Source of the DNA: a virus
DNA: 49,809 bases
Strand: one strand, 5' to 3'
IMG/VR virus record: IMGVR_UViG_3300005518_000006
Span: 1-49,809 of that record
Shown: one piece after another, positions 1 to 49,809 of the stretch
Layout: every line of letters begins with the position of its first letter
How positions within the stretch are numbered: the stretch's first letter is position 1
Notes under the pieces: model-generated
The model's database searches: none
The model's input: only the letters and a program-made list of their open reading frames with translations
Told to the model about the DNA's origin: nothing
Translations under genes and position numbers: made by a program

Positions 1-90
1 GGAAAACTTTAGCAGTTGCACCATCAATGCCCCTGCCCTTCAGGTAGGTAATAGCGTCGTTCGACTGCTTCAACTGCTCGTAGTATGTCC
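1..90. repeat. Terminal direct repeat, left copy (contig circularity)
   Basis: The first 90 bases are identical to positions 49720-49809. The repeat lies inside the primase reading frame, which continues without a break across the join. It is therefore most simply the overlap left when a circular or circularly permuted genome is assembled as a linear contig, not a biological terminal repeat. The unique genome is 49,719 bp. Confidence 0.95.
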
Positions 91-145
91 GGGTCGCCAG
101 TTCCAGCGACTCCCGCTTTTGCGGAGTTAGGGTCGGAAACTCCAT
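1..145 (-). CDS. DNA primase TOPRIM subunit, N-terminal part across the contig junction
   Basis: This is the 5' end of the gene whose body lies at 49196-49809. From the ATG at 145 the frame reads MEFPTLTPQKRES and then runs through YYEQLKQSNDAITYLKGRG into the TOPRIM domain. The gene overlaps the 3' end of the upstream SLOG-family gene by 122 bases in another frame. That is unusual here, since neighbouring genes overlap by only 4-20 bases. The ATG is chosen because the extra 24 residues read as a plausible primase helix (TPQKRESLELATRTYYEQL). A shorter start (TTG at position 73) would still overlap its neighbour. See the entry at 49196 for function. Confidence 0.8.
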   Translation of the reverse strand, partial: MEFPTLTPQKRESLELATRTYYEQLKQSNDAITYLKGRGIDGATAKVF

Positions 146-536
146 TCGTGTACCTCTTGAATCTCAGGGTCTCGATCCCTGCCTTCTCTGCCAAGTCGGC
201 GCAATGCGTCGCGCCCTTCGAATCATCGAGAACGAACGCGAGACACAAACCGGGGCCGGTGGCAACGAAGTCCACCATCTGCTGGTTGCGGTGGAAGCCG
301 GCACCCTTACCGCGCGCCTCCCACTGCGCGCGGAACTCGATCGTTCGCCACCCCAGCGACTCAGCCACGTACGCCGCTATCAGATCCGCGCCACGGCAAC
401 CGCCGTGGACCAGCGCGAGATCGTGGCCTCCGGCAAGCATCCAGTGCACCGACACCAGGGCTTCCCGGATCAGGTTCTCGTCTTCCCACTCGCGGGAACC
501 TGTCACGAGAATGTACGGGCTGTCAGTCGTCAACAT
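24..536 (-). CDS. SLOG-superfamily protein (DUF2493-like)
   Basis: This 170-residue protein has the Rossmann-like nucleotide-binding fold of the DUF2493/SLOG group. Signature motifs are ILVTGSREW near residues 9-17, VHGGCRGAD at 43-51 and GFHRNQQM at 80-87. Family members bind nucleotides or nucleotide-derived ligands; the ligand and role in phages are not established. A longer reading of the frame begins in a poly-threonine stretch. That stretch is the shadow of the acidic 37-aa gene at 523-636, so the ATG at 536 is preferred, giving a short overlap with that gene. The C-terminal ~40 residues after the fold overlap the primase start. Fold confidence is high, function unknown. Confidence 0.8.
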   Translation of the reverse strand: MLTTDSPYILVTGSREWEDENLIREALVSVHWMLAGGHDLALVHGGCRGADLIAAYVAESLGWRTIEFRAQWEARGKGAGFHRNQQMVDFVATGPGLCLAFVLDDSKGATHCADLAEKAGIETLRFKRYTNGVSDPNSAKAGVAGTGDPDILRAVEAVERRYYLPEGQGH

Positions 537-636
537 CGTCGTCGTCTGCGTCAAAGTCCCCGCAGTGGCATTCGTCGCAGATCTCGCAGCACATGATGCC
601 GTCGTCGTGGTCGTAGTCGTCGTCATTCGCAGTCAT
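523..636 (-). CDS. Small acidic Cys-rich protein (37 aa)
   Basis: The ATG at 636 overlaps the stop of the preceding gene (623-625), and the stop at 523-525 lies just past the start of the SLOG gene at 536. The protein is mostly Asp around a cluster of CC, C, C and HC residues (MCCEICDECHCGDF), which suggests a single metal-binding knuckle. No family is recognised. Support comes from tight overlap with both neighbours and from explaining the aberrant poly-Thr extension in the other frame. Confidence 0.6.
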   Translation of the reverse strand: MTANDDDYDHDDGIMCCEICDECHCGDFDADDDDVDD

Positions 637-820
637 ACATCATGTCCTTACGCCGGTCATCCCAATCCGGCTGCCAGTTATCCGGGTCATGGTCCGCGCA
701 ATACTCCGAGTCTTCTTCGGCCATCTCCCAGCAGTACTCGGCCGGCCCCTGCCAGGTGGCCGGATAGTATTGATAGACACACGGCCGGTCGCGTTCCTTC
801 AACAGTTCGTCTAGGTCCAC
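623..820 (-). CDS. Hypothetical protein (65 aa, possible metal-binding)
   Basis: The start is the GTG at 820, preceded by GAGG at about 9-nt spacing. It overlaps the last codons and stop of the CHC2 zinc-finger gene. Reading further upstream in this frame gives only the shadow of that gene. The product starts VDLDELLKERDRPCVYQYY and contains one Cys near its N terminus, EYCWEM, and EYCADHD, so a small zinc site is possible. It is rich in Trp, Tyr and Asp. No homologous family is recognised. Confidence 0.6.
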   Translation of the reverse strand: MDLDELLKERDRPCVYQYYPATWQGPAEYCWEMAEEDSEYCADHDPDNWQPDWDDRRKDMMYDCE

Positions 821-1125
821 GTCTTGCGCCTCGCTTTGCGCTTTGAGTTCCTGGTAGTAGGTTTCGAGCCAAGCGACGCCACGCCGAACCTTTCGTCTGC
901 GAAGGCTTTTCGCTCGGGGAACGGATCGATGCCTTCGGCAAGCTTCACAAGCTCGTAGATGTCGCCGTAGCCGCACCCTGCGAAACATGACCACCTCTGG
1001 GCTTCCAGGTCTACCGAGGCAGACGCGTTCTTATCGTCATGCAGACAGCACCGCGCTTTGACCCGTCCATGGGTACCGAGCAGGGTTCCGCCGTAGTGCT
1101 CCCACGCCCGCTCAAGCGGGGTCAT
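811..1125 (-). CDS. DnaG-type CHC2 zinc-finger protein (primase zinc subunit)
   Basis: This 104-residue protein corresponds to the N-terminal zinc-binding domain of bacterial and phage DnaG primases, which contacts template DNA during primer synthesis. The zinc ligands are C26/C27, H29, C47 and C51 in ARCCLHDDKNAS and WSCFAGCGYGD, and GYGDIYELVKLAEG matches the family's conserved helix. The TOPRIM catalytic half is encoded separately about 1 kb downstream (145 across the junction to 49196), so the primase is split into two polypeptides with small genes and a SLOG gene between. The ATG at 1125 is chosen over an in-frame TTG at 1155 because GGGAAGG precedes it and it overlaps the upstream stop by 14 bases. 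The basic tail (SKRKARRK) may bind DNA. Confidence 0.88.
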   Translation of the reverse strand: MTPLERAWEHYGGTLLGTHGRVKARCCLHDDKNASASVDLEAQRWSCFAGCGYGDIYELVKLAEGIDPFPERKAFADERFGVASLGSKPTTRNSKRKARRKTWT

Positions 1126-1276
1126 GGCCTTCCCGAATGGCTTGCGCCAGGTCAAGAATCGCGTGCGAGATCGACGCCCCCACGACCGCTAGCACGTACG
1201 CCAAGCCTTCCTTGTGGCCGTGCTCAAGCTGCGTCAAGACATCGACTGCCTGTTGTTCATGCAGACGGTTGCTCAT
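1112..1276 (-). CDS. Hypothetical protein (54 aa)
   Basis: The ATG at 1276 overlaps the upstream gene's stop as ATGA, and the stop at 1112-1114 lies 14 bases inside the CHC2 gene. The sequence (MSNRLHEQQAVDVLTQLEHG then LAYVLAVVGASISHAILDLA) looks helical, with a mildly hydrophobic C-terminal half. The position between two coupled genes fills what would otherwise be a gap of about 150 bases. Function is unknown. Confidence 0.65.
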   Translation of the reverse strand: MSNRLHEQQAVDVLTQLEHGHKEGLAYVLAVVGASISHAILDLAQAIREGHDPA

Positions 1277-1722
1277 GCCGGCACCCGCTTCACAAACTTG
1301 CAGTTGTATCCGTCAGTCGCCGCCCACTCCCACTCACGGATACACGACAGGTCCAGGTGATCGCCCTTCTTCGCAAGGGCACAGCGCGTATCCAGGCAGC
1401 CGTACTCCTGGTCGTCACCGGCGAACCGGACAACGATCTTCTGCTCCATCGACTTGTCGCCAGACGGCACGAGTCGACTGTTGGCCTCGGCAACAACCCC
1501 GCTGTGCGGGATCCACTTGTGGTACTGGGATTGCAGCGGCCACAGCATCCCTAGACCGCTGAAGAATACGATCCCCCAGACACTCGCCGCACCCAAGAAG
1601 ATCGGCCCCTTCTCGTCGTCCGCCCAAAACAGGGCCGACACTGCGAACAGCCCCACAACCGTCGAAACCACCACCCACAACGGCATGCCGATGAGCCAGC
1701 CAAGAGACCAGTGTTCATTCAC
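1273..1722 (-). CDS. Membrane protein with soluble C-terminal domain (149 aa)
   Basis: The GTG at 1722 overlaps the stop of the endonuclease VII gene. Residues ~5-55 hold two membrane segments (LGWLIGMPLWVVVSTVVGLF and IFLGAASVWGIVFFSGLGML). They are followed by a soluble domain with a Cys pair (GCLDTRCALAKKGD) and a C-terminal SCIREWEW/CKF segment. Function is unknown. A membrane protein inside a replication-type operon could be a host-takeover or exclusion factor, but that is only inference. Confidence 0.72.
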   Translation of the reverse strand: MNEHWSLGWLIGMPLWVVVSTVVGLFAVSALFWADDEKGPIFLGAASVWGIVFFSGLGMLWPLQSQYHKWIPHSGVVAEANSRLVPSGDKSMEQKIVVRFAGDDQEYGCLDTRCALAKKGDHLDLSCIREWEWAATDGYNCKFVKRVPA

Positions 1723-2134
1723 GCTTCTTCTTCCTTCGCTTAGGCGGCCGACCCGGCGCATGCACCTTTCGGCCCAGCGCAACAACCGCTGGCGGGTTCC
1801 GCAGATAGTCAGCAAGCCATTGGGCAAGCTGGTGAGACTTCAAGCGCCCCACAAGACGCGTGTTGCAGTAGGCACAGAGAATGCCCCGCACGAACGGATC
1901 CTTGCCGTGCTCATGATCAATGTGAGGCGTCTTACCAGGAACGAAATGCTTGTGACAGATTGCGCACTTGCCGTCCTGGTGGACGTAGATCCGGTCGTAG
2001 TCTTCAGGGGTTAGACCGTAAACCTTGAGAATCCACGCCCACCGGACAGCTTGCCTCTTACAGTCCGGGTCGGCACACCACTTCTTTTGCCGGCCCATAA
2101 GGGGCCGTGAGCAACCAGCACAAACGTCAGGCAT
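1715..2134 (-). CDS. Recombination endonuclease VII-like HNH nuclease
   Basis: This 139-residue protein has two parts. The N-terminal zinc ribbon has Cys pairs at 5/8 and 20/25 (CAGC and CADPDC). The Endonuclease_VII core has CAIC near 57-60, HIDHEHG near 71-77 (catalytic His/Asp) and GILCAYCNTRL near 84-93. T4 endonuclease VII resolves Holliday and branched DNA before packaging, which is the likely role here. The C-terminal tail is very basic (RPPKRRKKKRE). The ATG at 2134 overlaps the upstream gene's stop by 8 bases. The gene sits in the replication and recombination operon. Confidence 0.9.
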   Translation of the reverse strand: MPDVCAGCSRPLMGRQKKWCADPDCKRQAVRWAWILKVYGLTPEDYDRIYVHQDGKCAICHKHFVPGKTPHIDHEHGKDPFVRGILCAYCNTRLVGRLKSHQLAQWLADYLRNPPAVVALGRKVHAPGRPPKRRKKKRE

Positions 2135-2315
2135 CTACCCCGAAGAACATCGCATCAAGATCGATGCACGACTGCGCCACTTGGCACATCTTCTCCGAGC
2201 AGTCGCCGATCGCCTCGGCTGTATGGGCACGCCTGTGGTAGGCGACCACTAGCGACGCGAGATCCGAACCAGAGTCGGCGCCGATCGCCGTACGTTCGGT
2301 GGTTGCAACACTCAT
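2127..2315 (-). CDS. Hypothetical protein (62 aa)
   Basis: The ATG at 2315 overlaps the stop of the Acb2-like gene (ATGA), and the stop overlaps the next start, so it is a coupled member of the operon. The sequence contains LASLVVAYHRRAHTAEAIGD and KMCQVAQSCIDLDAM, is probably helical, and has two Cys. No family is recognised. Close coupling to the Acb2-like gene makes a related accessory role possible but unproven. Confidence 0.68.
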   Translation of the reverse strand: MSVATTERTAIGADSGSDLASLVVAYHRRAHTAEAIGDCSEKMCQVAQSCIDLDAMFFGVDA

Positions 2316-2536
2316 GCTTCCTTGACTCCCTCAACATCGAGGACGGCGCTCCGCACGAACGCATCCTTTGCCTCTAGCAACTTCCGCAGGCCGGCGACCA
2401 GCTCCGGATTCGACGGAAGGCTGTCAGCCATCTTGTAGGCCAGTTCGTGACACAGGGTGGACGTGTCGCGAATGGGTCCATCCGGCAGATGGCCAAAGTC
2501 GAACCACCGCAGGATGCTTTTCAACGCCGGGTGCAT
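2312..2536 (-). CDS. Acb2/Tad1-like hairpin-domain protein, candidate anti-CBASS/anti-Thoeris sponge
   Basis: This 74-residue protein has the segment HLPDGPIRDTS, then LAYKMADSLP, then AGLRKLLEAKDAFVRSAV. From memory this matches the small helical proteins annotated as Acb2/Tad1 domain. In that family the pattern runs HLP..(L/I).., DLA..(M/L)A..LP and LRKLLEAKDA.VRA. Characterised Acb2 proteins sequester cyclic nucleotide signals and so block CBASS, and some also bind Thoeris signals. The length and short linker between helices fit. Assignment to the family is fairly firm; actual ligand binding is not shown. The gene sits between two small unknown genes in the early leftward operon, where an early-acting counter-defence factor would be expected. 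Confidence 0.7.
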   Translation of the reverse strand: MHPALKSILRWFDFGHLPDGPIRDTSTLCHELAYKMADSLPSNPELVAGLRKLLEAKDAFVRSAVLDVEGVKEA

Positions 2537-2538
2537 GA

Positions 2539-2736
2539 TCAGCCGCGTCCGTTGTACGCGTTGTCGATCGCCGCGTAGAGCTTGTGCTCGATCCCGTTGA
2601 ACGGGTAGATATCCACGTCCGCCTTGTAGGTGCGCTTCAGGGCGGTTCGCAGGAAGTCAAGCTCCGTCCGGTTGAACTTGAGAGTCGCGCTCTGCACGAC
2701 AGGCTTTGCGGTCTCGATTGCGGTAATTGCTGCCAC
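2539..2736 (-). CDS. Hypothetical protein (65 aa)
   Basis: The gene uses a GTG start at 2736, three bases after the helicase stop, and ends two bases before the Acb2-like ATG. The sequence includes SATLKFNRTELDFLRTALKR and a C-terminal IEHKLYAAIDNAY, probably helical. No family is recognised. Position and spacing support expression with the neighbouring genes. Confidence 0.65.
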   Translation of the reverse strand: MAAITAIETAKPVVQSATLKFNRTELDFLRTALKRTYKADVDIYPFNGIEHKLYAAIDNAYNGRG

Positions 2737-2739
2737 GAT

Positions 2740-3540
2740 TCATGCTCCAATTGGTTGATAGTTTGGTCCGTAGAACTGGACCCGTTCGAAATCCACGGTC
2801 AAGACGAAGTGAATGATCCCCTTGGGATCCTTTGGTCCTGAACGGTTCTTCACACACGCGATACGCATCAGGTTCCCGTCCAGTTGAACCGTGAGGATCA
2901 TCTCCGGCTTCTGGGCAACCTTCCCGGTGATCTCTCGCCGGGCAGGCGGATGGTTCTCGCGCTTATCCGTCTCGTTGCAGTGGTGCAACAGGATCACTGC
3001 CGCCCCGGTGATACGGGCAAAACGCTTCAGTGCTTTCGTTGTGTCCCGCATCGATCCGTACTCGTCATCGTTGTCCCCAACAACATCCATAAGGTTGTCG
3101 ATGACAACAACCTCCGGATAGCTGCCCCACAACTCGAAGTACGCAACGAGTTCTTCGTAGATGTGTTGGTAGGAGGGGTCGGTCTCGAAGTCGAAAACGA
3201 CCCCTCCGTCAAGGTCAGCTAGGACGCTCGCAACCTCATCCCAGCCTTCCCGCATCCGCGACTCAACCTGTGCCTGTGGATGTCCCGTGAGCGTCGCGCC
3301 GGCACGGCGCAGCGTCGTCTCTTCGTCGGTGTCGGCCGAGAAGTAGAGGCTGCGGATACCGAGGCGTGCCCATTGCAACGTGGCCCACAAGGTGACCAGC
3401 GACTTGCCGTCATTGGGTTGAGCCGAAATCATCGTCACCTGACCACGGCGAACCACGATTCCGTGTTTCGCCAAACCGAACACGTCAGGCAACGGCTCCC
3501 GTGCGATCGTCTTCGGGTTGATCCGGTGTAGACGGAACAG
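2740..3540 (-). CDS. RecA/DnaB-like AAA ATPase, probable replicative helicase
   Basis: This 266-residue protein has a RecA-like P-loop core resembling the C-terminal ATPase domain of DnaB-type helicases, without the N-terminal primase-binding domain. The Walker A is SAQPNDGKS (about 39-47). The Walker B is EVVVIDNLMDVV, and ILLHHCNET is a sensor-like strand. It probably unwinds DNA at the fork or loads proteins with the split primase. The start is unusual. The frame opens directly after the TAA of the preceding gene, and the strong Shine-Dalgarno GGGAGG lies 5 bases before a CTG at 3540. The next candidate, a TTG at 3492, has a poorly spaced site. I therefore favour CTG. A RadA/RepA-like recombination ATPase is the main alternative. 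Confidence 0.85.
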   Translation of the reverse strand: MFRLHRINPKTIAREPLPDVFGLAKHGIVVRRGQVTMISAQPNDGKSLVTLWATLQWARLGIRSLYFSADTDEETTLRRAGATLTGHPQAQVESRMREGWDEVASVLADLDGGVVFDFETDPSYQHIYEELVAYFELWGSYPEVVVIDNLMDVVGDNDDEYGSMRDTTKALKRFARITGAAVILLHHCNETDKRENHPPARREITGKVAQKPEMILTVQLDGNLMRIACVKNRSGPKDPKGIIHFVLTVDFERVQFYGPNYQPIGA

Positions 3541-3804
3541 TTAGACCTCCCTGATTTGCACCATGGGAGTAGTGGTGCGGATCTGGTTCTTACCGCGCGC
3601 CTTGTTGAACCACACGGCGCGCATCGGGTTCCCGATCGTCAGTTCGTCGAGAAGATCCGTATACTCGAAAAGTTCGCCGTCGAAGTCGAGTTCGAAGCTC
3701 GCCTCACCGGGCGTTCGTACCATCGTCTTCGCGCCGGTATCGAGAACGTAGACGGCTCCCGATTTTGTCGTGATCTCGTACCGCTTCCCAGTGTCGAGGC
3801 TCAC
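3541..3804 (-). CDS. Hypothetical protein (87 aa)
   Basis: The GTG at 3804 overlaps the previous stop as GTGA and has GGAAG about 9 bases upstream, so it is preferred over a longer start at 3858. The protein looks beta-rich (YEITTKSGAVYVLDTGAKTM, then FELDFDGELFEYTDLLDEL) and may be a small single-domain accessory factor. It ends with TAA immediately before the CTG of the helicase in the same frame. No family is recognised. Confidence 0.68.
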   Translation of the reverse strand: MSLDTGKRYEITTKSGAVYVLDTGAKTMVRTPGEASFELDFDGELFEYTDLLDELTIGNPMRAVWFNKARGKNQIRTTTPMVQIREV

Positions 3805-3938
3805 CACTCGTACTTCCGTTTCGTTGGGTTCAGCACCCACCCGATACCGACAACCCACTCACACTGTTGCCGCTTCGCCGGCTTGTGTACCGGGGGGATC
3901 CGTTCGCCGGCAATGAACCAGCCGCTACGCCTCGCCAT
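3801..3938 (-). CDS. Hypothetical basic protein (45 aa)
   Basis: The ATG at 3938 lies 14 bases inside the end of the upstream gene and the stop overlaps the next start. The sequence MARRSGWFIAGERIPPVHKP and KRQQCEWVVGIGWVLN is basic and Trp-rich. No family is recognised; it is supported mainly by overlap with both neighbours. Confidence 0.6.
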   Translation of the reverse strand: MARRSGWFIAGERIPPVHKPAKRQQCEWVVGIGWVLNPTKRKYEW

Positions 3939-4176
3939 CAGAACCCCCCGGGTAGTCCCTGAAATGCATGGTGTCGTGCTTGAACAACTGGCGCTCGGTG
4001 TAAGACGAGATGCCCGCGACACCGAGAGCTGTCCAGATTGCGTCCGCGTGCTTGCGGGGGCTGTGCTCCGACGAACCGGTGACACTGCCCGCTAGGGCAT
4101 GCAGCACGCGAGCCTCGGGGCCGGTAAGCGTCAGCGTCACGACGATCTCGGCCTTTTTGAGCGTTGCCGCCGCCAT
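3925..4176 (-). CDS. Hypothetical protein (83 aa)
   Basis: The start ATG at 4176 shares bases with the upstream TGA (TGATG). The product begins MAAATLKKAEIVVTLTLTGP and continues with ARVLHALAGSV, then SYTERQLFKHDTMHF. It looks like a small alpha/beta protein. LTLTGPEARVLHALAGSV resembles a short phage protein type with a LTxxEA.xL.xL motif seen in many actinophages, without known function. Confidence 0.68.
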   Translation of the reverse strand: MAAATLKKAEIVVTLTLTGPEARVLHALAGSVTGSSEHSPRKHADAIWTALGVAGISSYTERQLFKHDTMHFRDYPGGSDGEA

Positions 4177-4631
4177 CAGTCGTTGATCCACTGAACGAAG
4201 TGGCCATCGCCCTTAGCGCGCTGGTTCGGGCAGCACCACAGGCGCTTCCCGCCCGGCTTCGGCTGCTTACCCACAACCTGGCTAGAGCACATCTGGCACA
4301 AGATCCCCTGCGGGTGCGGGGTTCCGTTGAACTGCGACACGGGCGCGGACTGTTGCCCGTAGCCCTGGTTCTGGTTCTGGCCGAGCGCTTGGCGCTGCTG
4401 ACCCTGCCAGTCCTGCTGTGGCTGCTGAACCGCCTGCTGGCCGTTTTGCATGCCGTTGGCAACCTTCACCGCCCCCGAGAACAGGGTTGAGGCTTCAGCG
4501 ACCGTCTGAAAGAACGAGCCCTTAAGCGCGTCCTCGACCAGTCGTTCCGCGTCTGCCACTTCGTCGCCGTGGGCAACAATCCACGGGGCCGACCCGTCAC
4601 CCTTCAGGGTGGCGACTACTTCATTCGGCAC
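4176..4631 (-). CDS. Gln-rich protein with C-terminal zinc ribbon (151 aa)
   Basis: The GTG at 4631 overlaps the upstream TAG (TAGTG) and has GGGAGG about 10 bases upstream. The N-terminal ~75 residues form a helical domain. Residues ~70-105 are a low-complexity Gln/Asn/Gly linker. The C terminus carries CQMCSS and, about 20 residues on, LWCCPN, a likely zinc ribbon that could bind single-stranded DNA. The linker plus zinc-ribbon layout is reminiscent of single-strand DNA-binding accessory proteins, and it lies between the Cas4-like nuclease and the helicase. The function is inferred only from context. Confidence 0.68.
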   Translation of the reverse strand: MPNEVVATLKGDGSAPWIVAHGDEVADAERLVEDALKGSFFQTVAEASTLFSGAVKVANGMQNGQQAVQQPQQDWQGQQRQALGQNQNQGYGQQSAPVSQFNGTPHPQGILCQMCSSQVVGKQPKPGGKRLWCCPNQRAKGDGHFVQWIND

Positions 4632-4960
4632 TAGTTCTCTACCTCCCATGTGTAGCTTTCATCGGTTGAGGTCTCCACGAACTCACCGTTCGGACCGACC
4701 TCTGCCTTGCGCTTCTGCGTCTCCCGAACCTTCTTGCCCTTGACAACCAGCGACAGGTCCCGGAACTCGGTCACCCCTAGAAACACTGCAAGCTGGTTGT
4801 TCGCGGTCGTGTAGATCCGCAGACAGTTCCGGCTGCCGTAGTCCTGCTTCCCGGGCTGGACCGGGCCGAACGTGATCTTCGCGTTCGCCGGCACACCCTC
4901 CACGATCTTGTCTCCATCGATCGTTCTCACGAAGATCGAACGGCTAGTTGCCACCGGCAC
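4631..4960 (-). CDS. Hypothetical replication-region protein (109 aa)
   Basis: The GTG at 4960 lies 17 bases inside the end of the Cas4-like gene, with GAGGAG about 9 bases upstream. The sequence is beta-rich (AKITFGPVQPGKQ, NCLRIYTTANNQLAVFLGVTEF) and ends with a charged tail (DESYTWEVEN). This could be a small OB- or barrel-type protein that accompanies the nuclease, but no motif proves it. It is flanked by nuclease and zinc-ribbon genes, so a role in DNA metabolism is likely. Confidence 0.68.
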   Translation of the reverse strand: MPVATSRSIFVRTIDGDKIVEGVPANAKITFGPVQPGKQDYGSRNCLRIYTTANNQLAVFLGVTEFRDLSLVVKGKKVRETQKRKAEVGPNGEFVETSTDESYTWEVEN

Positions 4961-5852
4961 TCAAGTACTCCTCTACGTATCGTGGGTTCAATGGGTCGAA
5001 CTCTGCTGACCTCTCCCCGCCTGCCGCGTAACACCCCTTCTGGACCACGCAGGTCCGGCACGCGTCACCCGGGTTCGGGGCGAAAGCCCCGAGTTCGATA
5101 CACGACTTGGTTGCCCCGTACACCTGTTCCAGGTACGGCGTGCGGTACTTATCCAGCGGGATAAGCGGTGTGTGCACGTCCTCACCCGGCTTCGGGTCGG
5201 CCTTCACCATGATGTAAGTCCCATAAGCAGGACGCTCAAACCCCAGCATTTCCAAGGCATTCGAGTACGTACCTAGCTGCAACCCATCCTTCGGAAGCGT
5301 CGAGCCTGACTTAACGTCACCCACGACCAGTTGCCCTGACGGCAGACGGAACACCCGGTCAGGGGCACCCGTAAACTGTCCGAACTCAAAGTTGACATTC
5401 AGTTCGCATTCAATGCCTGGGATCCCGTTGAAGTACGCGATCTCCCACTTCGTTGCTGTACGCCAGTCGATGTATCTCTGCACCATCCCTGGTGCATTCG
5501 CCTTCCACCAGTCATAGCCGTTCTTCGCCGGCCATCTGCCGGCCGCGAACCACTGGTCCTGCGGAACGCCCTTCTTACGCATCTCTTCGTCTACAAGCTC
5601 ATCTAGGACTGTCCAGGTGATCTCTTCGACGTTGAACTCAATGTTGACATTCGCGCCGTCGAGAACCAAGCGTTCCCATGTCTCAGTTACGTTATGAACG
5701 CAACTGCCACCGATGAACCACCAGGCAGGTAGAGCCGGCACGTGCGCGACACGCTCAAGGAAGTAGGCGTGCGGGCACCGCAGATACGACGTGTGCTGTG
5801 AGTGAGACAGATGGTGTAGCTCAAGTGGTTTCAGGTTCGTTGCTGTCGGCAT
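4944..5852 (-). CDS. Cas4-like PD-(D/E)XK exonuclease (RecB family)
   Basis: This 302-residue protein has the Cas4 layout. An N-terminal Cys is at about residue 26 (SYLRCPHAYF). The central PD-(D/E)XK core includes GAPDRVF and QLVVGDVKSG. Three C-terminal Cys lie in CRTCVVQKGC (about 265-274); together with C26 they would ligate an iron-sulfur cluster. Such enzymes are 5'-to-3' or bidirectional single-strand exonucleases that process ends for recombination. No cas1 or cas2 and no CRISPR array are present, so this is a phage recombination nuclease rather than an adaptation protein. The ATG at 5852 lies 32 bases inside the preceding small gene. Confidence 0.9.
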   Translation of the reverse strand: MPTATNLKPLELHHLSHSQHTSYLRCPHAYFLERVAHVPALPAWWFIGGSCVHNVTETWERLVLDGANVNIEFNVEEITWTVLDELVDEEMRKKGVPQDQWFAAGRWPAKNGYDWWKANAPGMVQRYIDWRTATKWEIAYFNGIPGIECELNVNFEFGQFTGAPDRVFRLPSGQLVVGDVKSGSTLPKDGLQLGTYSNALEMLGFERPAYGTYIMVKADPKPGEDVHTPLIPLDKYRTPYLEQVYGATKSCIELGAFAPNPGDACRTCVVQKGCYAAGGERSAEFDPLNPRYVEEYLSAGGN

Positions 5853-5949
5853 CGATCTCCTCTGCTAGTACTCCGTAGTTTTCGCACCCGGGGAGTCGGC
5901 ATCCGAAGTCCCGATCCCAGGTGGACATGCCACAGTTAGGGCACACCAT
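5821..5949 (-). CDS. Zinc-ribbon microprotein (42 aa)
   Basis: The ATG at 5949 shares bases with the upstream TAA (TAATG), with GGAG and GGAAG sites upstream. The sequence has CPNCG near residue 3 and CRLPGC near 17, a four-Cys zinc ribbon. The 3' end overlaps the Cas4-like gene by 32 bases, so translation may be coupled to it. An alternative ATG at 5958 would add three residues. Function is unknown; nucleic-acid or protein contacts are typical of such ribbons. Confidence 0.65.
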   Translation of the reverse strand: MVCPNCGMSTWDRDFGCRLPGCENYGVLAEEIDADSNEPETT

Positions 5950-6065
5950 TACTTCCATCTCCCTCGGTAGACGCGGCACTCGAAACAGATCAGGCGGCCA
6001 TCAACTTTCTTGCGCGGGTCCGGATGGCGGTACCAACACCAGAGATGCCGTAGCAGTTCCCTCAC
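5949..6065 (-). CDS. Small CxxC-containing basic protein (38 aa)
   Basis: The GTG at 6065 is preceded by an excellent AGGAGGA site five bases upstream, and the stop overlaps the next ATG (TAATG). The sequence RHLWCWYRHPDPRKK and RLICFECRVYRGRWK has one isolated Cys and a CxxC-like pair. It is strongly basic, so nucleic-acid contact is plausible. It is one of five consecutive tiny genes, most with Cys motifs. Confidence 0.62.
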   Translation of the reverse strand: MRELLRHLWCWYRHPDPRKKVDGRLICFECRVYRGRWK

Positions 6066-6177
6066 GCTTCTCCTCCTGTTGCGGGACGGTCCGCCACCCG
6101 CAACAGTGCCGGCACGGATAGATGGCCATACCTCCAGGCGTCTTGCGGCAGTTCCCGCGAGGACAGTAGAACTTCAC
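6001..6177 (-). CDS. Zinc-ribbon small protein (58 aa)
   Basis: The GTG at 6177 overlaps the previous stop as GTGA and has GGGAGG seven bases upstream. The N terminus has CPRGNC followed by CRHCC, a compact four-Cys ribbon (VKFYCPRGNC, AIYPCRHCCGW). The C-terminal half is low complexity and overlaps the next gene by 65 bases, so a truncated product or a different frame usage is possible. Function is unknown. Confidence 0.6.
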   Translation of the reverse strand: MKFYCPRGNCRKTPGGMAIYPCRHCCGWRTVPQQEEKREGTATASLVLVPPSGPAQES

Positions 6178-6245
6178 TCGCCGGCCTCCCATGCGGCCAT
6201 GAAATCGAGCATGTCATCGTCCAGCAAGATATCGATTTGGTTCAA
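6174..6245 (-). CDS. Very small acidic ORF (23 aa)
   Basis: A TTG at 6245 follows the upstream stop immediately, with CAGGA close upstream, and the TGA overlaps the next gene's GTG. The sequence MNQIDILLDDDMLDFMAAWE is acidic and amphipathic. At this length it may serve chiefly to couple translation between its neighbours. Support is positional only. Confidence 0.42.
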   Translation of the reverse strand: MNQIDILLDDDMLDFMAAWEAGE

Positions 6246-6460
6246 TTTTCCTGATCCTCGTAACTTGGGAAGGCGACGGTCGTTGGGTCTCGCTCCAACC
6301 AGATGCCGTCTCGGGTGAAGCGCCCACAGTCACAACATCGCTCCCGGCGCCGCCTCGTTACAGGCGTCGGCTTCGGGGCTCCACACGCGTACCAACACCA
6401 CATGCACACCGGCTGGATGAGCGACTTCCGCCTGTGATGGGGGTTGTAGGTGCGACTCAT
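6242..6460 (-). CDS. Zinc-binding small protein (72 aa)
   Basis: The ATG at 6460 overlaps the upstream TGA (ATGA). The sequence has CMWCWYAC then CCDCGRF, giving two Cys clusters typical of a treble-clef or zinc ribbon, with a basic linker (RRRRERCC). On the mRNA, the hairpin-capable GTTGCTAGAGGCAAC lies just upstream and places AGAGG in its loop, so access to this start may be controlled by structure. Confidence 0.65.
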   Translation of the reverse strand: MSRTYNPHHRRKSLIQPVCMWCWYACGAPKPTPVTRRRRERCCDCGRFTRDGIWLERDPTTVAFPSYEDQEN

Positions 6461-6672
6461 TTGACTGTTGCCTCTAGCAACACCAGCCAAGACGTGACCT
6501 CGCCGTCAACGTCTGTGGCAACGAAGTCAGAGAAAGCCCACGTGAAGCACTCACCGATTTCTGCCAGAACCTTACGTAACTCCTGCTCCCCCAGGTCCGT
6601 CACGTTCACCATGACCTCGCCCCGCTCCGGCAGGTGGTACCACTCATCCACGCCCGCTGTCCCCTCATCCAC
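6457..6672 (-). CDS. First gene of the leftward operon, hypothetical (71 aa)
   Basis: The GTG at 6672 has GGAGGGGG directly upstream. A second in-frame GTG at 6651, in a similar context, is an alternative. The protein is acidic (VNVTDLGEQELRKVLAEIGE, then FSDFVATDVDGEVTSWLVLL) and probably alpha/beta. It is the most upstream gene of the long leftward transcription unit, so it should be among the earliest expressed. No family is recognised. Confidence 0.65.
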   Translation of the reverse strand: MDEGTAGVDEWYHLPERGEVMVNVTDLGEQELRKVLAEIGECFTWAFSDFVATDVDGEVTSWLVLLEATVK

Positions 6673-6955
6673 GCCCCCTCCGCACTCCTCATTTCATGCG
6701 GTTGTTTGAGTACGCTACGACCGGGGTAGGCGCGCCTCCAAGAAATCTGACGTTACATCTTGGTCACGGGGGGTTTCGGATCCCACGAACACGGCTAGTG
6801 TTCGGCGAAGATCGGTCCAAGAAAACGCTTGCTTCCTGTAGGTCACGGGTGGTCCTCTTACACTCGTCTTTCCTTCCCTACAAGCGTTTCCGGGACCTCC
6901 GAGCAAGTCCGGCTGGGGGCCGGCAGGCCCCCCAGACAAGGGGAAGTGAAGGAAG
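6673..6955. promoter_or_regulatory. Divergent promoter and leader region
   Basis: This 283-base gap separates the leftward operon from the rightward set. For the leftward side, TTGGAG (6736-6741 on the minus strand) and TAGCGT (6712-6717) are spaced 18 bases apart, a plausible sigma-70 promoter. The rightward side contains the perfect stem CGAACAC/GTGTTCG at 6786-6804, and a GC-rich hairpin at 6913-6934 just before the first gene. The region ends with the inverted repeat AGTTGCCTCAGGCAA at the first start codon. The rightward promoter is not clear; TGAGTACGCT near 6708-6717 is a weak extended -10 candidate. Confidence 0.55.
6913..6934 (+). terminator. GC-rich hairpin in the leader of the rightward genes
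   Basis: CTGGGGGCC and GGCCCCCCAG form a stem with a very short loop, without a clear T-run. It lies about 20 bases before the first rightward gene, so it may attenuate transcription into that set or shape its leader. Confidence 0.5.
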
Positions 6956-7177
6956 TTGCCTCAGGCAAGGTTCGGCAAAGGAGCCGAGATCGGGGGACTG
7001 GCTGTAGCGGTCGGGGTGATGGTTGCCTTCGGCGCCTACTACATCTGGCCACAGAAGCCACTGGACATCTCGCCGGTGACCCGGCCGCCATCGCCCACCG
7101 TTCACCCGACCACGTTCAAGCCGACATCCGGTGAACGACTGACGGGTCTGCCGCCCGCTTGGGGGCGGCCCCGATGA
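6956..7177 (+). CDS. Single-pass membrane protein with Pro-rich tail (73 aa)
   Basis: The TTG at 6956 is the first start possible after an in-frame TGA at 6947, with AAGG just upstream. One membrane helix spans about residues 12-31 (EIGGLAVAVGVMVAFGAYYI), followed by a Pro/Thr-rich exterior stretch. The stop overlaps the next ATG (ATGA), which supports the frame. The first codons lie in the inverted repeat TTGCC-TCA-GGCAA, so a repressor or RNA structure could block initiation. Function is unknown. Confidence 0.58.
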   Translation: MPQARFGKGAEIGGLAVAVGVMVAFGAYYIWPQKPLDISPVTRPPSPTVHPTTFKPTSGERLTGLPPAWGRPR

Positions 7178-7611
7178 ATTGGTTCATGGGTGGATGGCGT
7201 TGGTGGGTCGGCGAACTCGGCATCATCGTGGGTGTAGCAGCCCTCTACGCCCTCATCGGCCCCACGTGGTCTTGGGGTGTCAACATGGGGCTCGCCGCAG
7301 CGATCATCGCGTTCGCGGTCGCCTGCCTGCTCTACGACCGGCAACTGTTGGCGAAGGCGCAAGCCCACCAGTCGGCCGGCGAGCTTGCCTACGCGCGCGC
7401 CAACCACGCCGCTGCCTACCAGCGGCACTCCCGGTACACGTCGGCCGGCGACGAAGACGCCGGTACCGGCCTGACCGCGATCAAGTGCTGCGGATGTAAC
7501 GCGATCGTCGGTGTGGTCGATAACGAGGAGGAGGTTACGGCGCTCGCTGAGAAGCACGTTCGGGAAGAAGCCTGGAAACTGCGGGGCCACATCGAACAGG
7601 TGACCAAGTGA
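7174..7611 (+). CDS. Two-helix membrane protein with cytoplasmic Cys motif (145 aa)
   Basis: The ATG at 7174 overlaps the previous stop. The N terminus is Trp-rich (MNWFMGGWRWWVGE), followed by two adjacent membrane helices (about residues 15-35 and 40-60). A long helical stretch follows (LLAKAQAHQSAGELAYARAN), and then a C-terminal soluble part with CCGCNAIVGVVDNEEE that may bind metal. Function is unknown. The clustering of membrane proteins at 6.9-7.8 kb suggests an envelope-related role such as exclusion, but this is not shown. Confidence 0.68.
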   Translation: MNWFMGGWRWWVGELGIIVGVAALYALIGPTWSWGVNMGLAAAIIAFAVACLLYDRQLLAKAQAHQSAGELAYARANHAAAYQRHSRYTSAGDEDAGTGLTAIKCCGCNAIVGVVDNEEEVTALAEKHVREEAWKLRGHIEQVTK

Positions 7612-7817
7612 TCGGCGTGTGGTGGCAGGTTGTATTGCTCGCCCTGCTGTTCGGGTTCACGTCGTGGGCCGGACAGAGGATCGCCACCTGGCAAGACAAC
7701 CGTCTCGCGAAGCGCAAGTTCGAAGGATCCCTGCGGTCCCTCGAAGAGGTCATTGCGAAGGCGAGCAAGGCAGCGGAGGAGGTGCACCGTGCCAGACAAT
7801 CCGGATCCGATGATTGA
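7608..7817 (+). CDS. Small membrane-anchored helical protein (69 aa)
   Basis: The GTG at 7608 overlaps the previous TGA (GTGA). Residues ~3-20 (WWQVVLLALLFGFTSWAG) form a membrane anchor, followed by a charged amphipathic helix (EGSLRSLEEVIAKASKAAEE) that could coil. Function is unknown. Confidence 0.65.
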   Translation: MIGVWWQVVLLALLFGFTSWAGQRIATWQDNRLAKRKFEGSLRSLEEVIAKASKAAEEVHRARQSGSDD

Positions 7818-7845
7818 CTGCGAGGACGACGAAAACGAGAGGTGA
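7789..7845 (+). CDS. Acidic micro-ORF (18 aa)
   Basis: The GTG at 7789 follows GGAGGAGG at good spacing. The ORF ends with TGA overlapping the next gene's GTG (GTGA). The product VPDNPDPMIDCEDDENER is too short for a domain, so it may mainly couple translation between its neighbours. The strong ribosome site argues that it is translated. Confidence 0.48.
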   Translation: MPDNPDPMIDCEDDENER

Positions 7846-8201
7846 TCCGAATGGGCGCCCACGCGCTGCGGTACGAACCAAGCACGCCTACACTCGCACT
7901 CGTAGACAACATCGAGTGTGGGGAAACGATCGTGGCAAAAGCACAAGAGGTCCAAGCACAGATCCTGGAACTACCGGTGGCCCCGGTGAAGCAGGTCCGT
8001 ACCAGGAGCCGTGCAACCAGGAAGGCACCGGCCCATCGCAACGGGCCGGTCGTGACCCGGGTGATCAAGCCTCACCCGGAGGCGTTGAGGACGGCTCACG
8101 AACTGATGCGTGAGCACGGCTACCTGCACATCAAGATCATTTCCGAGACCGAGGTTGTGGTGGTCAACTCGCTCGCCCCGGTGAGAAGGGGGCGACGTTG
8201 A
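7842..8201 (+). CDS. Hypothetical basic protein (119 aa)
   Basis: The GTG at 7842 is coupled to the micro-ORF. A basic middle region (RTRSRATRKAPAHRNG) precedes a C-terminal segment (EALRTAHELMREHGYLHIKI) that resembles a small helix-strand module. The stop overlaps the TTG of the next gene. Function is unknown; the basic stretch suggests nucleic-acid contact. Confidence 0.65.
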   Translation: MIRMGAHALRYEPSTPTLALVDNIECGETIVAKAQEVQAQILELPVAPVKQVRTRSRATRKAPAHRNGPVVTRVIKPHPEALRTAHELMREHGYLHIKIISETEVVVVNSLAPVRRGRR

Positions 8202-8875
8202 GCTTCGTCATATCTAACCCGGCACAAGCGGCCGACTTCCTGGTCGAGCGGGCCAAAAACACCAAGAAAGAACAGTTGCGCGCGGGCGACAGATGTAGTC
8301 CGACGTGCACCACGCCGCCCGGGATGCATTGCTTCACATCCCAGTTCACGATCATCCGCGACGGCAGCGCCGAGCTTATTTACACGGTGGACGACGACGA
8401 CCTCTATGTCGGGTTCGCGATCGGGGCCCGGTTCTTCAGCGGCCACATCGTGTCGATGACCATCGATGAGGAGACGCTGGCCGGTACACACCGGCTCATT
8501 GTCTGCTCGGCCGATCGGAAAGGCGTGGTTGAGTGGCGGGAGGTGCCGTACGACGTGTCCGCGTACGGACTCGCGTGGGGTGCCGTGGGTCGGCCGTCAC
8601 AGCCTACGGGGATGTCTGACACTGTCAACAAAGACATCGTCGAGCAGATGACGGAGCAGTCCGCAGAAGACATCATCGCAATGATGAATGGCATCATCCG
8701 GCGTCGGCCTGACTTCAGCATGGCTGAGGTGCGTGCGGCTACGGATCTCGCGACGATCCAAATGGTTCAGGATCTCCCGTACCGCCCGATAAAGACCGTG
8801 ATGCTTATTGCGATGCCGGGTTCACAACGGCTCGCCGCATTGTCGAACCGGGGGATCCCGGTGGTGCACGCATGA
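8198..8875 (+). CDS. Hypothetical protein (225 aa)
   Basis: The TTG at 8198 overlaps the previous TGA. This is the largest protein of the rightward set. It has a Cys-containing N-terminal part (DRCSPTCTTPPGMHCF), a strand-rich centre (ELIYTVDDDDLYVGFAIGAR) and a helical C-terminal part (SAEDIIAMMNGIIRRRPDFS). It may be an enzyme or a bipartite binding protein, but I do not recognise the family. The sequence looks soluble. Confidence 0.68.
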   Translation: MSFVISNPAQAADFLVERAKNTKKEQLRAGDRCSPTCTTPPGMHCFTSQFTIIRDGSAELIYTVDDDDLYVGFAIGARFFSGHIVSMTIDEETLAGTHRLIVCSADRKGVVEWREVPYDVSAYGLAWGAVGRPSQPTGMSDTVNKDIVEQMTEQSAEDIIAMMNGIIRRRPDFSMAEVRAATDLATIQMVQDLPYRPIKTVMLIAMPGSQRLAALSNRGIPVVHA

Positions 8876-9051
8876 AACGCTGGCTGTTTCACCCGGTGCA
8901 ATCCTTCAACCGGGTATTCGTGTGCCCCTTCTGGGAGCACAGGCCGTTCGGGCAGTACGGCTGGTCGCCGGCCTACCATGGCAAATGGGATAAACAGCAA
9001 GCAGTGTTGGGCACGTGCGAAAGGTGCGGGGAGTATGCGGGAACTCAGTGA
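8872..9051 (+). CDS. Small CxxC protein (59 aa)
   Basis: The ATG at 8872 overlaps the preceding stop (ATGA). The sequence has VCPFWEH near residue 18 and TCERCGEY near 51, with several aromatic residues between, a plausible single zinc site. It overlaps the next gene by 17 bases. Function is unknown. Confidence 0.62.
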   Translation: MKRWLFHPVQSFNRVFVCPFWEHRPFGQYGWSPAYHGKWDKQQAVLGTCERCGEYAGTQ

Positions 9052-9325
9052 AATCCCCGACGACGTAACAACCGTCTGGTGGGGTAAAGCGTGGGAACCA
9101 GCGTGCACCCCCGAATTGCAGGTCCGGATCCCGGAAGAGAACCTGTGCCACGGCTGCTACGGCATGATCGGTCGGCGAGACTCAGGGCTCTCGGTCCGGG
9201 CCGAGGCCGGCACCTGGATCCACTATCACGCCGACTGCTGGGCAGACGCCCAGGAAGAAGCTCGGCAAGCCCTAACGGAACGGTTGGAGGCCGATCTAGT
9301 TGAAGACGATGAAATGTCCCGTTGA
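9035..9325 (+). CDS. LIM-like metal-binding protein (96 aa)
   Basis: The ATG at 9035 is preferred over one at 8978 because the earlier start would lie deep in the preceding gene. The protein contains CHGCYG (about residues 38-43) and HYHADCWADA (about 64-73), a CxxC plus HxxC arrangement typical of LIM or treble-clef zinc sites. The C-terminal part is a charged helix (EEARQALTERLEADLVEDDE). Function is unknown. Confidence 0.65.
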   Translation: MRELSEIPDDVTTVWWGKAWEPACTPELQVRIPEENLCHGCYGMIGRRDSGLSVRAEAGTWIHYHADCWADAQEEARQALTERLEADLVEDDEMSR

Positions 9326-9488
9326 GGGCTGCTCAGAAGAGTTCGAGGTCGCGGACAACGAAGAACTCGTGGCCGTCATGAAAGTCCCCCAGAAGCCCCA
9401 CCCAGCCCCGCTGAGCGGCCTTCATGAACACCGCATCGACCGGCCGCGCGACTACCGTTCACCGAGGATGGTCGGCCGCCCGTCGTAG
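9300..9488 (+). CDS. Small C2-type metal-binding protein (62 aa)
   Basis: The TTG at 9300 has GGAGG nine bases upstream. An ATG at 9309 would remove three residues. The N terminus MKCPVEGCSEEFEV has a CxxxxC knuckle like a C2 zinc ribbon; the C terminus is basic. It ends just before a bidirectional terminator. Confidence 0.6.
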   Translation: MKTMKCPVEGCSEEFEVADNEELVAVMKVPQKPHPAPLSGLHEHRIDRPRDYRSPRMVGRPS

Positions 9489-9499
9489 ACCGACAAGCA

Positions 9500-9531
9500 G
9501 AAGCCCCCGGACCTGGCAGGCCGGGGGCTTC
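9500..9531. terminator. Bidirectional terminator between convergent units
   Basis: The 11-bp perfect stem GAAGCCCCCGG/CCGGGGGCTTC lies between the last rightward gene (ends 9488) and the leftward repressor gene (ends 9544). Its symmetry and position between converging genes suggest termination in both directions. Confidence 0.78.
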
Positions 9532-9543
9532 GTCGTTCAGAGG

Positions 9544-10011
9544 TCACGCAGTCTTGCGTCTGTCGATGGGCACCACCTTCGCGGAAGGTTGCCGGATGAT
9601 CCCGGTCTCTCCCGGTCGGCGCTTTACGTGGTACCAGCCCTGGATCGTGTCCGGCCGGTACGCCACCACCGCGTCTTCCTTCTCCAAGGTCCGCAACCAG
9701 CCGTTCACGGAAGTCTCCGCAGACGGCGCGAGCTTCTTACCCTTGGCCCGAGACTGGTAGTGCATCAGCATGCAGTGGTCGTGCATCGCCGTGTGTTCCG
9801 GACGGACCTTCCACGGGAGATCCGAGGGCACCTGTCGCCGGCCGATCCCCATGCGGGAGATGGCTACGGCAATGGCATCCTTCGTGATCTTCTCGTGCGC
9901 CTCGTCGGCGTTCCACCGGTCCGCCATCTGTTGGTACGTCAGCTTCGGGTTCCGTTGGTTGAACCAACGCCGAAGCGTCGTCTCATCCGGTCCCTTGCGT
10001 GGCGCGCCCAT
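9544..10011 (-). CDS. Putative immunity repressor, HTH protein (155 aa)
   Basis: The N-terminal part (about residues 15-60, LTYQQMADRW then AIAVAISRMGIGRR) fits a helix-turn-helix. It is followed by LPWKVRPEHTAMHDHCML and a C-terminal domain ending VVAYRPDTIQGWYHVKRRPG and IIRQPSAKV. I recall this pattern (W.V..EH..h..L, WL..LE...VVAY.PDT..G) from actinophage proteins annotated as immunity repressors. It is divergent from the integrase, with its promoter (TTGACA, 17-base spacer, TACGGT at 10073-10045) next to a shared operator-like repeat. That arrangement fits a repressor that controls its own gene and the integrase. Role assignment is from context. Confidence 0.68.
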   Translation of the reverse strand: MGAPRKGPDETTLRRWFNQRNPKLTYQQMADRWNADEAHEKITKDAIAVAISRMGIGRRQVPSDLPWKVRPEHTAMHDHCMLMHYQSRAKGKKLAPSAETSVNGWLRTLEKEDAVVAYRPDTIQGWYHVKRRPGETGIIRQPSAKVVPIDRRKTA

Positions 10012-10044
10012 GGGCGTGTGCCCCCTTCTGTCGATCAGCTATCA

Positions 10045-10073
10045 ACCGTAGGGAGCGGTAGACTCAATGTCAA
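10045..10073 (-). promoter_or_regulatory. Promoter of the repressor gene
   Basis: On the minus strand TTGACA (10073-10068) and TACGGT (10050-10045) are separated by 17 bases, a near-consensus promoter for 9544-10011. The -35 lies in ACGTTGACA, which recurs in the opposite orientation as the rightward -35. Confidence 0.7.
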
Positions 10074-10129
10074 CGTACTCGGAGCGTGTCTCAACTCAAC
10101 GTTGACAAAAAACGGGTGTACGGTAGGGG
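10068..10129. promoter_or_regulatory. Divergent operator/promoter core of the lysogeny switch
   Basis: Two copies of ACGTTGACA occur in opposite orientation, at 10076-10068 (minus) and 10099-10107 (plus), about 22 bases apart. Each supplies the -35 of a promoter pointing away from the other. The rightward one would have TAGGGG (10124-10129) as a weak -10 and drive the integrase. Overlapping -35s with an inverted repeat are what a dimeric repressor operator controlling both promoters would look like. Confidence 0.58.
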
Positions 10130-10237
10130 GTAAAAGCGCAGGTCAGGCTCCATAGCACTCTGTTGTACCTGTATTGACTTCTGTAAAACTCAAAGTCCAC
10201 AATGGTCGGACGCAACGCTGTTTACTGGGAGGGTGGC

Positions 10238-11356
10238 ATGGCCAAGACGTACCTGGACGACGCGATCAGGGACTACCTTGAGAAGCGCGTCTCGGAGCGC
10301 AAGAGCAAGTCCGCGATCGACATGGACCGGTCTGCGCTACGCCGGTTGCAGACGCACACCGGCAACATCTTCGTCGAGAACATCAACGGCAAGCACATGA
10401 ACCAGTTGTTCATCAAGCTTGCCCAGACCAACTCCGACCGGTCGCTGTGCAACCTCCACTACATCTACGAGGCGTTCTTCGCGTGGTGCGCCAAGTCGAA
10501 GCGGATGCCCCGCTACTGCGACCCCATGGAGGGTCGCGCCGTCCCGTCGTTCGCGGTCGAGGAGCGACGCCGGATCCCGGTGGACTACTTCCCGACGTTC
10601 CTGGACAACGCCAAGTACCCGTGGCACCGGATGCTGTACTCGGCCGCGTTCTACCTGCTGCCCCGCGTCGGGGAGATCGCACAGATCCGGCTCGAAGACA
10701 TCAACCTGACGGAGAAGCGAATCCGGGTCACCGTAGAGAAGCAGACCCGGGGCCGCCGGACCGTCAAGACGGACCTGATGCCGATCACCCGGGAACTCGA
10801 TATCGAGCTTCGCCGGTGGCTCCCCGAGTACGCCGACCGGTGCGGCCGGCTACAGCCGAAGTGGCACCTGATCCCGAACCACTCGCGCCCCAACTTCCGT
10901 GCCGCTGAACTGTCGCCCAACGGGCGCTGGCAGCCGCACACGCAGGAACTGCGCCCGCTACACGACATGGGCAAGAAGGCCCACGTCTGGGCCCAGGCAG
11001 TCATGGAGCAGATCGGGTTCGAAACCCGCGACGCGGACGGGAAACCGCGCCGTGAAGGAATGCACACGTTGCGCCGTTCCGGCGCCCGTGCGCGTTTCGA
11101 CGCGCTACGCGAACTCGGTTACGACGGGGCACTCCGTCAGGTTCAGGCGCTGCTTCACCACCGCAATTCATCCATGACGGAGCTTTACATTGGGATGGAC
11201 CTGGACAAGCAGGCCCGCGACGAAGCGCTCATGGGCGAGTGGATGTATCCGCAGCTTCAGGGCGAAGAGAACAAGAAGCGCCTTCAGGGGCTCCAACTCA
11301 TTTCGCTACAGCCCGGCCAGGACTGGCAGTCCGACGTTTTGGATCTGGTCGCATGA
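10238..11356 (+). CDS. int: Tyrosine site-specific recombinase (integrase)
   Basis: This 372-residue integrase of the phage tyrosine recombinase family has an SAM-like core-binding N-terminal domain and a catalytic C-terminal domain. Catalytic positions visible are R143 in LPRVGEIAQ, H276 and R279 in MHTLRRSGAR, H308 in ALLHHRN and Y317 in MTELYIGMD. It would integrate the phage genome at an attachment site and, with a directionality factor, excise it. The ATG at 10238 is preceded by GGGAGGGTGGC and is preferred over an ATG at 10202 without a ribosome site. It ends 4 bases into the next gene (ATGA). No attP core could be identified by eye. Confidence 0.92.
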   Translation: MAKTYLDDAIRDYLEKRVSERKSKSAIDMDRSALRRLQTHTGNIFVENINGKHMNQLFIKLAQTNSDRSLCNLHYIYEAFFAWCAKSKRMPRYCDPMEGRAVPSFAVEERRRIPVDYFPTFLDNAKYPWHRMLYSAAFYLLPRVGEIAQIRLEDINLTEKRIRVTVEKQTRGRRTVKTDLMPITRELDIELRRWLPEYADRCGRLQPKWHLIPNHSRPNFRAAELSPNGRWQPHTQELRPLHDMGKKAHVWAQAVMEQIGFETRDADGKPRREGMHTLRRSGARARFDALRELGYDGALRQVQALLHHRNSSMTELYIGMDLDKQARDEALMGEWMYPQLQGEENKKRLQGLQLISLQPGQDWQSDVLDLVA

Positions 11357-11586
11357 GGCGCCGGTACGGGGTCATGGCGGAAGAAGACATTCACGACGAC
11401 CGGCCCGTCACGAAGTCGCGGCGGGCGCCCGTCCGGCCGGTGGCGCGGCCGGCATTCAAGCCGCAAACTCCGAAGGAATGGTTCCGGGACTGGAACTGGC
11501 GCCGTGACCCGCAGGGGCCACCCGCCGATTCACCGGAGGTCGCCGAATATCTGGCGTACCTGTGGCGGGAACTGACGGCGAAGTAA
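11353..11586 (+). CDS. Small basic protein downstream of the integrase (77 aa)
   Basis: The ATG at 11353 overlaps the integrase stop (ATGA); an ATG at 11374 is an alternative. The N-terminal half is basic and Pro-rich (KSRRAPVRPVARPAFKP) and the C-terminal half has WFRDWNWRRDPQGPP and EYLAYLWRELT. Its size, charge and position just after int fit a recombination directionality factor or a regulator. There is no recognisable excisionase winged-helix signature, so this is a guess. Confidence 0.62.
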   Translation: MRRRYGVMAEEDIHDDRPVTKSRRAPVRPVARPAFKPQTPKEWFRDWNWRRDPQGPPADSPEVAEYLAYLWRELTAK

Positions 11587-11595
11587 CACGTAAAA

Positions 11596-11638
11596 GTGCC
11601 CCACCAGGGCTGAGGGGGATCAGCGCCTGGTGGGGCAC
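11596..11638. terminator. Terminator after the integrase unit
   Basis: The 13-bp perfect stem GTGCCCCACCAGG/CCTGGTGGGGCAC, with an inner CTGA/TCAG step, lies just after the last gene of the rightward int unit. It faces the end of the leftward virion operon, so it may serve both directions. Confidence 0.8.
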
Positions 11639-11770
11639 AGTCATGCGTGCGGGGCTACAGGGCGCCCGCCCGACGCTTCCCGCCAGAAACGGGCGCGCCG
11701 GTCGCACACCGAGGGCGACCCGGGATGCAGATCAGGTCATTGCCACCGGCAACAACCAACCTAGCATGTG
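11639..11770. other. Noncoding gap between int unit and virion operon
   Basis: About 130 bases carry no gene. They contain an inverted repeat (TTGCC-ACC-GGCAA at 11740-11752) related to the repeats at 36.25-36.49 kb and several GC-rich stems. This is the most natural place, with 10012-10237, to look for attP, but no tRNA-like core is visible. Confidence 0.45.
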
Positions 11771-13675
11771 TCAGGTCAAGGTCCGGAGAGTGACCTGCAA
11801 GATTCCCTCTGGTCCGCCACCGAGTTGCCAGTCGTCCGGCTGCTGAAGCTGAACGAACTTCATGTCCTCGATACGCACCAGTTCACCCTGAGGTTCGGGG
11901 AACCCGTAGTTCACCAGCAGGGCCACGCCGCCCACGTCTTCGACGGAGCGCAGTTGCAGGTACCGGTCACGGGCGAACCCGTCGTACCCTTCCTGCTGAC
12001 CCGAGGACCACTGCTCCCGGTCGAAGCACTCGAACGGGATCGTGTAGATCCGCTGAGGCCGCGTCGCCGGCAGAGCCCGCACCCGGACACCGAGGATCGT
12101 CGGACCCTCCGTGGGGTCCGTTGCCCGCTGCAACGTCAGCTTGACCGAGACGAACCGCTGGGGACCGTAGTCGGTCGGGAACTGCGCAGACGGAATCGAG
12201 ACGCCCTGCTGCGAGTGGGTGACGATCCGAGACTCCGAATCGCCCTCGTTGAGGACATCCAACGTAACTGTCCCGGCGAGGGGTTCTGCCGTGAGATCCA
12301 CGTAATGGAACGTCTTCTTCTCGTCAGTTCGAAACCGGATACGCCCCGTCTGGATATAGCCCGTCGCACATAGCTCTGTGGCGTGCGTGTAGTTGACGGC
12401 CCCAGAGGTGCAGACCACCACCACACGCCCCGCGCGGACGGAGACACCGGTAACCGCCGATGACGTTTCCATATCGGACGCGTACGCGAACAAGCCCTGG
12501 TCGAGTTCCGTCGAGGAGTCGATACGCCACGTCTTGTCTTCATCCCCGAAGGATACCCACCAGAAGCGCCCAGCGGCCGTCAGAGCGACCTTCAGGGGAT
12601 CCGGCACTTCAGTGTCCCTCTCAAGGAACAGAGGCCCGTAGGCGAGGTTTCCGGACGTGTCAGCGGCAGCGACACGAACACCGAAGTTCGTGGCGATACA
12701 CACCAGGCTCCCGGTCAACGAAGAGATCCGCAGCGCCTTCTCATCCGAAGGCAGAACCGCCAACGTCTGGGCACCCGACAAGGTCGGGACCGAGCCGTCA
12801 GCATCCAGCGTGATCCGCTGAATGTGGCTTGTGCCATCACCGTAACCCGAGAAGTACACGCCGCCCACGCCATCAGTGATGTCCGTGTAGCGCCACGCCA
12901 AAGACGGGTGACTGTAGACGGCCGGCGTCGCGCCGACCGCGCCGTAGTCGATGTTGTAGATCTTGTTGTCGTTCACAGCCCACAGGCGATGCTTCGCCCA
13001 ACAGATCCGGGTCGGGTTAGTGCTTGCCCCGGTCAACGACCACACCTTAGGTGAACCCGTCGTGGAACCGATCGGACCGGCATACACCTGTCCATCGTTT
13101 CCGGCAGCGAACCACTCAGTCTCCGTACACACAACCTGCGTGAACGTGATAGCACCGTTGATGTAGAGAGGCGTGGTCGAAGTGCCGGAGTCAAGGTCGT
13201 CGTACTGCTGAACCGACCCGACACGACCGGCGACCACAGAGAACACTGACGCGTCAGGGACGACCGCGACACTGCGGTTCGTAGTACCGCCAGCATCCAC
13301 GGTTGCCTTCAGCAACGACAGTTCACCCGTGGTCCACACGTCCACGTTCGAGGACTCCCGGAACTGGGCAGTCGCGGCCACGTCGCCGCGCTGCTCCGAG
13401 TACAGGGCGCCTGCGCCCTCATGCCAACTCGCCTGCGACCGAAGCCACCAACCAGTCAGGGTCTGCTCGCCGGCCTCAGGTTCCTGATCCTGCTGAGCCT
13501 TCTGCATTTGCGCCGTCTCGAACGTCATCGGCAGATCCGGCGAAACCATCAACCGGAAAGGCACACCCGCCAACGTGAAGTGGATGATCCGACCGTTACG
13601 GTTCAGGATCTCCGTAACAGTCGAAGCAAGCCGCTTACTGATCGGGAACGGAAGCCGTTCGACAACGTCAGCCAT
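11771..13675 (-). CDS. Probable tail nozzle/tube protein (634 aa)
   Basis: This is the last gene of the virion operon. The ATG at 13675 shares bases with the upstream TAA (TAATG), so an earlier ATG at 13726 is rejected. The protein is strand-rich throughout, with repeated motifs such as TRICWAKHRLWAVNDNKIYN and WRYTDITDGVGGVYFSGYGD, which suggest beta-propeller-type blades. Size and place next to the 292-aa adaptor-like protein fit the gp10/gp12-type nozzle of short-tailed phages. I infer that from gene order and composition only, so nozzle versus receptor-binding role remains open. Confidence 0.68.
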   Translation of the reverse strand: MADVVERLPFPISKRLASTVTEILNRNGRIIHFTLAGVPFRLMVSPDLPMTFETAQMQKAQQDQEPEAGEQTLTGWWLRSQASWHEGAGALYSEQRGDVAATAQFRESSNVDVWTTGELSLLKATVDAGGTTNRSVAVVPDASVFSVVAGRVGSVQQYDDLDSGTSTTPLYINGAITFTQVVCTETEWFAAGNDGQVYAGPIGSTTGSPKVWSLTGASTNPTRICWAKHRLWAVNDNKIYNIDYGAVGATPAVYSHPSLAWRYTDITDGVGGVYFSGYGDGTSHIQRITLDADGSVPTLSGAQTLAVLPSDEKALRISSLTGSLVCIATNFGVRVAAADTSGNLAYGPLFLERDTEVPDPLKVALTAAGRFWWVSFGDEDKTWRIDSSTELDQGLFAYASDMETSSAVTGVSVRAGRVVVVCTSGAVNYTHATELCATGYIQTGRIRFRTDEKKTFHYVDLTAEPLAGTVTLDVLNEGDSESRIVTHSQQGVSIPSAQFPTDYGPQRFVSVKLTLQRATDPTEGPTILGVRVRALPATRPQRIYTIPFECFDREQWSSGQQEGYDGFARDRYLQLRSVEDVGGVALLVNYGFPEPQGELVRIEDMKFVQLQQPDDWQLGGGPEGILQVTLRTLT

Positions 13676-14802
13676 TACGCAGCCTCGTACATTCCCGTGA
13701 TAGAAATCGTGTCGCCGGTCGCCCAAGCGATAGGCGAACCGCCGCTGAAACCAGTCGCGCGCACACCGGCCGAATCGATAACAACAATCTCACTCGCGCC
13801 AACACCATGCCACGCGCGGGAGAAGAACTTCCCAAGAGAAGCATCACCGAGCAGAGCCGGACCGGTCGCATGGAACTCGTTGTACGACACCGGCAGAGTG
13901 AACGAATAGTCGTCGGTGCCGATGTTCGTGGTCGTACCGAACGTCAACAGGATCCGGAAGTGGACAACCTTCCCGACCTGCTTATAGAACCCGACCTGAG
14001 ATCCGTTGCCGACAGCAAGCGTCGAACCACCAACACCGTTCTTGCGGACCACCGCGTACGAGGTCCATGCCGTGGTCAGATCCGTCGTACCGACAATCAC
14101 CGAACCGGTGAACGTCTCCGCACCAGAGTGCGAGTTCGCGCCCGAGAACGCGTTAGCGCCACTGTGCACATTGTTGCCAGAGAACGTCTTAACGCCACTG
14201 ACAGTCTGTGCGCCGGCCAACGCCACTACCGGCCCACCGGCCGTGGTCTGCAAGTCATCGAACACCTTCTGCCCGGTGATCCCCGCCTGGACAGAACCCT
14301 TGTCTAGGAAGTCGCCACCAGCAAGAGACTCGGCATCAGTGAAGATCTTCCGACCAGTGACCGACTGCAACGCCCCCACAGTGACAACATCGCCGCCACC
14401 CGTGGTTTCCAGGTCATCGAAGATCTTCCGGCCCGGAATGGACTGCACCGAATCGGTGTCCACAAACGAACCCGTGATGCCGTGCACGTTCCCGGTAGAG
14501 TTCACGTGAGCGTTAGCCTCACGAGGATCCCGCGCCGAAATACCGTGGTACACCACGGCGCCGGCCGAGTGGGCTACAGCCGTAGTCGAGTCCACGCCGC
14601 GAGCAATCGTCAACACGTTGCCCGCAGCAAACGTCACATCGCACACCTCCTCAATGGAGGTGTCCGGATCGAGAATGATCGTGTACGGAAACTGGGTAGG
14701 GAACCCCGACGCCGAATCAACAGTGATCGACGTATCGGTTCCGTTCGCCAACGGAAACGCAAGCTCCCGGGCAGGCCCGTTCCGGTAATACCGCAGCGCC
14801 AT
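13675..14802 (-). CDS. Tail fibre-like protein with tandem repeats (375 aa)
   Basis: The N-terminal part is a small beta domain (LAFPLANGTDTSITVDSASG) seen at the virion-binding end of tail fibres. Residues ~118-210 contain four tandem repeats of about 27-30 aa, with cores SIPGRKIFDDLETTGGGDVV, SVTGRKIFTDAESLAGGDFL, GITGQKVFDDLQTTAGGPVV and TVSGVKTFSGNNVHSG. The C-terminal part is another beta domain (YSFTLPVSYNEFHATGPALL). Repeats of this sort fold as a beta-prism or beta-helix trimer. Virion attachment or receptor binding is the likely job. Confidence 0.72.
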   Translation of the reverse strand: MALRYYRNGPARELAFPLANGTDTSITVDSASGFPTQFPYTIILDPDTSIEEVCDVTFAAGNVLTIARGVDSTTAVAHSAGAVVYHGISARDPREANAHVNSTGNVHGITGSFVDTDSVQSIPGRKIFDDLETTGGGDVVTVGALQSVTGRKIFTDAESLAGGDFLDKGSVQAGITGQKVFDDLQTTAGGPVVALAGAQTVSGVKTFSGNNVHSGANAFSGANSHSGAETFTGSVIVGTTDLTTAWTSYAVVRKNGVGGSTLAVGNGSQVGFYKQVGKVVHFRILLTFGTTTNIGTDDYSFTLPVSYNEFHATGPALLGDASLGKFFSRAWHGVGASEIVVIDSAGVRATGFSGGSPIAWATGDTISITGMYEAA

Positions 14803-14803
14803 A

Positions 14804-15682
14804 TCAGTACCTCGTGTAATGCTTCGGAGACGGGTGAAGAGTCAGGAGACGCTTCCGGGCAGCGTCCAGGCGAAGCTGGTACATCGCGTACAACTGCTTC
14901 GCAACGTTGCTAGCGGCACCGGCCTGAACGTCCGCTGCCTGCGTGCGCGCCTCAACGGAACGCAACTGCAACCGGGCAGGGTCCAGGAACTGGACGACCT
15001 CCCAGCAGGTTCCGTACAGCAGAACCGATTGCATCCACTCAGGGATGCCCGTGGCCTCAAGATCCGTAGACGGAGTCTCAGGGATCGGAAGCTCGGCCGC
15101 GTATGTCACCTGGACCGTGCGCCCCGGCTGGATCAACTCGTGAATGATGATCGCCTTGCCGGTGGCCGTGTCCGCGTTGTGGTCCACCGACCAGTTACGG
15201 ACGTTGACCCACTCCTGCGACGGGCCCACCAACTGGTACTGCACATCGAGCACGCGGACCGTTGCCGCAGGCAACTCGTACTGTGTCACCACAGGCGAGT
15301 TCGTGAACGTGGTCGTAGTGACCGTGAACAGGTCCAACTGGATATTGTGCAGGCACCGCTTCATCGCCTCGAAGATCCGCTGACGCGGATACATCGGGTC
15401 GTTCAGCACCTTCGTGTTCTCGGCGTGCGCCACCGCAACCGTGTTCTGTGCACCCCGCCCGAACGGGTAGAGGGTGCACGAGTCGTCACCGACACTGTCA
15501 ACGTGCAACAGTTCGTTGCCTACCTCAATCAAACCGCGAGTGATGTATGACGGGTGCGCGATCGGGATCACGGTCGTGGTCGAGTCGATGGCCGACTTCA
15601 GGAATGTCGCTGCTTCCATCGTGCCCGTATACGAATGCAGCATCGCGGACGCCTGGTCCACAAACTGGTCAACAGTGGTCAC
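14804..15682 (-). CDS. Probable head-tail adaptor/connector protein (292 aa)
   Basis: The ATG at 15682 overlaps the upstream stop by 4 bases. The early part (GLIEVGNELLHVDSVGDDS, TLYPFGRGAQNTVAVAHAEN) resembles a small beta domain seen in tail proteins. The middle and C terminus are helical (QRIFEAMKRCLHNIQLDLF; RLQLRSVEARTQAADVQ), as in tail-tubular-A-type adaptors. It lies between capsid-side genes and the nozzle-like gene. The function is inferred from order and mixed beta/helical composition. Confidence 0.58.
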   Translation of the reverse strand: MTTVDQFVDQASAMLHSYTGTMEAATFLKSAIDSTTTVIPIAHPSYITRGLIEVGNELLHVDSVGDDSCTLYPFGRGAQNTVAVAHAENTKVLNDPMYPRQRIFEAMKRCLHNIQLDLFTVTTTTFTNSPVVTQYELPAATVRVLDVQYQLVGPSQEWVNVRNWSVDHNADTATGKAIIIHELIQPGRTVQVTYAAELPIPETPSTDLEATGIPEWMQSVLLYGTCWEVVQFLDPARLQLRSVEARTQAADVQAGAASNVAKQLYAMYQLRLDAARKRLLTLHPSPKHYTRY

Positions 15683-16581
15683 GGGATACTCGCCGCCGCT
15701 CCGTCTTGTCCAAGGCCGGTGGTGTTGGCCAACTGATTGAGAACCCCCACGAGTTCCTTATAGGCAGGGAGGCTGTTGCCGGCCTTCGTGTTCAACGCGT
15801 GCACAATGTCGAGGTTCGTGGTGCCCGCGTAAATGTTCGCGGCACGCTGAGCGTCATACAGAGGGACGCCTTGCACGAGGGTGCCGGCGAGACGGTTCAT
15901 GTGGTACTGAAGGGTGTTCCCGTCAGTGAGGTTTACGCCGCCCTGAGGGACCTGCGTAACACCGACAACGAACGTGACAATTGCCGAGTTCGAAACGTCC
16001 GCAGTCCAAGTCGCGGAACCAATCGAAGAACCCGACGCCAAAGCCGTCACCTTGTCGGCGACCGCAACCGATACCGAACCCGAACCAACACCGAACGCCG
16101 AAGCGCGCGCGGTCCAAGTTCCGCCCGGAGTGAACGAAGTCGAAGGCGTGGTAGAACGCTCCACGATGAAAATCAACTGGCCACCGATGGCGGTCGAAGT
16201 CGCAGTAGCGTTCACGTGTGTAGTACCCGGGGTGACTTCCGCCAACCCGGCATGCACGTTCTGCCCCGTAGCGGCGGTCGGAGTCCAGATCGTAAAGCCC
16301 TGACGTTGCGCCGTAGCGTTCGCGAAGTTCACCACCGAACCCGGTTCGCCACCCGCGAGGGTCTTGAAGTAGAGACGCGCCCGGAACGTGGCCGAGAAAT
16401 CGACCGTACGCAACACACTCCACCCGGCAGGGGTGGTCGTGTCAGTGGTCTGCGGATTGTAGCCTCCGGCAATGAACGCCGGCTGACCTACAGTCGCGCC
16501 GGCCGGGATCGTGATCGCACGGTTCGTGACCGAAGACGTGTCCGCGACGGCAGCGGCAGTACCGAATCCTAGAAGTGGCAT
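15679..16581 (-). CDS. Virion surface/tail-type beta protein (300 aa)
   Basis: The sequence starts MPLLGFGTAAAVADTSS and ITIPAGATVGQ, then AGWSVLRTVDFS. This resembles the Ig-like modules of minor tail or decoration proteins that begin with a motif such as VTIPAGATVGDVLIA. It is Thr/Ala/Gly-rich and mostly strand. The helical C-terminal part (LQYHMNRLAGTLVQGVPLYD) may anchor it to the virion. It overlaps both neighbours by a few bases. Function is inferred. Confidence 0.65.
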   Translation of the reverse strand: MPLLGFGTAAAVADTSSVTNRAITIPAGATVGQPAFIAGGYNPQTTDTTTPAGWSVLRTVDFSATFRARLYFKTLAGGEPGSVVNFANATAQRQGFTIWTPTAATGQNVHAGLAEVTPGTTHVNATATSTAIGGQLIFIVERSTTPSTSFTPGGTWTARASAFGVGSGSVSVAVADKVTALASGSSIGSATWTADVSNSAIVTFVVGVTQVPQGGVNLTDGNTLQYHMNRLAGTLVQGVPLYDAQRAANIYAGTTNLDIVHALNTKAGNSLPAYKELVGVLNQLANTTGLGQDGAAASIP

Positions 16582-16886
16582 CAGACCGCGAACCTCTCAA
16601 GCGCCGTGTTTGTGTCGTGTTCCTGCTTCGTCTCTTCCGAGTACGCCCTACCGGTCTGCTGAGACCAGTCGATCGCCTTCTGCACTTCCCGGCGATTCGT
16701 CTTGTCCGGCTGGATCCCTTGCTTGCGCGCGGACGCATACAGGTCGAGTTCGCTATCCCACTTCTTCTGCGCGGTGGCATCCAAGCCACCCTGCCCGCAG
16801 TACCCGACTTGGAGCGTCGCGACCTTGCAGCCGAAGCAACCCTCAACAAACTCGGGGTGTGTCTTAAGTTGATGGAGAGTTGCCAT
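16581..16886 (-). CDS. Small virion-operon protein with Cys motifs (101 aa)
   Basis: The N-terminal part has EGCFGCKVATLQVGYCGQGG, three or four Cys in a likely metal-binding turn. The rest is a charged helix (WDSELDLYASARKQGIQPDK) ending in SEETKQEHDTN. From memory this pattern occurs in many actinophage morphogenesis regions, with unknown function. The start ATG at 16886 overlaps the upstream gene. Confidence 0.65.
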   Translation of the reverse strand: MATLHQLKTHPEFVEGCFGCKVATLQVGYCGQGGLDATAQKKWDSELDLYASARKQGIQPDKTNRREVQKAIDWSQQTGRAYSEETKQEHDTNTALERFAV

Positions 16887-17175
16887 ACGAATCCCAAACG
16901 TCTAGAGGGGGTGGGGGTGGGAAGTCGTCCGGTAGAAGCCGGACAGCCATTCGATCCCACGGTTCATGTGCCCGCCATGCGCGGGAACGTCGAGCATCGC
17001 TCTCCTGCAATTCCTTGATCTGCTCGCCCTGAAGCTTCATCTGGGCGCGTAGATCCGCAGTCAAATTCACGTACTCGGTCGTTACCTGGTTACTCTTTGC
17101 GCCACGAGTGGTGAACGTTGCCAACAGCAAAGAACCCGCGAGCGTGATGATTGCAACTACTGCCGTCGTGTCCAC
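16864..17175 (-). CDS. Single-pass membrane protein with coiled coil (103 aa)
   Basis: The GTG at 17175 is chosen for GGGAG upstream and only a short overlap with the previous gene. One membrane helix (about residues 4-20, AVVAIITLAGSLLLATFTTR) is followed by a coiled-coil stretch (LTADLRAQMKLQGEQIKELQ). A Pro-rich tail (PPPPPLDVWD) follows. The type resembles small holin-like or membrane-anchoring proteins in virion operons; a second holin component is possible. Confidence 0.62.
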   Translation of the reverse strand: MDTTAVVAIITLAGSLLLATFTTRGAKSNQVTTEYVNLTADLRAQMKLQGEQIKELQESDARRSRAWRAHEPWDRMAVRLLPDDFPPPPPLDVWDSYGNSPST

Positions 17176-17579
17176 CGTCGCTCCCGCCCATCCCAAGGTC
17201 CCGGCCGGTCAAGGCCGGCCGCGCATCGATTCACTAGCAGCGCCATCGCCGCGTAGATACACACGGCGCGCCAACCTGGGGGGAACGTTCCGAAAATCCA
17301 GCCGTAGAGATAGCTCAATAGGCGCATACTCAAAGGCAAGATGAGCAGCCCCCATGCCACTTCATCCCACCGCTTCCACCACGTGGCCACAATCGCGACC
17401 ACACCGGCAACCGCCCACACGGCGACACGCAACACCAACGGGAACGCATCGTCCGGTACGCCAGTACGGTTCTGTGGCGCGGTCGCCAAACCGGCCGCCG
17501 TCAGGATCCAAATGAACCCGAGCAGCGACAGCACGATTCCACGGTTACCGACACGACGGTAAACTCTGCGAGGGCTCAC
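17157..17579 (-). CDS. Four-helix membrane protein (140 aa)
   Basis: The GTG at 17579 overlaps the previous stop. Four hydrophobic segments are visible (GIVLSLLGFIWILTAAGLA, LVLRVAVWAVAGVVAIVATW, AWGLLILPLSMRLLSYLYG and AVCIYAAMALLVN), so it is probably an integral membrane protein with a basic C terminus (RERRWTRRQ). A membrane protein inside the virion operon, beside a single-pass one, could belong to a second lysis or DNA-ejection function. No family is recognised. Confidence 0.65.
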   Translation of the reverse strand: MSPRRVYRRVGNRGIVLSLLGFIWILTAAGLATAPQNRTGVPDDAFPLVLRVAVWAVAGVVAIVATWWKRWDEVAWGLLILPLSMRLLSYLYGWIFGTFPPGWRAVCIYAAMALLVNRCAAGLDRPGPWDGRERRWTRRQ

Positions 17580-17818
17580 ACATCCTCCACCCATTCGGCC
17601 GGAAGATCGGCAGCCTCAGCGTCTGTCAGCGGATACGTGTAGCCACCGAGGTACCACTTGTCGGCGTAATACAGTTCTTCCTGTGAAGGCGTAACCACAG
17701 CCCTCCACACACCCTCCGTCTTGACCAGACTCATCGGGTGGTCCAACTGGTACCGGCCATAGAGGCGCCCGCGTCCAGCGGGCATACGGTACGTCGGGAA
17801 CTTCACTTGCTTGCCCAT
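17576..17818 (-). CDS. Hypothetical protein downstream of capsid (80 aa)
   Basis: The start is the ATG at 17818, about 70 bases after the capsid stop, with a hairpin between. The sequence includes YRMPAGRGRLYGRYQLD and LYYADKWYLGGYTYPLT, which is strand-rich. Placement fits a small head-completion or decoration protein, but nothing in the sequence confirms it. Confidence 0.65.
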   Translation of the reverse strand: MGKQVKFPTYRMPAGRGRLYGRYQLDHPMSLVKTEGVWRAVVTPSQEELYYADKWYLGGYTYPLTDAEAADLPAEWVEDV

Positions 17819-17842
17819 GGCAACCTCTCCTCAAACGAGTAA

Positions 17843-17872
17843 GCCCCTGCCGGGAAGTAGACCGGCAGGGGC
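17843..17872 (-). terminator. Hairpin after the capsid gene
   Basis: The 11-bp perfect stem GCCCCTGCCGG/CCGGCAGGGGC with a short loop lies 16 bases after the capsid stop. On the transcribed strand it is followed by TTACTC. It may terminate part of the transcripts, so capsid mRNA would be more abundant than the downstream tail genes. Confidence 0.68.
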
Positions 17873-17887
17873 ATTCACTCAATTGGA

Positions 17888-18820
17888 TTACGGAGCGAGA
17901 GTCGCCGTGGTCTCAAGCCGCTGGAGGTTCTCCTGACGGTAGATCGCCCAGTTCAGGGCGCCCCGCCAACCGAACGGCCGGTGACGCTGAAGCTTGTCAA
18001 CCGGGATCTCCGCGATGACGGTACGTGGCTCCTCCCACACAACCTCAGCAAGAGCCTGCCGGCCTGCGAACAGGGTCCGGTAGACGACAGCCGAAGCGGT
18101 ACCGTCAGTGGCGTTCTTCATACGAGCGCTCTCCTGGAAGAAGACGCCCTCGTAGACACCAAGCTCACCAGGCCAGAACAGATCCGGCGCAGCGTACTTG
18201 TGGTCGTCGCGCCACGCACCGGCGCCGGTCTCCGAACGAAGGTCATACGCAACGTTCGGGTGGATACCGCACCAGTACAGTTCGCCCCGTCGCGGCGAAG
18301 CCGCACGGTTCCGAAGCAGGGTCCGGATCTGGCGAACCAGCGACGCCGAAATGTTGTCGCCAGCGGCAACATCAGCGGTCGCAGCGTTACCGGTACCACC
18401 GTAGGTGACGTTGGTACCCGCGTACAGGATGGTGCCGATTTCGTTGTCCAGCGAGATCGCCTGGTCACGTGCAAGCACGTCAACGATGATCGGGTCAACC
18501 ATGGTCATAGAAGTCAGGTCGAGCTTGTGCGACCGGAACACGACACGACCGAACTCGCGGTACGCGACGTTCAGGGTCGTGGTCTGCGGAACAGCAACCG
18601 CATCCGGGTCAACCAGCTCGGTCAGTTCCGCGCTGGAAACAGCAAGATCGTTGTACTTCTGCAGAGTGTAGCTAGAACCCGCGCTAGTCGGGTCAGCAAC
18701 AGTCTTGTCGGGAAGGGTGCGCAGAACAACGGCGTGCCGGTTCTGCGATTCGACCATCTTGTCATAAGCGGTCTGAACCAGGTTCGAAAGACTCGATACC
18801 TGGGTATATGCATCAGCCAT
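17888..18820 (-). CDS. Major capsid protein, N4-gp56-like family
   Basis: This 310-residue protein has the family layout. A helical start (QVSSLSNLVQTAYDKMVESQ) is followed by GSSYTLQKYNDLAVSSAELT, a TTTLNVAYREFGRVV strand, VDPIIVDVLARDQAISLDNE and GTILYAGTNVTYGG. It would form the head shell with the 156-aa scaffold encoded just upstream and the portal. Recognition is by memory of the N4-gp56 family pattern. Other HK97-fold families are possible, but the capsid role is supported by its place right after a scaffold-like gene. Confidence 0.82.
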   Translation of the reverse strand: MADAYTQVSSLSNLVQTAYDKMVESQNRHAVVLRTLPDKTVADPTSAGSSYTLQKYNDLAVSSAELTELVDPDAVAVPQTTTLNVAYREFGRVVFRSHKLDLTSMTMVDPIIVDVLARDQAISLDNEIGTILYAGTNVTYGGTGNAATADVAAGDNISASLVRQIRTLLRNRAASPRRGELYWCGIHPNVAYDLRSETGAGAWRDDHKYAAPDLFWPGELGVYEGVFFQESARMKNATDGTASAVVYRTLFAGRQALAEVVWEEPRTVIAEIPVDKLQRHRPFGWRGALNWAIYRQENLQRLETTATLAP

Positions 18821-18844
18821 TTAGCTTTGTCCTCATCGAAGGAG

Positions 18845-19315
18845 TTATCCAATACCTGCCGCCCGACGCAGAGCAGCGTTCACATCTTCGAAGGTTTCGG
18901 CCTTCTCAATCGCGGCCTCAACCTCCGTGAACTTGCCTGCCGGCAGCGCATTCGCCTGAACGTTGTTCATGGCATTGAATGCCTTCTGTCGAGGATCTTC
19001 CTCAACAGGTGCAGGCGCCTCTTCCTTCTTGATGCCGAAGAGTTCCGCATTCTCATCAAGCCACGTATCAACCTTGCTCTGGTCAGAGCCGTCGATACCG
19101 TCCGCCTTCATGAAACGCGCAAGCCCCGGGTTAAGGGTCTTTGCCTGCAATACATCCTTCAGGTTCCGTTCCGTCAGCTTGTCCATAACCTCAGCAAGCT
19201 GCTTCTCAAGATCGCGAGCCTTCTTTGCAGCGGCGTCTCGTGCTTCACGCAGCGCCTTGCCTGAAAGCTGGTTCTCGTTCTCGTCTTCGAAATCGAACCC
19301 GTCGTTGTAACCCAT
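18845..19315 (-). CDS. Scaffold protein (156 aa)
   Basis: This acidic, helical protein is directly upstream of the capsid gene, the usual place for a head scaffold. It opens with an acidic tail (NDGFDFEDENENQ), then a long coiled-coil helix (AAKKARDLEKQLAEVMDKL). A Pro/Glu hinge (KKEEAPAPVEEDP) and a C-terminal helical segment (VEAAIEKAETFEDVNAALRR) follow. Scaffolds assemble the procapsid and are removed before DNA fills the head. AAGGAG and GGGGAG lie shortly upstream of the start. Confidence 0.78.
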   Translation of the reverse strand: MGYNDGFDFEDENENQLSGKALREARDAAAKKARDLEKQLAEVMDKLTERNLKDVLQAKTLNPGLARFMKADGIDGSDQSKVDTWLDENAELFGIKKEEAPAPVEEDPRQKAFNAMNNVQANALPAGKFTEVEAAIEKAETFEDVNAALRRAAGIG

Positions 19316-19354
19316 TTACTCCCCAACTCCTTCAAAGAGTTCGCACGCCAACTG

Positions 19355-19375
19355 ACCCGTTCGGGGGGAACGGGT
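19355..19375. terminator. Hairpin upstream of the scaffold gene
   Basis: The perfect 8-bp stem ACCCGTTC/GAACGGGT with a G-rich loop lies between tRNA-Lys and the scaffold start on the transcribed strand. It could be a processing site between the tRNA and the mRNA, or a weak terminator. There is no T-run. Confidence 0.42.
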
Positions 19376-19439
19376 TGTGCTCGCACTACCGGTCTTTCGA
19401 ATACGCTGCATGACTGATGCCGGTCGGTCTTATGCAGGG

Positions 19440-19513
19440 TGCGTCCCCTCGGATTCGAACCGAGGACCCACGGATTAAGAGTCCGTTGCTCTGCGCAACT
19501 GAGCTAGAGACGC
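19440..19513 (-). tRNA. tRNA-Lys(CTT)
   Basis: The minus strand folds as a complete cloverleaf. The acceptor stem is GCGTCTC with GGGACGC, the D arm is TAGCTCAGTTGCGCAGAGCA, the anticodon loop ACTCTTAA carries CTT, and the T arm contains GGTTCGAATCC. The discriminator is A and no CCA is encoded (the sequence continues CCCT). It lies between the scaffold and the 282-aa virion gene, inside the leftward transcript. CTT reads AAG, the preferred lysine codon in high-GC genes. Confidence 0.92.
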
Positions 19514-19526
19514 GTATGATGTTGCA

Positions 19527-19697
19527 ATGAAAACTAGGAACGTTCGGCTGCGACAGTGGATCCGCTACGACTACCGCCGCTTGGCTTGGATCAAAGCCAA
19601 CAGGGGGAGCTACCGTCCCGGCGCAATCAAGATCACGCCGGGACAGATCCGCTTCTTCACTGCTCGGCACAGGCGGATGGACCGCCGCCGTCAGTAG
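19527..19697 (+). CDS. Small basic protein on the opposite strand, possibly leaderless (56 aa)
   Basis: The frame starts MKTRNVRLRQWIRYDYRRLA and ends ARHRRMDRRRQ, strongly basic. There is no ribosome site. TATGAT at 19515-19520 lies 7 bases before the ATG, which is where a -10 box would be for a leaderless mRNA. It converges on and slightly overlaps the end of 19691-20539. It would be the only rightward gene within 24 kb of leftward virion genes, so it might be a moron or a false call. Confidence 0.42.
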   Translation: MKTRNVRLRQWIRYDYRRLAWIKANRGSYRPGAIKITPGQIRFFTARHRRMDRRRQ

Positions 19698-20539
19698 TTG
19701 TTGCCGCGCTGGCTACGGCCAGTCGCACCCTTACTGGAATCACTGAAGGTCGCCTTCTCTGCGGAGGCGGCCTTCTTCCGCTTGTTAGCCTGCTCCGCAT
19801 CGCCACCGAACACCTCGGCGGCAGCATCATCGACCGTGTAGTTGCCCAGCCCGTACAACCGGGCTAGCTGGTCGGTTTGTGCCTGGACCTGCTGGATCGC
19901 CTGGAACCCCTGTTCAGCATCAGTAGCCGAAACGTCACGGTTCCCGTACTTGATCGCCAGATCCTTGCTCACGTCGTAGCCGTGCCTCTCGGCAGCAGCG
20001 GCAAAGGATACTGCCTGTGCGGCCTTCGTCAGCAAAGGTGTCGCGCGCGCGGGATCCATCAGGTAGGCGGCATAGTCCGAGGCACCAAGCCCCGTAATCT
20101 TTCGGATCGCATCCAGTCCCGCCTGATCCTTCAACGCTTCCTGCTGCCACAGCTTCACCCGATCCTGTAGCTCGGTCGGCGCGAGATCGTTCTCAAGGAA
20201 CTTCTGATAATCCGACTGCTGGTCATAAAAGCCCTTCGGCATCCCTGACTGCGTAAGGATCTGCGAATAGGCCCGTTCGGTTTGGATGTACTCTGCCGGC
20301 GACAGCACCGGCAGTCCCTTCTTCAGGCGTACCGCGTTCGCGGCAAACCGCTTCTGATACTCGGGTGTCTTCTCCAACATGACACTCATCGTGTCGCTAG
20401 AGAACCCCTGCTTCACCATGTCAATGATGCGCGAGGCAAGCGTCTGTAGGCCGTACGAAGAGAACAGCGAGATCAAGGCGGCAGCCGCGTCCCGCTGTGG
20501 ACCCTTCAGCTTGTTCAGGTCAGTCAGATAGTCGGCCAT
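19691..20539 (-). CDS. Internal virion protein-like (282 aa)
   Basis: The protein is helical throughout, with no transmembrane segment and a low-complexity C terminus (KRKKAASAEKATFSDSSKG). The segment YGLQTLASRIIDMVKQGFSS then YQKRFAANAVRLKKGL, with a repeated pattern of EYQK and AY.Q, looks like the helical virion proteins that are ejected with DNA. Its N terminus shows a loose structural echo of the 302-aa neighbour (SSDTMSVMLEKTPEYQKRF versus SSQRFIAELRNTKWYKTKG). The gene directly follows that neighbour. Function is inferred from gene order and composition. Confidence 0.66.
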   Translation of the reverse strand: MADYLTDLNKLKGPQRDAAAALISLFSSYGLQTLASRIIDMVKQGFSSDTMSVMLEKTPEYQKRFAANAVRLKKGLPVLSPAEYIQTERAYSQILTQSGMPKGFYDQQSDYQKFLENDLAPTELQDRVKLWQQEALKDQAGLDAIRKITGLGASDYAAYLMDPARATPLLTKAAQAVSFAAAAERHGYDVSKDLAIKYGNRDVSATDAEQGFQAIQQVQAQTDQLARLYGLGNYTVDDAAAEVFGGDAEQANKRKKAASAEKATFSDSSKGATGRSQRGNNY

Positions 20540-21447
20540 CAGTTACCCCCGCCTGATACCAGGCCCCAATCGGACAGCACCTTGCGTCCCGCAGCCATGA
20601 TCGAATCCTGTGCGTTCTGTGTACCGTTCCACCGAGGGTCGGCCTTCAACTGCGACTCGAACTGCCACAATGGCATCTGAGCCGGCGCACCCGGCTTCCC
20701 GCCCTTAGCAGGCGCCCGGTACGCAAGCGCCTTCTGGATCGAAGGATCCGCGATAGACAGCGACTTGTCCGACAGTTCAAGCGTCTTCGCCATCAACTGC
20801 TTGTAGGGTTCGGCGATGTCTCGCATCGTCATCCCCTGCTCTAGCTCATCCTTGAACGCGCCATACTTCGACATAGCCTGCTTTTGCAGGTAGTTCGCGG
20901 TGGCCGTCACGTCAGTGCGGCCCGACGCGATGTAGCTGAGTTGCCGTGCGATCCACGGCTCACCCATGTCCAGGCCGTAATCCTCAATGGCTGAACGGAT
21001 CTGACGCTCTGCTTCACCGAGCGTGCCGCCAAGACCGTTCTTCATCTGCTGTGCGACGTTGAACGACTTGCCGATCATGTCGTTGATCTCAGCCGACGAG
21101 TACCCCATGTTGAAGGCGGAACCCGCCATCTGGTTCAGGGCATTCGCTGAAGGCGCCTGTCCGTACATCGCCAGGTAGGCGTCCGCAACGGTCGCCTTCG
21201 CCTGCGACCAACGTCGCCGATACTCGGCCGGGTCGGCGTTCTTCAGAACCTCGTTCTGTCGATACGTCTCACCCTTGGTCTTGTACCACTTGGTGTTGCG
21301 CAGTTCGGCGATGAACCGCTGCGAACTGTAGGAACCAGCCACGGCGTTGTCGAACAGCTTGGAAAGCTCAGGGTTGGAACGCAGCACACTGAGCGCCCAC
21401 CCGTACCGGGTGGCCATCTCCTGCTGGTCAGCAAGACTCTTTGCCAC
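20539..21447 (-). CDS. Internal virion protein-like (302 aa)
   Basis: This mainly helical protein (RYGWALSVLRSNPELSKLFD; AKATVADAYLAMYGQAPSAN) lies between the NlpC/P60 hydrolase and the 282-aa gene. The segment AVAGSYSSQRFIAELRNTKW resembles the start of its downstream neighbour, so the two may derive from an old duplication. A role in the virion core or in DNA ejection is plausible. No enzymatic motif is visible. Confidence 0.66.
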   Translation of the reverse strand: MAKSLADQQEMATRYGWALSVLRSNPELSKLFDNAVAGSYSSQRFIAELRNTKWYKTKGETYRQNEVLKNADPAEYRRRWSQAKATVADAYLAMYGQAPSANALNQMAGSAFNMGYSSAEINDMIGKSFNVAQQMKNGLGGTLGEAERQIRSAIEDYGLDMGEPWIARQLSYIASGRTDVTATANYLQKQAMSKYGAFKDELEQGMTMRDIAEPYKQLMAKTLELSDKSLSIADPSIQKALAYRAPAKGGKPGAPAQMPLWQFESQLKADPRWNGTQNAQDSIMAAGRKVLSDWGLVSGGGN

Positions 21448-21458
21448 TTACAGACTCC

Positions 21459-22532
21459 TCAGTAGTCCAAGGCGACGCCCCACATGTCGCCTTCGTCGTC
21501 ATCCAGACTTCGGATACGGACACCGAGTCCGGGCCGTGGTGCTTCAATGATTTGCCCGTTGCCGAGATAAATAGCGATGTGGTCGGCGCCGTTGTTGCGG
21601 GTCGAGTTGTTCCAACCCACCAGGTCGCCGGCCTGTAGATCCTGGATACCCACTCTCCGGCCCGCAGTGGCCTGCTGAGCGGAGATCCGGGGCAGGGAGA
21701 CGCCGACCTGCCTGAGTACGTACTGAACGAATCCAGAGCAATCTAGGCCGCTGTCAGGGTTGGTTCCGCCCCACACGTACGGGGTGCCGAGTAGCTGTCG
21801 CGCCAACTGAGTCACCCGGGAACGGTTACCGCCCACGGTGCCCTGCTTCGGGAACAGATCCTCGAACGTCGAACCACCCGTAGGGGTGGTCGCATCCATG
21901 CCATCGAACATCTCGATCGGATCCGGAGGGATGTCCGGCGCGATAGTGCCGGCCTCGATCCCCGGAGCGGTAGCAGCTTCCGTGCCGGATGCCGTGGCTT
22001 CACCGGTGGTTGGCGAGTTGAGACCCGCGAACAGGTCCAAGTCGCCGTTCTGCTGCACTACCTGATCTGGACCCATCTTCAACGGGTCCGTGCTCTCACT
22101 GACCTGCGTGCCGGCGAACTGATTCGTGTTCAGTTCGCCAAGCGAAGACAGGATGTCCTTCGCCTCGTTCTCATGCTTGCCGTACGCATCAGGGAACGCG
22201 GACCGCTGCACCTTCTGTGCCGCCTGCGAAAGCGACAGAGAGTCCCGGTTCGACAGAGACAGAAGCCCCTGCTGTCCGGCGCCGTGGCCGCCCTGGAAGA
22301 ACATGCGCGCGGCTTCCATCGGATCCATGCGCTGTTGCCTAGAGCCCCAACCCGAACGCTGCTGGAACAGGCCCACCGAATCCCTGTCCCCGTAGGACAA
22401 GTTCCGTAGGCCCGACTCCTGCATTGCGGCCATGATCCCGATCATGATGTCTCGGGACGACGCGCCAAGGTTCCGGCCGACCGTCGCAATAGCGCGGGCG
22501 TTGCTCAACTGTTCAGGTGACCAAGTGGGCAT
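21459..22532 (-). CDS. Virion-associated peptidoglycan hydrolase (lysozyme-like + NlpC/P60)
   Basis: This 357-residue protein has two enzyme domains. The N-terminal ~130 residues resemble a soluble lytic transglycosylase/goose-lysozyme-like domain (IATVGRNLGASSRDIMIGIM, AAMQESGL with E39 as candidate acid, SVGLFQQRSGWG). A Pro/Thr-rich linker follows. The C-terminal NlpC/P60 domain has catalytic C265 in LDCSGFVQYVLRQVG and H318 in GADHIAIYLGNG. It would cut sugar chains and the peptide stem so the tail can cross the cell wall during DNA entry. It lies among internal virion genes, not beside the amidase/holin pair, so it is a virion enzyme rather than the endolysin. Confidence 0.88.
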   Translation of the reverse strand: MPTWSPEQLSNARAIATVGRNLGASSRDIMIGIMAAMQESGLRNLSYGDRDSVGLFQQRSGWGSRQQRMDPMEAARMFFQGGHGAGQQGLLSLSNRDSLSLSQAAQKVQRSAFPDAYGKHENEAKDILSSLGELNTNQFAGTQVSESTDPLKMGPDQVVQQNGDLDLFAGLNSPTTGEATASGTEAATAPGIEAGTIAPDIPPDPIEMFDGMDATTPTGGSTFEDLFPKQGTVGGNRSRVTQLARQLLGTPYVWGGTNPDSGLDCSGFVQYVLRQVGVSLPRISAQQATAGRRVGIQDLQAGDLVGWNNSTRNNGADHIAIYLGNGQIIEAPRPGLGVRIRSLDDDEGDMWGVALDY

Positions 22533-22534
22533 GT

Positions 22535-23731
22535 TTACACCGGACTCTTCAATGCATCAAACAACATCGGGAAGTAGTTGCCTGCGGCCTGATACGACGC
22601 GTAGTCCTCAGACTGCTTCGCCGCATCCAGTGCGGCCATCTGAGCCTTGTCCTGGACGCCACCACCAGTCGTGGTGTTTACCGTGGACTCAACGTTGCCG
22701 TCGAAACCGATCTGCGAAACCGACCGCGTCACGGACGGATTGTCGTGTGCGATCGTCTGCGCCTTCGCAATGAAATCGTCAAGCTCAGCCTTCGTCGGCG
22801 ACCGGCCCAACGCCTGCTGGGCAGCGCTCTCGAACATCGCCCGCGCCGTCTCAGGCGCCATCTCGTCAATGTTCGTGGTCGTAGTGACGCGTTCCTTCGG
22901 CCGCCCGTTCGCACCAGCGAACTTGCCGCGCAACTGGATCATCGCCCAAGGCGTAACCTTCTGGCCATTCATCGAATATGCGGTTGACGCGGTGTCCAAT
23001 ACAGACGCCCAAAGCTTCGCAACGTCGTCATAGGTCTCGACATCCAGCCCGGCCTTGTTCGCGGCAGCCTTGATCTGGGCAACCTTTGCTTCATCCGCAA
23101 GCCAACCCATCAGTTGATCCTTGGAATAGACATCGTCCCCACCCTGTTCAGTGGTGGTGGACTTCCCCGTCTCAGGGTCAATTCGCTGAGGACCCGCAGT
23201 CCGGATCTTGATCGGCTTCGCGCCCATCCACACCGCGTTGCCCTTGTCGCGAAGGTTCTTCGTCTGCGTCTCAGTGATCGCACTCATCAACTGAGCGATC
23301 TTCGCGGCACGATCCTTGTTGCCGCCCCCATACAGATCAGGGTTAGTGAGCGCAGAAGGCTGCTTGACCGGCGCCTCCAAAGAGAGGCCGGCGAGCAGAC
23401 CGGACGGCGCATCAGCGTCGCCCGGCTGCTTGCTCGCCTTCGTCCGATCTAGCGGGATCGTGTACCCCGGGTCACCCTTAGAGATCACCTTCTCAGGTGA
23501 CGGCTTAGGCGCCGTAGGGTTCGCACCCTTCACCTTCGAGCTTGGGCCATCGAGCACCGAATACCCGCGCTTAGACTGCTGGGCAGTCTGCGAGGCCCCC
23601 AGGCCCCGAAGAGTGTCCTGCCGTTCGATCCTCTTTTCCGAGGCCGCCTTCTGCGCCTCGGTAATCTTGCTATTGCTGGTCTTCTTCGCCGCCGCCTTCT
23701 TCGCCGGGGCACGGCGCCTACGAGTTGCCAT
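22535..23731 (-). CDS. Virion protein with basic N terminus (398 aa)
   Basis: The first 30 residues are very basic (ATRRRRAPAKKAAAKKTSNS), then comes a Pro/Lys-rich linker. The rest is helical (DRAAKIAQLMSAITETQTKN; DEAKVAQIKAAANKAGLDVE). The C terminus (AAKQSEDYASYQAAGNYFPM) is recalled from other actinophage virion operons. The basic tail could bind packaged DNA. It lies between the giant virion protein and the NlpC/P60 hydrolase and is thus likely part of the ejected core. No enzyme motif is visible. Confidence 0.68.
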   Translation of the reverse strand: MATRRRRAPAKKAAAKKTSNSKITEAQKAASEKRIERQDTLRGLGASQTAQQSKRGYSVLDGPSSKVKGANPTAPKPSPEKVISKGDPGYTIPLDRTKASKQPGDADAPSGLLAGLSLEAPVKQPSALTNPDLYGGGNKDRAAKIAQLMSAITETQTKNLRDKGNAVWMGAKPIKIRTAGPQRIDPETGKSTTTEQGGDDVYSKDQLMGWLADEAKVAQIKAAANKAGLDVETYDDVAKLWASVLDTASTAYSMNGQKVTPWAMIQLRGKFAGANGRPKERVTTTTNIDEMAPETARAMFESAAQQALGRSPTKAELDDFIAKAQTIAHDNPSVTRSVSQIGFDGNVESTVNTTTGGGVQDKAQMAALDAAKQSEDYASYQAAGNYFPMLFDALKSPV

Positions 23732-23734
23732 ATA

Positions 23735-26700
23735 TCAGAAACCCCATCGGTTAGCGGTGGTAAGAGCGGCCTGCTGGTCCTGCGCTGTACTGGTTGTCGT
23801 CGGCAACGGCTCAAGCAGCGGGTCACGTTCAAGGAACGTGTGGAACGCGAACTCGGAGAACTGAGTATTCTGAGACACGATGTTCATAACCGCGTCCGTG
23901 AACTCCTGCTTCAACGGGACAGCCGCTTGGCTGCCCTCACTGATGTCGTACTCCGAAAGCTGGTCCTGCAACGCCTGACGCAACCGCAGGTACTCACGTA
24001 CCCCAGCCATGTCGGTGCGTTCGACGTTGTCAACGAACTGCTTGTCGTTGGCAACCTCTGCCAGCTTCTCCACGTCCCGCGTGAACTTGCCTGGATCCAT
24101 CGACTCGTAATCGACACGCCAGGACGGGTTCTGTGCCTTCAGGTTCTCCACGAACTCGGCCTTCTTCGCCACCAGATCATCCGACTCCGAATAGGTCCGG
24201 AGCCCTTCACTGTTAGCGGTCGAGTCGAGCACGTTCATGAACTGCCGGTACTTCAACCACCCCAGAGACGAATCCGCGTCAGCGGCAGCTTCCTGCCCCT
24301 TGGAGACATCCCTGAAGTTCACGCCGGAACCCGGCGAGATCTGCCGGGTCTCTTCCCAACGGTGAGCCGACTGGTTGTATGCGCCCTCGCCTTCAGGGCC
24401 CACGATCAACCGGATCAGTGCCTTGTTGGCCTCACCGGATTCCATGCCGGCCGACGACACGAGGCCGGAATACTTCTTCAAAGCATCCACGGCTTCGCGG
24501 GTAGCACCGACACCCGCGTTGTTCTTAGACATCGACTGCACAAGCGGGAAGAACGTCTGACCGTAGCCCTTGATGAACTGGTCATCAGCCCATCCCGGCT
24601 CGTGCTTGTCCTGACGTTCCTTGTTTTGCAGGTCGCGATACGCGTCCTGGTACAGCTTGTACTTCGAGTCGAAGATCGCAGGGAACGGGCTAGACGAGTT
24701 GTTGATGATCTTCAGAACACCAACCCACTTAGCCTTCTCCGCAGCCTTCTTCCACGACGGGTCCGGATACTTCTCAGGATCCAAGCGGTGATCCGCAAGA
24801 TCCTGCATGTAGATCCGTTCCGTGTCGTACATGTGGGCACGAGACTGACCGTTCACCAACTCCGACACACGCTTAACCGTGGACGGCGCAACCGCATCCC
24901 ACACAGACTCTGGCGGGCCATACGGGTTGATGAAACGAGCAACATCATCCAACTCAGGATTCGCGATCTGAAGCTTCGCGGTAGGGATCGCAACCAGCGG
25001 GCCGAAGCCCGGCTGCAAACCGCCCTGAAGAACAATGTTCATTGCCTGCTTAGGGATCCGGAAGTGCTGACCCGCTAGGGTCAGTTCCTTGTTCCCGATC
25101 CATGGGGCCCACGAAGGGGCCCTAAGCATCATGTAGGTTTCGTCGTTGAAGTCGTCATGCTCAACCGGGTTGCCATCCTTATCGACAACAAGCCCCATCG
25201 CGTTCGGCGCATTCCACAGCAAGTAAGCCTTGCCGAGGATGTCCGGGTTCTCAGCCGCGATCCGGCCCCACTTGCGCACGGTGTCTTCCCACGCCGCGAT
25301 GAACGGCGAATAGAACCGCAGTGCATGCGACAGGTCAGACTGTGAAGCGATGTCGAACATGTAGTCCTTCATCGCCTTCTGTGCCTTCTTGTGGGCACGA
25401 ACCTGAACGTTGCGGCGAATCTCTTCGCCCGTCAGAGTCTTGATTTCCGGGTTCGCGTAAATGAACTCGGCAGCCCGCTTAGCTTCCTGCTCATAGACAG
25501 CCGCATACAGCGGGTGTCGCGCAAGCTGGTCCTCAGGGGCATCCGACAACCAGCGCATGGTCCGCGAGAACCAGTCGTTGATCATTTGGCCGGCGACCGA
25601 ACCGCGACCCATCGAACGAGCCAACGCCTGCCCGTGAACGGGCGGACGCGTCTCCGGATCAGGGAACGCGGCCTCAAGATCCTGCTGAGTGATCTTCTCC
25701 TTCACAGCCTTAGCACGAAGCTCAGGCGTCGGCAGATAGTGGTTGACGTAACCCACGACCTCCCGGGAGAACCGGTCAGCATCAGCGGTATCCCACGCCA
25801 TGCGTTCCTGCGCAAGCTTGCCCTTAGGGTCAGTGCGAAGCCATTGCCGCAGGCCCCTAACCGCAGCCTCAGGATCATCCGCGTGCTCAGCCTGAATCCG
25901 GACAGCGGCCTTGCCGATGTCCGACTGATTCAACTGCGCGTTGACTGCATGCAGCCACGACTCAAGGTGGTTCGGATCCTGGTGGGTGAGCGATGTCCAG
26001 TTCTCAGACATCAACGCGCCCATCGTCAACTTCTCTTGGTCGCCAAGCAGAGCGGCAGTCGTCTTCGTTGAAGCGATGTACCGCTGTTCCCGCCCGTAGG
26101 CGTCCGCGAACGCGCCCGGGATATTGCCGGCGCGAGTCAGGATGTCCTTCTGGCCAACCTCACCAAACCGGCCATACGTGGCCGTACGACCCGCACGTCC
26201 ACCGGAACGGTAAACCTCAAGCCGCTTCTCAATCGCGGTGCCCTGGGCAACCAACTGACGGTAGCCTTCATCCAGGTTCGGGTCAGTGCCCGCAGCCTTC
26301 GAAGCGTCTTCAAACTTCTGAAGGTCAGCCTTCAGCACCTTCAGGCGAACCTGATCGGCGTGAGCGGCATACGCCGTCTTGACACGGGACGCGCCACCCA
26401 TGGTGGCGAACCCGAACGCGCGAGGCGCGAAGTGCATACCGAACGCAGCCGGACCCATCTTCGCGATGGCCCGCAGATCCGAGTCGATCAGTACCCGCAT
26501 CGGGTACGCGGGACGGAGCAGAACCCCGTACTTCCACGCCTTCTGCAAACCACTGAGCGCACCGTCAACGAACTGTTCCGTCTTCCACCGCTTGAACATC
26601 GCCGACTGAAGACGCCCGCTCACGCGGGACTCCAAGCCAGGACGCTGCTCAGCGACGTGATCGAACAGCTTCGCCGCGAGATCCTTCACCCGTCCCTGGT

Positions 26701-28732
26701 CAGGGAGACGGTTGCCCTGGGCCCATTCCGCCATGTCGTTCAACCAGCCAGAGTGCCGGTCGAGGATCTTCGTGAACTTCCGAAGATCCGGCAGAACGAT
26801 GTGGTTCTCAAGTTGAGTGTCGAGCAGAGGCCGGTAGTTCACGACACCGGCGTCATCGATCGTCGCGTCACCCGGTAGACCGTCCGCTGCCTTGTGGGCA
26901 GTGAACTTCCGCGTCTGCAACTTCAGCCGGTCGGCCTCCCACTTGATCGCCTTCGCCTGTGCAGAAATCACAGCCTGCGCAGTCGTCTCAGTGAAGTGTG
27001 GATGTGCATCCATGTACTTCTTCACCATCGACGCCTGAGCGTGCGCGATAGCGTCGTTCACGATCGCATTCCGGGCACCCTCAGTGCGGGCGCCGGCCAT
27101 CTGGGAAACCAGGTTCTCCCGGTCCTCCGCAGCGATAGCCGAATGCTTCAGGAAGTTGTTCAAGGCAAGCGGTGCCTGCTCGTCATGCATGTCGATGACA
27201 CGAGGCGCCGACGTAGTGTTGAACGCCTTGATGGCCTTCACGCCGTAGTAGATGTGCGGGGTCGCGAACTTCGACAGGGGAACAGCGACCTTGACGGCCT
27301 TGTTCCATGGCGACGACTGGAAGATGAAATCCAGCTTCGCCGGCTCTCGCCGGCCACCTTCCTTCGCGGCAGCCTTCGACATTGCCTTGGTGCTGCCACG
27401 AACACCCGCCAACAGCGGCCGGTCCACAAGAGAACCAGCTAGCGAATCCTCGCCAGTGAACAGGTTCTTCAGCTTCTCCGTGCGCGCGGCCTCAGCCTTC
27501 GCAGCATTGAACTGGTTGCCTACGGCCTTCAACCGCTCAGCCGTCAACGCCAGGAACTCATCCGACGAGAAGTAGTCCTTACCCATGGACGCAACGTCAT
27601 CCACGAACTTGTACTTCTCTGCGACACCACGTGCCGTCGTCAAAGCGTCCGGCGAGTGCTGCCACAGTGCCCACGTACGGGCACGCTGAAGATCGTCACG
27701 CGACGACTTGAACGCCGCAACCGCATCCTTCGCGGCAGCCGCACGGCTATCAATGTTCGCGAGCGCAACAGGATCGTTGATCCCGGCAAGCGAAATCAGC
27801 TTGCCCTGTTCTGCGATCTCTTCCGGCTTCGCGCCGGCCGCCCACATATCCTTGGCTGCTGACTCCATCGCGTTCGCGATAGCCCAGCCGTCACCACCCG
27901 CACCCTGAAGGCCCGGGTTCGCCGCGTAGATCTCGGCAGCGGGGCGAGGCTTGCCAATGTCCAGGCCCATGTTCCAGTTGTTCGCCTTTTCAAGGCGCTC
28001 ACCGAACGAGTCAAAGATCCCGCCGAAACGCTTGGTTTCGTTCAGGACCTTCTCAAGCTGGGCAGTATCCTTGATGCCTCGGGCAACTTGCGTAACCTTC
28101 AGCAGCTTCGCTGCCTTGCCCAGAACAATAGTCGGGTCGAGGACAAGCCGGTTCCCGGCATCGAAACTACCCGAGAGCACATCGAAACTCTTCGAGTGCT
28201 CATCGAGAAGCTTCTGCCCCTCATCGGTCAAGCCACGGTGATCCCCGATCGGAGTTCCCAACAGCCCGTACCAGAAGTACGCCTGCTCACGACCGATAGA
28301 AGTCTTGCCGTTGTTAGCGTCCTGCCACGTCTGCGCAAGATCCAACGGATTCTTGTTGTCCTGAACACCTTCCAGGTTCGCAAGCAACCGCTGACCAGTC
28401 ATGGCCTGCATGCTTGCGGCCGGTGTGATCGCCTCGCGGTACACCCACTCCAAGGCGTCCATAGCCTTATGGACACCAGGCGAAATCAGGTTCTGTGTGT
28501 CGTCGTTCGGGTTGTCCGGCGTGCCGCCGTTGTCGCCGAGAAACAACTGCGTGCCCCGGTTGATGCCCTTCGAGAGGGCGCCACCGAACGTAATGTTGTC
28601 GTCAAACCCGGAACGCGCCAGATCGACGGCGGTAGCAATCGGGGCGCCGATGGTCCACCCGACATCCTGAAGGGTTTCGCCAAGCTTCCCGATGAATCCG
28701 TCGTGGCCGAAGACATCATCAAGGAAACTCAT
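23735..28732 (-). CDS. Giant internal virion protein (1,665 aa)
   Basis: This is the largest gene of the genome, about one tenth of it. The N terminus (FIGKLGETLQDVGWTIGAPI) and many later segments are amphipathic helices. The whole is largely helical with no long hydrophobic run and no obvious catalytic motif, though Ala/Lys-rich stretches (KAAKLLKVTQVARGIKD) recur. It fits a large ejected virion protein like those that make the inner core or trans-envelope conduit of short-tailed phages. N4-like phages carry a virion RNA polymerase of comparable or larger size in this position. I saw no polymerase motifs here, so identity beyond a virion protein is open. Confidence 0.7.
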   Translation of the reverse strand: MSFLDDVFGHDGFIGKLGETLQDVGWTIGAPIATAVDLARSGFDDNITFGGALSKGINRGTQLFLGDNGGTPDNPNDDTQNLISPGVHKAMDALEWVYREAITPAASMQAMTGQRLLANLEGVQDNKNPLDLAQTWQDANNGKTSIGREQAYFWYGLLGTPIGDHRGLTDEGQKLLDEHSKSFDVLSGSFDAGNRLVLDPTIVLGKAAKLLKVTQVARGIKDTAQLEKVLNETKRFGGIFDSFGERLEKANNWNMGLDIGKPRPAAEIYAANPGLQGAGGDGWAIANAMESAAKDMWAAGAKPEEIAEQGKLISLAGINDPVALANIDSRAAAAKDAVAAFKSSRDDLQRARTWALWQHSPDALTTARGVAEKYKFVDDVASMGKDYFSSDEFLALTAERLKAVGNQFNAAKAEAARTEKLKNLFTGEDSLAGSLVDRPLLAGVRGSTKAMSKAAAKEGGRREPAKLDFIFQSSPWNKAVKVAVPLSKFATPHIYYGVKAIKAFNTTSAPRVIDMHDEQAPLALNNFLKHSAIAAEDRENLVSQMAGARTEGARNAIVNDAIAHAQASMVKKYMDAHPHFTETTAQAVISAQAKAIKWEADRLKLQTRKFTAHKAADGLPGDATIDDAGVVNYRPLLDTQLENHIVLPDLRKFTKILDRHSGWLNDMAEWAQGNRLPDQGRVKDLAAKLFDHVAEQRPGLESRVSGRLQSAMFKRWKTEQFVDGALSGLQKAWKYGVLLRPAYPMRVLIDSDLRAIAKMGPAAFGMHFAPRAFGFATMGGASRVKTAYAAHADQVRLKVLKADLQKFEDASKAAGTDPNLDEGYRQLVAQGTAIEKRLEVYRSGGRAGRTATYGRFGEVGQKDILTRAGNIPGAFADAYGREQRYIASTKTTAALLGDQEKLTMGALMSENWTSLTHQDPNHLESWLHAVNAQLNQSDIGKAAVRIQAEHADDPEAAVRGLRQWLRTDPKGKLAQERMAWDTADADRFSREVVGYVNHYLPTPELRAKAVKEKITQQDLEAAFPDPETRPPVHGQALARSMGRGSVAGQMINDWFSRTMRWLSDAPEDQLARHPLYAAVYEQEAKRAAEFIYANPEIKTLTGEEIRRNVQVRAHKKAQKAMKDYMFDIASQSDLSHALRFYSPFIAAWEDTVRKWGRIAAENPDILGKAYLLWNAPNAMGLVVDKDGNPVEHDDFNDETYMMLRAPSWAPWIGNKELTLAGQHFRIPKQAMNIVLQGGLQPGFGPLVAIPTAKLQIANPELDDVARFINPYGPPESVWDAVAPSTVKRVSELVNGQSRAHMYDTERIYMQDLADHRLDPEKYPDPSWKKAAEKAKWVGVLKIINNSSSPFPAIFDSKYKLYQDAYRDLQNKERQDKHEPGWADDQFIKGYGQTFFPLVQSMSKNNAGVGATREAVDALKKYSGLVSSAGMESGEANKALIRLIVGPEGEGAYNQSAHRWEETRQISPGSGVNFRDVSKGQEAAADADSSLGWLKYRQFMNVLDSTANSEGLRTYSESDDLVAKKAEFVENLKAQNPSWRVDYESMDPGKFTRDVEKLAEVANDKQFVDNVERTDMAGVREYLRLRQALQDQLSEYDISEGSQAAVPLKQEFTDAVMNIVSQNTQFSEFAFHTFLERDPLLEPLPTTTSTAQDQQAALTTANRWGF

Positions 28733-28737
28733 CTATG

Positions 28738-29220
28738 TCAGACCTGACTTCTCAAATAGCGCACCAGCGCCAACGTAGTAGTCGGCGTATCAGGCGTCAT
28801 ATCGACAATGTATTGGAGTTGCGGCAGATACCGCAGCATGTAGTTAACGTCGTTCGCGGCCAGATCATTCGGGCCCGCAAGACCAAGCGAAGCCATTCCT
28901 GGACCATCGCCCGCATCCGCGCCGTGTGTAACCGGCTGGTCCGGGCGGGCGGAAGGCGCATCTAGGCCCGGCGGTAGCTGCGCCGGAACGGGCGCACCTC
29001 TATTCGTGGCACCCGAGGTTAGATCCTTACCTACAGGCGCCCCCGCCTGAACCGCCTGGAAATCCTTCTGTTCGCCGTAGCCGGCGTCCGGCAGCTTAAC
29101 CGCAGCCGCCTTAGCGCCCGGCCCACCATCAGTGCGCTGACTAAGCGCACCTGGACCGGACACGGCAGCGGGGTTACTGGGCTTCCGGTACCCGCCGTTA
29201 TTGGCGCGACCGTCAGCCAT
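28738..29220 (-). CDS. Pro/Gly-rich protein with C-terminal helix (160 aa)
   Basis: The ATG at 29220 overlaps the upstream stop. The N-terminal ~115 residues are low complexity (GGYRKPSNPAAVSGPGALSQ). The C terminus has a folded segment (NYMLRYLPQLQYIVDMTPDT, LALVRYLRSQV). Similar disordered-plus-helix proteins precede large virion proteins in many actinophages. Function is unknown. Confidence 0.63.
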   Translation of the reverse strand: MADGRANNGGYRKPSNPAAVSGPGALSQRTDGGPGAKAAAVKLPDAGYGEQKDFQAVQAGAPVGKDLTSGATNRGAPVPAQLPPGLDAPSARPDQPVTHGADAGDGPGMASLGLAGPNDLAANDVNYMLRYLPQLQYIVDMTPDTPTTTLALVRYLRSQV

Positions 29221-29452
29221 CGACTTCACCCTTTACAAGCTTCTCGATTTCCGCGCCGGCCTCCGACGCGAAAATATCCCGGTTCGTAATGTGCAGGTTG
29301 TGTTCGCCGAGCATGTCTGCCACGGACGCATAGAAGACGCGCCACGCCATACAGATATTCGCCATCAGCGCGAACATGTGGGCGAACAGGAAGACGAAAT
29401 GGAACTGCCGTGCTTCCGCAACCTGCTCGTCGCAGTCGTCATCTTCCAACAT
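29213..29452 (-). CDS. Hypothetical protein (79 aa)
   Basis: The ATG at 29452 begins MLEDDDCDEQVAEARQFHFV. The middle is Phe/Met/Ala-rich (FVFLFAHMFALMANICMAWR) and could sit against a membrane. It is not strongly hydrophobic enough to call a full transmembrane helix. It overlaps the next gene by 8 bases. Function is unknown. Confidence 0.62.
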   Translation of the reverse strand: MLEDDDCDEQVAEARQFHFVFLFAHMFALMANICMAWRVFYASVADMLGEHNLHITNRDIFASEAGAEIEKLVKGEVDG

Positions 29453-29465
29453 GCTCGCCCCTCTA

Positions 29466-29648
29466 TCAGACCTTGTGTGCGTCGTTGTTGCTGACGTGGT
29501 GCTCGTTATCGAAATGCGGACGCTCGTTCATTGGTGGGGCCGGCGCCAGTGGCGCCCGAGGCGGAATCTTGTCGCCTGCCGAGTGGTCACCGAAATCCGG
29601 CTTAGTCTCGATATGCCCCTGCTCGTACTTACCTACGTTCTTCGGCAT
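29466..29648 (-). CDS. Small hydrophilic His-rich protein (60 aa)
   Basis: The ATG at 29648 has GGAG five bases upstream. The sequence (MPKNVGKYEQGHIETKPDFG, NEHHVSNNDAHKV) is disordered, His/Asp-rich, with a Pro-rich middle (PPRAPLAPAPPM). It may be an unstructured virion component. No family is recognised. Confidence 0.58.
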   Translation of the reverse strand: MPKNVGKYEQGHIETKPDFGDHSAGDKIPPRAPLAPAPPMNERPHFDNEHHVSNNDAHKV

Positions 29649-29659
29649 GTGTTCTCCAG

Positions 29660-29734
29660 TTAGCGGACGATGTAAAGTACGCCCGCGATGATAATTACCA
29701 GTGCCGCCAGCGATACCAGCAAATTTCTCTCCAT
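29660..29734 (-). CDS. Tiny membrane peptide abutting tRNA-Met (24 aa)
   Basis: The ATG at 29734 begins 2 bases after the tRNA discriminator base. The peptide MERNLLVSLAALVIIIAGVL is one hydrophobic helix with a basic end (YIVR). No ribosome site is present because the upstream sequence is the tRNA itself. Translation could follow tRNA cleavage. It may be noise, but the uninterrupted hydrophobic pattern is striking. Confidence 0.4.
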   Translation of the reverse strand: MERNLLVSLAALVIIIAGVLYIVR

Positions 29735-29735
29735 G

Positions 29736-29809
29736 TAGCGGAGACGGGATTCGAACCCGTGACCTTCGGCTTATGAGGCCGACGTGCTACCTAGCTGCAC
29801 TACTCCGCG
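29736..29809 (-). tRNA. tRNA-Met(CAT)
   Basis: The cloverleaf is complete: acceptor CGCGGAG/CTCCGCT, anticodon loop CTCATAA with CAT, stem TCGGC/GCCGA and T arm GGGTTCGAATCCC. The first pair is C1 with U72, a mismatch. Initiator tRNAs carry a C1-A72 mismatch and three G-C pairs in the anticodon stem. The stem here is not of that type, so elongator tRNA-Met with an odd first pair is more likely. A tRNA-Ile2 (lysidine-modified CAT) is a third possibility. Confidence 0.88.
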
Positions 29810-29852
29810 TCGCGGTTGGGCACCGTACCTACGAGAGGGTGCCGCAACCTCG

Positions 29853-29925
29853 CTGACCTTTCAGGGATCGAACCTGAAACCCCCGGATTAACAATCCGAT
29901 GCTCTGCCTGTTGAGCTAAAGGTCA
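29853..29925 (-). tRNA. tRNA-Asn(GTT)
   Basis: The minus strand folds with acceptor TGACCTT/AAGGTCA, D arm TAGCTCAACAGGCAGAGCA, anticodon GTT in ATTGTTAAT and T arm AGGTTCGATCCCT. The discriminator is G and no CCA is encoded. It lies in the tRNA cluster between the tail spike and the small virion genes. Confidence 0.92.
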
Positions 29926-29965
29926 TCGCGGGGAAGGCCGACGCAATGTCTGCACCTTCCCCTCG

Positions 29966-30039
29966 TCGGGATGACAGGACTTGAACCTGCAACTTCCTGG
30001 ATCCAAACCAGGCACTCTTCCAAATTGAGCTACACCCCA
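29966..30039 (-). tRNA. tRNA-Pro(TGG)
   Basis: The minus strand folds with acceptor TGGGGTG/CATCCCG (a G-T pair and a terminal T-G pair), D arm TAGCTCAATTTGGAAGAGTG, anticodon stem CCTGG/CCAGG with loop TTTGGAT (TGG) and T arm GCAGGTTCAAGTCCTGT. The discriminator is A. It reads CCA and probably CCG by wobble. It is the first tRNA after the spike gene in the direction of transcription. Confidence 0.9.
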
Positions 30040-30044
30040 GAGGT

Positions 30045-30068
30045 CCCCACCCGCGTCCACGGGTGGGG
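30045..30068 (-). terminator. Hairpin between spike gene and tRNA cluster
   Basis: The perfect 8-bp stem CCCCACCC/GGGTGGGG lies 6 bases from the tRNA-Pro start. It may be a terminator or a processing hairpin separating spike mRNA from tRNAs. About 120 bases between it and the spike stop show no gene. Confidence 0.55.
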
Positions 30069-30188
30069 TGCGCCGATTTCGTGGGCTCTGATCTGTCCCA
30101 CACCCCTCGGATAAACGCCACGGGGCTTCCCTAAGAACATGCAGCCCGGTGGACGCCGGCATATGTGCAGGGGTTGATAGGGGACTTC

Positions 30189-32144
30189 TTACGTCTGCGT
30201 ACCAACGACCGTCCACGTAGACGTGGTCGTGCCGTTAGTCGCAGTACAGATATACAACTTCGCGTTCGTGGTATCTACAGCGAGCCCACCGAGCTTGGTC
30301 GTCCCCGCGAAATCGTTCGCGACCAACGCACCAGCCTTCGTGAGAATCCCGTTCTGCAAACCATCGCTGAACGTGAACAAGGCCACGCCGTCAGTCAGCC
30401 GCACAAACGATCGCAACCCCGGCGTACCGGAGATGCGGGTTGTGACCCCCGAGTTATCGACCTGCCCAGTAACAATGGAGTCGTTCGCGCCGGCATCGAA
30501 CTGGATACCGATATCGGTGTTCGGATACCGCCCACCACCGCGAAGAAACACGTTGCACCCGTTGAGAGTCAACCGGTCAGTCGAGATCCGCAGGCCGATC
30601 ACATCGGCGGTATCGATCGTGATACCAGTGACCGTCCACGGAGCTGCATCGAAGAAGAACCCGTTCGCGTCGTCCTGAGATTCACAGCCGGTCATGATCC
30701 CACGACCAGACGAAACCCAGAAACCCCACGTGTCCGAGAAGTACGACTTACAGTTCACGATCTTCGTGTTACCGGAAGCGATACGGTACCCCGAGCCGTC
30801 CGAACCACCGACGTGACAGTTCGCGATATACGAGTCGGATGCGGTCGTCAGGTTGATTCCGTCACCAGAACAATCCCGGACCTGCAAACTGTCGATGATA
30901 TTTCCACGGTTGTTCGCCGTGCCCGTGGCATGTAGATACACACCATGGCGGGTGCCACCGAGAAAGTTGGTGATCGCCAGATGCATAATCCAGTGGTCTG
31001 CGTCCGGGTCAATCGGTGGATACGGGCTAGTGTCCGTACCGCCAGTCATGTCGTAGTCGATACCGTTACAGGTACCGCCACCGACAGAGTTGCCGTTGAT
31101 CCAAAAGTCTCGCACCATCGTCAGGTGTGTGACGTTCTGGGCAAGCTTGATAACGCCTGTCCCCGCGTTGCTGACCGCGCGTAGCTCGGTGAGCATGCCG
31201 ACACCGCGCAACTGAATACCGGTGTGGATTTGGATCGGGTTAGAGATCTTGAATGCGCCACCCGACAACTGGACAAGCCCCCACTGCTGGGAACCGCCAG
31301 GCATCGTGGCGTCACGAGAAGTCAGAACCGCCGCAAGGTTAATCGCGGACTGGATCTTTGCCTCGTCGTTTACGCCGGTACACACGAAATCCGCAGCCGT
31401 CTTCACAGCCGTTGGCGCGTCGCTCGCCGCGACCACAACACCGATCGTCCGGCCAGGCGGACCGGTAGGACCAGCCGCACCGGTAGGACCCATCGGCCCA
31501 GCAGGTCCAGCGGGACCGGCAGGCCCGGCAGGGCCCGTAGGACCCGGCACAGTCGAAGCGGCACCAGCAGGCCCTGTAGCGCCCGCAGGGCCCGTAGGGC
31601 CCGTGTTCCCGGTAGGACCGGCAGGACCAGCGGGGCCCGTAGCCCCGGCCGCCCCAGCGGGCCCTTGAGGGCCCGTGGCGCCTGCGGGTCCAGGATCACC
31701 CTGTGGCCCTGGAGGACCACCCGCAGGACCGGTCGGCCCCTGAGGGCCGGGCGGCCCTGGAGGGCCGGCTACGCGCAGGATGCCGACGCCGGCCGGCACG
31801 GGCGCGTACAGCCCAAGGTTCAGGGGTGTTCCGTCACCGAGCGGTACTTCGAACGCCCACTTGCCGCGAGTCCAATACTGACCCGACGAATCCTGTAGGC
31901 GCTCCTCAAGTAGCATCGTGAAACCCTGAGACACGTAATCCGGGTCATCATTGACCGGCGCATCCCATTCCCACGTGTTGCCGATAACGTCAGTGGTCCA
32001 CTCACCCTTAAGGATCGTGAGACCGTTGTTGCCGATAATATCGACAGGGAGCGTGACCGTAACCTGACCTGTGACGCCGGAGCCGACAAGGTCGGTGTAA
32101 TTCAGGAAGACGGTCCGCGTAGAAAGGTCAGGCGGAAAAGCCAT
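30189..32144 (-). CDS. Tail spike/fibre with collagen-like shaft and beta-helix (651 aa)
   Basis: The N-terminal ~110 residues are a virion-attachment domain ([20 protein letters not shown]). Residues ~127-232 are collagen-like Gly-X-Y triplets, rich in GP and GA, which would form a triple-helical shaft. The rest (residues ~240-600) looks like a pectate-lyase-type right-handed beta-helix. Strands with Asn/Ser/Gly turns recur ([35 protein letters not shown]), and a C-terminal beta domain follows ([20 protein letters not shown]). The homotrimer would bind and perhaps degrade a surface polysaccharide. It lies next to the portal rather than the other tail genes, which is unusual. It could be a horizontally acquired module. 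Confidence 0.8.
31449..31766 (-). repeat. Collagen-like triplet repeat
   Basis: Short GGN-CCN-type codon repeats encode about 35 Gly-X-Y triplets, with one short break near the middle. The DNA is repetitive with period 9 and 18 bases, so it could expand or contract by slippage and recombination, changing shaft length. It is not a CRISPR array. Confidence 0.85.
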
Positions 32145-32154
32145 TCATGAACTC

Positions 32155-33951
32155 CTAGACCGGCCTCGTGGTCCGGGTCGAAAGCGAAAGATTCGGGTTA
32201 CCTGTACCCGTCGTGCCGGCGATGCTTTGCAAAAGCTGCTCGGCCGGCCCCATAGAACCGGTCTGTTGCATCTGTTGCATTGGATCGCCACCTCCTGCCC
32301 CGCCACCCATAAGAGCGGCCATAGGGTCTTGTGGAGGCGCAGCCCCACCGGCAGCCGCCATCTCTTCAGGTGCTGGTTGCGGTGGCGGTGGGGGAAATGC
32401 AGCTTCGACCGCATCCTCAATGGATGCGCCCTTCTGCAACTTCTGAATAACAGTGTTGACCTTCAGGACCAATTGGGTCGGGTCGCCGCCCTGCATAGCC
32501 ATAGCCGGGATTGCCTGGGGCAAAGCGGCGATAGAGCCCAACAGGGCGTTACGGATCTGCTCCACGTTGATGCGCTTCTGCTCTCCGACAACATCAAGCT
32601 CGAACGGCATTTGCCGCTGAACCGTGTCCACGGAGATAACACCGGACGTGAGAGCCTGCAACAGGAAGACGAGACTGCGGTTCGGGTCAAGACCCGCCGT
32701 AAGACCGTACGAAACAGAACAGGTGTAGTCACCTGCAATGTCCCTAGCCGGGCGATACTTCACCTCGAACGGGGCGCCGTCCTCCAAGCCACGAATGGAC
32801 TTCTCCACGTCAGGCCACAACGCTTCATCCAGTTCGAGACAGATTGCAACAACGTCCGTCAGGGCTGACGCGATTCGTCCCTGCAATGTCTTGATACGTG
32901 CGTCATAGCCGGCCATGAGTGCTTGCACACCCTTGCCGGTAATGATAGACGCATCCATATTGCCGTCGCGGGCTTCCGGCTGACGAGACCCGATCCGCAT
33001 CTCGTCGGCCATCGACTGCTTCTCAAGGAACGGTTCCTTCGGAACCGACAGATCGACACGCCGAACATTCTGCGGCTGGTCAGTACGGATCTGGGCATTC
33101 GGCCCGATCTGCACCTCTTGCGTATCCATCGGGATAGCGATAGGCGCGTTAGCAACCTCTTCCGCAATCCGCATCGTGTAAAGCGCCATCTTCGCGCGCG
33201 CGATCTGGACCCACACCAGATCGTCGTAAGCGCCTCGTCCGGCCTCACCCGTATGAGGGCGTTCAACGACCCTCACGCGGCAGCGCGAGATGGGGTTCTT
33301 CTCCTGGTGCAAAGTCAAGCGAAGCTGCGGAATGAATACCGCATCGACGTCCTTGTCGTAATACCGGACAACCTCGACGGTTTCCTGGTTGCGGGACTTC
33401 AGTTCGCCCAGAGCGAGCGCGTAATCCTGATACTCCCAGATCAGTTCCTCAACGGAACGACGGAAACAACGGGCATACCAGACGGTACGACCCAACCGAT
33501 CCAGGGCGTAGTAGGAGTCAAACGCAGAATCAACATAGATACACGGAGTCTTCGCGTCATAGTCCGGCTCCACGATGTACGCGGTGTGATCGTATGACTC
33601 GATATGGTCCGCTGCCAGGATGTTCGTTTCACCCAGCATCGAATGCGTAATGTAATGGTTGACGATCTTCGTACGCTTGTCCGCAGACTTGCGGGCAGCG
33701 TCCGTATTCATGTTCGGGTTAGCACACGTAAACGACGGCAGAGGCGCGATCGCCTCGGCCGAAGAACGCGCAGCCACATCGATAAAGTTGGCGACCATCG
33801 GTTCCGGGATCTCAGCCGGGAACATCCCGTACTGAACCTCATCCCACTTGCCCTCACGAATCGCCTTAACCTGGTAGCGCTTCTCGCGCCGGCCCACGGT
33901 CTTCCTGCGGGCGATGTCGATGTTCGACATCATCTGTTCAAGTGTCGCCAT
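32155..33951 (-). CDS. Portal protein (598 aa)
   Basis: The ATG at 33951 shares bases with the terminase TGA (TGATG); a GTG three bases upstream is less likely. The N-terminal portion (MATLEQMMSNIDIARRKTVG) and the WYARCFRRSVEELIWEYQ segment fit portal wings. The later QSMADEMRIGSRQPEARDGN and SASIITGK-like stretch is typical of the loops lining the channel. The C terminus is Gly/Gln/Pro-rich (GGAAPPQDPMAALMGGGAGG). The protein forms the dodecameric DNA gate and contacts the terminase encoded just upstream. Confidence 0.84.
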   Translation of the reverse strand: MATLEQMMSNIDIARRKTVGRREKRYQVKAIREGKWDEVQYGMFPAEIPEPMVANFIDVAARSSAEAIAPLPSFTCANPNMNTDAARKSADKRTKIVNHYITHSMLGETNILAADHIESYDHTAYIVEPDYDAKTPCIYVDSAFDSYYALDRLGRTVWYARCFRRSVEELIWEYQDYALALGELKSRNQETVEVVRYYDKDVDAVFIPQLRLTLHQEKNPISRCRVRVVERPHTGEAGRGAYDDLVWVQIARAKMALYTMRIAEEVANAPIAIPMDTQEVQIGPNAQIRTDQPQNVRRVDLSVPKEPFLEKQSMADEMRIGSRQPEARDGNMDASIITGKGVQALMAGYDARIKTLQGRIASALTDVVAICLELDEALWPDVEKSIRGLEDGAPFEVKYRPARDIAGDYTCSVSYGLTAGLDPNRSLVFLLQALTSGVISVDTVQRQMPFELDVVGEQKRINVEQIRNALLGSIAALPQAIPAMAMQGGDPTQLVLKVNTVIQKLQKGASIEDAVEAAFPPPPPQPAPEEMAAAGGAAPPQDPMAALMGGGAGGGDPMQQMQQTGSMGPAEQLLQSIAGTTGTGNPNLSLSTRTTRPV

Positions 33952-35921
33952 CACACCACCCGATAGTCATCTAGACGAACCACAGCAGCCCTCTGTCTTT
34001 CTCGCGGCGAAACCAGGCCGCTGAACTGCCGGGCACCTGTCACCGATGTGATCTTGGTCTTCTCGCGGGCGCCAACCTCAAAGAACCAGAGCGCCATCAC
34101 GAGATCGCAAGGCGTCTTCTTCGGGTCGAGTTCAGGCGTCCAAATCTGCAACTGCTGCACCAGCACCCGGAGACCGTCGTTATCGCATCGTGGCAATTCG
34201 AGCAAGGGCGGCGAAATCAACTTGCGTGTACCGTCCCCGATGTCCTGCCAAGTGCCGAACAGCGGTGACATGGAGGCGACCCCGAAGTTCACGTCGAACT
34301 TGTTCTTCCCCGTATAGTGGGGAACCAATCGCACACCACGGGCAACCAGCCATTGGTTTAGTTCGAAATCCTGAGTGAACATGGTAAGAAGGCCCGTCTT
34401 CTCGATACGCCACTCGTTCACTCCGTACTCTAAGGTGATGGCCTTGATGCGTTCCTTCAACTCCTGAGGAGTTGGATGCTTCACATTCCAGGCGTCGTAG
34501 ATGAAACGCTTATGGGTACCGCGCTGAATCGCACCGACGATGATGCCGGCAAACCCCGTGGTCGCCGGGTCCACAGACCCGATCACGTACACGTCATCCG
34601 GGACAGAGATCATGCCGCCCAAGCGGCCATGTGCACGGCCCTTGTTCGTCGCCTCGGTGATCCCGTAGCTGGGGAAGGCGGCGTTACCGCCCACTTCCTT
34701 CTGCATGTACGCCTGAAGCCACACGTTCGTGTCCAGGTCATCCTTCACGGCCCCGATATGGCGGCCATCCCAACGCGGATACAGCCCATCATCGTCGCCG
34801 TGCTTACAGTCGTCGGTGTCACACCAACAGTCGTCGTTGTCGTTGTACCAAGAGTCCGTTGCCCTAGGCCACAACGTTACCCAGTCGTCCCGGTTCTCCG
34901 TCTCCTCCAACACCGCCGGCTGAGACAAGTACGTCCACGGAGACTTCCCACTCTGGAAGTTCTCCGGATTCCTCAATTGCCAGTAAAGATCGGCTGGCGA
35001 GATGCGGGTACCGATGACCGCGACCAATCCCGAGGCGCCTGGGCGGGAGGAAACCTCTACCTGCAACCAGCGCATCTGCTTTTGCCAGCCAGCGGCGTTA
35101 TCGCCGTCAATCGCGTCATCGAGAATCACCTTGTCGAGACGCTTGCCGTAGATCTGAGACCCGATACCCAACCCCTGAAGGGTCGGATCCTTGTCCGATG
35201 GGTCACGATCTGCGGACGCCAACCGGATGCGGCTGGCAGACCACTCGTCGGCGGTAGCTAGAAAGCCACCCTCCGGCGCGAAATCCTTGATCAACTCATG
35301 GTTATCAGGGTGCGTCAACCGAGTCTTAACACCATAAACCATGTCCTCGGCCATATCCGAAGTCTTCGAAACAATACCCAGCTTCACACCAGGATTGATA
35401 CAAATCAGGTACGTCACCCAATCCAGGGTGATCGTCGTCGTCTTCGCATGGTTCGGAGGACAATTGAAAACAATACGCGTCGGCCGGCCAGGCTCATAAG
35501 TCTGAGCCGGATGCAAATCCCGAGGAGGCCGGCCCTCCAACAAATCAATCCACTGCAACTGGTGCCAAAACGTCTTACGCTTCAAATAGTGGTCACGCCA
35601 CGCAGCGAACCCCAAGGTCCGCCACTTCGCCCGGTTCTCCTCCCGGGTGTTCGTGTCCACCTTCCGGGTAGCCATCACCGAATCGACAGCAGCCCGGAAA
35701 TCCGGGTCGTTCTTCCGCCAATACTCGTACGCCTTCCGGCTACGATCCACCTTCTCGATCGCCGCCGTGATGTTAAACCCAGCCTCGATATAGCCAATGA
35801 ACGTCTGCTTCGCCGCCTCCGGAGTCAACTTCCGTTGACCCGCAGACACACCACCCCGAGACCGCTTCAACGTGTGGCCGGCATTAGCCCGGCCTCCGTA
35901 ACCCTCAACCGAATTCGCCAC
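33951..35921 (-). CDS. Terminase large subunit with N-terminal HTH-like extension (656 aa)
   Basis: Residues ~150-275 form the ATPase: FNCPPNHAKTTT is a deviant Walker A and DKVILDDAID a Walker B. Near residue 460, VIGSVDPATTG, and near the end CDLVMALWFFE, fit the RNase H-like nuclease aspartates. Residues ~38-90 (FIGYIEAGFNITAAIEKVDR, AYEYWRKNDPDFRAAVDSV) look like the helix-turn-helix domain of small terminase subunits. No separate small subunit is seen, so the two may be fused. The GTG at 35921 has AGGAG at 5-base spacing, within a sequence similar to the start-associated sequence of the accessory region. Confidence 0.9.
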   Translation of the reverse strand: MANSVEGYGGRANAGHTLKRSRGGVSAGQRKLTPEAAKQTFIGYIEAGFNITAAIEKVDRSRKAYEYWRKNDPDFRAAVDSVMATRKVDTNTREENRAKWRTLGFAAWRDHYLKRKTFWHQLQWIDLLEGRPPRDLHPAQTYEPGRPTRIVFNCPPNHAKTTTITLDWVTYLICINPGVKLGIVSKTSDMAEDMVYGVKTRLTHPDNHELIKDFAPEGGFLATADEWSASRIRLASADRDPSDKDPTLQGLGIGSQIYGKRLDKVILDDAIDGDNAAGWQKQMRWLQVEVSSRPGASGLVAVIGTRISPADLYWQLRNPENFQSGKSPWTYLSQPAVLEETENRDDWVTLWPRATDSWYNDNDDCWCDTDDCKHGDDDGLYPRWDGRHIGAVKDDLDTNVWLQAYMQKEVGGNAAFPSYGITEATNKGRAHGRLGGMISVPDDVYVIGSVDPATTGFAGIIVGAIQRGTHKRFIYDAWNVKHPTPQELKERIKAITLEYGVNEWRIEKTGLLTMFTQDFELNQWLVARGVRLVPHYTGKNKFDVNFGVASMSPLFGTWQDIGDGTRKLISPPLLELPRCDNDGLRVLVQQLQIWTPELDPKKTPCDLVMALWFFEVGAREKTKITSVTGARQFSGLVSPRERQRAAVVRLDDYRVV

Positions 35922-35979
35922 AACCACTCCTGACAGGGAGGACCCCGTCCAGGGGGCTAGCAGGGATAACTACTAGGGG

Positions 35980-36000
35980 GCCGGGATTTCAGGTCCCGGC
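35980..36000 (-). promoter_or_regulatory. Hairpin upstream of the virion operon
   Basis: GCCGGGA/TCCCGGC is followed on the minus strand by CCCTAGTAGTTATCC, possibly a -10 box, about 40 bases before the terminase start. The hairpin-then-promoter order resembles that seen at 43.2-45.4 kb, but the -10 match is weak. Confidence 0.4.
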
Positions 36001-36026
36001 ACCCCCACGACAAAAACCATCACGCA

Positions 36027-36119
36027 AGAGCGCGCGTTCGAACGCGCGCTCTAAGGGGCCCCGATACCCGTAAGGGGCCCCGCTAAGTTCGTTACGTCGA
36101 GAGCCCCCCAAGGGCTCTC
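36027..36119. repeat. Cluster of perfect palindromes
   Basis: AGAGCGCGCGTTC with its complement gives a perfect 26-bp palindrome (36027-36052). Two copies of TAAGGGGCCCCG (36052-36063 and 36071-36082) follow, spaced 19 bases apart, and then the stem GAGAGCCC/GGGCTCTC (36099-36119). Such clusters are typical of protein-binding or packaging-initiation sites. Confidence 0.72.
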
Positions 36120-36253
36120 TCGTACATGGCTGGTTCGGTAGTAACCTCCACCAGCAGGGACCACCTCACGCCGTTCGGTGGGCAGTAAAAGGCTTCCCCA
36201 TTTAATACAACCCCCGAACAGCACGCCGGCCACTGCCAAGAGTGGCCCGATTT

Positions 36254-36487
36254 GGTTGCCTACGGCAACCTCGTATAGCCTCTGACCTGGGCTTTCACGG
36301 AGAATGTAACGATTCGGTAACAGACCCGAACGACATCGCAGCACGGGCCCCGAACGTAAGCACCCAATTAGCCAGACACTCATGACAAGAGTCAGAGCAG
36401 TTAGCGCCGGCCGAGTTAAAAATGTGGGTCGATCGTTGCCTCAGGCAACAGTTGCCGACAGCAACGGATGTGGTTGCCACAGGCAAC
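36254..36487. repeat. GTTGCC-N3-GGCAAC inverted repeats
   Basis: Perfect inverted repeats occur at 36254-36270 (7-bp arms, centre TAC), 36435-36449 (centre TCA) and 36473-36487 (centre ACA), with a 5-bp-arm variant at 36451-36465 (GTTGC/GCAAC). The last three are packed within 53 bases. A half-copy is at 36589-36600. Related copies lie at 6467, 6955 and 11740. They look like binding sites for a dimeric protein. Confidence 0.75.
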
Positions 36488-36553
36488 AAACAAGCGCTTG
36501 ACCTAGGCTCAGAACACCTCTGGCCACACAGAGAGCCATGCATCACGCGCCTC

Positions 36554-36577
36554 ATATACGTGGAGCTCTACGTATAT
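36554..36577. repeat. Interrupted palindrome ATATACGT/ACGTATAT
   Basis: Perfect 8-bp arms flank an 8-base centre (GGAGCTCT). The short A/T-rich arms sit in an otherwise G/C-rich region. No adjacent gene explains it. Confidence 0.55.
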
Positions 36578-37085
36578 AGGTGGAGATCGTTGCCTAAGGC
36601 CCCCATATAGGGGCCAAGGGCAAGGAATGCCCGTGTTCTGTTCACTCTCGGATACGGGTGGGGGGTGTGCGTGCGTGCGGCCTGGTCGTGACCCGGTTGG
36701 GTTACGGGCTGAGCGTGGGAAGGTCACGTGTTGATAACGGGTTGGTAACTTCGCTTCGGTGGGTTTGTGGACTTTGAGCGCGGTGGGGCAGTGTCTGTCT
36801 CGCACGGCGTGAGGCGGTAGGGCGGAGCGGTCGCTCCGAGCGCTTCCCCGGTTCGCGGGTAGTCGAGCCAAACTGAATAGTGTGCCAGCGAGTGTGGCGA
36901 GTAGGGGTATAGCGGAAGCTCCCCCACGGAGCGCATGGTGAGTCTGGGAGAAAGGCAGGCCAGGGCCTGCGCGTCTCCTCCCGTGTGTGGCCGGATGATT
37001 CTTAGCCGAGGGCCTGGCAGGGTGCACGCATTCCCCGTGTTGTGCACCCGCTGACGTGAGCAAGTGCATTCCTTGTTGTTACGTG

Positions 37086-37130
37086 CAAAGCCGATGAGCG
37101 GCTTTGTTCGTTGAATGGGGAGTGGTGGAA
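37086..37130 (+). promoter_or_regulatory. Start-associated module A (before 37131)
   Basis: The hairpin CAAAGCCG/CGGCTTTG (37086-37106) is followed by ATGGGGAGTGGTGGAA (37115-37130), which ends at the ATG. This is the first of seven near-identical modules; GGGGAG is the Shine-Dalgarno site. Confidence 0.7.
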
Positions 37131-37334
37131 ATGGCAGATCACGGCTTGGAAATCGCGGAGTTGCACGCGTTGCCTGCTGGCACGGAGTTGCATTACACGA
37201 ATTGGCCGGGGCGCCCGAGTGTGCCAGTGAAGTTGTTGAACCGGGACGGGAATGTCCAGTTCGCCGATGGGCACACGCTTTACGCGTTCGCTGACGAGTT
37301 GTCTCGTGAACCGCGCGCCGGGTTGGGTGAGTGA
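37131..37334 (+). CDS. Hypothetical protein, first gene of accessory region (67 aa)
   Basis: The ATG at 37131 directly follows the start-associated sequence. The protein reads MADHGLEIAELHALPAGTEL and then NWPGRPSVPVKLLNRDGNVQ. A small alpha/beta fold is likely. Function is unknown. Confidence 0.7.
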   Translation: MADHGLEIAELHALPAGTELHYTNWPGRPSVPVKLLNRDGNVQFADGHTLYAFADELSREPRAGLGE

Positions 37335-37335
37335 G

Positions 37336-37596
37336 ATGCGGATTGGCAAGCGTGAGTCGTACCGCGAAGAGATCAACTCGGACGGATTCCACGTGTCGCG
37401 TTGGTTGCGCATCATCGGTGACTACAAATACTCGTTTACGCGGGTTGAGGATGCGAACCGTAACGCTTACGTGGATGTCTGGATCATGTGGCCGGAAGGT
37501 GGGGATTATGTCCGCACCTTCCACGGTAAGACGACGCGGCCGAAGACAGGTGTTCAGGTGTTTTCGGAGGAACTGGGCAAGTTGATTCGGTTCTGA
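37336..37596 (+). CDS. Hypothetical protein (86 aa)
   Basis: The ATG at 37336 (or a GTG at 37327 overlapping the previous stop) begins MRIGKRESYREEINSDGFHV. The protein is mixed alpha/beta and ends in KTGVQVFSEELGKLIRF. It is transcribed with its upstream gene. No family is recognised. Confidence 0.68.
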   Translation: MRIGKRESYREEINSDGFHVSRWLRIIGDYKYSFTRVEDANRNAYVDVWIMWPEGGDYVRTFHGKTTRPKTGVQVFSEELGKLIRF

Positions 37597-37606
37597 GTGA
37601 CTGTTG

Positions 37607-37678
37607 AGCCCACCCCTGCGGGGGTGGGCTGACTCAGCTACTCATGATGGGTAGTGGTGGATAAGGGGAGTGGTTGAG
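37607..37678 (+). promoter_or_regulatory. Start-associated module B (before 37679)
   Basis: A strong stem AGCCCACCCC/GGGGTGGGCT (37607-37630) is followed by the inverted repeat CTACTCA-TGA-TGGGTAG (37638-37654) and AAGGGGAGTGGTTGAG (37663-37678), which abuts the ATG. The first stem could terminate transcripts from the upstream gene. Confidence 0.75.
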
Positions 37679-38080
37679 ATGGGCGAGTTTGTGGTTGTTC
37701 AGGTCAAGTCTGCGAAGACTGATGACAAGTGGATGGACTACTCGCGGTGTAGCGCGCGGAATGCTGTGGAGTTCCTGGTGTCGTCGTTTGCTGACAGCAA
37801 GGGGACGGAGTTCCGTGCGAAGCACTGGATTACCGGGAACCTGTTGAACAAGGCTCAGCTTGAGAGCATGACTGTGGAGCCTGGTGCGTTCGCGGAGCGT
37901 GAGCCTCGGGAGTGGTGGCGGGTGACGATGACGTGGGAGGGCGAGTCTTGCCCTTCCGATTCGACGTACAGCCCGTGGATCTACAAGCTGCAGGAGGCAA
38001 TCAGCGAGTTGCACCGGCGCGGTTTGAATGCCGGTCGTGGTGATGTGATGCGTATCGAAATCGCAGTAGAGGAGGTGTGA
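37679..38080 (+). CDS. Hypothetical protein (133 aa)
   Basis: The ATG at 37679 begins MGEFVVVQVKSAKTDDKWMD. The sequence looks strand-rich at first (EWWRVTMTWEGESCPSDSTY) and helical at the end (IYKLQEAISELHRRGLNAGR). It may be an early host-takeover protein. No known motif was recognised. Confidence 0.7.
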   Translation: MGEFVVVQVKSAKTDDKWMDYSRCSARNAVEFLVSSFADSKGTEFRAKHWITGNLLNKAQLESMTVEPGAFAEREPREWWRVTMTWEGESCPSDSTYSPWIYKLQEAISELHRRGLNAGRGDVMRIEIAVEEV

Positions 38081-38083
38081 CCG

Positions 38084-38344
38084 ATGGCCACTGTTCTCTA
38101 TGACGGGCTGAAGGTGTGTCACTCGTGCGCGAACTTGATCGCGAACGGTGAGGTATTCGATGAGTCCGGCGATATCTCGGAGGCGCATGCGGCGAGGATG
38201 GTTGCGCACATGGCACGCAATCTGGGCGGTTTGGTGTTGGCGTGCGGGAATTGCCACTGTGACGAGTCGGTGTCTAGCTCGGAGTGTGATGGGTGTGGCG
38301 ATACTGCGCAGGGGTGGCGGCATCCTGCTGCAATCTTGGGCTGA
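38084..38344 (+). CDS. Zinc-ribbon protein (86 aa)
   Basis: The start is the ATG at 38084, four bases after the previous stop. The N terminus has CHSCANLIANGEV and the C-terminal half LACGNCHCDE and CDGCGDTAQGWRH, so two or more zinc sites. From memory the pattern (CHSCANLIANGE, CGNC, CDGCGDTA.GWRH) recurs in actinophage genomes. It may act as a small adaptor or nucleic-acid binder; function is unknown. Confidence 0.72.
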   Translation: MATVLYDGLKVCHSCANLIANGEVFDESGDISEAHAARMVAHMARNLGGLVLACGNCHCDESVSSSECDGCGDTAQGWRHPAAILG

Positions 38345-38353
38345 GCGATCGTT

Positions 38354-38430
38354 GAGAGTGCGGGCCTTCGGGCCCGTGTCTCTCACTCAGTTGCTTAGAG
38401 CAAGTAACTGGATTATGGGGAGTGGTTAGT
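38354..38430 (+). promoter_or_regulatory. Start-associated module C (before 38431)
   Basis: The stem GAGAG..GCGGGCC-TTCG-GGCCCGT..CTCTC (38354-38384) is followed by the 9-bp stem CAGTTGCTT/AAGTAACTG (38388-38410, one G-U pair) and ATGGGGAGTGGTTAGT (38415-38430). The TTCG tetraloop stem is unusually stable. Confidence 0.75.
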
Positions 38431-38616
38431 ATGATGGTTGTGGATGGCAAGGGTGTTGCGTCACGGTTGAACTACCGGCCGGATCACGTGCACATTACGG
38501 AGCCGTTTCGTCACGTGCTCTGGTGTCGCGTGCCCTGGGCCCGCTGTCAGGGTGACGTACCGCGTACGTCGTTTGTTGTGACGGAACCGGAGTGTGACTG
38601 GCGTGAGGTCCAGTGA
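38431..38616 (+). CDS. Hypothetical protein (61 aa)
   Basis: The ATG at 38431 starts MMVVDGKGVASRLNYRPDHV. The protein contains HVLWCRVPWARCQGD with two Cys. The stop overlaps the next gene as GTGA. No family is recognised. Confidence 0.62.
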   Translation: MMVVDGKGVASRLNYRPDHVHITEPFRHVLWCRVPWARCQGDVPRTSFVVTEPECDWREVQ

Positions 38617-38774
38617 AGCGCTGGGAGGTGTACGAACGGCGCACGGGACGGCTGGTGTGTATCGGTTCGCGCCGGTACACGCGTCAGGTGTGCAAGGGCA
38701 GGCCCGAGTATGCGCGGCACAAGGTGGAGATCGCGCAGAGCCTGTTTGAGGGGATGGGTGAGACGTTGCCGTGA
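38613..38774 (+). CDS. Basic protein (53 aa)
   Basis: The GTG at 38613 overlaps the previous stop. The sequence MKRWEVYERRTGRLVCIGSR then RYTRQVCKGRPEYARHKVEI is basic; two Cys are present. The stop overlaps the next GTG. Function is unknown. Confidence 0.62.
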   Translation: MKRWEVYERRTGRLVCIGSRRYTRQVCKGRPEYARHKVEIAQSLFEGMGETLP

Positions 38775-38947
38775 GCAAATATCCGTATCCCGGGTATCTG
38801 ACCCCTCGGGAAATGTTTATGTGGTGGGATTGGGAGGATCATCCCTCGGGCCCGCCGTTGGATGATCCTCGGGTGAGTTGGGCTACAGAGGCACAGTGGC
38901 GCGCGTTCGTGGAGTATGCGAAACGCGAGCGTGAGCGGCGTGAGTGA
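38771..38947 (+). CDS. Trp-rich acidic/basic protein (58 aa)
   Basis: The GTG at 38771 overlaps the previous TGA. The protein has an N-terminal MSKYPYPGYLTPREMFMWWD and a C-terminal charged helix (WRAFVEYAKRERERRE). No family is recognised. Confidence 0.6.
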   Translation: MSKYPYPGYLTPREMFMWWDWEDHPSGPPLDDPRVSWATEAQWRAFVEYAKRERERRE

Positions 38948-38959
38948 CGGAGGAGGGTT

Positions 38960-39031
38960 CACAGCCTGCGGGCTGTGGGCCCGATCAGCTACTCAGGTTG
39001 AGTGGTGTTGAGGTATGGGGAGTGGTTAGAG
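38960..39031 (+). promoter_or_regulatory. Start-associated module D (before 39032)
   Basis: The stem CACAGCC/GGCTGTG (38960-38977) is followed by the perfect inverted repeat ACTCA-GGT-TGAGT (38991-39003) and ATGGGGAGTGGTTAGAG (39015-39031), which abuts the ATG. Confidence 0.75.
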
Positions 39032-39373
39032 ATGACGCGTGAATTCAGTCAAATTGAGGTAGGTCGTCACGCGCACATGTCCTCGGCTGAGGTTGAGGAG
39101 ATGTGCAGTGAGCGCGTAGGAGTGGAAGAGATCACGGATGCGTGCGCTGTCACGATCGCATCGTGGTACCAGTCGCCGGGGCCTACGGGTATCGCTTTCG
39201 CTGGGCTTGCTTCGTCAGGTTCGGCGGATGTTGACACGCTGTTGGAGAACATCTTCTACGCGCGGAACAACGATGTTCCGGCGTTGCCGGAGGGCGAGCG
39301 GGAAGCGGCGAAGGTGCAGCTTGACATGCTCGCTACTTGGGCGCTGCGGAAGGTGGACGGCAGTTCTGACTGA
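39032..39373 (+). CDS. Hypothetical protein (113 aa)
   Basis: The ATG at 39032 starts MTREFSQIEVGRHAHMSSAE. The protein is mostly helical (SADVDTLLENIFYARNNDVP; REAAKVQLDMLATWALRKVD), soluble and slightly acidic. It could be an early regulatory or inhibitory protein. No family is recognised. Confidence 0.68.
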   Translation: MTREFSQIEVGRHAHMSSAEVEEMCSERVGVEEITDACAVTIASWYQSPGPTGIAFAGLASSGSADVDTLLENIFYARNNDVPALPEGEREAAKVQLDMLATWALRKVDGSSD

Positions 39374-39378
39374 CGGTC

Positions 39379-39450
39379 GGCGACACGTCTTGTACGTGTC
39401 GCCTGTCAGCTAGTCAGGGTGGCTAGTGAGATAGATGGGGAGTGGTTGTT
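39379..39450 (+). promoter_or_regulatory. Start-associated module E (before 39451)
   Basis: A perfect 10-bp stem GGCGACACGT/ACGTGTCGCC (39379-39403) is followed by CTAGTCA-GGG-TGGCTAG (39410-39426, one T-G pair) and ATGGGGAGTGGTTGTT (39435-39450). Confidence 0.76.
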
Positions 39451-39987
39451 GTGAGCAACGTTGTTTGGTCGGCAGAGAACGGCTGGCACGACGGAGAAAA
39501 GGTCGATGTCCGAGTCGAGCACGGGAAAATCGTGGCTGAGAGCAACGAAAAGGGTTTCCCGGAGTTGGCTGCCGAGTTCACGGCATGGAAGCGTCAGCGT
39601 CAGGAGTACGGCGAGACTGACGGGATGCGCGTCGGGCCCACTTCGGGGCAGTGGGAGGCTTCGGACGATCGGGCGTTCGGCATGCTTGAGGAGTACGCCG
39701 ACAAGGTGCGCGCGTTGAACGCCGCTGTGAGTGACTTGGAAATGCTCGATGGAACCATGTGGGGTGACGTGGCCGAGCACTTCGGTTGCACGGAAGCTTC
39801 CGTGCTCGGTGACCTGTTGGTGACTCTCGGCCTGGTGCACGACGCGGAAATGTTGATGACGTGCCACTACTACGCGGATGATGTGGATGAGGAGCAAGAG
39901 GTGGAGATGCACACTGACTCGGAAGGTGTGCGGGATGAGCGGATTCGTCCAAGCATCCTGTTTGGTGACAGTGAACCGTCGTACTGA
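39451..39987 (+). CDS. Acidic hypothetical protein (178 aa)
   Basis: The GTG at 39451 starts VSNVVWSAENGWHDGEKVDV. The protein is acidic, helix-rich (DRAFGMLEEYADKVRALNAA), with Cys residues (CHYYADDVDEEQEVEM). A helical middle resembles no family that I know. The C terminus is disordered and acidic. Confidence 0.68.
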   Translation: MSNVVWSAENGWHDGEKVDVRVEHGKIVAESNEKGFPELAAEFTAWKRQRQEYGETDGMRVGPTSGQWEASDDRAFGMLEEYADKVRALNAAVSDLEMLDGTMWGDVAEHFGCTEASVLGDLLVTLGLVHDAEMLMTCHYYADDVDEEQEVEMHTDSEGVRDERIRPSILFGDSEPSY

Positions 39988-40001
39988 GTGACGTTGCCTC
40001 T

Positions 40002-40065
40002 GGCACCGGCCCGGCCGGTGCCTTTGGTTGCGCAACTCAGCGCACGCATATGGGGAGTGGTACAG
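40002..40065 (+). promoter_or_regulatory. Start-associated module F (before 40066)
   Basis: The stem GGCACCGGC/GCCGGTGCC (40002-40022) is followed by the palindrome GTTGCGCAAC (40027-40036) and ATGGGGAGTGGTACAG (40050-40065). A half GTTGCC repeat (39993-39998) precedes the stem. Confidence 0.75.
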
Positions 40066-40704
40066 ATGGCAGAGTGGAAAGAGATCGCGCGTGACCTGTC
40101 CGGGTTCGTGGCTACGTTCCTGTCTGAAAAGACGGGTGACACGTGGTCGGTGGATCAGGGCAAGGAACACGACTGGTCTGTGTGGTTGGTTCGCACGGAT
40201 GCCGAGGGCAAGGAGTCGGGGCGCGTGTTCGTGCGGCCGGACGACAAAGACAAGGAACGGATCATGTTCTCGGCTACGTATCCGGCGAACACGGTCTACC
40301 CGCGTCCGAGGCGCGTACAGATCACGTGCGACCGTTTCAAGGATGTTGACAAGATCGCAGGCGACATTCTGCGTCGGCTTCTGCCCGACGCTGAAGCGGA
40401 GTGGACCCGTGTTGCCGAGGGCAACGCTTTGGATGTGGAGCAACTGAAGGCGCGCGAGGCCGCATACGAATCACTGAGCGCGGTTGTCCCGTTGGATCGT
40501 GGACGGGAGGAGCCGAAGGTCAGCGACACGCAATGGGTGGCGGACTGGCGCGGCCCGAAGGGCCCGGCTGACCACCACGTGACGGCAGAAGTCAAGGCGA
40601 ACGTGTGGGGCAGCGTCTTCGATGTCAAGTTGGCGAATCTGACAATCGACCAGGTGCACCAGATCCTGTGGGTTCTCAAAGGCGGCCGGAACACGGGCGT
40701 GTAA
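40066..40704 (+). CDS. Hypothetical protein (212 aa)
   Basis: The ATG at 40066 starts MAEWKEIARDLSGFVATFLS. The first part is strand-rich (WSVDQGKEHDWSVWLVRTDA; ERIMFSATYPANTVYPRPRR). The C-terminal part has WGSVFDVKLANLTIDQVHQI, a likely helix-strand module. The protein is soluble. No motif identifies it. Confidence 0.7.
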   Translation: MAEWKEIARDLSGFVATFLSEKTGDTWSVDQGKEHDWSVWLVRTDAEGKESGRVFVRPDDKDKERIMFSATYPANTVYPRPRRVQITCDRFKDVDKIAGDILRRLLPDAEAEWTRVAEGNALDVEQLKAREAAYESLSAVVPLDRGREEPKVSDTQWVADWRGPKGPADHHVTAEVKANVWGSVFDVKLANLTIDQVHQILWVLKGGRNTGV

Positions 40705-40848
40705 CGGACTCTCGACAGAGAGTCAAGCACCATGGTTGTATGTGTCGCTTCGGGCCGGTCCAACTCCCTCACGGGTTGGACCGTGCCCGTGCCGGTGCAT
40801 CACCAGGCCGGCGCATTAGGTAAAGCGCCTACGTAAGGGGTGGTTGTA
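40705..40848 (+). promoter_or_regulatory. Start-associated region G with hairpins (before 40849)
   Basis: GGTCCAAC/GTTGGACC (around 40758-40782) is a strong stem; the repeat TAGG/CCTA lies further on. The degenerate start-associated sequence AAGGGGTGGTTGTA (40835-40848) precedes the GTG. No gene is visible on either strand of this 144-base gap. Confidence 0.6.
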
Positions 40849-41016
40849 GTGGGGAACGACTGGAATCCCGCCCGTCTGAAGTACGGGGAGGGGCCGCGTC
40901 ATGAGCCGGACATCAACACGGGTGCGCCTCCGCGTGCACACGGGCGGGAATGGCCGGTGCTGAAGTCGGCTCAGGAGGTAGAGGCCGAGCGTGCCTCGCA
41001 GGCCACGGGAGACTGA
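40849..41016 (+). CDS. Hypothetical protein (55 aa)
   Basis: The GTG at 40849 starts VGNDWNPARLKYGEGPRHEP. The sequence is disordered and charged, ending SAQEVEAERASQATGD. It overlaps the next gene by 26 bases in another frame. No family is recognised. Confidence 0.55.
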   Translation: MGNDWNPARLKYGEGPRHEPDINTGAPPRAHGREWPVLKSAQEVEAERASQATGD

Positions 41017-41284
41017 CGCCCTGGTGCGTCTCCTCCGTGGTTACGGTCGCCTTTATGACGACCCTCCGGAACAGCAGGGGACGACTGTCGCTGAGACGCG
41101 TCTCCGTGTCGGCAAGCTGATGGCTGACGCGTTCCGGGAACTTGACGGCTTGCTTCAGGCGGGGGAATCGATGCCTGAAGCATGGAAGGCAAGTTGGTTC
41201 TATGAGCAGCCGATCGAAGGTCAGGAGACAGGGCCGGAGGCAACTACGCCTGACGGACCCTCTAGGGGAAAGGAACCTCAGTGA
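40991..41284 (+). CDS. Hypothetical helical protein (97 aa)
   Basis: The GTG at 40991 lies in the end of the previous gene. The protein is helical (ETDALVRLLRGYGRLYDDPP; LRVGKLMADAFRELDGLLQA) and then disordered. The stop overlaps the next GTG. Function is unknown. Confidence 0.62.
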   Translation: MPRRPRETDALVRLLRGYGRLYDDPPEQQGTTVAETRLRVGKLMADAFRELDGLLQAGESMPEAWKASWFYEQPIEGQETGPEATTPDGPSRGKEPQ

Positions 41285-41718
41285 CAAGTGTGGTAGCGGA
41301 GGCGCCCGGTGTGGCGCCTCTGAATCTCTCGGAGTCTGGATCATGGCTGTGCAGTCAAGACGAGACCCTGAGGGCCCTGGTATACCGGATCGGTGCGATG
41401 GTGGCCGATGAGCCGGACATGATCGCTGTTCGGGATGCCGTGATCGAGTACGACCGGATCAACGGACTGTGGACCAATTCGCTCGGTATGTCGCGGGACG
41501 GGTTCACGGGTCGCGCGGCTGAGCAGCGGGAAATGCTCACGATGACGCCGGGCGAGATCGGTCGGCTGCGGATGCTGGCAACGCTGGCACCCAAGCCGGG
41601 GACGGCCCCGGGTGTGCAGTTCTCGGTGTTCGATCTGACGACGTTCAACGCGACGGCTGCGGGCCGCGAGTTGGTGTATGCGTACACGCGTGCGCTGCGG
41701 TGGGGCGTGGTCGGGTGA
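41281..41718 (+). CDS. Hypothetical protein (145 aa)
   Basis: The GTG at 41281 overlaps the previous stop. Its middle is helical (LRALVYRIGAMVADEPDMIA; RAAEQREMLTMTPGEIGRLR) and its end more strand-like (GVQFSVFDLTTFNATAAGRE). The protein appears soluble. No family is recognised. Confidence 0.65.
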   Translation: MTSVVAEAPGVAPLNLSESGSWLCSQDETLRALVYRIGAMVADEPDMIAVRDAVIEYDRINGLWTNSLGMSRDGFTGRAAEQREMLTMTPGEIGRLRMLATLAPKPGTAPGVQFSVFDLTTFNATAAGRELVYAYTRALRWGVVG

Positions 41719-41876
41719 CCGTTCTTCTGTTCGGGATCTCCGCCGTGTTCTATACGGCGAATTGGATCTCAATGGATCACGGCAAGGGCTTGAATCCGAT
41801 GTGTCTCGTGATCGGGGTCATGTGTTCTGGGGCCGGGCTGTATTCGCTGGCAAGAGATTTCAAACGGAAGTTCTGA
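41715..41876 (+). CDS. Two-helix membrane protein (53 aa)
   Basis: The GTG at 41715 overlaps the previous TGA. The sequence VTVLLFGISAVFYTANWISM and LNPMCLVIGVMCSGAGLYSL shows two hydrophobic helices joined by a charged turn. The end is basic (ARDFKRKF). It may be an exclusion-type or small accessory membrane protein. Confidence 0.62.
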   Translation: MTVLLFGISAVFYTANWISMDHGKGLNPMCLVIGVMCSGAGLYSLARDFKRKF

Positions 41877-41892
41877 CCCCGGTGGGGTTGAG

Positions 41893-41930
41893 AGGGACAC
41901 GCGCTACTTATCGGGGGTGCGCGTGTCCCT
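41893..41930 (+). terminator. Terminator after the 41715 gene
   Basis: The perfect 12-bp stem AGGGACACGCGC/GCGCGTGTCCCT is followed by TCTCTGTTTC. It separates the accessory set from the following small-gene block. Confidence 0.8.
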
Positions 41931-41991
41931 TCTCTGTTTCACCGGTAGATCAACGGATGCATTCAAGGGGGATTCATCAAAGGGGTTGGTT

Positions 41992-42234
41992 GTGGCGGAA
42001 CGAAGTGGGTTGAAGGGCAATCCGGCAAGCAAGCGGATGGGAAACGAGGCCGCGAAGCGGAAGCGGGCACGGTCGTGGGCGAAGCGGCAACAGGAGAAGT
42101 TCAAGAACCGGGCCGAGCAGGAGAAGGCCGCTCTCCTCAATCGTGTGCTTCGGTCGGGTGGTGAAGCCACCCCATGGGAGCGAGTGAAGGCGCGGCGGCG
42201 TGCGATCCGGCACGGTGCCGGCCTGGTGTCGTGA
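41992..42234 (+). CDS. Very basic protein (80 aa)
   Basis: The GTG at 41992 is preceded by AAAGGGGTTGGTT, a degenerate start-associated sequence. The protein is rich in Lys/Arg (KRKRARSWAKRQQEKFKNRA) and helical, likely to bind nucleic acid. The stop overlaps the next GTG. Function is unknown. Confidence 0.63.
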   Translation: MAERSGLKGNPASKRMGNEAAKRKRARSWAKRQQEKFKNRAEQEKAALLNRVLRSGGEATPWERVKARRRAIRHGAGLVS

Positions 42235-42458
42235 CTCGGCAGTCAGAGCCGGGCCCTAAGCCGGGCACGTACGTAATCACGATCGAAATTCCGGATATCG
42301 ACCCGGAATTGGTGTCGCCGGACATGCTGAGACTAGAGGCATTGTATGCGTCTATTCGCACAATTTCGGCTGCATTGTTTGACGAGACGTGGGTGACATT
42401 TCATCGGGTAATGCCAGATAGGGGGAAACATGGAGGACCCATCAATCCGGACACATGA
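42231..42458 (+). CDS. Hypothetical protein (75 aa)
   Basis: The GTG at 42231 overlaps the previous TGA. The sequence begins VTRQSEPGPKPGTYVITIEI and continues EALYASIRTISAALFDETWV. A small alpha/beta fold is likely. It overlaps the next gene by 29 bases. No family is recognised. Confidence 0.58.
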   Translation: MTRQSEPGPKPGTYVITIEIPDIDPELVSPDMLRLEALYASIRTISAALFDETWVTFHRVMPDRGKHGGPINPDT

Positions 42459-42564
42459 CGTTGTATTCGAGCAGGTAATTGCTATTCTCGGCATTTTCGC
42501 CGTGCTGGTAATTGTGTGCGGCCTCATTGTCGCGTACATGATTCACCGGGATCGGAGGCAGTGA
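42430..42564 (+). CDS. Small membrane protein (44 aa)
   Basis: The ATG at 42430 starts MEDPSIRTHDVVFEQVIAIL; a single strong membrane helix follows (LGIFAVLVIVCGLIVAYMI), with a basic end (HRDRRQ). Function is unknown. Confidence 0.6.
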   Translation: MEDPSIRTHDVVFEQVIAILGIFAVLVIVCGLIVAYMIHRDRRQ

Positions 42565-42565
42565 C

Positions 42566-42622
42566 ATGTTCGGAATCTTGTTCATAGCGGTGATCCTGCT
42601 GTGCGTCTTCGGACGCCGGTAG
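42566..42622 (+). CDS. Membrane micro-ORF (18 aa)
   Basis: The ATG at 42566 follows the previous stop by one base, with GGAGG nearby. The peptide MFGILFIAVILLCVFGRR is one hydrophobic helix with a basic end. It may be a real small membrane peptide or a chance ORF. Confidence 0.45.
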   Translation: MFGILFIAVILLCVFGRR

Positions 42623-42652
42623 GGTGCGCCGCACTACTCGGAAGGGCTGAAA

Positions 42653-42778
42653 GTGGCTCAGATCGGCACACAGCGCCTCTCAGGGGCGCTCACAGGCAGG
42701 CACCGCGCCCGGCTCGCTCGGCCGTGGCGCATCTTCCACCCGGCTCGCGCGCGGCGAGCCCTGCGGGCCGCCGCATGA
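42653..42778 (+). CDS. Arg/Ala-rich small protein (41 aa)
   Basis: The GTG at 42653 is preceded by GAAGGG. The sequence VAQIGTQRLSGALTGRHRAR and LARPWRIFHPARARRALRAA is basic. The stop overlaps the WhiB start (ATGA). It may serve mainly to couple translation; alternatively it is a DNA-binding peptide. Confidence 0.5.
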   Translation: MAQIGTQRLSGALTGRHRARLARPWRIFHPARARRALRAAA

Positions 42779-43176
42779 CAAAGGGCGCCATCGCCGGGGG
42801 GCAATACCATTGGTGTCTCGAATGCTACGAATACACAACGAGACGTGAAGACCGTATTTGCTGGCATTGTATTTCAGGGCGGGAAAGAAAGAATGCGATC
42901 GTGGACAAGTACGAAGTCCCGACCCCAATTCGATTCCCGCTCGCACCTGAAACAATTCTCCCCTGCATGGGGAAAGAGGATCAATTCCTGAAGCCGAATG
43001 CGGGACAGAAACAGCGCGACCTCTGTCACGCGTGCCCCGCGTACGCATGGTGCCTCGAATGGGGCATCGAGAACGACGAGTGGGGCACGTGGGGCGGCCT
43101 GTCACAGGCCGAGCGCCGTAAGGTTAAGGCTGGGTTACCGGCATTGACACAGGACGCCTACACCCTGATAGCTTGA
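42775..43176 (+). CDS. WhiB-family transcription regulator with extra N-terminal zinc ribbon (133 aa)
   Basis: The C-terminal part carries the WhiB signature: C64, C84, C87 and C93 (LPCMG, LCHACPAYAWC) for a 4Fe-4S cluster, then GTWGGLSQAERR for promoter contact. WhiB proteins act with the primary sigma factor in actinobacteria. Phage copies such as the one in TM4 can alter host septation and prevent superinfection. Unusually, residues 14-32 hold two CxxC pairs (C14/C17 and C29/C32), an added zinc ribbon. The gene ends this rightward unit before a terminator. The ATG at 42775 overlaps the previous TGA. Confidence 0.88.
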   Translation: MTKGAIAGGQYHWCLECYEYTTRREDRICWHCISGRERKNAIVDKYEVPTPIRFPLAPETILPCMGKEDQFLKPNAGQKQRDLCHACPAYAWCLEWGIENDEWGTWGGLSQAERRKVKAGLPALTQDAYTLIA

Positions 43177-43229
43177 CTCTCGGCCTGCCCGGTGCGCACC
43201 CCGTTCGCTTGGCAGCCACCCCCCATAGG

Positions 43230-43271
43230 ACACCCCCGAAACTGGGCTCCACACCCCGGTTTCGGGGGTGT
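43230..43271 (+). terminator. Terminator after whiB
   Basis: The perfect 13-bp stem ACACCCCCGAAAC/GTTTCGGGGGTGT has a 16-base loop and is followed by TCTG. It ends the accessory transcript and is immediately followed by the TTGTGGTACGTTC motif. Confidence 0.85.
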
Positions 43272-43277
43272 TCTGCG

Positions 43278-43290
43278 TTGTGGTACGTTC
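43278..43290 (+). promoter_or_regulatory. Extended -10 motif TTGTGGTACGTTC
   Basis: TGTGG precedes TACGTT, a TAnnnT-type actinobacterial -10, six bases after the terminator stem. The same motif recurs at 43488, 45062 and 45166. Any -35 would lie inside the hairpin, so an extended -10 promoter or a phage sigma factor is implied. Confidence 0.6.
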
Positions 43291-43483
43291 CTGCTGCGCA
43301 CGTTTCTGAGATAGACCCGACACGTAGTGGGTCGAGGCTCAGACCGGAGCGCCTAAGTGATCGGGATACGCAACCCGGCGACACGGTGATCGGAACGGGT
43401 ACACACAGGGCGAGTGCTGGCCCGTAATCGCGACACCAGGCAGGGCCCCGGGATGAGCTACTAACAACCTCCCCCGGGGCCCT
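43291..43483 (+). ncRNA. Candidate small RNA between whiB and the secreted-protein gene
   Basis: There is no ORF with a ribosome site here. The segment can fold with an outer TCTGAG/CTCAGA pair (43305-43343) enclosing GACCC/GGGTC (43314-43333), and it ends at the strong stem of 43442-43483. A start in the 43278 promoter would give about 190 nt. Existence of the RNA is inferred. Confidence 0.45.
43442..43483 (+). terminator. Terminator before the secreted-protein gene
   Basis: The perfect 11-bp stem AGGGCCCCGGG/CCCGGGGCCCT with a 20-base loop is followed by TTTCC. It lies immediately before the promoter motif at 43488. Confidence 0.82.
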
Positions 43484-43487
43484 TTCC

Positions 43488-43500
43488 TTGTGCTAGCTTC
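43488..43500 (+). promoter_or_regulatory. Extended -10 motif TTGTGCTAGCTTC (promoter of 43556)
   Basis: TGTGC precedes TAGCTT. The likely start near 43507 gives a ~50-base leader containing the stem GGGGGC/GCCCCC (43515-43531) and a GAGGGGAA ribosome site. Confidence 0.6.
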
Positions 43501-43555
43501 GTGGGGCGCCAACTGGGGGCACGGAGCCCCCGCGCATTACCTGAGGGGAACTGCT

Positions 43556-44272
43556 GTGAAGCTCCACAAGTTGGGAAAGCTCGCCACGCTCGCCACGTTC
43601 GCCGGCCTGGTGCTCGCCACCGGGGGAAGCCTCGCCGACGCCTCGCCATTCGACCCGACCCGGGCCGCCACCGCGCTCCCGGCAAACAGCGTCGGCACCG
43701 CGCAGGTCAAGGATGGTTCGCTCGGTCAGAGCGACCTCTACCCCGGTTTCGTGACGGCCTTGTATGGGGTCTACAACAGCACCGTGGGATTCCCGGCCCT
43801 CAAGCCGGAAGTCAAGGCCGCGCTGGACTCGACCAAGGCGCTCGCCGACACCGCCAACCCGCAGGAGATCGGGCTCATCGGCGGACCGATCAAGACCAAC
43901 GGAACCAAGCTGTCGCTGGACATGACAGTTCCGGCAGGCAAGTACCTCGTGACCGTGTCCGGCCAGATCGACCGGCACCAGGACGCGGCCAAGCCGGGCC
44001 GCGCCACGCAGCCCCAGTTGTCGCTGTGGCGCGACAAGAACAACAACGGTGAGTTCGAGTGGCAGGATGGCGAAGGATCGATCTCGCCGAACTGCACCAT
44101 CCCGGACACGACCGGCCGGTCGTGCACCGTCTCCGGATCCACGGTCATCACGACAACCGTTGCCGAGCACTGGAAGTTCGTTGCCTTCGGCTACAACGGT
44201 GACGGATCGGATGCCGGAAGCAACGAACTCGCCGTGTCGAACGCGACCTTGATCCTGGTCCCGATGCGGTAG
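43556..44272 (+). CDS. Secreted protein of TALPANSVGTAQ type (238 aa)
   Basis: The GTG at 43556 has GAGGGGAACTGCT upstream. The first ~29 residues form a Sec signal peptide: basic start (MKLHKLGK), hydrophobic core (LATLATFAGLVLATGGSLA), cleavage likely after ADA. The mature protein starts near SPFDPTRAA and continues TALPANSVGTAQVKDGSLGQ, a segment I recall from Streptomyces phages and prophages. It ends in a beta-sandwich-like domain (KYLVTVSGQIDRHQDAAKPG). It would be exported to the host surface or beyond. It has its own promoter and terminator, typical of a moron expressed from the prophage. Function is unknown. Confidence 0.72.
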   Translation: MKLHKLGKLATLATFAGLVLATGGSLADASPFDPTRAATALPANSVGTAQVKDGSLGQSDLYPGFVTALYGVYNSTVGFPALKPEVKAALDSTKALADTANPQEIGLIGGPIKTNGTKLSLDMTVPAGKYLVTVSGQIDRHQDAAKPGRATQPQLSLWRDKNNNGEFEWQDGEGSISPNCTIPDTTGRSCTVSGSTVITTTVAEHWKFVAFGYNGDGSDAGSNELAVSNATLILVPMR

Positions 44273-44282
44273 AGTGGTTCCA

Positions 44283-44300
44283 CCACCCCATCCGGGGTGG
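44283..44300 (+). terminator. Terminator after the secreted-protein gene
   Basis: The perfect 7-bp stem CCACCCC/GGGGTGG lies about 10 bases after the stop. No T-run is visible, so it may be weak. Confidence 0.65.
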
Positions 44301-44343
44301 CTGTCGGGATCTAGTTAATGCCAAGATGCCACTCCCCGTGAAG

Positions 44344-44356
44344 TCGCGGTACGATC
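44344..44356 (+). promoter_or_regulatory. Variant of the extended -10 motif (TCGCGGTACGATC)
   Basis: It matches TTGTGGTACGTTC at 10 of 13 positions. The terminator of 44382-44414 follows at once, so any RNA made would be about 50-60 nt. Confidence 0.4.
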
Positions 44357-44381
44357 CCGATTTATGTCTGTGGTGAACCGG

Positions 44382-44414
44382 AGCGCCCCCAGCCAGGACA
44401 GGGCTGGGGGCGCT
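44382..44414 (+). terminator. Terminator before the HTH gene
   Basis: The perfect 13-bp stem AGCGCCCCCAGCC/GGCTGGGGGCGCT with a 7-base loop is followed by TCCGTCTGTT. It is one of the strongest in the window. Confidence 0.85.
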
Positions 44415-44420
44415 TCCGTC

Positions 44421-44429
44421 TGTTAACGT
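44421..44429 (+). promoter_or_regulatory. Extended -10-like motif TGTTAACGT before the HTH gene
   Basis: TGT precedes TAACGT seven bases after the terminator, in the same place as the other motifs. A start near 44436 would give a leader of about 80 bases with the ribosome site AAAGGGG. Confidence 0.45.
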
Positions 44430-44516
44430 GGCCTCAGTGGGCCCTCTCGACGGCTAACAGGCGCTGGCCTAGGGAGGGTCCACGCCAGTTCACACAGGGA
44501 TAGAAAGGGGCCCGCA

Positions 44517-44804
44517 GTGGCCGAGACAGAGCAGTTCCAGGAACTCCTGAGCAAGGTGCTTGGCGACGCCGAAGCAACCAACCTGTTCGAGGACGCCATC
44601 GCCGCCAAGCGGCTACGCGAAACCCTCAGCGAATGCCGGGCCGGTGCCGAGCTTTCGCAAGAGCAGCTAGCCAAGCAGATCGGTTGCGCACAGGCGCAGA
44701 TCTCCCGCTACGAACGCGGCGACTACGATCCGCCGATGGGGTTCCTTCGCCGGTATGCGCAAGCCTGCGGATGGGATTTGAAGTTCCAGGTCACCTTCCG
44801 CTAG
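44517..44804 (+). CDS. XRE-family helix-turn-helix protein (95 aa)
   Basis: The GTG at 44517 has GAAAGGGG upstream. The HTH spans about residues 37-80 (LRETLSECRAGAELSQEQLA; IGCAQAQISRYERGDYDPPM), a clear HTH_3 signature. The N-terminal ~35 residues form a helix. It could be a transcription regulator such as a second repressor or an antitoxin-like protein. No toxin gene is adjacent. It has its own promoter and terminator, so it may be expressed from the prophage. Confidence 0.82.
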   Translation: MAETEQFQELLSKVLGDAEATNLFEDAIAAKRLRETLSECRAGAELSQEQLAKQIGCAQAQISRYERGDYDPPMGFLRRYAQACGWDLKFQVTFR

Positions 44805-45026
44805 GCTCCCCGCGAGCAACCCTCAGGTGCCGGATGGCCTGGTGCACTCGGCAAACCATCAACCACATGTGACGTACCGATACGAAAGGTATCTGTCCGT
44901 CTTTGGCGGGTGGGCTTGCACACGCCGAGCAGGTCTAATCTGAGGGCCCGTTGGAACCCACGTTTCGCCCGGGAGATCCGTTGCGCGGGAATCGGCCGAA
45001 ACATTCCAGGTGGGTAACAACACAAC
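44805..45026. other. Noncoding stretch before the terminator array
   Basis: No gene is visible on either strand. It holds the stem GATAC/GTATC (44879-44893) and a TAATCT near 44937 that might be a -10 box. It may carry the first RNA of the array, ending at the 45027 terminator. Confidence 0.5.
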
Positions 45027-45061
45027 GAGAGGGCCCCGACTCCTTCAGCCGGGGCCCTCTC
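45027..45061 (+). terminator. Array terminator T1
   Basis: The perfect 12-bp stem GAGAGGGCCCCG/CGGGGCCCTCTC, loop of 11. The promoter motif TCGTGCTAGCTTC follows directly. Confidence 0.85.
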
Positions 45062-45074
45062 TCGTGCTAGCTTC
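45062..45074 (+). promoter_or_regulatory. Array promoter motif P1 (TCGTGCTAGCTTC)
   Basis: It is identical to the 43488 motif at 12 of 13 positions, with TAGCTT as the -10. Confidence 0.55.
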
Positions 45075-45162
45075 TCTCTCGGCCCACCATTCGAGGGGGC
45101 ACGCCTGTAATGCGCTGTAGGGGATAGAAAGCCCCCCGGGATTGGAACCCCCGGGGGGCTTT
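45075..45162 (+). ncRNA. Candidate small RNA 1 of the array
   Basis: An ORF-free segment of about 88 bases from P1 to terminator T2. T2 is the perfect 13-bp stem AAAGCCCCCCGGG/CCCGGGGGGCTTT (45128-45162). The 5' part would be about 45 bases of mostly single-stranded sequence. Confidence 0.48.
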
Positions 45163-45165
45163 CGC

Positions 45166-45178
45166 TTGTGGTAGGTTC
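45166..45178 (+). promoter_or_regulatory. Array promoter motif P2 (TTGTGGTAGGTTC)
   Basis: TGTGG precedes TAGGTT, right after T2. It matches the 43278 motif at 12 of 13 positions. Confidence 0.57.
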
Positions 45179-45257
45179 TTCGTCGGGAGAAATGTCTTGG
45201 ACCGACGCCACTCCCCTTTCCAGAAGGGCCCCCGGGTTTGCGTGCCGGGGGCCCTTC
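45179..45257 (+). ncRNA. Candidate small RNA 2 of the array
   Basis: An ORF-free segment of about 79 bases. It contains GTCGG/CCGAC early on and ends in T3, the perfect 13-bp stem GAAGGGCCCCCGG/CCGGGGGCCCTTC (45223-45257). Confidence 0.48.
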
Positions 45258-45260
45258 CCT

Positions 45261-45266
45261 TATCGT
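45261..45266 (+). promoter_or_regulatory. Array promoter candidate P3 (TATCGT)
   Basis: A TAnnnT-type -10 lies just after T3 but lacks the TGTG extension of P1 and P2, so it is the weakest of the three. Confidence 0.35.
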
Positions 45267-45355
45267 TCTACGGGTCGTCACATCACCCTTGCTCAGATAG
45301 GGATCCCCCCGTGTCGACAAAGAGGGCCCATCGGCTGCTACCGATGGGCCCTTCT
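45267..45355. ncRNA. Candidate small RNA 3 ending in terminator T4
   Basis: An ORF-free segment of about 89 bases that ends in AGGGCCCATCGG/CCGATGGGCCCT (45323-45352). T4 is also placed to end the leftward holin transcript (gene end 45363) and on the minus strand is followed by CTCTTTG, so it may be bidirectional. Confidence 0.45.
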
Positions 45356-45362
45356 GCTTGCT

Positions 45363-45620
45363 CTAGAAGTAGTCGTCCTCGTATTCGCCGGCCTCGCCCA
45401 GGTCGTACGGCTCCCACGCGGGGCCGGCCGATTTCCAGGCCGGCGCTGGAAGGTCCTCAGGGACGTTCGGGACCTTCCAGACAGCGAAAGCCCCAGCCAA
45501 CGCCACAACGACCGCCAGAGGCACCTTCCAGCCCGTAGGAATGCCGGTCACGCCCAACGCGGCCGACGCCAGTAGCCCCACGAGAGCTACGTACATCTTC
45601 GCGTACGCCGCGAACTTCAC
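45363..45620 (-). CDS. Holin (85 aa)
   Basis: The GTG at 45620 overlaps the endolysin TGA (GTGA). It has two hydrophobic helices (about residues 8-25, AKMYVALVGLLASAALGVTG, and 32-50, VPLAVVVALAGAFAVWKVPN) followed by an acidic, Pro-rich tail (PEDLPAPAWK; GEAGEYEDDYF). Two helices, the VPN segment and the place right after the amidase fit actinophage holins. It would form the lesion releasing the endolysin. It is the last gene of the leftward transcript. Confidence 0.8.
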   Translation of the reverse strand: MKFAAYAKMYVALVGLLASAALGVTGIPTGWKVPLAVVVALAGAFAVWKVPNVPEDLPAPAWKSAGPAWEPYDLGEAGEYEDDYF

Positions 45621-46366
45621 TTCGCGCCATCCCCGTCCACGGGCGTAACCGCGCCCTCGATCCGGGAAAGCGTGTCGTGGAACTCCTTGTACCGCGCCAA
45701 CGACACCCGATCCTGCTCATGTAGCCGATCCGCGAGATCGGAATACCGCGCCGTCTCCGCATCCGCGTGCGTCTTCAACGCCGCAAGAATCTCCTGCACT
45801 TCAGCCTCCGTCATTCCCTCGATTGCATCCTTGCTGTGGCCCTCCGAGAACCACGGCACAAGTACCGCGTTGAACTGCCGGATCCGATCCGGCCCCGGGC
45901 ACGTCTTCGCCTTCGGCGTCCACGGACCAGGCGCACCCCACATCGTGTGGTAACCCACGCCCGGATCCTGCGGATCCCGGCACTTCCGCAACGGGAAGTT
46001 GTGCGTCTCGCTCAACCACTTCAACAGCGTCTTGATCGCGGCGAGCTGTAGGTCGTTCCACTCGCCGGCATCCTTGCCCTGCGTCTCGATCGACACATAG
46101 CCGAAGCGCTGAAGACCCCGCATAAACGAGTTCGCCTTCAGGTTCGCATCGGCCTCGTACGCCGTGTCCCGGTACTGCTCGATAGCTCCGTCTTTCCGGA
46201 CGAAGAAGTGCGACTCCACACCATCCGACTTCCCCGAAGAGAAGTACTCGAACAGAGACTTGTTGTCTCCCGAGTCAACGTGCAAGATCGCGCCCATGGC
46301 AATGATCGGTGGATCATTGGGGCCGGGGGCAATCACTTTCTTGATCGCTAGCGGATACCAAGCCAT
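45617..46366 (-). CDS. Endolysin, N-acetylmuramoyl-L-alanine amidase (249 aa)
   Basis: The Amidase_2 domain fills about residues 1-170. The likely zinc ligands are H29 in GAILHVDSG, H140 in GYHTMWG and C156 in KTCPGPD, with E94 in VSIETQGKDAGEW as catalytic or support residue. It cuts the bond between muramic acid and the stem peptide. The C-terminal ~75 residues are a coiled helix (EAEVQEILAALKTHADAETA) rather than a known wall-binding domain. It has no signal peptide and depends on the following holin. Confidence 0.92.
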   Translation of the reverse strand: MAWYPLAIKKVIAPGPNDPPIIAMGAILHVDSGDNKSLFEYFSSGKSDGVESHFFVRKDGAIEQYRDTAYEADANLKANSFMRGLQRFGYVSIETQGKDAGEWNDLQLAAIKTLLKWLSETHNFPLRKCRDPQDPGVGYHTMWGAPGPWTPKAKTCPGPDRIRQFNAVLVPWFSEGHSKDAIEGMTEAEVQEILAALKTHADAETARYSDLADRLHEQDRVSLARYKEFHDTLSRIEGAVTPVDGDGAK

Positions 46367-46442
46367 TCATGTACCTCTCATGTTCTAGACGTTCTCTCTC
46401 GTACTCCTCGTCCAGCCACGAGAAGTACTCATCCTCAGTCAC
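46314..46442 (-). CDS. Small acidic protein overlapping the endolysin start (42 aa)
   Basis: The GTG at 46442 overlaps the sigma-like gene's stop (GTGA). The sequence VTEDEYFSWLDEEYERERLE is acidic and helical. Its last 53 bases overlap the endolysin start in another frame. It fills the 72-base gap that would otherwise separate the two genes, which supports translation. It may be a coupling leader for the endolysin. Confidence 0.5.
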   Translation of the reverse strand: MTEDEYFSWLDEEYERERLEHERYMNGLVSASDQESDCPRPQ

Positions 46443-47206
46443 CGGGAAGGCAGATGCTGCGGGGCACCGTTCTGGTTCTCCGTAATAGCCCGCGCATGAG
46501 CGTTTGAGATTGCACGCCGAGTGCCCACATACTCCGGTTCCTGCTCCCATTCGTCCTCCGGTCCGTCCTCACGTGGCCGGGGACCACCTAGAAAGTCCTG
46601 CATCTTCGCAACCGCCTTATCGATGTACGAGGCAACAGTCGCCTTCGCCACAGGCGCCGGTTCGAATGCCTCACCCAACGCCTCATACGTTTCGCCATAG
46701 GCGAAGTGCTTCTTCAACAGCAGGTACTCAGCCTTCTCTAGCGAACTGAGCGCCAGGTCCACGTCGCACATGATCGCGAGCCACGCGCCACCCTCCGCAG
46801 GGTCGCCGGCCACACGGCCGGCAGACTCGCCACGGAACGGCGGATGCTCCCAGTTCTTCCGCTCAAACACGTAGTGCAGAAGACCCGGGTTCGTCCCGTC
46901 ACCCTTCAACATTCGCTTGGAGTAGAACGTCTCGTCCTCAGGCTCGTAGCCGATCTCCGCTGCCTTCTGCTTCCGGGCATAATCCCGGCACGCGTTCCGC
47001 ATGCTTGCCACAAGCAACCGATCGCCTGTGCCCTCAACGGCAAGGAACTCGGCAAGCTTCCGGGGATGCTGCACACACCACATCAACGCGACCTGAGTCA
47101 GGTCATCCGTATCCGACGTGTGGTACTTCCGTCGCACCGAACGTGCGACCTGAAGCGCGAGTGCTGACAGGCGCTCGAAGTTCTCTTCGATCAGGCGCGC
47201 ACTCAC
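46439..47206 (-). CDS. Sigma-70-like RNA polymerase sigma factor (255 aa)
   Basis: The GTG at 47206 overlaps the RNA ligase stop and has GAAGGGA upstream. Region-2-like sequence (YHTSDTDDLTQVALMWCVQH then ASMRNACRDYARKQKAAEI) fits core-RNA-polymerase binding and -10 recognition. Region-4-like sequence (ALSSLEKAEYLLLKKHFAYG, YEALGEAFEPAPVAKATVAS) fits a helix-turn-helix. The C-terminal ~45 residues are disordered. It could switch host polymerase to phage late or moron promoters; the TTGTGsTAssTTC motifs are candidates. Target promoters are inferred. Confidence 0.78.
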   Translation of the reverse strand: MSARLIEENFERLSALALQVARSVRRKYHTSDTDDLTQVALMWCVQHPRKLAEFLAVEGTGDRLLVASMRNACRDYARKQKAAEIGYEPEDETFYSKRMLKGDGTNPGLLHYVFERKNWEHPPFRGESAGRVAGDPAEGGAWLAIMCDVDLALSSLEKAEYLLLKKHFAYGETYEALGEAFEPAPVAKATVASYIDKAVAKMQDFLGGPRPREDGPEDEWEQEPEYVGTRRAISNAHARAITENQNGAPQHLPSR

Positions 47207-47832
47207 TTCTTTCCCTTCCACTCCTCGTCACGCTCACACGTCACCTTGAACATCTCCTCGGCAGCCGCATGGAAGACGACAACACCCTCAGGCTTGTCGT
47301 ACCCGCCGCGCGCCAAACTGCCGTTCTTCTTCAGGCTGTCCACCGTGGCGCGCACCGCGCCGGTAGAGAACATGCCCTCGTACAGCACCGGCACGATCGA
47401 CAGACCCTTGGGCCATGTCGCGTCGTCGTACAGCGGATCCCACCGGGCCACGTTGAACAGAGAGAAGTAGTTCTCACCCTTCGGGAGCCCGTAGCCACGG
47501 TTGATGCCGTGGCCCCACCACTCACCCATGTGAGTGCCCTCACCGAGGATCCGCACCAGGTCAGCCGCGTTCTTCCCAACCCACGACGCGAAACCATGGT
47601 TGTCGTCCTGCAAGGTGATCAGACCGTTGCGCGCCTGCGCACCAACCAGGTAGAGCCGGTCCTCGTGCAGCACGACCGCGATAGCCTTACGGTCGTTCCA
47701 CAGGTGAAGCAACGGAGCATCCTTCGGAAGCTTCTCAATGATCACCCCCGCGTTCGTGCCGTCGATCTTCTCAGTGATCATGCACTCCCGAAACAAGCGC
47801 GGGATCTTCGGCCATTCCTTGAACTCAATCAC
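47203..47832 (-). CDS. RNA ligase (nucleotidyltransferase, PF09414-like)
   Basis: This 209-residue protein shows the ligase motifs: ITEKIDGTNAGV with K22 as the AMP-accepting lysine, GEWWGHGINRGYG, YFSLFNVARW, EGVVVFHAA and EMFKVTC with the motif V lysine. Family members repair nicked RNA, including tRNA cut by host anticodon nucleases. No polynucleotide kinase was seen nearby. Four phage tRNAs are encoded elsewhere, so a role in protecting RNA is plausible. A DNA ligase function is less likely, given the small size and no accessory domain. Confidence 0.85.
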   Translation of the reverse strand: MIEFKEWPKIPRLFRECMITEKIDGTNAGVIIEKLPKDAPLLHLWNDRKAIAVVLHEDRLYLVGAQARNGLITLQDDNHGFASWVGKNAADLVRILGEGTHMGEWWGHGINRGYGLPKGENYFSLFNVARWDPLYDDATWPKGLSIVPVLYEGMFSTGAVRATVDSLKKNGSLARGGYDKPEGVVVFHAAAEEMFKVTCERDEEWKGKK

Positions 47833-48590
47833 GCACGAACCTCCCGCACATCAACAGCGCCAAGGCGCTTACCGGACCTGGAATACTTGCCGCAATCAGC
47901 GCACTGAAAGCGCTGGAACTTGCTCATCGACGTGTACGCGAAACCCTGAGGCTTCAAGTCGGACGAACCGCACACAGGACATACGTCCTGCTCGAAATCG
48001 TCATACAAAGCGATGTTCGGGTGAGGCTCGATCCACGGCCGAAGAATCTCGTACAACTCCTCAAGCAGAATCACGTCCTGCTTGTTGTAGACGCGCATCT
48101 TCCGCCACGCCTGCGGATCGCCGGCCATGCACTTAATCCACAATTCGTGCCCCTGGTGCTTCACCTTGCCGGCCAACCCCAGCCTCCGAGACACATACTC
48201 AAGCTTGTTCGAAGGGAACTTGAACTTCCGCTTCACAACCTGAAGAAGATCGATCTGCTTATACGGGGACGGAGGAGTCAACCCGTGGAGAAGAAACTCG
48301 CGGTTCATGTGAGGCACATCGAACGTCTTCCCGTTGAAATGCACCACCACATCAGCCTCATTGAGAAGGCTGTGGGCCTTCTCAACCATCAGGCCCGTGT
48401 TCCCCTCGGGAACCACCGCGTACCTACCGGCCGCGAAATGGATCTTCGGATCCCCGAACCACTTCGCTGCGAAACACATCATCTCAGTTGCTTCTAGCAA
48501 CTGGTTGAGACCAACGTTCTGATCCCACATTCCCCAAACGTGCGCGAGGTTCGGGGTTGTCTCGATATCGATTCCGAGAACCTTCAACAA
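47829..48590 (-). CDS. RNase H-like 3'-5' exonuclease with C-terminal zinc ribbon (253 aa)
   Basis: The N-terminal part has GIDIETT with D8 and E10 and then ADVVVHFNGKTFDVP. The YNKQDVILLEELYE segment near residue 175 supplies a further aspartate. This DEDD pattern resembles YprB-type or DnaQ-like exonucleases. The C-terminal part carries CPVCGSSD and, after SKFQRFQ, CADCGK, a zinc ribbon. It could degrade nucleic acid ends in replication or recycle RNA. It precedes the RNA ligase with a 4-base overlap. Confidence 0.82.
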   Translation of the reverse strand: MLKVLGIDIETTPNLAHVWGMWDQNVGLNQLLEATEMMCFAAKWFGDPKIHFAAGRYAVVPEGNTGLMVEKAHSLLNEADVVVHFNGKTFDVPHMNREFLLHGLTPPSPYKQIDLLQVVKRKFKFPSNKLEYVSRRLGLAGKVKHQGHELWIKCMAGDPQAWRKMRVYNKQDVILLEELYEILRPWIEPHPNIALYDDFEQDVCPVCGSSDLKPQGFAYTSMSKFQRFQCADCGKYSRSGKRLGAVDVREVRA

Positions 48591-48656
48591 AGACTCCTAT
48601 CTGTTTCGGACAACCAGTGCCCTCACAGATATTGGACCCCGCGCACGCTCAGGTAT
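48591..48656. other. Short gap upstream of the exonuclease gene
   Basis: This is one of the few noncoding gaps in the operon (66 bases). It holds no clear hairpin. It may carry a promoter or ribosome site for the exonuclease gene; none stands out. Confidence 0.4.
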
Positions 48657-48797
48657 TCAATGAATTACGGGAATGACCACGGTCAAGATCGTCCCCAGGT
48701 TTTCGACATCCGCGCGCCTGACCTTCAAACCGAACGATTCGAGCATGCGAACCACCTCGGCTGTCACCGGGTCAGGCTTCGGCGACTGCGAGCCCAT
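48657..48797 (-). CDS. Hypothetical protein (46 aa)
   Basis: The ATG at 48797 overlaps the end of the previous gene by 26 bases, with GAGG nine bases upstream. The sequence MGSQSPKPDPVTAEVVRMLE and KVRRADVENLGTILTVVIPV suggests a small helix-strand fold. No family is recognised. Confidence 0.58.
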   Translation of the reverse strand: MGSQSPKPDPVTAEVVRMLESFGLKVRRADVENLGTILTVVIPVIH

Positions 48798-48978
48798 GTT
48801 CAGCGGCCTCAACAGCAGCCGCGAAACCCGCGTCGTACGCCGACTCAACCTGCAACGCCGTCAACGCATCCTCAGCATCGATCGACCGCAGATAGCGCTG
48901 TGCCCACACAGACGCCAGGTCATTCGAGTGGTCAGCGTCAAGCCAACCGTTGTAGTCGAAAGCGATACCACGTGCCAT
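48772..48978 (-). CDS. Hypothetical helical protein (68 aa)
   Basis: The ATG at 48978 overlaps the previous TGA (TGATG). The sequence begins MARGIAFDYNGWLDADHSND and ends in a helical AYDAGFAAAVEAAEHGLAVA. The DAGFAAA segment resembles small phage proteins of unknown role that I have seen in actinophages. Confidence 0.63.
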   Translation of the reverse strand: MARGIAFDYNGWLDADHSNDLASVWAQRYLRSIDAEDALTALQVESAYDAGFAAAVEAAEHGLAVAEA

Positions 48979-49229
48979 CAGATCTGCCCCATCGTCTCGG
49001 TAGTCGTCCACTGATCCCCAGCAGACTTCTTCTCTTCTTCCTTCGTCTCCGGAGAGAACTCGCTCAGATCCTGAAACTTCTCCGGATCCGCCACGCCACG
49101 CCGGATATACACCCGGCCGCCATCAACGAAAATGTTGCCGCACGCGCACCGCACCCAATCGTGCCGATGCTTGGACTCGATCACGTCCCCGCACTCTAGG
49201 CACTTAGCGGCATTTCGGATGATTGCCAC
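48978..49229 (-). CDS. Zinc-ribbon protein (83 aa)
   Basis: The GTG at 49229 lies 34 bases inside the primase gene. The N-terminal CLECGDVIESKHRHDWVRCA and CGNIFVDGGRVYIRRG form a clear four-Cys zinc ribbon with a beta hairpin, a type common in phage replication regions. The C-terminal part is acidic and disordered. It may assist the primase. Confidence 0.75.
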   Translation of the reverse strand: MAIIRNAAKCLECGDVIESKHRHDWVRCACGNIFVDGGRVYIRRGVADPEKFQDLSEFSPETKEEEKKSAGDQWTTTETMGQI

Positions 49230-49809
49230 AAACCCAACTCCTTCAGAATGTAGTCCCGGCCATGAGCCAGGTACGTGTCGTTTACGTCGAACGGCAGGAT
49301 CACATTCACTGCGTTCGGGACAGCTTTCATGATCGCTGTCGCGGTCTCACGCCCAGCCTTATCCGGGTCCATCACGACAAACACCTTGTCGTAGTCCATC
49401 AACAGCCGCTTATAGAAGCGGCCCCGCAGTTTCCATTGCCCAGTGCCGGCCAACCCGATAGCCGGCACGCCAACCAAACCAGACATCACAATCGTGTCGG
49501 GCTCGCCCTCACAAAGCGCGATGTAGGGTTCAGAGCGGTGAAGGTCTCGCACATTGAACAACGGTGAGAGACATCCGGCTTCCTGGTGGAACTTGTTTCC
49601 CTCGCCGCTAATGCGGCGGAAACGGATAGCCGCGACACCTGTTGGGGTGATAAATGGAATCGCCAGCATCCCCACCATCTGGTCGTGGTTGTCTTCTGGA
49701 TCCGCGACAAATCCGAGCCGGAAAACTTTAGCAGTTGCACCATCAATGCCCCTGCCCTTCAGGTAGGTAATAGCGTCGTTCGACTGCTTCAACTGCTCGT
49801 AGTATGTCC
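49196..49809 (-). CDS. DNA primase, TOPRIM catalytic subunit (222 aa with the part at 1-145)
   Basis: The gene runs leftward from 145 through the contig junction to 49196. The TOPRIM fold is clear: the glutamate motif CEGEPDTIVMSG with E119 and the MDPDKAGRET motif with D166 and D168. LAGTGQWKLRG lies between, and an N-terminal SEGNKFHQ-like region fits the RNA-polymerase-type primase domain. It makes RNA primers; the CHC2 zinc domain is encoded apart at 811-1125. It lacks a helicase-binding domain, and the separate RecA-like ATPase at 2740-3540 may work with it. Confidence 0.88.
   Translation of the reverse strand, partial: TYYEQLKQSNDAITYLKGRGIDGATAKVFRLGFVADPEDNHDQMVGMLAIPFITPTGVAAIRFRRISGEGNKFHQEAGCLSPLFNVRDLHRSEPYIALCEGEPDTIVMSGLVGVPAIGLAGTGQWKLRGRFYKRLLMDYDKVFVVMDPDKAGRETATAIMKAVPNAVNVILPFDVNDTYLAHGRDYILKELGLWQSSEMPLSA
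49720..49809. repeat. Terminal direct repeat, right copy
   Basis: Identical to positions 1-90; see that entry. It supports a complete circular assembly. Confidence 0.95.

Follow-up and report, generated by a model that had tools for sequence, protein, structure and literature searches.

In phage W, judged by comparison with the sequences of related phages, a start-associated sequence (SAS) repeated before small accessory genes is the 3' end of a larger folded intercistronic RNA element, and the same applies to Streptomyces phages. Each such module begins with a segment A, in most cases in the stop region of the upstream gene, continues with a strong hairpin (H1) and a small hairpin (H2; arms B and B', loop A') whose loop pairs back to A, and ends with a linker and the SAS; A:A', B:B' and H1 together form a predicted three-stemmed pseudoknot. 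The module was found in W, in its relative G7 (a contig with an 81% terminase), in eleven Streptomyces phages, mostly Beephvirinae (collectively BI), and in G6, and it recurs before 5-10 genes per genome. Sequence comparison established its architecture, the covariation of A with A', a constant geometry, signs that it works as sense-strand RNA, and the lack of a recognisable promoter. We found no description of such an intercistronic module in the literature, and an Rfam search of the window (the whole 49,809-nt stretch of W that was analysed), part of G7 and part of Manuel returned only tRNAs at the gathering score.

The SAS itself was identified before six genes of the array, a run of small accessory genes with starts from 37131 to 40066. 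The original prediction of a shared motif at these sites was confirmed, with ATGGGGAGTGGT present five times and AAGGGGAGTGGTT once, each ending 3-5 nt before a start codon, and the starts it named are those of called genes. At no more than one mismatch, ATGGGGAGTGGTT matches the + strand at 37115, 37663, 38415, 39015, 39435 and 40050 and nowhere else in the window. The 11-mers TGGGGAGTGGT and ATGGGGAGTGG each occur in 5 of the 71 upstream regions, against a maximum of 3 in 300 dinucleotide shuffles of those regions. Thus a repeated sequence, conserved beyond the Shine-Dalgarno core, occupies the ribosome-binding position, and its copies are confined to the accessory run adjoining the terminase, before non-structural genes with upstream gaps of more than 50 bp (77-86 nt between units). 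The copies, with one degenerate form, are as follows.

37115 to 37127, + strand: SAS copy 1, ATGGGGAGTGGTG, before the start at 37131 of the first array gene
37663 to 37675, + strand: SAS copy 2, AAGGGGAGTGGTT, before the start at 37679
38415 to 38427, + strand: SAS copy 3, ATGGGGAGTGGTT, before the start at 38431
39015 to 39027, + strand: SAS copy 4, ATGGGGAGTGGTT, before the start at 39032
39435 to 39447, + strand: SAS copy 5, ATGGGGAGTGGTT, before the GTG start at 39451
40050 to 40062, + strand: SAS copy 6, ATGGGGAGTGGTA, before the start at 40066
40835 to 40848, + strand: degenerate SAS-like sequence, AAGGGGTGGTTGTA, before the GTG at 40849; pseudoknot not convincing

Degenerate copies had also been proposed before 40849 and 41992. 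The former is probably a genuine SAS variant, because a counterpart, AAAAGGGGTGGTTGTT, precedes the orthologous G7 gene at 44390, whereas the latter (AAAGGGGTTGGTT) gained no further support. A supposed copy at the terminase start (GTCAGGAGTGGTT, 35922-35934, minus strand, three mismatches) does not rise above chance, since 19 matches to ATGGGGAGTGGTT at no more than three mismatches were counted in the whole window against 11.8 +/- 3.8 expected. An additional near-copy of the W SAS, ATGGGTAGTGGTG, lies at 37647. A search of viral contigs for the W SAS followed by ATG returned 119 stretches with a single match at every locus among the matches listed, so no other W-type array was found by this search, and the array showed no DNA similarity to annotated phages. 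Ten array-region proteins gave no Pfam match above the cut-off and only PHROG matches of unknown function, providing no functional clue.

The conservation had been described as reaching far beyond a ribosome site. Its enrichment holds, but its extent beyond the Shine-Dalgarno site is less clear, because 11 of the 13 positions of ATGGGGAGTGGTT can pair, wobbles included, with the full extended anti-Shine-Dalgarno (read by eye and assuming the usual actinobacterial 16S 3' end). Under the same assumption, the array SASs have the complementarity and spacing of Shine-Dalgarno sites, and their predicted duplexes average -13.1 kcal/mol, compared with -8.8 +/- 2.4 kcal/mol at other (minus-strand) genes; the margin over shuffled versions of the SAS bases is only about one standard deviation. 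On inspection, two W modules contain AGCTACTC, which could pair with GAGTGGTT. Sequestration of the SAS by upstream pairing, as in a riboswitch-like state, was tested and not seen (z of about 0).

Upstream of these copies, the folded parts of the module were located in W as follows.

37086 to 37106, + strand: hairpin CAAAGCCG-atgag-CGGCTTTG, upstream of SAS copy 1; no local pseudoknot partner found, and no upstream cistron there
37593 to 37600, + strand: module 1 segment A (C-TGA-GT...), at the stop codon of gene 37336-37596
37607 to 37630, + strand: module 1 H1 (AGCCCACCCC-TGCG-GGGGTGGGCT)
37637 to 37655, + strand: module 1 H2, with ACTCA; the most degenerate of the five W modules
38341 to 38348, + strand: module 2 segment A (CTGAGCGA), at the stop codon of gene 38084-38344
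38354 to 38384, + strand: module 2 H1, with a cUUCGg loop
38388 to 38410, + strand: module 2 H2 (TTGC-TTAGA-GCAA), loop CTTAG pairing with CTGAG of A
38941 to 38947, + strand: module 3 segment A (TGAGTGA), at the stop codon of ORF 38771-38947
38955 to 38982, + strand: module 3 H1
38985 to 39001, + strand: module 3 H2 (TCAGCT-ACTCA-GGTTGA), loop pairing with A
39365 to 39373, + strand: module 4 segment A (TCTGACTGA), the end of gene 39032-39373 including its stop
39379 to 39403, + strand: module 4 H1 (GGCGACACGT-CTTGT-ACGTGTCGCC)
39408 to 39424, + strand: module 4 H2 (AGCTA-GTCAGGG-TGGCT), AGTCAGG pairing with TCTGACT
39984 to 39991, + strand: module 5 segment A (CTGAGTGA), at the stop codon of gene 39451-39987
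40002 to 40022, + strand: module 5 H1 (GGCACCGGC-CCG-GCCGGTGCC)
40029 to 40044, + strand: module 5 H2 (TGCGC-AACTCA-GCGCA), ACTCAG pairing with CTGAGT

Modules are mostly 64-105 nt long, and the gaps between units in W and G7 are 72-87 nt. Segment A mostly comprises the last base of the upstream gene, the stop codon and 1-3 further bases; of the modules scored, all five in W, all nine in G7 and 12 of 23 in BI have an A that overlaps the stop codon, and in about half of the BI modules it lies just after the stop. The pairing of A with A' was assessed by shuffling segment A among modules and recomputing the scores. For 49 unique modules from the 11 BI phages, the score was 692.6, compared with 562 +/- 18 after permutation (0/500), and for a reduced set of 25 gene-family representatives it was 368.7 against 289.6 +/- 12.2 (0/1000). 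In W and G7, most A segments are alike and the first permutation, with A unconfined, gave only 39/500; when A was restricted to the stop region and the loop to 4-7 nt, the score was 213.6 against 174 +/- 9 (1/2000), and against 142.6 +/- 9 with structural-gene stop regions (0/2000). This narrower test was chosen after the first result was known, and the independent BI result therefore weighs more. Compensatory pairs were observed before one orthologue family (CTAGTG/CACTAG, CCGAGT/ACTCGG and CCAGTG/CACTGG) and before another (CTGAAC/GTTCAG and CTGAGC/GCTTAG), and the knot geometry is constant in 41 of 47 modules, compared with a permuted mean of 24% and maximum of 46%. No A:A' signal was obtained at the minus-strand genes of W and G7 used as negative controls (307/500 and 417/500). 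Covariation thus supports an A-B-A'-B' arrangement that includes one additional hairpin, as in a three-stemmed pseudoknot.

Folding as RNA receives indirect support from cUNCGg loops, present in 25 of 64 H1 hairpins and 0 in shuffles, and from an excess of G.T over A.C (33 vs 16) in the sense-strand hairpins; A:A' and B:B' are predicted to form together. Several observations bear on the strength of this prediction. G.U versus A.C inside the A:A' helix is not one-sided, module MFE z-scores average only about -1.7 to -2.5, and A:A' is weak or absent at W 37679, at G7 40439 and at several BI modules missed by the finder. Because the A:A' helix and the H2 stem often have at least one base in common, they may form in place of each other instead of together in a single knot. 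In an unguided genome-wide knot scan, too noisy for use alone, the four best G7 + strand matches were array modules and W did not stand out. The module might also be an assembly of ordinary parts, in which an intrinsic terminator (H1) is combined with a strong Shine-Dalgarno site (the SAS) and the knot is incidental. H1 does resemble a GC-rich terminator stem with stable tetraloops, and may be a terminator, and the anti-Shine-Dalgarno pairing of the array genes is strong; however, only one array H1 (40002-40022) passed a scan for a GC stem with a U-run, no promoters follow the H1 hairpins, and the permutation, orthologue covariation and geometry results argue against an incidental knot, which makes this explanation very unlikely.

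Comparison with known SAS groups bears on a second explanation, that the modules are promoters or operators. The cluster K consensus is GGGATAGGAGCCC (PMC3203893), and no W, G7 or BI SAS matches it at two mismatches or fewer. Like the cluster K SAS, that of W is a 13-nt, near-invariant, asymmetric sequence a few nucleotides before the starts of many gapped non-structural genes, with a Shine-Dalgarno-like core and conservation beyond it. The expectation of a cluster K-like element of different sequence was borne out (ATGGGGAGTGGTT versus GGGATAGGAGCCC in the same placement; PMC3203893); as an independent example it is distinct from cluster K but not a lone case, as G7 (TAGGGAGAGGGAG and AGGGATAAGGGG) and BI (ACAAGGGGAGAGA) have lineage-specific SASs at the same place. 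Unlike in cluster K, the intercistronic SAS of W is preceded by H1 and a pseudoknotted H2. The element upstream of the cluster K SAS (ESAS) is a 17-bp inverted repeat overlapping promoter-like -35/-10 hexamers and shows no pseudoknot signal (233/500 in the same test); no such repeat with promoter-like hexamers was found in W. The modules occupy the same position upstream of the SAS, and in Adephagia TTGACN-N16-19-TANNNT lies upstream of 7/16 SAS sites (PMC11373665), yet such a hexamer pair occurs in 0/15 W and G7 and 3/49 BI modules, no promoter-like site was found in 36000-42500, and H1 and H2 can differ in sequence between modules so long as pairing is kept. On the hexamer counts in W and G7 and the result for 36000-42500, the promoter or ESAS reading was rejected, and we regard it as the least probable of those considered. 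The SAS of Microbacterium cluster EF, GGGAAAGGACCCC (PMC7302621), is similar in position, high conservation and a weakly conserved element upstream, but differs in sequence, has an ESAS centred on GTAGAG and gave no pseudoknot signal (335/500, only 3 sites scorable). Separately, an integron attC array was set aside by inspection, as RYYYAAC/GTTRRRY cores were not seen kept in G7 and BI modules; the BI gene tables examined contain no integron integrase.

The placement of the modules raises the main rival explanation, that they punctuate mRNA as sites of processing and 3'-end protection. A nuclease would cut the linker between H2 and the SAS, H1 and the knot would cap the upstream message, and the downstream message would begin with a short SAS-bearing leader. 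T7 early genes are separated by RNase III sites, which are long bulged hairpins; these are likewise structured intercistronic elements separating expression units in an early phage region, but lack this pseudoknot and an SAS. Consistent with punctuation, the modules are confined to unit boundaries and absent between closely spaced genes (gaps of 1, 3 and -4), contain no promoters, and in two orthologue pairs (W 37336/G7 40098 and W 38084/G7 41137) are present only where the gene begins a unit. In both W and G7, the array opens with a gene that carries an SAS yet lacks a local knot, which fits a 3'-end element. An SAS can thus be used in the absence of the knot, and this weakens the case for the knot as purely an enhancer of translation. 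Against punctuation, no clear pseudoknot was found in the gap after the last array gene, no conserved cleavage sequence was noticed in the linker, and the strict SAS conservation is left unexplained. This explanation is possible but rather doubtful.

The overlap of A with the stop codon, counted above, would suit stop-codon-dependent coupling, in which a terminating ribosome melts A:A', refolds H2 and switches initiation at the SAS, or the knot keeps the stop close to the following start and so passes the ribosome on across about 80 nt. Reinitiation is otherwise nearly gone at about 20 nt (PMC10666635), so such a bridge would be useful. However, A lies beside the stop in nearly half of the scored BI modules, the flanking genes are mostly small ones without an assigned function, for which no requirement for fixed ratios is known, and upstream sequence does not sequester the SAS, which renders coupling improbable. 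Pseudoknots upstream of the ribosome-binding site are needed for translation of timP and tisB (PMC11228461), and the module resembles these standby elements in having a pseudoknot in that position, where known ones affect initiation. The timP and tisB elements occur singly in 5' leaders and their ribosome-binding site is sequestered, whereas the W and BI module is repeated between cistrons, often involves the stop codon of the preceding gene and does not occlude the SAS. Likewise, preQ1-II and fluoride riboswitches and the coronavirus frameshift element combine a pseudoknot with an embedded stem-loop (PMC11262651), but the module differs from these three-stemmed pseudoknots in where its extra hairpin sits, namely in the first loop and so between A and B; no slippery site or ligand core was recognised in it.

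Herein, we propose, as an evenly poised reading, that the module is a translation-initiation and insulation element allowing each unit to be translated independently on a shared transcript. Its action would be post-transcriptional, both insulating the units and providing a platform for ribosome entry. The pseudoknot would seal the 3' end of the preceding cistron. The SAS, a purine stretch that resembles a Shine-Dalgarno site but is unusually long and specific to each genome, would be presented unpaired, after a short single-stranded linker, beside a compact structure. A 30S subunit or a phage RNA-binding protein could dock on this structure, so that each unit would be translated separately though all lie on one transcript. 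The SAS is uniform within a genome and divergent between relatives, suggesting that it has co-evolved with a single partner acting in trans; this partner may be no more than the 16S anti-Shine-Dalgarno. A bolder version, which we consider unlikely, is that these modules represent a new class of intercistronic RNA in phages, acting by long-range translational coupling through the pseudoknot: with the stop region paired to a hairpin loop by the next ribosome-binding site, the terminating ribosome would control the next gene across about 80 nt, and the genome-specific SAS would be read by a dedicated partner.

To our knowledge, SASs have been on record for two phage clusters since 2011, with their mechanism unsettled. 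The present study adds a third group, including laboratory-growable Streptomyces Beephvirinae, and a covarying intercistronic pseudoknot beside the SAS is a strong structural clue to its role, which becomes directly testable through paired A/A' changes. Should the link to the stop codon prove functional, adjacent genes would be coupled or insulated by a new kind of mechanism.

The start-associated sequence (SAS) of the window, ATGGGGAGTGGTT, had been claimed to lie directly before the starts of small accessory genes adjoining the terminase (the array, starts 37131-40066), and this placement is borne out. With at most one mismatch, six sites were observed in 49.8 kb, all on the plus strand (37115-40062) and all ending 3-5 nt before a start codon called with a simple coding-score script. 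The motif is also enriched over shuffled upstream regions, as an identical 11-mer was present in five regions, compared with a maximum of three in 300 dinucleotide shuffles. The copy claimed before the terminase is weak, with three mismatches, and at that level the window contains 19 matches against 11.8 +/- 3.8 expected, with no clear enrichment. Pairing with the anti-Shine-Dalgarno sequence, assumed to be actinobacterial, was stronger for the SAS than for other starts, and pairing of the SAS with upstream sequence was no more than chance.

The window comes from a virus record, and its terminase shares 81% identity with the terminase of G7 (L141; a 49.4 kb contig, IMGVR_UViG_3300048996_000028), 60% with that of the related contig G6, and ~39% with those of Streptomyces phages, mostly Beephvirinae, e.g. 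FlowerPower, Manuel and Immanuel3. G7 carries a small-gene run at the equivalent place, with gaps of mostly 72-87 nt and the start sequences TAGGGAGAGGGAG and AGGGATAAGGGG, plus the exact window motif once; this single copy lies before the first array gene (L141 bases ~6855-6867, record ~39855-39867), and the remaining array genes have other start sequences. The Streptomyces phages use ACAAGGGGAGAGA. Most array genes of the window have no detectable counterpart in G7; thus, a genome keeps one start sequence across differing genes, and relatives have start sequences of their own. Between the window and G7, an inverted repeat in non-coding DNA, GAGAGGGACACGC ... GCGTGTCCCTTCTCTGTTTCACCGGTA (window 41880-41960; G7 just before record position 45930), is near-identical, though neighbouring proteins are only ~35-55% identical. 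The structural genes of the window are interspersed with four minus-strand tRNA genes (29736-30039 and 19440-19513), of which three form a cluster, and FlowerPower has ~21 among its structural genes.

When the gaps were set side by side, a common order was observed: the stop codon is followed by a strong hairpin (H1), then by a small one (H2), and the purine-rich SAS comes last before the start. The sequence of the H2 loop is reverse-complementary to the upstream gene's stop region, and both vary together, as listed below.

Stop region/H2 loop pairs
Window: TGAGT/ACTCA, TCTGACT/AGTCAGG
G7: TGAAC/GTTCA, TGATC/GATCA, TGAGC/GCTCA, TGAGT/ACTCA
Streptomyces phages (TAG stops): CTAGCA/TGCTAG, CTAGTG/CACTAG

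Where the stop is farther upstream, the loop partner falls after it, shortly before H1 (CCGTGC/GCACGG, GTGAGC/GCTCAC), which argues that the fixed element is a segment (A) before H1. Among scorable modules, the stop codon lies on segment A in 5/5 of the window, 9/9 of G7 and 12/23 of the Streptomyces phages. An Rfam search returned tRNAs only, and no report of the module was found in open papers through searches aimed at Streptomyces phages.

The pairing was scored as the best contiguous A:loop pairing, picked identically whether or not the data were permuted. The 49 unique modules from 11 Streptomyces phages scored 692.6 against 562 +/- 18 permuted (0/500); these phages are related and their modules not independent. 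A test on 25 representatives of families grouped by shared protein 3-mers, a few distantly related to one another, allows for part of this kinship and gave 368.7 against 289.6 +/- 12.2 (0/1000). When A was restricted to the stop region, the modules of the window and G7 scored 213.6 against 174 +/- 9 (1/2000), with 0/2000 against structural-gene stop regions and 39/500 in a looser version; G6, with six modules, gave 10/500. No signal was observed for minus-strand genes of the window and G7, or for SAS sites of the cluster K and EF phages Adephagia and AnnaSerena. The A-H1 minus H1-H2 distance was 3-7 nt in 41/47 modules, compared with 24% (maximum 46%) in permutations. The hairpins were chosen by a heuristic that was unsuccessful on some modules. 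A cUNCGg loop caps H1 in 25/64 modules but in none of the shuffles, and where a hairpin holds an isolated non-Watson-Crick pair it is more often G.T (33) than A.C (16), both signs of sense-strand RNA. The uncultivated contigs L167 and L230 have SAS arrays of the Streptomyces phage type, seemingly with the same module (in L167, TAGCA/TGCTA before 8861, reversed strand), and could enlarge the covariation data.

The extended element upstream of the cluster K SAS is now read as promoter-carrying (PMC11373665). Identity of the module with this element was rejected: no sigma-70-like promoter was found in window 36000-42500, and the hexamer pair of Adephagia SAS sites (7/16 there) occurs in 0/15 modules of the window and G7, so the cluster K element shares the position of the module and is of another kind. 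A recognisable U-run after H1 is absent in all array modules but one. The modules occur only at the boundaries of gene units (37131+37336; 37679+38084; 38431+38613 and onward; 39032; 39451; 40066), and the first array gene, in the window and G7, has the SAS and a hairpin and no local knot. As no promoters were found, a single transcript is the simplest reading of the run. The non-coding stretch between terminase and array holds repeats of a short palindrome, GTTGCCNNNGGCAAC (36255-36269, 36435-36449, 36451-36465, 36473-36487), one of them with an imperfect arm; these are possible regulator-binding or replication sites.

Herein, we propose that the module would act as an RNA boundary between cistrons, in which the knot (the A:H2-loop pseudoknot) would close off the upstream cistron and the SAS would bring in ribosomes for the next. 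The knot might mainly aid initiation, as in timP and tisB (PMC11228461), mark a processing site, or respond to the terminating ribosome. Reinitiation is normally nearly gone at ~20 nt (PMC10666635); therefore, the link to the stop codon, a candidate only, would be the most interesting of these options.
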